A stretch of DNA of 13,444 bases from Bacteroidota bacterium. Lineage in GTDB: Bacteria > Bacteroidota > Ignavibacteria > Ignavibacteriales > Melioribacteraceae. The translations under genes were made by a program, and so were the position numbers. Below the pieces are notes generated by a model. It worked only from the letters and a program-made list of their open reading frames with translations. It was not told where the DNA came from and ran no database searches. Where the stretch lies: positions 1 to 13,444 of the forward strand of contig JAKAHQ010000009.1 of NCBI GenBank assembly GCA_021814855.1, read 5' to 3'. Of the stretch, positions 1 through 13,444 are shown one piece after another (position 1 is the stretch's first letter; each line of letters starts with the position of its first letter).

Positions 1-50
1 TGTTTCAATTCTTCAAGCGATTCTAAAATATTTTGTCTAAGCGGCTTCAT
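1..50 (-). CDS. Start of an unidentified protein (partial, runs off the window)
   Basis: Only the first 16 codons are present (MKPLRQNILESLEELK). The ATG is preceded by a good ribosome binding site, AGGGGAAAG, just upstream. The start overlaps the last 14 bases of the preceding small membrane-protein gene in another frame, which suggests translational coupling in the same leftward operon. The visible residues look like an amphipathic helix. Nothing can be said about function. Confidence 0.6.
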   Translation of the reverse strand, partial: MKPLRQNILESLEELK

Positions 51-198
51 TCTTTCCCCTTTCACCTTTCACGTTTGACGTTTCACGCTCTCCGTAATGG
101 AATCCGTTTTCATCTTCATAACCTTCCGGCGCATCCGTGAAAACAGCGATCATAAAAACCACAAAAAGTAAAATGTAAACGCCTATCGCAATCCACAT
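37..198 (-). CDS. Small single-helix membrane protein, 53 aa
   Basis: The protein begins MWIAIGVYILLFVVFMIAVF, a single hydrophobic helix of about 19 residues, followed by an acidic then basic hydrophilic tail of about 33 residues. The start is fixed by a perfect Shine-Dalgarno sequence (AGGAGG) seven bases upstream. That site overlaps the stop codon of the preceding HTH gene (TAGGAGG), so the two are probably coupled. The C-terminal third (ERETSNVKGERGK) is encoded by five tandem heptanucleotides (STTTSAC on the plus strand), so this tail may be repeat-derived sequence with no function of its own. The size and topology would also fit a small regulatory membrane peptide or a phage moron product. 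I do not recognise the family. Confidence 0.65.
   Translation of the reverse strand: MWIAIGVYILLFVVFMIAVFTDAPEGYEDENGFHYGERETSNVKGERGKNEAA
52..86. repeat. Five tandem heptanucleotides, consensus STTTSAC
   Basis: Read on the plus strand, the units are CTTTCCC, CTTTCAC, CTTTCAC, GTTTGAC and GTTTCAC in unbroken 7-bp phase. On the minus strand this is GTGAAAC/GTGAAAG. It encodes the C-terminal tail of the small membrane protein and also supplies the GGGAAAG-type ribosome binding site of the next gene. The same unit recurs at 7359-7417. Confidence 0.75.
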
Positions 199-206
199 AA
201 AACCTC

Positions 207-392
207 CTATGCCGCTAATTTTCCAAGTCGTTTTTTTGCTAAGTGAGAAATTCTTTCAACATCGTAAATTGTTACGCCCCACATTTCCGCAATTTCTTTT
301 TGTCTGTAACCGCGCACCTTCAAATCAAGATATTCCTTCATGCGCGGGGTTAGCTGTTTCTTTCTATCCAGATATAAAATTTTATCGCCCAT
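207..392 (-). CDS. Small HTH protein, sigma-70 region 4 / LuxR-like
   Basis: This 61-residue protein is almost entirely one helix-turn-helix domain (residues 14-57). It matches the pattern LTPR...L.L...G...KEIAE..GV....V.......KRLG typical of sigma-70 region 4 and of GerE/LuxR C-terminal domains. There is no receiver, ligand-binding or other sigma domain, so it is a stand-alone DNA-binding module. Stand-alone domains of this kind often act as phage transcription regulators (family knowledge). A clear AGGTGA ribosome binding site lies five bases before the ATG. It follows the 184-aa protein by seven bases, and its stop overlaps the Shine-Dalgarno of the downstream membrane protein, so it belongs to the leftward early operon. 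Specific targets cannot be inferred. Confidence 0.75.
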   Translation of the reverse strand: MGDKILYLDRKKQLTPRMKEYLDLKVRGYRQKEIAEMWGVTIYDVERISHLAKKRLGKLAA

Positions 393-399
393 GTTTCAC

Positions 400-954
400 C
401 TATAATAAAGTTTGACCCACGCACTTGGACGTGAGCGAAATAAATTTTTCTACTCTTGTAATTATTAAATCCGAGTAAGATTTTAGAAGTGAAAATTCCC
501 GTTGGTCAATTTTGTTTTCCGTCCGGCGGCTTTCAATCAAAACATTTTCCAGATCGTTCAGTTTGCTTCGCAGTTCGCCAATGGCGCCTTCAAGCGAGTT
601 GAATGAGAAATCCATCCTTTCATCCGGCTCCAAATAATCTAAAAGCTGATTCATCTTCGCTGTGTCAATATTTTTCGAATCACCCAATAGATAATTTAGC
701 GTCCGTTCATTCCAGCATTCAACCGGATGAATCCGCGCCAACTCCGCCGCCAGTTCAGCCCGCTTGCCGTTGTACCCCTTTTCTGCAATGAACTTAATTA
801 GTTCTTCGCGTATTTCTTCCCGGCCGGTCAGAGATCGAATAATCATCTTCTGCATAGCACTATACCTCGTTGTTGCTGAAATCAATTTTTGTATTTCGGC
901 TAACATTTGTTTTGTCTCGGAAAGGATATTTTTCTCTTGAGATTTGGAGATCAT
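400..954 (-). CDS. Helical, probably DNA-binding protein of the early operon, 184 aa
   Basis: I do not recognise the family. The protein is predicted all-helical and highly charged. Residues 1-40 form an amphipathic helix. Residues 50-108 (KFIAEKG...AELAAELARI...ERTLNYLLG...NIDTAKMNQLLDYL) resemble the helix layout of XRE/CII-like phage regulators, with a possible recognition helix around WNERTLNYLLG. Residues 119-172 have heptad character and probably form a coiled coil for oligomerisation. The chosen ATG has no Shine-Dalgarno and is preceded by an in-frame TAA three codons upstream. An internal start at codon 34 (position 855), preceded by GAGG, is the main alternative and would give 151 aa. 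The longer form is preferred because the first 33 residues look like good helical protein sequence. Confidence 0.65.
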   Translation of the reverse strand: MISKSQEKNILSETKQMLAEIQKLISATTRYSAMQKMIIRSLTGREEIREELIKFIAEKGYNGKRAELAAELARIHPVECWNERTLNYLLGDSKNIDTAKMNQLLDYLEPDERMDFSFNSLEGAIGELRSKLNDLENVLIESRRTENKIDQREFSLLKSYSDLIITRVEKFISLTSKCVGQTLL

Positions 955-1033
955 ATATGTTTACGCAAAAGTTATTAATCGGGTTTAGAGTTGATCGGTA
1001 TTTAATTGTTCCGCTGTTCATTAATCAATTTTC

Positions 1034-1225
1034 CTACGCGGCTTGATTCGAATTGTTAAAAAACTCAACCAAAAATTTAATTGTGTCTGGCATCGATGGA
1101 ATTCTGTTAAGAATTTTTATTTTTTGAATCTCATAATGAATGTCTTTAGTAACTTCCACCATTGTCATTTTGGGTTGCATTTGGGATTCGGATTTATTAA
1201 TTTCTAAAGTTTTTTGTTCGTCCAT
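1034..1225 (-). CDS. Ribbon-helix-helix-like small DNA-binding protein
   Basis: This is a 63-aa protein and the first gene of the leftward operon. Residues 1-19 are polar and probably disordered. Residues 20-58 follow the Arc/CopG/MetJ-type ribbon-helix-helix layout: a short strand (MTMVEVT), a helix (IHYEIQKIKILNRI), a turn with SMP, and a second helix (DTIKFLVEFFNN). Such proteins bind DNA as dimers through the strand and often autoregulate. The gene is divergent from the plus-strand regulator at 1325. Its promoter has a perfect TTGACA -35 inside a palindrome, so a Cro/Arc-like role at that site is plausible but inferred. No Shine-Dalgarno is seen before the ATG. Confidence 0.6.
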   Translation of the reverse strand: MDEQKTLEINKSESQMQPKMTMVEVTKDIHYEIQKIKILNRIPSMPDTIKFLVEFFNNSNQAA

Positions 1226-1262
1226 ATTGATTTAACTTTTTTTGTTATTTTGACTGTTGGAA

Positions 1263-1291
1263 ATATAAAAAGAAGTCTTTGACTTTGTCAA
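1263..1291 (-). promoter_or_regulatory. Promoter of the leftward early operon
   Basis: On the minus strand TTGACA (1291-1286) is followed after 17 bases by TTATAT (1268-1263), or after 18 by TATATT, giving a near-consensus sigma-70-type promoter. The expected transcript starts about 30 bases before the ribbon-helix-helix gene. The -35 lies in the shared palindrome. Confidence 0.6.
1279..1291. promoter_or_regulatory. Candidate operator palindrome shared by two divergent promoters
   Basis: TTGAC-TTT-GTCAA is a perfect 5-bp inverted repeat around a 3-bp centre. It overlaps the -35 elements of both divergent promoters. A dimeric repressor bound here would block both. The assignment is from position and symmetry only. 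Confidence 0.45.
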
Positions 1292-1308
1292 GTTATATTT
1301 TACATAAT
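1279..1308 (+). promoter_or_regulatory. Promoter of the rightward regulator operon
   Basis: TTGACT (1279-1284) followed after 18 bases by CATAAT (1303-1308) resembles a sigma-70 promoter; TTGTCA (1285-1290) with TAATAA (1308-1313) is an alternative pairing. In either case transcription would start only about 4-10 bases before the ATG at 1325. No ribosome binding site is present, so the mRNA would be nearly leaderless. Confidence 0.5.
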
Positions 1309-1318
1309 AATAATAATA
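1304..1318 (+). repeat. ATA trinucleotide repeat, five units
   Basis: ATA is repeated five times without interruption, covering or adjoining the -10 region of the rightward promoter just before the regulator start codon. Confidence 0.8.
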
Positions 1319-1324
1319 TTTACT

Positions 1325-1729
1325 ATGTCAAAAGATGTGCCAAAAAGAAAGGAAATAATTAAGATTCTGCTGGTAAAGATCAATAAAAATCTTTCCGAAC
1401 TTGCAGAATTAATGGAAATTTCAAAACAAAAACTAAATTATCACTTCCAAAAAGAAGATATAGACCTTGATTTGTTTGATAAAATAATAAGGAAATTAAA
1501 AGAGAAAGGATTCACTATAGACAACATAGACAACTCAATTTCACAAATTATCAAAGGGGATTCGGGGATGAACTACAATGCCGCACATTCCAAAACCGGT
1601 TCGATAATAGAGAATAATCACTATTATGATCGAGAAGCAGTTTTAGAACTCATTAATACTATCAAATTTCTTCGAGAACAAAACTCAAGACTGCAGACTG
1701 AACTAGATTTACTTCGCAAAAAAAAATGA
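1325..1729 (+). CDS. Putative phage repressor-like HTH/coiled-coil protein, 134 aa
   Basis: Residues 8-62 fit a compact helix-turn-helix of the XRE/Cro type: KNLSELAELMEISKQKLNYH carries the two HTH helices, followed by a further helix (LDLFDKIIRKLKEKGF). A polar linker (about 68-100) leads to a C-terminal coiled coil (102-134, EAVLELINTIKFLREQ...LQTELDLLRKK) that probably dimerises the protein. The gene is divergent from the ribbon-helix-helix gene, with both promoters sharing one palindrome. The ATG has no ribosome binding site and lies very close to the predicted transcription start. This recalls lambda cI transcribed from its maintenance promoter. A repressor role is an inference from architecture and position; an activator or Cro-like role is equally possible. 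Confidence 0.7.
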   Translation: MSKDVPKRKEIIKILLVKINKNLSELAELMEISKQKLNYHFQKEDIDLDLFDKIIRKLKEKGFTIDNIDNSISQIIKGDSGMNYNAAHSKTGSIIENNHYYDREAVLELINTIKFLREQNSRLQTELDLLRKKK

Positions 1730-1746
1730 TTAATATGTTTTCAGTC

Positions 1747-1775
1747 TTGATATTTATAAGTAATTTTATTAATTA
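1747..1775 (+). promoter_or_regulatory. Possible promoter before the lipoprotein gene
   Basis: TTGATA (1747-1752) and TAATTA (1770-1775) are separated by 17 bases in the 80-bp AT-rich gap between the regulator and the lipoprotein. The region is very AT-rich, so chance matches are likely. It may instead be read through from the upstream promoter. Confidence 0.3.
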
Positions 1776-1809
1776 TTTATTCATTTAAATTCTTAAAAGC
1801 GGGGTTCAA

Positions 1810-2253
1810 ATGAAAAAGTTATTTGCAGCAATATTCCTTCCACTTCTCTTTTTGTTAGGATGTCAAAGTTATGAAATGCAGAAGCAAGTAATTCTTTATG
1901 GTTATGACTTTACCAAATATTCTAAAAATAATTTTCTATTCACTCCGGAAAAATATTCCGGCAAATATGAAAGCGTCGGATTAATGTATGTTCTGATGTG
2001 GCCGGAAGTTAAGAAACTGGAAAAAATAAAAAAGAGCGACAATACTTCGTTTGATAGAGTCACCGATTATTACTCGGTGATAAAAATGTCACCAATGGAA
2101 GGATTAGATTCGCTCTACGATAAAGCGATAAAGATGGGCGCCGATTGCATAATGAATTTGGAAATTACTTCTAAGCAAGGAGCCAACGGTCCGGTAGTTT
2201 TTGATTATTATGAACTGTCTGGATTCGCAATCAAGCGGCTGGATGTAAAATGA
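1810..2253 (+). CDS. Lipoprotein with YbjQ/RcsF-like C-terminal segment, 147 aa
   Basis: The N-terminus is a lipoprotein signal peptide: MKK, a hydrophobic core, and a lipobox LLGC with the lipidated cysteine at residue 18. The mature protein would be anchored in the envelope. Residues 97-147 (GLDSLYDKAIKMGADCIMNL...YYELSGFAIKR) resemble the small alpha/beta fold of YbjQ/DUF4156/RcsF-like proteins, in which a helix ending in 'GADxI' is followed by strands ending in a 'xxGxAI+' motif. This is a weak similarity judged by eye. A GGGG-containing ribosome binding site precedes the ATG. The last four bases overlap the start of the downstream HTH gene (ATGA). A surface lipoprotein inside the immunity-type operon suggests lysogenic conversion or superinfection exclusion, which is inference. 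Confidence 0.75.
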   Translation: MKKLFAAIFLPLLFLLGCQSYEMQKQVILYGYDFTKYSKNNFLFTPEKYSGKYESVGLMYVLMWPEVKKLEKIKKSDNTSFDRVTDYYSVIKMSPMEGLDSLYDKAIKMGADCIMNLEITSKQGANGPVVFDYYELSGFAIKRLDVK

Positions 2254-2789
2254 AACTTACAAACAGCACGGTCAAAAATAAAAGTGCTCCATTATTCTAC
2301 GATAAGGTTGGTAAGCATATCTTAACGTGGCTAGACAATAATAAAAAGATTCACGAAAAACCCGGCTCGCAAAAAGAACTGTCCGCAATCTTGCGCCAGC
2401 AATTCAATTACAAAGTAACATCGTCTCAAATCTCGCGCTACATTTCCGGCGAGAACGAAATGCCCGCGCGCATCGTTAACGCCCTTGTGGATCATCTAGG
2501 ATTCAAATCTCAAATCTTCTCGGATTATTACGTCAGCGCACGCGATAAGGTCCAGCTGGACCATCTAACCAAAGAGGATCTCTATAAACTCATTGCGGAA
2601 CAAACCATGATCATTAAAGAGTGGAAAGATATCGGGACGTTCTACGGGGAACGGCTAACGAAATTTATTGACGACAATCATCAGTTAGTGTTGGGTATGA
2701 AGAAAATGGTCGAAGACTATAACAAACAACAAGATACAATTCGTGAGTTAAGACGCAAAATCAAGGAACTTGAAACTGCCGCAAATTAG
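2250..2789 (+). CDS. HTH/coiled-coil regulator coupled to the lipoprotein, 179 aa
   Basis: Residues 40-85 form a helix-turn-helix: SQKELSAILRQQFNYKVTSS leads into QISRYISGENEMPARIVNAL, where 'S.ISRY.SGE..MP' is the recognition-helix pattern of XRE-like repressors. Residues 105-179 are predicted helical, and the last 30 (YNKQQDTIRELRRKIKELE) form a coiled coil. There is no protease or autocleavage domain, so if it is a repressor it is not LexA/cI-type SOS-cleavable. Its ATG overlaps the lipoprotein stop (ATGA) without a strong ribosome binding site, so translation probably depends on coupling. Being last in the rightward operon, it could be an immunity regulator or a partner of the HTH protein at 1325. 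Confidence 0.75.
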   Translation: MKLTNSTVKNKSAPLFYDKVGKHILTWLDNNKKIHEKPGSQKELSAILRQQFNYKVTSSQISRYISGENEMPARIVNALVDHLGFKSQIFSDYYVSARDKVQLDHLTKEDLYKLIAEQTMIIKEWKDIGTFYGERLTKFIDDNHQLVLGMKKMVEDYNKQQDTIRELRRKIKELETAAN

Positions 2790-2817
2790 CAAATGATAAA
2801 GAAATCCGCAATTTTGC

Positions 2818-2852
2818 AAAAAACGGACTAACCCTTTACAGATCAGTCCGTT
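2818..2852 (-). terminator. Intrinsic terminator of the leftward tail operon
   Basis: Perfect 8-bp arms AACGGACT (2822-2829) and AGTCCGTT (2845-2852) enclose a 15-base loop. Read on the minus strand the stem runs directly into TTTTTT (complement of 2818-2823), giving a good rho-independent terminator downstream of the small membrane protein. On the plus strand the stem is not followed by a T-run, so it is unlikely to end the rightward operon efficiently. The rest of the gap 2790-2994 contains 10-bp palindromes TTTTGCAAAA (2812-2821) and CTTAATTAAG (2871-2880). I see no gene in it. Confidence 0.75.
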
Positions 2853-2994
2853 ATGCTTTCCCAAAATCCCCTTAATTAAGCAGTAATATACATTATGCGC
2901 TGAATCTATAAATATTTGTCCTTAACGCATTATGATATAAGTTGTTTAATATTCCTACTTTACGCATTTCATTTAATTGCGCTTCTAATTCCAT

Positions 2995-3318
2995 TTATGC
3001 AATTATGTAGCAAATTATTAAAATTGCAAAAACAAAATCTGTTACTACTTCCACGTAGTAAGCCCAACTTTTCCACCCGCCTTCGGGTTTGTGTGTGAAC
3101 CAGTCCTCTAACAAGTGAAGATTGTACATTGGTATCAGCCACTTCCACCAAGTATGTCTGTGGAACTTGTTGTAAATAGTCCAATCATCTTTCTTGTCAA
3201 GTAGATGCACCAAATCCGGCAATCCACCCAGTAACGTTGCCGCCGCTAATAATCTGTAGTCGCTTGTAACGGTTGAGCAGATTAAATAACTCTGAACCAT
3301 GTGATTAGGACAAGTCAT
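2995..3318 (-). CDS. Small membrane protein resembling a shortened YdjM/DUF457 hydrolase
   Basis: With the start used here it has 107 residues (MTCPNHMVQSYL...). This ATG overlaps the stop of the 1136-aa fibre gene as TAATG and has GGTGA six to eight bases upstream. An in-frame ATG at 3333 is the alternative and gives 112 aa. The sequence shows a weakly hydrophobic segment with PDLVHLLDKK, then FHRHTWWKW, then YNLHLLEDWFTH, and a C-terminal membrane helix (VVTDFVFAILIICYIIA). The order PD..H, HRHT and HLLEDW.T recalls the conserved His/Asp positions of the LexA-regulated membrane hydrolase family YdjM/DUF457. It is far shorter than that family, so the match is tentative. As the last gene of the tail operon, a lysis or envelope role such as a holin-like protein is also conceivable. 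Confidence 0.6.
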   Translation of the reverse strand: MTCPNHMVQSYLICSTVTSDYRLLAAATLLGGLPDLVHLLDKKDDWTIYNKFHRHTWWKWLIPMYNLHLLEDWFTHKPEGGWKSWAYYVEVVTDFVFAILIICYIIA

Positions 3319-6300
3319 TAGAAACTCACCCATGCCGCCCCATTGTAGAAGACTGGCGTAACTACAGTCCCGCCACCGGTAAGTGCGCCTAAAAATGTTG
3401 GAGCCAAAGCATCTGTTACATAAGCAAAGTCCCCTTGTGTTCCAGTTGGTAAAGTTGCTACGGTGTAATTTTTTAGGTTGCCTGGCGCGCCAAAATTGAT
3501 TTTGTCGGTTGAGGTTATAGCCCCCGAACTAATAGTGCCATTCACTTGTAATTTGTTAACACCATCATCTGTTTGCGTACCAAGAAGAAGATTGCCTCCG
3601 TTAGTCAGTCTTGCCCGCTCCACAAATGACACCACGTTGCCGGCTATACCAGATGTCCCCGTGCTGAATCTATAATCTCCTCCACTCATGGCGAGCAATA
3701 AAGCAAAGCCATTGGCACGATAATAAAAATTCCCCGCCGTATAATAGGAGTTCATGTATAAATCTCCACCTATTTCAGCCTCCCCCGCACTGCGTAGCCG
3801 CCCACTAAAAAAAGTATTCCCCACACTATCAATCGTCGCCACATTTAATGGACTACCGGCATCATTTTGTAAAACCCAACTATTTGACGAAGTAAGTTGC
3901 GTGAATTGAGTACCCGTGCCACCGAGGATTAACGATGGAATATACACCGCCCCATTCAAAAGAGTCTCTGTTACACTACTGTTCCCCAACACAACTTGAT
4001 TGCTTTTTGTGTTTTTCGCCCGCCATCCCAGAGCTATAGCATTTGTTAATTGTGCCGTTGTTGCAGGACCAGTCTCTGTTCCGATCCAAGTATTATAACT
4101 GCCACTTACATTGGCGTTCGCAGAATTTTCCGTCTCTCCAGCATATTTGCCAAAGCCAACATTGCCGCTACCAGTCGTAGTCGAAGTTAGCGCAGCGAAG
4201 CCCATAGCGGTATTATAATCCAGCGTCGTAGTTGATAATGCCATATACCCCGACGCCGTATTCCCCGCTCCAGTATGGTTGCCATAAAGACACTCTGCAC
4301 CCATCGCGGTATTGTAAAAACCCGTTGTTAAATCTCTTAGTGCTTCCCTACCCATCGCGGTGTTATAAGTGCCTATTGTTGTTCCATGTAAAGTTTCTAA
4401 TCCCACCCCAGTATTCCCTTCACCCGTAGTCATAGAGAGCATCGTGTTGGTGCCAACACCAACATTTTGTCTTCCGGTAGTGATGGAACTCAGCACTCCT
4501 CTGCCTAAACCAAGATTGAAAAGCACAGCATCATTCGCATTTTGATATTCACCCCGAAGTTCAAAAAATTTCAACCCACCGGAATCCTCATAGGCAATTA
4601 TGGAATTAGACGATCCAATAACTTGCTTTAACGTCACATTATCTATTGAGCCATTAAAATCAACGGTTGGAGCTATAGCAAACGCAACGATTCCAGATGT
4701 TCCAGCAACCATTGACCTTTGGTAAATCTGGTTAACCGCCATCGTCGTTCCACCGCTACCAACGTCAAGAGTAACCCCCCCAAGAGATATTGAAATACTC
4801 CCAGCAGTTCTTCCCGAAATAGTAATCTCTACCTGATATGTTTGCCCACTTATTACGGTAACGTTTTGGGACAAGGCAACAGTTGAACCCGCAGTATGCA
4901 ACGCTGTCTGAGCACTCCAAGACCAGTTGGTGATGCCAGTCCATCCGGCTAAGTCTGTTGTGAATGTTCCATTTATAATTAGTTCACCTCCTAATGGCGC
5001 GGCTGATTGCGTTCCCCTTGCCGCCAAAGCATTTGTCCCTATCGTAGCTCCACCAAGAGCCAAACTTGTGCCCGCCGCAACTCCCAACGTTGGCGTAATC
5101 AAAACCGGACTTGTAGAAAAAACCAAATTACCCGTTCCCGTTGTCCCCGTTGCGCCGTTAAGGTAATTAAATTGCTGTGGCGTTGTGGTTACGCTTACGG
5201 CACCCAAAGTAAAGGGGGTTGGAATAGTAACAGTACCCGTAAATATTGGGTTGGTAAACATTGTTGCTTTGCTTTCATTGGTAACATTTCCCAAACCAAC
5301 ATCGGTAGCAGTAACAGAAATATTACCAGTTAAAGCATGTCCGTTTACCGTCCTTGTTAAGGGCACATACAACCCAGCCATTTCAGCTTTGAACAAAACA
5401 GAATCCACAAGCGCCATCGTGCCAAGCCCTAAAGATGTTCTTCCGGTAGCCGCAACCAATCCAGTTGCATCACCATCCCACTTTAAGCGGTCGGTGTAAG
5501 CTGTGTTCCAGTTGGTTGAATCGTTCGCTACCGAAATGCTTCTGTTGTAAGCCGTTGACCAGTGAGAACGCAATAATGTCGTTGCCAACGTCGTATCAAG
5601 TTTAGCGCCTAAAAACGTAGTGATTTGTGCTTGAGTATATTTATCATTCCAAACCAAAGCCATTGAATCGCGGGGAATGAAATAAGTCAGAGCTAAAGAA
5701 AACACTCCGCTTGAATAATTTATTCCGGTAATCGTTTCGGAAATTGAAGCCCTCGCCCGCGCATCAGTATAGTAAAGATTTGTTCCCTCCGCCAAATTAG
5801 TGGTCGTCTTCAATCCGAATCTGTTATCAAAGAACGAACTAAATGAAAGAGTGTCGAGCTTCAGATTAAGCGCGGTTTGTGTAGCCGTGGAAATCGGTTT
5901 ATTTAGATCACTCGTATTATCAGCATTGCCTAATCCGACTTGTGCTTTTGTAATCGCATGAGGGTTCGAAACATTTCTTATGTGCGCGTTAACCGTCGAA
6001 CTATCGGACTTTAGATTTAACGCGGTTTGTGTAGCCGTTGATACTGGTTTGTTCGCATCCGAAGTATTATCAACATTATTAATTAACAGTTTTGTCCTCG
6101 CTAAAGAAACGTTAATATTTGATAAACTTGTATCCGCTTTTGCGCCATTAAAAATATCTATCTGAGTTTTTGAATAGAGCGCCTCACTTATAAAATCGTT
6201 GCCGGATCGTTTAACGAATTCACCATTAGTAATCTTAGAAGTATCCACCGGCACATAGCGGGTTCCATCCGCCACAAGCTGAGAACCGTTAAGCGGACCG

Positions 6301-6728
6301 CCGATGTCATACCGGATCGCAATCTCACCGGAAATTATTGTTACATAGTTAGCGGTGCTGCCCACCTTTTGCGCCGATACGTCGTAATAATATTTCGCGC
6401 TAAGAAAATCTTGCGTGTCAGTACTGAGCAGCTTCACGGTAATTGTCGTATTCCCGCCCGCATAGTCGGCGGTGAGTTCCGTCGAACCGCCACCCGCAAG
6501 AACATTACGTTTGCGTATAAGCCGGACGCCCGTCGGAATCTTATCGGACTTAACTACAAAATCCAATTTTTGATTCGCGTAATTGCCCGCAAGCGTGATA
6601 ACCAAATTGGTACTGTCACCGCGCATTATCACCGCGTTCGGACGCGCGAATGTTAAACTCGCAACATTCTGCGCTTGCACAAAACCAATCGCCAACAACC
6701 AATAACCAATAACCAATAACTTTTTCAT
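3318..6728 (-). CDS. Large modular phage tail fibre with signal peptide, 1136 aa
   Basis: Modules in order: an Sec-type signal peptide (MKKLLVIGYWLLAIGFVQAQ, residues 1-20); a beta-rich region (23-140) similar in style to baseplate upper-protein N-domains; two fibre repeats (about 214-241 and 264-292) with VGLGNADNTSDLNKP and ATQTALNLK; a third 'TATDVGLGNVTNESK' segment (474-487); a carbohydrate-binding-like jelly roll (581-703, starting 'IINGTFTTDLAGW' and ending 'GSIDNVTL'); seven 17-residue 'YNTAMG..AL..TTG' repeats (754-870); then shaft sequence with 'NLLLGTQTDDGVNKLQVNG'. The tip reads YTVATLPTGTQGDFAYVTDA...FYNGAAWVSF, a C-terminus familiar from phage fibres. A GAGGTGA ribosome binding site precedes the ATG. 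It is probably a trimeric receptor-binding protein. The signal peptide is unexpected for a virion part and is repeat-encoded. Confidence 0.85.
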   Translation of the reverse strand: MKKLLVIGYWLLAIGFVQAQNVASLTFARPNAVIMRGDSTNLVITLAGNYANQKLDFVVKSDKIPTGVRLIRKRNVLAGGGSTELTADYAGGNTTITVKLLSTDTQDFLSAKYYYDVSAQKVGSTANYVTIISGEIAIRYDIGGPLNGSQLVADGTRYVPVDTSKITNGEFVKRSGNDFISEALYSKTQIDIFNGAKADTSLSNINVSLARTKLLINNVDNTSDANKPVSTATQTALNLKSDSSTVNAHIRNVSNPHAITKAQVGLGNADNTSDLNKPISTATQTALNLKLDTLSFSSFFDNRFGLKTTTNLAEGTNLYYTDARARASISETITGINYSSGVFSLALTYFIPRDSMALVWNDKYTQAQITTFLGAKLDTTLATTLLRSHWSTAYNRSISVANDSTNWNTAYTDRLKWDGDATGLVAATGRTSLGLGTMALVDSVLFKAEMAGLYVPLTRTVNGHALTGNISVTATDVGLGNVTNESKATMFTNPIFTGTVTIPTPFTLGAVSVTTTPQQFNYLNGATGTTGTGNLVFSTSPVLITPTLGVAAGTSLALGGATIGTNALAARGTQSAAPLGGELIINGTFTTDLAGWTGITNWSWSAQTALHTAGSTVALSQNVTVISGQTYQVEITISGRTAGSISISLGGVTLDVGSGGTTMAVNQIYQRSMVAGTSGIVAFAIAPTVDFNGSIDNVTLKQVIGSSNSIIAYEDSGGLKFFELRGEYQNANDAVLFNLGLGRGVLSSITTGRQNVGVGTNTMLSMTTGEGNTGVGLETLHGTTIGTYNTAMGREALRDLTTGFYNTAMGAECLYGNHTGAGNTASGYMALSTTTLDYNTAMGFAALTSTTTGSGNVGFGKYAGETENSANANVSGSYNTWIGTETGPATTAQLTNAIALGWRAKNTKSNQVVLGNSSVTETLLNGAVYIPSLILGGTGTQFTQLTSSNSWVLQNDAGSPLNVATIDSVGNTFFSGRLRSAGEAEIGGDLYMNSYYTAGNFYYRANGFALLLAMSGGDYRFSTGTSGIAGNVVSFVERARLTNGGNLLLGTQTDDGVNKLQVNGTISSGAITSTDKINFGAPGNLKNYTVATLPTGTQGDFAYVTDALAPTFLGALTGGGTVVTPVFYNGAAWVSF
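4119..4469 (-). repeat. Seven 17-residue repeats in the fibre (YNTAMGxxALxxTTGx)
   Basis: Residues 754-870 of the fibre contain seven copies of a 17-residue unit (one copy has 16), starting at residues 754, 771, 788, 805, 822, 838 and 855. Consensus is [YG]NTAMGxxALxxTTGx. The DNA is also partly conserved, for example CCCATCGCGGT at 4300 and 4351, one unit (51 bp) apart. Such repeats are expected to stack as a beta-roll in a trimeric shaft. Confidence 0.8.
4620..4988 (-). other. Carbohydrate-binding-like jelly-roll domain inside the fibre
   Basis: Residues 581-703 of the fibre read 'NGTFTTDLAGW ... LSQNVTVISGQTYQVEITISG ... GSIDNVTL'. This is the start, middle and end signature of CBM4/9/22-type beta-sandwich modules. 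It probably binds a surface glycan. The assignment is by pattern only. Confidence 0.6.
5871..6038. repeat. 18-bp direct repeat 150 bp apart in the fibre gene
   Basis: CGCGGTTTGTGTAGCCGT occurs exactly at 5871-5888 and 6021-6038, 150 bp (50 codons) apart. It encodes part of the duplicated STATQTALNLK fibre module. Flanking bases are similar but diverged, indicating an internal duplication that keeps the frame. Confidence 0.85.
6685..6719. repeat. Heptanucleotide repeat coding the fibre signal peptide
   Basis: The five in-phase units are CCAATCG, CCAACAA and CCAATAA three times. On the coding strand the unit is TTATTGG, whose reading gives the hydrophobic cycle LLVIGYW seen in MKKLLVIGYWLLAIG. 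Confidence 0.85.
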
Positions 6729-6754
6729 TATTTCACCTCAATAATAAAACCTCG

Positions 6755-6770
6755 CTACTTTGTAACTTGA
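6755..6770. repeat. Two octamer units (YWACTTTG family)
   Basis: CTACTTTG and TAACTTGA lie in the gap between the fibre gene and the upstream lipoprotein gene. They are the same family as the five-unit tract at 7058-7097. Confidence 0.5.
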
Positions 6771-6778
6771 ACCAAAAG

Positions 6779-7045
6779 TTATCTTACATCTTCCCAACTA
6801 TTCATTTTGAAAAGTTCGAAGTTTAATTCTTCTATTATTTTGCCCTTCTTAATAATCGCCGAATCAACTTCTGCTCTAGTCTTATATGACCGCGACCAAT
6901 TATCCGGTCCCCAATCATCAACATATCGGAATCGATATTCTTGCGTGAGTTTATTCCGCTGGATTTCAAAATGTGGTTCTATGTATTGCGCCGTCGAGCA
7001 ACCAATGATCAATATCAAACAACAAATAACCAATAACTTTCTCAT
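6779..7045 (-). CDS. Small lipoprotein 1 of the tail cassette, 88 aa
   Basis: The start used is the ATG giving MRKLLVICCLILIIGCSTAQ, because GGAG lies six bases before it. An ATG four codons upstream (7057) would overlap that ribosome binding site. The lipobox LIIGC puts the lipidated cysteine at residue 16. The mature part of about 72 residues is polar and rich in aromatic and charged residues (YRFRYVDDWGPDNWSRSY), with a helical C-terminus (AIIKKGKIIEELNFELFKM). No family is recognised. The signal peptide is encoded by five in-phase heptanucleotides. It lies between the two large fibre genes with two other lipoproteins, so a role in superinfection exclusion, or in anchoring fibre material to the envelope, is possible but inferred. 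Confidence 0.7.
   Translation of the reverse strand: MRKLLVICCLILIIGCSTAQYIEPHFEIQRNKLTQEYRFRYVDDWGPDNWSRSYKTRAEVDSAIIKKGKIIEELNFELFKMNSWEDVR
7002..7036. repeat. Heptanucleotide repeat coding a lipoprotein signal peptide
   Basis: The five in-phase units are CCAATGA, TCAATAT, CAAACAA, CAAATAA and CCAATAA. They encode the hydrophobic core LLVICCLILIIG of lipoprotein 1. Confidence 0.75.
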
Positions 7046-7057
7046 TTCATTCTCCAT

Positions 7058-7097
7058 TAACTTTGCTACTTTGCAACTCGGTAACTCAGCTACTTCT
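7058..7097. repeat. Five tandem octamers at a gene junction (YWACTTTG family)
   Basis: The units are TAACTTTG, CTACTTTG, CAACTCGG, TAACTCAG and CTACTTCT, in 8-bp phase. The tract fills the gap between lipoproteins 2 and 1. It contains the stop codon of lipoprotein 2 (7090-7092). Confidence 0.65.
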
Positions 7098-7494
7098 TTT
7101 CTTCCGCCTTCTTAAATATTTTTACATCCGCTAAATTTTTTTTCTGATCGCCCAGCAATCTAATCGCGGTATCAAGCCGCAAACACGTCGCGTCTTTACT
7201 AGCCGCTTCTTGTATTGTGCTCTCGCTTGTTATGCCTACCAATCCGAGCACATATTTTATTTCACCAATCCGTTGGTCCAGCGACTTCCTATAATTCGCA
7301 ATATCACCGTCAATTGTGCCGGTGTAATTAAATGCCTCGTAACCTTTCAGTTCTTCAGATTTGACATTTGACGTTTGCCCGGCATCCGTTTGACGGGTTT
7401 GACTTTTCACGTTTCCCGAAGCATCTTGCCCCTCAACCGCCGACCAGCAACCAACAACCAACAACAAACAACTAACCGCCAATAACCTTTTCAT
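7090..7494 (-). CDS. Small lipoprotein 2 of the tail cassette, 134 aa
   Basis: The signal peptide is MKRLLAVSCLLLVVGC, with lipobox VVGC and Cys16. An AGGAG ribosome binding site precedes the ATG and follows directly on the stop of lipoprotein 3 (TAACGAGGAG). Residues 27-48 (GNVKSQTRQTDAGQTSNVKS) form a polar low-complexity linker encoded by GTTTGAC-type heptamers. Residues 55-134 look like a helical domain (YRKSLDQRIGEIKYVLGLVG...ATCLRLDTAIRLLGDQKKNLADVKIF), ending in lysines and glutamates. No family is recognised. An outer-membrane spanin was considered, but no inner-membrane partner is visible. Both the signal peptide and the linker are repeat-derived, so only the helical domain may be under selection for function. 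Confidence 0.7.
   Translation of the reverse strand: MKRLLAVSCLLLVVGCWSAVEGQDASGNVKSQTRQTDAGQTSNVKSEELKGYEAFNYTGTIDGDIANYRKSLDQRIGEIKYVLGLVGITSESTIQEAASKDATCLRLDTAIRLLGDQKKNLADVKIFKKAEEKK
7359..7417. repeat. Imperfect GTTTGAC heptamer tract inside lipoprotein 2
   Basis: On the plus strand the units ATTTGAC, ATTTGAC, GTTTGCC, then GTTTGAC, GTTTGAC, TTTTCAC and GTTTCCC are visible. Two short phase breaks occur at 7380-7387 and 7395-7396. They encode the polar linker after the lipobox and match the family at 52-86. Confidence 0.65.
7444..7485. repeat. Heptanucleotide repeat coding a lipoprotein signal peptide
   Basis: The six in-phase units are CCAGCAA, CCAACAA, CCAACAA, CAAACAA, CTAACCG and CCAATAA. 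They encode LLAVSCLLLVVGCW of lipoprotein 2. Confidence 0.85.
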
Positions 7495-7507
7495 TTGTGA
7501 CTCCTCG

Positions 7508-7864
7508 TTAATAAAGTTTTAGAATGTCTATTATGTAGAATTCAATTCGTTGTGCATTTGAGCAATAATTAATTCTAATTACATACCTCTTGTTCGAGGA
7601 ATAAATTTGAATAGGCAAACCCGAATCGGCAGATGTTCTGATTATTTCCGATGCGGTTGCCAAAACAATATTTTTTTCTTCATCCCAGCCCAGATAAGTA
7701 ATAACCAAATCGGAACCATCGAAATTGCCGATGACGCATGATTCGTATTTCTCAAGTTTGAAAGAAGTTTTATTTAGTTTATAATCCTCGCCGTTCTCGG
7801 TGGAATTTTTAGAACAACCAAAAGCAAAAATGAAAAGCATCATTATCAAAAAATATTTTTTCAC
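7508..7864 (-). CDS. Small lipoprotein 3 of the tail cassette, 118 aa
   Basis: The start is GTG, seven bases after a strong AAGGAG that itself overlaps the stop of the 791-aa gene (TAAAGGAG). The lipoprotein signal peptide is MKKYFLIMMLFIFAFGC with Cys17 (lipobox FAFGC). This signal peptide does not show the heptanucleotide pattern of its neighbours. The mature part is predicted mostly beta: alternating hydrophobic segments such as YESCVIGNFDGSDLVITYLG, NIVLATASEII, PIQIYSSNKRYVIRINY and IEFYIIDIL suggest a small beta-sandwich or barrel. No family is recognised. Its position between the tail-tip protein and two more lipoproteins suggests an envelope-located accessory function. Confidence 0.7.
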   Translation of the reverse strand: MKKYFLIMMLFIFAFGCSKNSTENGEDYKLNKTSFKLEKYESCVIGNFDGSDLVITYLGWDEEKNIVLATASEIIRTSADSGLPIQIYSSNKRYVIRINYCSNAQRIEFYIIDILKLY

Positions 7865-7876
7865 AAATGTTCTCCT

Positions 7877-10252
7877 TTAATTATGACTATAGGACCACCA
7901 TTGCGAGCCGGTCCAAAATCCAATTGAACCAGCCGTGCCGATATAGAAGTCGCCCAGTTGAAGATTCGTGGTTGGCGGAGTGTCTGTAATTCCATAAAAT
8001 TTCGGAACATTATAACCATCGATTGCAATGCCACGGGAAGTCGGGTTACAAAACATTTCGAGACGTCTATTAGTATAATATCCTTCTTGATACCAGCGCA
8101 ATCCACCATTGCCGTAGTAACTTCTTATATAAGAACCCCCAAGCATACCGCGTTCATAAAGTCCATTTGTATTTAATATTGAGCCAACAAATGAAGAGGT
8201 GCTATCCAGCGTACTAGTTGAACTGAACGAAGAAGAAAGTATATTCCCTTCCACCGTTAAGCCGGAGAGTTTTGCCACCATATCATTCCCCGTTCCGCCG
8301 TAACCGATGTTCATTAAAAATTTTGAATTCACATTGTCCCAAATTGCAAAGCCATATCTCGCGGCGCCGCCGTCATTGTAACTGCCCGCTTGAACATTTA
8401 ATTTGAGCGCGGAATTATCATACGACTGAATAAGCAACCCGGTTGTGTAACTAGAAAAATTCGAGTTGAGATAAGTCGTTACCGATTTTGTGCCGCTTGT
8501 ATTAGTTTTATAAATACTCGTTGAATTAATATCCCACCCGGCAATAGCCGCGCTTGTAGAAGTTAATTTACCATTCGCGTCCACCGAGAATGCCCCGCTT
8601 CCTAAACTAAATGTTCCGGCCGTTACGGCGCCGAGAGCCGTTATCGCCTTTGCATTTAGGTAAGATGTTGTAACAGTATTGCCGATAATTGTCGTTACTT
8701 CCCCGCTAGTCGTTTTTGTTGATGGATCGTAACCGCTTGCAAATGTAGTTGTGCCGCTGATTGAAATTCGATCCGCGGAAATATCCAATCCCTCGGTCGA
8801 GGCATTTATTTTTGCAATCACGTCCGTGTTTTGGACCGGCGTAAAATTAAGTTGATTCAACGTAACCGTTCCGGTGTAGATGCCGCTTGATGTGATATAT
8901 GTAGTCCACGTTCCCAAATCCGATTGCGTCGGTTTATTCACTCCCGACCAAGTAATATTTCCGGAACTCATCCGGATATTACCCTTCAGATAAACATTCT
9001 GTCCGTAAAGTCCATAACCGCTAAGCGCGCCGAAATCAGTATCGGTTACACCGGAAAGATTTCCAATTCTTAATTTTGTTTTTGACGCCGCAGACCACGC
9101 AGACCAACTGTTTACATCTGTAATCATATCCATAAAAGGAGAATTGGAATCATCTGAAGTGAGATAAATTGAATTCTGTCGCGAAGCCGTAGTTGTGTTA
9201 CCAATCCTTACAACTTCATCGCCCGCTTGAAAGGTGCCGTAAGTATAACTCACAACAGCACTCGCGCCGGTAACGCTTGAAACAGTAGCTTGCACGCTTC
9301 TTAAAACTGTTGCGCCGTCCGGCTTGAATCGCTGTACAATAAGCAGATCGCCCGCCGCAAACGGGCATAGATTAGAATTACTCTCGTCATCGAATGTTAT
9401 CGTTGTTCCGTTTACTGTTTTTACTTTTGCAGATGCCGATACAAATATTGCGCCGTTCGTTGCGCGTATTTGTCTAACCAATAATTCATAGATTGACATC
9501 GTGCCGCGCACGGTAAGGTTGTCAATCTCCATCGAAGACTTTGAAGAGAGTCCGACGCCGTAATCAAGTCTATAACCCGAACCGGCCCACCCGCTTGTAA
9601 AATTATTATAGATTGAATAATTACCCGCTTGCGCAAGATTGCCGTTTAATGTTTGCCCCGCCGTTGTAAAATTTGTCGCCGTCGTTGCAATGTCTTGTAT
9701 CGTGTTCAACCGGTTCAAAGTCAATTTCAAATTTGTCGAGTTAAAATCAATCACAAGAGAATCACCGTTGCGCCGCATCGGATAAGTGGTTAAAATATAC
9801 GGCTGCATTTTTCGGAATTTCAGAATTCCATTGCCCAGCGAATCATAAAGCACACCGCCCGCAATCCGTCCGGTTGATGGATAGTCGTACCATAACCCGT
9901 TTACTTGCGAAGAATCATCTTGAAAAATCGTTCGCTTGGTCCACGTGTTAACTTCCGTCCAGCTTTGCACTTTTGCGAGGTAGCCGATTTTGGTAGAATC
10001 AAATCCCGTCTGAGATGTTATCCGACGCTTCACCCAATTCGTATCGGGATAAGCTCTCGCGCCTCGCGAATAATGCTTAACATGTAACAGCGAATCCGCC
10101 CCGGCAAAGAGATCAATCCAATGGTCATTACCGATTCTAAACGTATCCGCGGACGTGCCTCTATAATCCATATATGCTTGCGCTGAGCTAGTCGAAGCGC
10201 AGACAACCAGCAACCAACCACTAATCACTAATAACCAAACGCTCTTTCTCAT
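7877..10252 (-). CDS. Tail-tip/host-specificity-type fibre protein with signal peptide, 791 aa
   Basis: The N-terminus MRKSVWLLVISGWLLVVCAS...AQA is a signal peptide with a likely signal-peptidase I site after residue 26. No G/A/S precedes Cys18, so it is not a lipobox. Residues 241-430 carry a region familiar from phage tail proteins: DNLTVRGTMSIYELLVRQIR, then an AAGD segment, GDEVVRIGNTTTASRQNSIY, KLRIGNLSGVT and SGYGLYGQNVYLKGNIRM. Residues 475-500 (INASTEGLDISADRISISG) are the usual fibre shaft that follows. The C-terminus (755-791) ends TPPTTNLQLGDFYIGTAGS...WTGSQWW, a tip-like segment. Its ATGA overlaps the stop of the hub gene. It probably forms the tail tip or side fibre and contacts the host receptor. 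The export signal is unusual for a virion protein. Confidence 0.8.
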   Translation of the reverse strand: MRKSVWLLVISGWLLVVCASTSSAQAYMDYRGTSADTFRIGNDHWIDLFAGADSLLHVKHYSRGARAYPDTNWVKRRITSQTGFDSTKIGYLAKVQSWTEVNTWTKRTIFQDDSSQVNGLWYDYPSTGRIAGGVLYDSLGNGILKFRKMQPYILTTYPMRRNGDSLVIDFNSTNLKLTLNRLNTIQDIATTATNFTTAGQTLNGNLAQAGNYSIYNNFTSGWAGSGYRLDYGVGLSSKSSMEIDNLTVRGTMSIYELLVRQIRATNGAIFVSASAKVKTVNGTTITFDDESNSNLCPFAAGDLLIVQRFKPDGATVLRSVQATVSSVTGASAVVSYTYGTFQAGDEVVRIGNTTTASRQNSIYLTSDDSNSPFMDMITDVNSWSAWSAASKTKLRIGNLSGVTDTDFGALSGYGLYGQNVYLKGNIRMSSGNITWSGVNKPTQSDLGTWTTYITSSGIYTGTVTLNQLNFTPVQNTDVIAKINASTEGLDISADRISISGTTTFASGYDPSTKTTSGEVTTIIGNTVTTSYLNAKAITALGAVTAGTFSLGSGAFSVDANGKLTSTSAAIAGWDINSTSIYKTNTSGTKSVTTYLNSNFSSYTTGLLIQSYDNSALKLNVQAGSYNDGGAARYGFAIWDNVNSKFLMNIGYGGTGNDMVAKLSGLTVEGNILSSSFSSTSTLDSTSSFVGSILNTNGLYERGMLGGSYIRSYYGNGGLRWYQEGYYTNRRLEMFCNPTSRGIAIDGYNVPKFYGITDTPPTTNLQLGDFYIGTAGSIGFWTGSQWWSYSHN
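10200..10241. repeat. Heptanucleotide repeat coding the 791-aa protein's signal peptide
   Basis: The six in-phase units are CAGACAA, CCAGCAA, CCAACCA, CTAATCA, CTAATAA and CCAAACG. They encode WLLVISGWLLVVCA. Confidence 0.75.
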
Positions 10253-12141
10253 GCCGCTTCTCTTTTCATTTTTCTGATTATGATTTGTCCCGCGCCTTGC
10301 GTGGTCGTGTTATCTCCTTCAACATGCAAATACAAAGAATCCGCCGCGGTATATTTTTTCACCTTCGTTATCATTTGCGGTTTTACCGGCTGAATAAGTT
10401 TGCCCATAATCTTATCGAGAGTTAGAAGCGTTTCGGAACCGTCGTGAATTGTGAAGACCGTTATTTTTCCGGCAAGAAAAACTTGATCGAGATTAATATA
10501 AAATCCTTCGAGCCAGTCGTTTTCATTCATGTCCGCAATTTTGGGATCTGCAATACCGATAGACGCATAACTAAAAGATGCTTCCGCGCTAAAACTCGTC
10601 ATCGGAATAACGGTTAACGGAGTTGTGATAGATGTTCCGCCACCGCCATCCCCGCCGGTTACTGTTACCGCGCTAACTTTTATTGCTTCCAGCGTCGTAG
10701 TTCCATCGTCAAAATTTTCTTCTATGCTTACCACGGAAAAATTAAAGCCGCCGTATGCAAACCCTTGCAAAAAGTTTTGTTGTAATCCTCTAATCCTAAA
10801 AACATATACTTGCGTTTTATAAAGCAGCCCTTTTAGATGATAATGATATTCGGCAAGTGAAGTCGGCAGCGGAAAAAATCCCGTTGGACATTGATACGGA
10901 AATGCGTTTCCAACGATACCGATGAAGGGATTTTTGACGGCATAAATAGAATAATAATCCGAGCCGCTGATCAACGCTTTAAGGTTGGAAACAAATTCTT
11001 CCGAAGTCCATCCGCCGCCAAGATTGATGGGGCATGATGCAACACTAATTATTTCTTTTTCAAGTCCGTTATCGCCTTGGTTTTTATCAAACGAATAATA
11101 AGGCGATTGCCCTTGCGGTCTGAACTGCTGCTCAACATATCTGTTGCGCTGTCCGGCATCTTGCTCATAATACGAGCTTGTGATTCTCGCATAATCAATT
11201 TTCGAATATTTATATTTCTTTTTTGGATGCCCGTAAACCAGCGGTCCCAAAGTTTGCAAATTATTTGTGTCCACATAATAGATTTGCTTAAAAAATGCCG
11301 CGTCTTGAGATTGCGCTCCGGCAACGCAGCCGAACTCGAATGCAATTGTTTTTAGCAGATCGCCAATAGTTTTTATATCCGAATGTTTATCTTCTGCGAA
11401 AACAGAGCCAAGCCAATTATTATCAGCTATCAAATCGTTAAACGTGAGCGCGCTGCTTTCTGTAACGCCAAATTTTCCATAGAAGAGCCAGTTCTGAATA
11501 AACGTTACCGCGATGGATGCGTTTATCAACTGGAACATTTTTTCAATTAAACTTTTTACCGTTACCCAATTCCATTTTATAGTACCTTGTATTAAAGTAG
11601 ATTTATAAAAGGTTAATGCAAGCGGATTATTCGGATATGTGTCGGGAAGATCATAATTAAATTTTGTTGCGTCATAAGTCTTTTGGAAGATTGCGGTTTC
11701 GTTGAGAACGTTTGTGTTCGGCAGCGCGGTAAAGACATGCAGTTTTTTTACGGGATCATATTCCAAATTTTCAACAATATTCTTACCACTGAATTTTGTT
11801 TCGTAACTTCCGCCGGGGTGTTTTAGTTCAACCTTAACAAAAAAATCTTTATAAACTTTATCAACGTCGGCGCCTTCATAAAGCAGATTGTTAAACTCAT
11901 CGTCCCGGTCTTGCACTTCAAATTGGTATTCGTTCGGAGCCAAGAAAAATTCATCAAAATTAAATTCCATTTTTGTGGAACCGTATTTCGTAATGTATAA
12001 ACCCTTGCTGGAAGCCAGATAAGCAACGTTGCTTCCAACATCGTCAATCGTAAACGTGCATGTAACTAAAATCCTATCGCCGTTTTTTATCAACGTGCCG
12101 ATAGAAGTTGTATCCCCGAATATGTAACTCTTTGTGTACAT
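10249..12141 (-). CDS. Siphophage-type tail hub/baseplate protein, 630 aa
   Basis: The gene follows the tape-measure gene and precedes the tail-tip gene, the usual place of distal-tail/hub (Tal-like) proteins. Residues 1-140 are beta-rich (KMEFNFDEFFLAPNEYQFEV, FFVKVELKHPGGSYETKFSG) and could be a distal-tail-like domain. Residues 190-490 could be the hub body. A glycine hinge (GGDGGGG, 496-502) then leads to a C-terminal beta domain of about 110 residues (FSAEASFSYASIG...YLHVEGDNTTTQGAGQIII). The domain reading is by eye; the family assignment rests mainly on context. There is no Shine-Dalgarno before the ATG. Instead a 13-codon open frame ends directly at the start codon, so translation may restart there. 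Its stop overlaps the next start as ATGA. Confidence 0.7.
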   Translation of the reverse strand: MYTKSYIFGDTTSIGTLIKNGDRILVTCTFTIDDVGSNVAYLASSKGLYITKYGSTKMEFNFDEFFLAPNEYQFEVQDRDDEFNNLLYEGADVDKVYKDFFVKVELKHPGGSYETKFSGKNIVENLEYDPVKKLHVFTALPNTNVLNETAIFQKTYDATKFNYDLPDTYPNNPLALTFYKSTLIQGTIKWNWVTVKSLIEKMFQLINASIAVTFIQNWLFYGKFGVTESSALTFNDLIADNNWLGSVFAEDKHSDIKTIGDLLKTIAFEFGCVAGAQSQDAAFFKQIYYVDTNNLQTLGPLVYGHPKKKYKYSKIDYARITSSYYEQDAGQRNRYVEQQFRPQGQSPYYSFDKNQGDNGLEKEIISVASCPINLGGGWTSEEFVSNLKALISGSDYYSIYAVKNPFIGIVGNAFPYQCPTGFFPLPTSLAEYHYHLKGLLYKTQVYVFRIRGLQQNFLQGFAYGGFNFSVVSIEENFDDGTTTLEAIKVSAVTVTGGDGGGGTSITTPLTVIPMTSFSAEASFSYASIGIADPKIADMNENDWLEGFYINLDQVFLAGKITVFTIHDGSETLLTLDKIMGKLIQPVKPQMITKVKKYTAADSLYLHVEGDNTTTQGAGQIIIRKMKREAA

Positions 12142-12183
12142 TTATATTTTTATATTCATGTTCATGCTCATGTTCATGCTCAT
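12142..12183 (-). CDS. Possible 13-residue leader peptide abutting the hub gene
   Basis: The frame ATG-AGC-ATG-AAC and so on reads MSMNMSMNMNIKI, and its TAA is immediately followed by the ATG of the hub gene in the same frame. It is encoded by a hexamer repeat. No good ribosome binding site precedes it. It may be a coupling leader or only a by-product of the repeat. Confidence 0.25.
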   Translation of the reverse strand: MSMNMSMNMNIKI

Positions 12184-12184
12184 G
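12155..12184. repeat. Five tandem hexamers (TTCATG/CTCATG)
   Basis: The units are TTCATG, TTCATG, CTCATG, TTCATG and CTCATG on the plus strand (CATGAA/CATGAG on the coding strand). They occupy most of the 51-bp gap between the tape-measure and hub genes and offer an ATG every six bases. Confidence 0.9.
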
Positions 12185-12192
12185 ATCTGCTC

Positions 12193-13444
12193 TTAATAAT
12201 ATTTTTTTAGAATTATGTTTCTCTTGTTCATTGTGCCGTATAAATCCGTGCCGCGCTGCCCAACGCCCACCTCGCCGATAAGTTCTATCTGCAATCTTTG
12301 CGGCGCAGCGGCATTACTGTTGTAAATTCTATTCATCGGCATAACCATTTCCGGTATGCCGCCCTCGCCAAAAGCATAAGATTTGCCGGAGCTCAAACCC
12401 ATTCCTACAATCGGTTCGTTGATTATTCCACCGTTAGCAAGTCCGAACATCGCGCCGAAACCCTTCAAGAAAGAACCGCCCGGAAGAAGCATAGAAATCA
12501 AACCCATAAAAGTTGCTTGCAGCCCCATCTCTAAAAACATTCCGAGCATGTTAGAAAGAACGTCTTCTAGTTTCTCTCCGCGCATAATTGCGTTGCTCAA
12601 ACTCTGACTCATGGTTTGCCCTAACCGCCGCCAAGCTTGATCGGCGCGGACAGTCTCATCAATTAAACCGGAGTTGAATTGATCAACCCTTTCTTTCGAG
12701 TTTTTAATTTCATCGTCGTCAATTAATTTTATCAGCGAGCCGCCTTTTGCGTGGTCGCCCCCGCGGAACTTAATGGGATCGCCCATAAATGCTTCCGCAT
12801 TAACTGCCGTTCTACCAATGCCTTGCCGAAATTTTAATTCCGCCTCGCGTTTCTCAATTTCTTGTAGATATAAAATCTGTTCCGCTAAATCTTTGGTTGC
12901 GGCCGCCTTTTGCTTTAATTGAGTAATTTCTTTTTCAATTTGGGCGGTTGTGGTTATAAACTTTTCTTCTTTCGGAGTTTTAGAATCCAGTCCTAATTCT
13001 TTCGCCTTTTTTTCCAGAACATCTATATATCTTTTCAAAAATTGTCTCGAGGCGTCACTTTCGGCATTATCATATTCTTTCCGCAATAACGCGACCGCTT
13101 CATTAATACTTGCGATAGATTTGAAATTCCAGTTACCCAATAAAATATTATTTATTTTTTCTGCGGTTGCGGCGGCTTCAGTATTCAGCGCTTGCAAAGA
13201 TTTAATAAGTTTTTCAACTTCCTCTTTGTTATCCTTTGCTACCTTACTCGTATCAAGCGCGCCCTTCGAATCGAAATAAGCGCCTTTCATTCCCAATTGC
13301 TGAATGAGTTTACTCCGTTCATAAACCGCTTGCTCGGTAGATAATTGAGAATATTCTTTCCGCAAATTTGCGACTTCATCTCTCTGCTTTTTAACTTCTT
13401 CCGTCTGGGATGAGAATAATCTTGTCAGCATTTGAATGATAAAC
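12193..13444 (-). CDS. Phage tail tape-measure protein, C-terminal part (partial)
   Basis: The frame stays open to the window edge: an internal ATG occurs at 13431, with in-frame codons before it, so the N-terminus is missing. About 416 residues are visible. Residues 10-45 and 60-200, counted from that Met, are charged helices and coiled coils (EEVKKQRDEVANLRKEYSQL). Residues 262-332 include a hydrophobic helix region (LGMFLEMGLQATFMGLISML) followed by GGSFLKGFGAMFGLANGGI. The signature GGIINEPIVGMG...YAFGEGGIPEMVMPMNR matches the common tape-measure C-terminal motif GG(I/V)...GE.GPE...P. It sets tail length and is ejected into the host envelope with the DNA (family knowledge). It lies directly upstream of the hub gene, the standard siphophage order. 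Confidence 0.8.
   Translation of the reverse strand, partial: FIIQMLTRLFSSQTEEVKKQRDEVANLRKEYSQLSTEQAVYERSKLIQQLGMKGAYFDSKGALDTSKVAKDNKEEVEKLIKSLQALNTEAAATAEKINNILLGNWNFKSIASINEAVALLRKEYDNAESDASRQFLKRYIDVLEKKAKELGLDSKTPKEEKFITTTAQIEKEITQLKQKAAATKDLAEQILYLQEIEKREAELKFRQGIGRTAVNAEAFMGDPIKFRGGDHAKGGSLIKLIDDDEIKNSKERVDQFNSGLIDETVRADQAWRRLGQTMSQSLSNAIMRGEKLEDVLSNMLGMFLEMGLQATFMGLISMLLPGGSFLKGFGAMFGLANGGIINEPIVGMGLSSGKSYAFGEGGIPEMVMPMNRIYNSNAAAPQRLQIELIGEVGVGQRGTDLYGTMNKRNIILKKYY

Follow-up and report, generated by a model that had tools for sequence, protein, structure and literature searches.

The question raised by this locus is why the signal peptides (SPs) of several neighbouring genes should be written in a tandem DNA repeat with a unit of 7 bp, which is not a multiple of three, and whether such a repeat could bring export signals into being. 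The window, i.e., the whole stretch of 13,444 bases analysed, looks like a part of a phage judging by its PHROG matches: the 1136-aa and 791-aa proteins have matches among the tail-fibre and virion families of PHROG, whereas no Pfam match at E ≤ 0.001 was obtained for the ten window proteins tested. Named relatives of the 791-aa protein belong to Melioribacter, Ignavibacteriaceae and Ignavibacteriota and, further down, to Desulfurellales and Chloroflexota; its middle domain has tail-fibre matches in 61 phage records, 45 of which are Bacteroides phages. We infer that the phage host lies in or near the Ignavibacteria. N-terminal SPs are an odd feature on tail-fibre-like virion proteins such as those encoded at 7877-10252 and 3318-6728 of the window and at L128:14950-17433 of a related prophage.

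Four heptamer arrays were found on the reverse strand of the window, all of them within the hydrophobic core of an SP. Each was described by TRF and by a lag-7 score, defined as the best match count out of 29 in 36 nt of the SP region. An array of TTATTGG/TTGTTGG units at 6683-6720 lies in the gene of the 1136-aa tail-fibre-like protein (ORF 3318-6728; TRF 5.4 copies, 80% matches; lag-7 25/29), one at 7000-7037 in that of an 88- or 92-aa lipoprotein (ORF 6779-7045 or 6779-7057; 5.4 copies, 67%; 20/29), and one at 7443-7487 in that of a 134-aa lipoprotein (ORF 7090-7494; 6.4 copies, 76%; 25/29). The fourth, at 10199-10242 in the gene of the 791-aa tail protein (ORF 7877-10252), is weaker (22/29) and is absent from the TRF list at score 30. 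In three genes the repeat starts at codon 4, the 791-aa gene being different. The proposal of the first-pass annotation that four neighbouring SPs are written in a 7-bp tandem repeat is thus borne out by TRF for three of them and by lag-7 scores of 20-25/29 for all four. Its count of five to six in-phase heptamers per SP holds as regards the period, which is clear, but not as regards the units, which are degenerate: no more than about three copies are perfect (in the 1136-aa gene). At the 22/29 level, the window contains four period-7 arrays vs none for periods 4, 5, 8, 10, 11 and 13. An internal control is provided by the 118-aa lipoprotein with a GTG start (7508-7864, reverse strand), whose SP, as had been noticed earlier, lacks the repeat (14/29).

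The 7-bp repeat is real at the DNA level and goes beyond codon choice. Synonymous resampling, with codons drawn from the window's own codon use (5,000 resamples per gene), gave P values of 0.0024, 0.0004, 0.0002 and 0.0010 for the 1136-, 88/92-, 134- and 791-aa genes, respectively, and shuffling of the codon order gave 0.0002, 0.0006, 0.0002 and 0.0002; for the 118-aa control the values were 0.11 and 0.17. The lag-7 scores of the four genes sum to 92; the 5,000 synonymous resamples average 57.6 and never exceed 77, and codon-order shuffling reaches 63 at most. Periods 4, 5, 8, 10, 11 and 13 score lower than 7 in the same genes. The synonymous test is conservative, because a DNA heptamer makes the peptide periodic too. 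The earlier argument that amino acid bias alone would not keep the 7-bp phase therefore agrees with the codon-shuffled controls, which are exceeded in all four genes (P 0.0002-0.0024).

From the point of view of translation, 1,608 of the 2,340 possible heptamer circles are stop-free. TTATTGG reads as LLVIGYW, a peptide correctly described at the outset as hydrophobic, since only 84 of the 1,608 stop-free circles are more hydrophobic; 30 lie above TTGTTGG, 1 above TTGTTTG and 63 above TTGGCTG. The complementary strand, CCAATAA, is interrupted by a stop in one of its frames. GTCAAAC gives a hydrophilic reading. As one strand of the window unit is readable and hydrophobic in all frames, the orientation and place of the arrays can be explained by tolerance. 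This any-frame argument fails for some of the units found in other SPs: TTAGCTT and TTAGCAA, when perfect, run into a stop in one of their frames, and the reading of GGTGGCC lacks hydrophobicity.

Heptamers are not confined to SPs, and a repeat exclusive to SPs was rejected, as arrays also occur in gene gaps and in hydrophilic protein stretches. Two such arrays were found on the reverse strand of the window: one of the GTGAAAN/GTCAAAC kind at 43-96 (25/29; TRF 52-86), within a 53-aa ORF (37-198), at its hydrophilic tail, or in a gap, and one of a second family at 7359-7377 (TRF 2.7 copies, 91% matches), whose coding-strand unit is GTCAAAT, in the hydrophilic linker that follows the SP of the 134-aa lipoprotein. 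Counted per contig, the window has four arrays in SPs and one in the 53-aa ORF or gap, and its relative L069, in assembly G087, has six, one in an SP and five in or at gene gaps (units GTCAAAN then its inverse, ATTGGTN, and AATTCTC). The GTCAAAN array and the inverted TTTGACN array that follows it in the gene gap at L069:3199-3283 fold into an RNA hairpin of -32.3 kcal/mol (z = -6.1), possibly a terminator-like element. In the window and its relatives (34 loci), 13 period-7 arrays were counted vs 0-2 for each of periods 5, 8, 10, 11 and 13; by label, 6 were assigned to SPs, with one gene entering twice, 7 to gaps and none to 324 kb of other coding sequence. One of the 7 gap arrays, in L038, actually belongs to the SP of a gene that runs off the contig. 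The two IMG/VR loci L003 and L027, found by the TTATTGG pattern, bear several other heptamer families each. Six further heptamer arrays with several different units were noticed at L003:2259-7832, within 12.5 kb.

The recurrence of the repeat in other phage contigs, with other units, has been confirmed in L038, in L069 and in three IMG/VR groups. L038, which was found via protein homology and not via the repeat, carries TTAGCNN/TTGGCTG heptamers (20-24/29) in the SPs of four consecutive genes, three of them of 645, 117 and 149 aa and the other truncated at the contig end; a fifth SP gene of L038 has no array. In L069, the SP of the 791-aa homologue has an array with TTGGTTG and then GGTGGCC units. 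Pattern scans of IMG/VR added one SP array each in L027 (451 aa), L099 (773 aa) and L134/L137 (547 aa, a tail-fibre and collagen-like protein), for a total of 12 SP genes with an array across six contig groups. The sense TTRTTGG start pattern retrieved 15 IMG/VR contigs, vs none for the antisense unit after a start; of the 15, two (L027 and L099) bear an array in the SP of a long frame, L109 offers a frame of 15 aa, and the remaining 12 are without arrays. With the TTRGC pattern 8 contigs were obtained: L131, which is the contig of L038 again, L134 and L137, which have a common SP start, and five short or odd frames. Among 36 IMG/VR loci chosen by CCAATAACCAATAACCAATA, one clean SP (L027) was recognized by reading the ORF list by eye; leaving out the arrays used for the choice, the other period-7 arrays of these loci fall in gaps (11), coding sequence (3) and an SP (1). 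A pattern of the SP type (ATG followed by two basic codons, at most 18 bases and then two TTRTTGG units), which is blind to other units and misses the array in G087, matched none of the 294 genomes in the class of G040, a genome with a related prophage. A stricter form run over genome contigs gave 7 loci, namely six ordinary MKKLLVIG starts without an array and a 50-aa all-repeat ORF of Tychonema.

Using 20/29 within the first 84 bases as the array criterion, 9 of the 11 called SP genes of the window, L038 and L069 have an array vs 0 of the 27 other genes (Fisher P 3.4e-7), it being understood that the SPs of one phage are not independent and that the truncated L038 gene was added by hand. The 118-aa GTG-start gene would bring the figure to 9/12; it is missing from these counts, as from those over the 34 loci, because the greedy ORF picker uses ATG starts. 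Without the window, the figures are 5/6 SP genes vs 0/17 others (P 1.8e-4). SPs were called by a heuristic (basic start, hydrophobic stretch and cleavage-like motif, loosened so that ends such as VNGQ pass) and not by a trained predictor. In eight hand-chosen repeat-free relatives, none of the 19 SP genes or of the 94 remaining genes reached 20/29, the top SP scoring 17. Over unselected loci (relatives, G087 contigs, Tychonema stretches and two prophage regions), the array is present in 5 of 99 SP genes, one of them counted twice (L048 and L069), vs 4 of 690 others; the loci of the survey overlap in the pairs L037/L070, L039/L071, L048/L069 and L038/L131. Tychonema, a heptamer-rich genome in which TTATTGG also abounds, was sampled in 18 stretches (331 kb), most of them picked for listed TTATTGG matches, and gave 100 gap arrays, 5 coding ones and none in 20 SP genes; as about 1.7 SP arrays are expected there at the gap density, this zero speaks neither for nor against an SP preference. 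In G087, which holds L069, 19 contigs (191 kb of about 3.2 Mb) were tested. Of the 24 SP genes called on them, the phage gene on C99 has 29/47 lag-7 matches and the other 23 at most 20/47, and the SP set as a whole has no lag-7 excess (z = 0.9). The same contigs contain four period-7 arrays, none of them in an SP when coordinates are compared by eye, together with one array of period 8, one of period 13 and four of period 16.

Did the repeat create the SPs? It had been suggested that the spread or slippage of the repeat next to a start codon would generate export signals, and that orthologues with an SP and no DNA repeat would count against the whole idea. Such orthologues exist: the homologous genes in L037, L071, L073 and the prophage L128 have an SP and no array at the DNA level, and L128 also keeps the gene order (630-aa homologue, large protein with SP, small SP gene). 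Among the listed homologues of the 791-aa protein, 26 of 120 have an SP by the heuristic, one of these being the window's own protein; at the protein level, 24 of the 26 show 0-2 residue matches at lag 7, and only the window protein and P0015 show a 7-residue periodicity (5 matches). As homologues devoid of heptamers still have an SP, the SPs of the window probably do not owe their origin to the repeat and would be older than it. LLVIG-like SPs are kept at the protein level in the nearest relatives P0134, P0135 and P0015. In the orthologues of the 134-aa lipoprotein, the mature part is conserved and the SP end and linker vary; P0134, 81% identical to it, has no cysteine at the lipobox position and a shorter linker. 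The SP ends and linkers of two further orthologues, P0137 and P0138, resemble other heptamers (GTCAAAN) at the protein level, and the LSVISCQ of P0138 is close to LSVISYQ, given in PMC4679880 as the translation of reversed TAACTGA repeats. Used as a query, the 630-aa protein gave no IMG/VR or phage locus, and its alignment gave 3 loci (3/395 and 3/294 genomes, the same three). The 134-aa alignment had no match in IMG/VR and one weak match in 79 genomes; in G075 only a weak match was obtained, with no period-7 array in 20 kb.

The repeat class itself is already known from bacteria. According to two studies, most of the bacterial genomes examined have more heptamers than any other long simple repeat, slippage tied to a 7-nt polymerase contact has been proposed as their origin, and repeat units in multiples of three are the likeliest in coding regions (PMC4692102, PMC4679880); a protein might tolerate heptamers at either of its ends (PMC4679880). 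The arrays described here resemble the heptanucleotide STRR/SSR of cyanobacteria, Xanthomonas, Beggiatoaceae and some Bacteroidetes in their 7-bp unit, which in the window stands out from other periods, and in the presence of several families and degenerate copies, and may also resemble them in a mostly intergenic location; in Tychonema, 1,609 matches of TTATTGGTTATTGG with at most one mismatch were counted. Unlike those repeats, several arrays of one phage lie inside the SP codons of neighbouring genes, and related phages carry other units at the corresponding place. Heptamers in SP codons are not reported in any title or abstract of the open-access literature searched, including searches on phages, coding regions and the peptide LVIGYW. 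Helicobacter pylori outer-membrane genes have SP switches made of CT repeats, likewise in SP codons, but the unit is a dinucleotide, it switches and it does not belong to a phage. The closest precedent for non-triplet repeats in an SP is the CTCTT repeat of Neisseria opa, a unit that is not a multiple of three in the leader-peptide code of surface proteins (PMC3960869, PMC3899988); opa tracts vary in number and switch expression, whereas those of the window are short and degenerate.

This likeness invites the idea that 7-bp slippage shifts the frame and so switches the production of tail fibre and lipoproteins, as in opa. The non-triplet repeat does lie in SP codons of surface-type proteins, but a long near-perfect tract is missing (67-80% matches and 5.4-6.4 copies in the three TRF-listed arrays, of which no more than about three are perfect), none of the four frames is broken, and by comparison with known switches the tracts would be too few and too degenerate for fast slippage; phase variation is accordingly improbable. 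The repeat might instead act in RNA or translation, for instance by binding a factor or by pacing translation where exported proteins begin; in Beggiatoaceae, a translational role has been suggested for TAACTGA repeats that lie upstream of start codons (PMC4679880). We give this reading less credit still, as the units differ among related phages and homologous operons have no arrays. Least credible is a mimicry of the heptamer by SP amino acid and codon bias alone. SPs are rich in leucine and valine, and L071 and L073 reach 17/29 without a clear array, but the codon shuffles disfavour this reading, the other periods do worse in the very same genes, and the eight hand-chosen repeat-free relatives have no SP gene at 20/29.

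A stronger candidate than these, and yet an unlikely one, is that the repeat serves as a recombination tract through which exported proteins encoded side by side in the operon exchange SPs or have them overwritten, lipoprotein and ordinary SPs alike. The unit is common to the SPs within a phage and different between phages, the SPs of one phage are similar in DNA, and the 134-aa orthologues keep the mature part and differ in SP end and linker, down to the cysteine missing at the lipobox position in P0134. Over 60 nt from the ATG, the 1136-, 88- and 134-aa genes share 67-73% DNA identity and two L038 SPs share 68%, part of which may come from the common unit and the start codons (ATG-AAA), the control being a plain shuffle; moreover, the SP of the 791-aa protein is only 25-32% identical to the others of the window. 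These similarities suggest some copying between neighbouring SPs. The wider proposal, that heptamer tracts in the SP core drive a fast SP turnover in phage operons for exported tail proteins and lipoproteins by expanding, recombining between neighbours and swapping SP types while the mature proteins are conserved, is one to which we would likewise assign a small probability.

The explanation we favour, with a confidence somewhat above even, is that heptanucleotide repeats of a known class expand and survive in gaps and in loosely constrained SPs, perhaps being copied between neighbouring SPs. The arrays are heptanucleotide simple tandem repeats, a class over-represented in bacterial genomes, and would arise and expand through copying errors. 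In the relatives sampled they persist in gaps, whereas inside genes they are almost restricted to places where their translation can be tolerated. T/G-rich units fit the SP core because their coding-strand reading is hydrophobic, and the hydrophilic GTCAAAN sits in a linker or tail. The DNA likeness of three window SPs and of the L038 SPs suggests that local duplication or conversion may have spread an SP already repetitive, and the homologues suggest that the SPs themselves predate the repeat. Against tolerance, the SPs of repeat-bearing relatives are denser in arrays than the gaps, beyond what tolerance by itself would predict, although in small and non-independent counts, and the 20 SP genes of Tychonema are free of arrays in a heptamer-rich genome.

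The repeat is thus real and recurrent, ordinary in kind and unusual in place. Repeats of seven nucleotides have mostly been regarded as curiosities of the spaces between bacterial genes. In the present case they have entered coding sequence more than once at a single kind of place, the SP core: three related phage contigs have them there, each with its own unit, as do three IMG/VR groups found by pattern. This offers a natural assay of how heptamer repeats arise and spread. It also calls for caution: where the SPs of adjacent genes look alike, or a phage and a cyanobacterium do, the cause may be repeat DNA and not protein ancestry.

Two minor features of the window complete the description. 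The 147-aa lipoprotein at 1810-2253 (forward strand), which has no heptamer repeat, matches phrog_19292 weakly, and by eye it and the lipoprotein encoded at L128:905-1318 are alike. A 6/12-bp repeat of the TTCATG type occupies positions 12155-12192, immediately upstream of the 630-aa gene.
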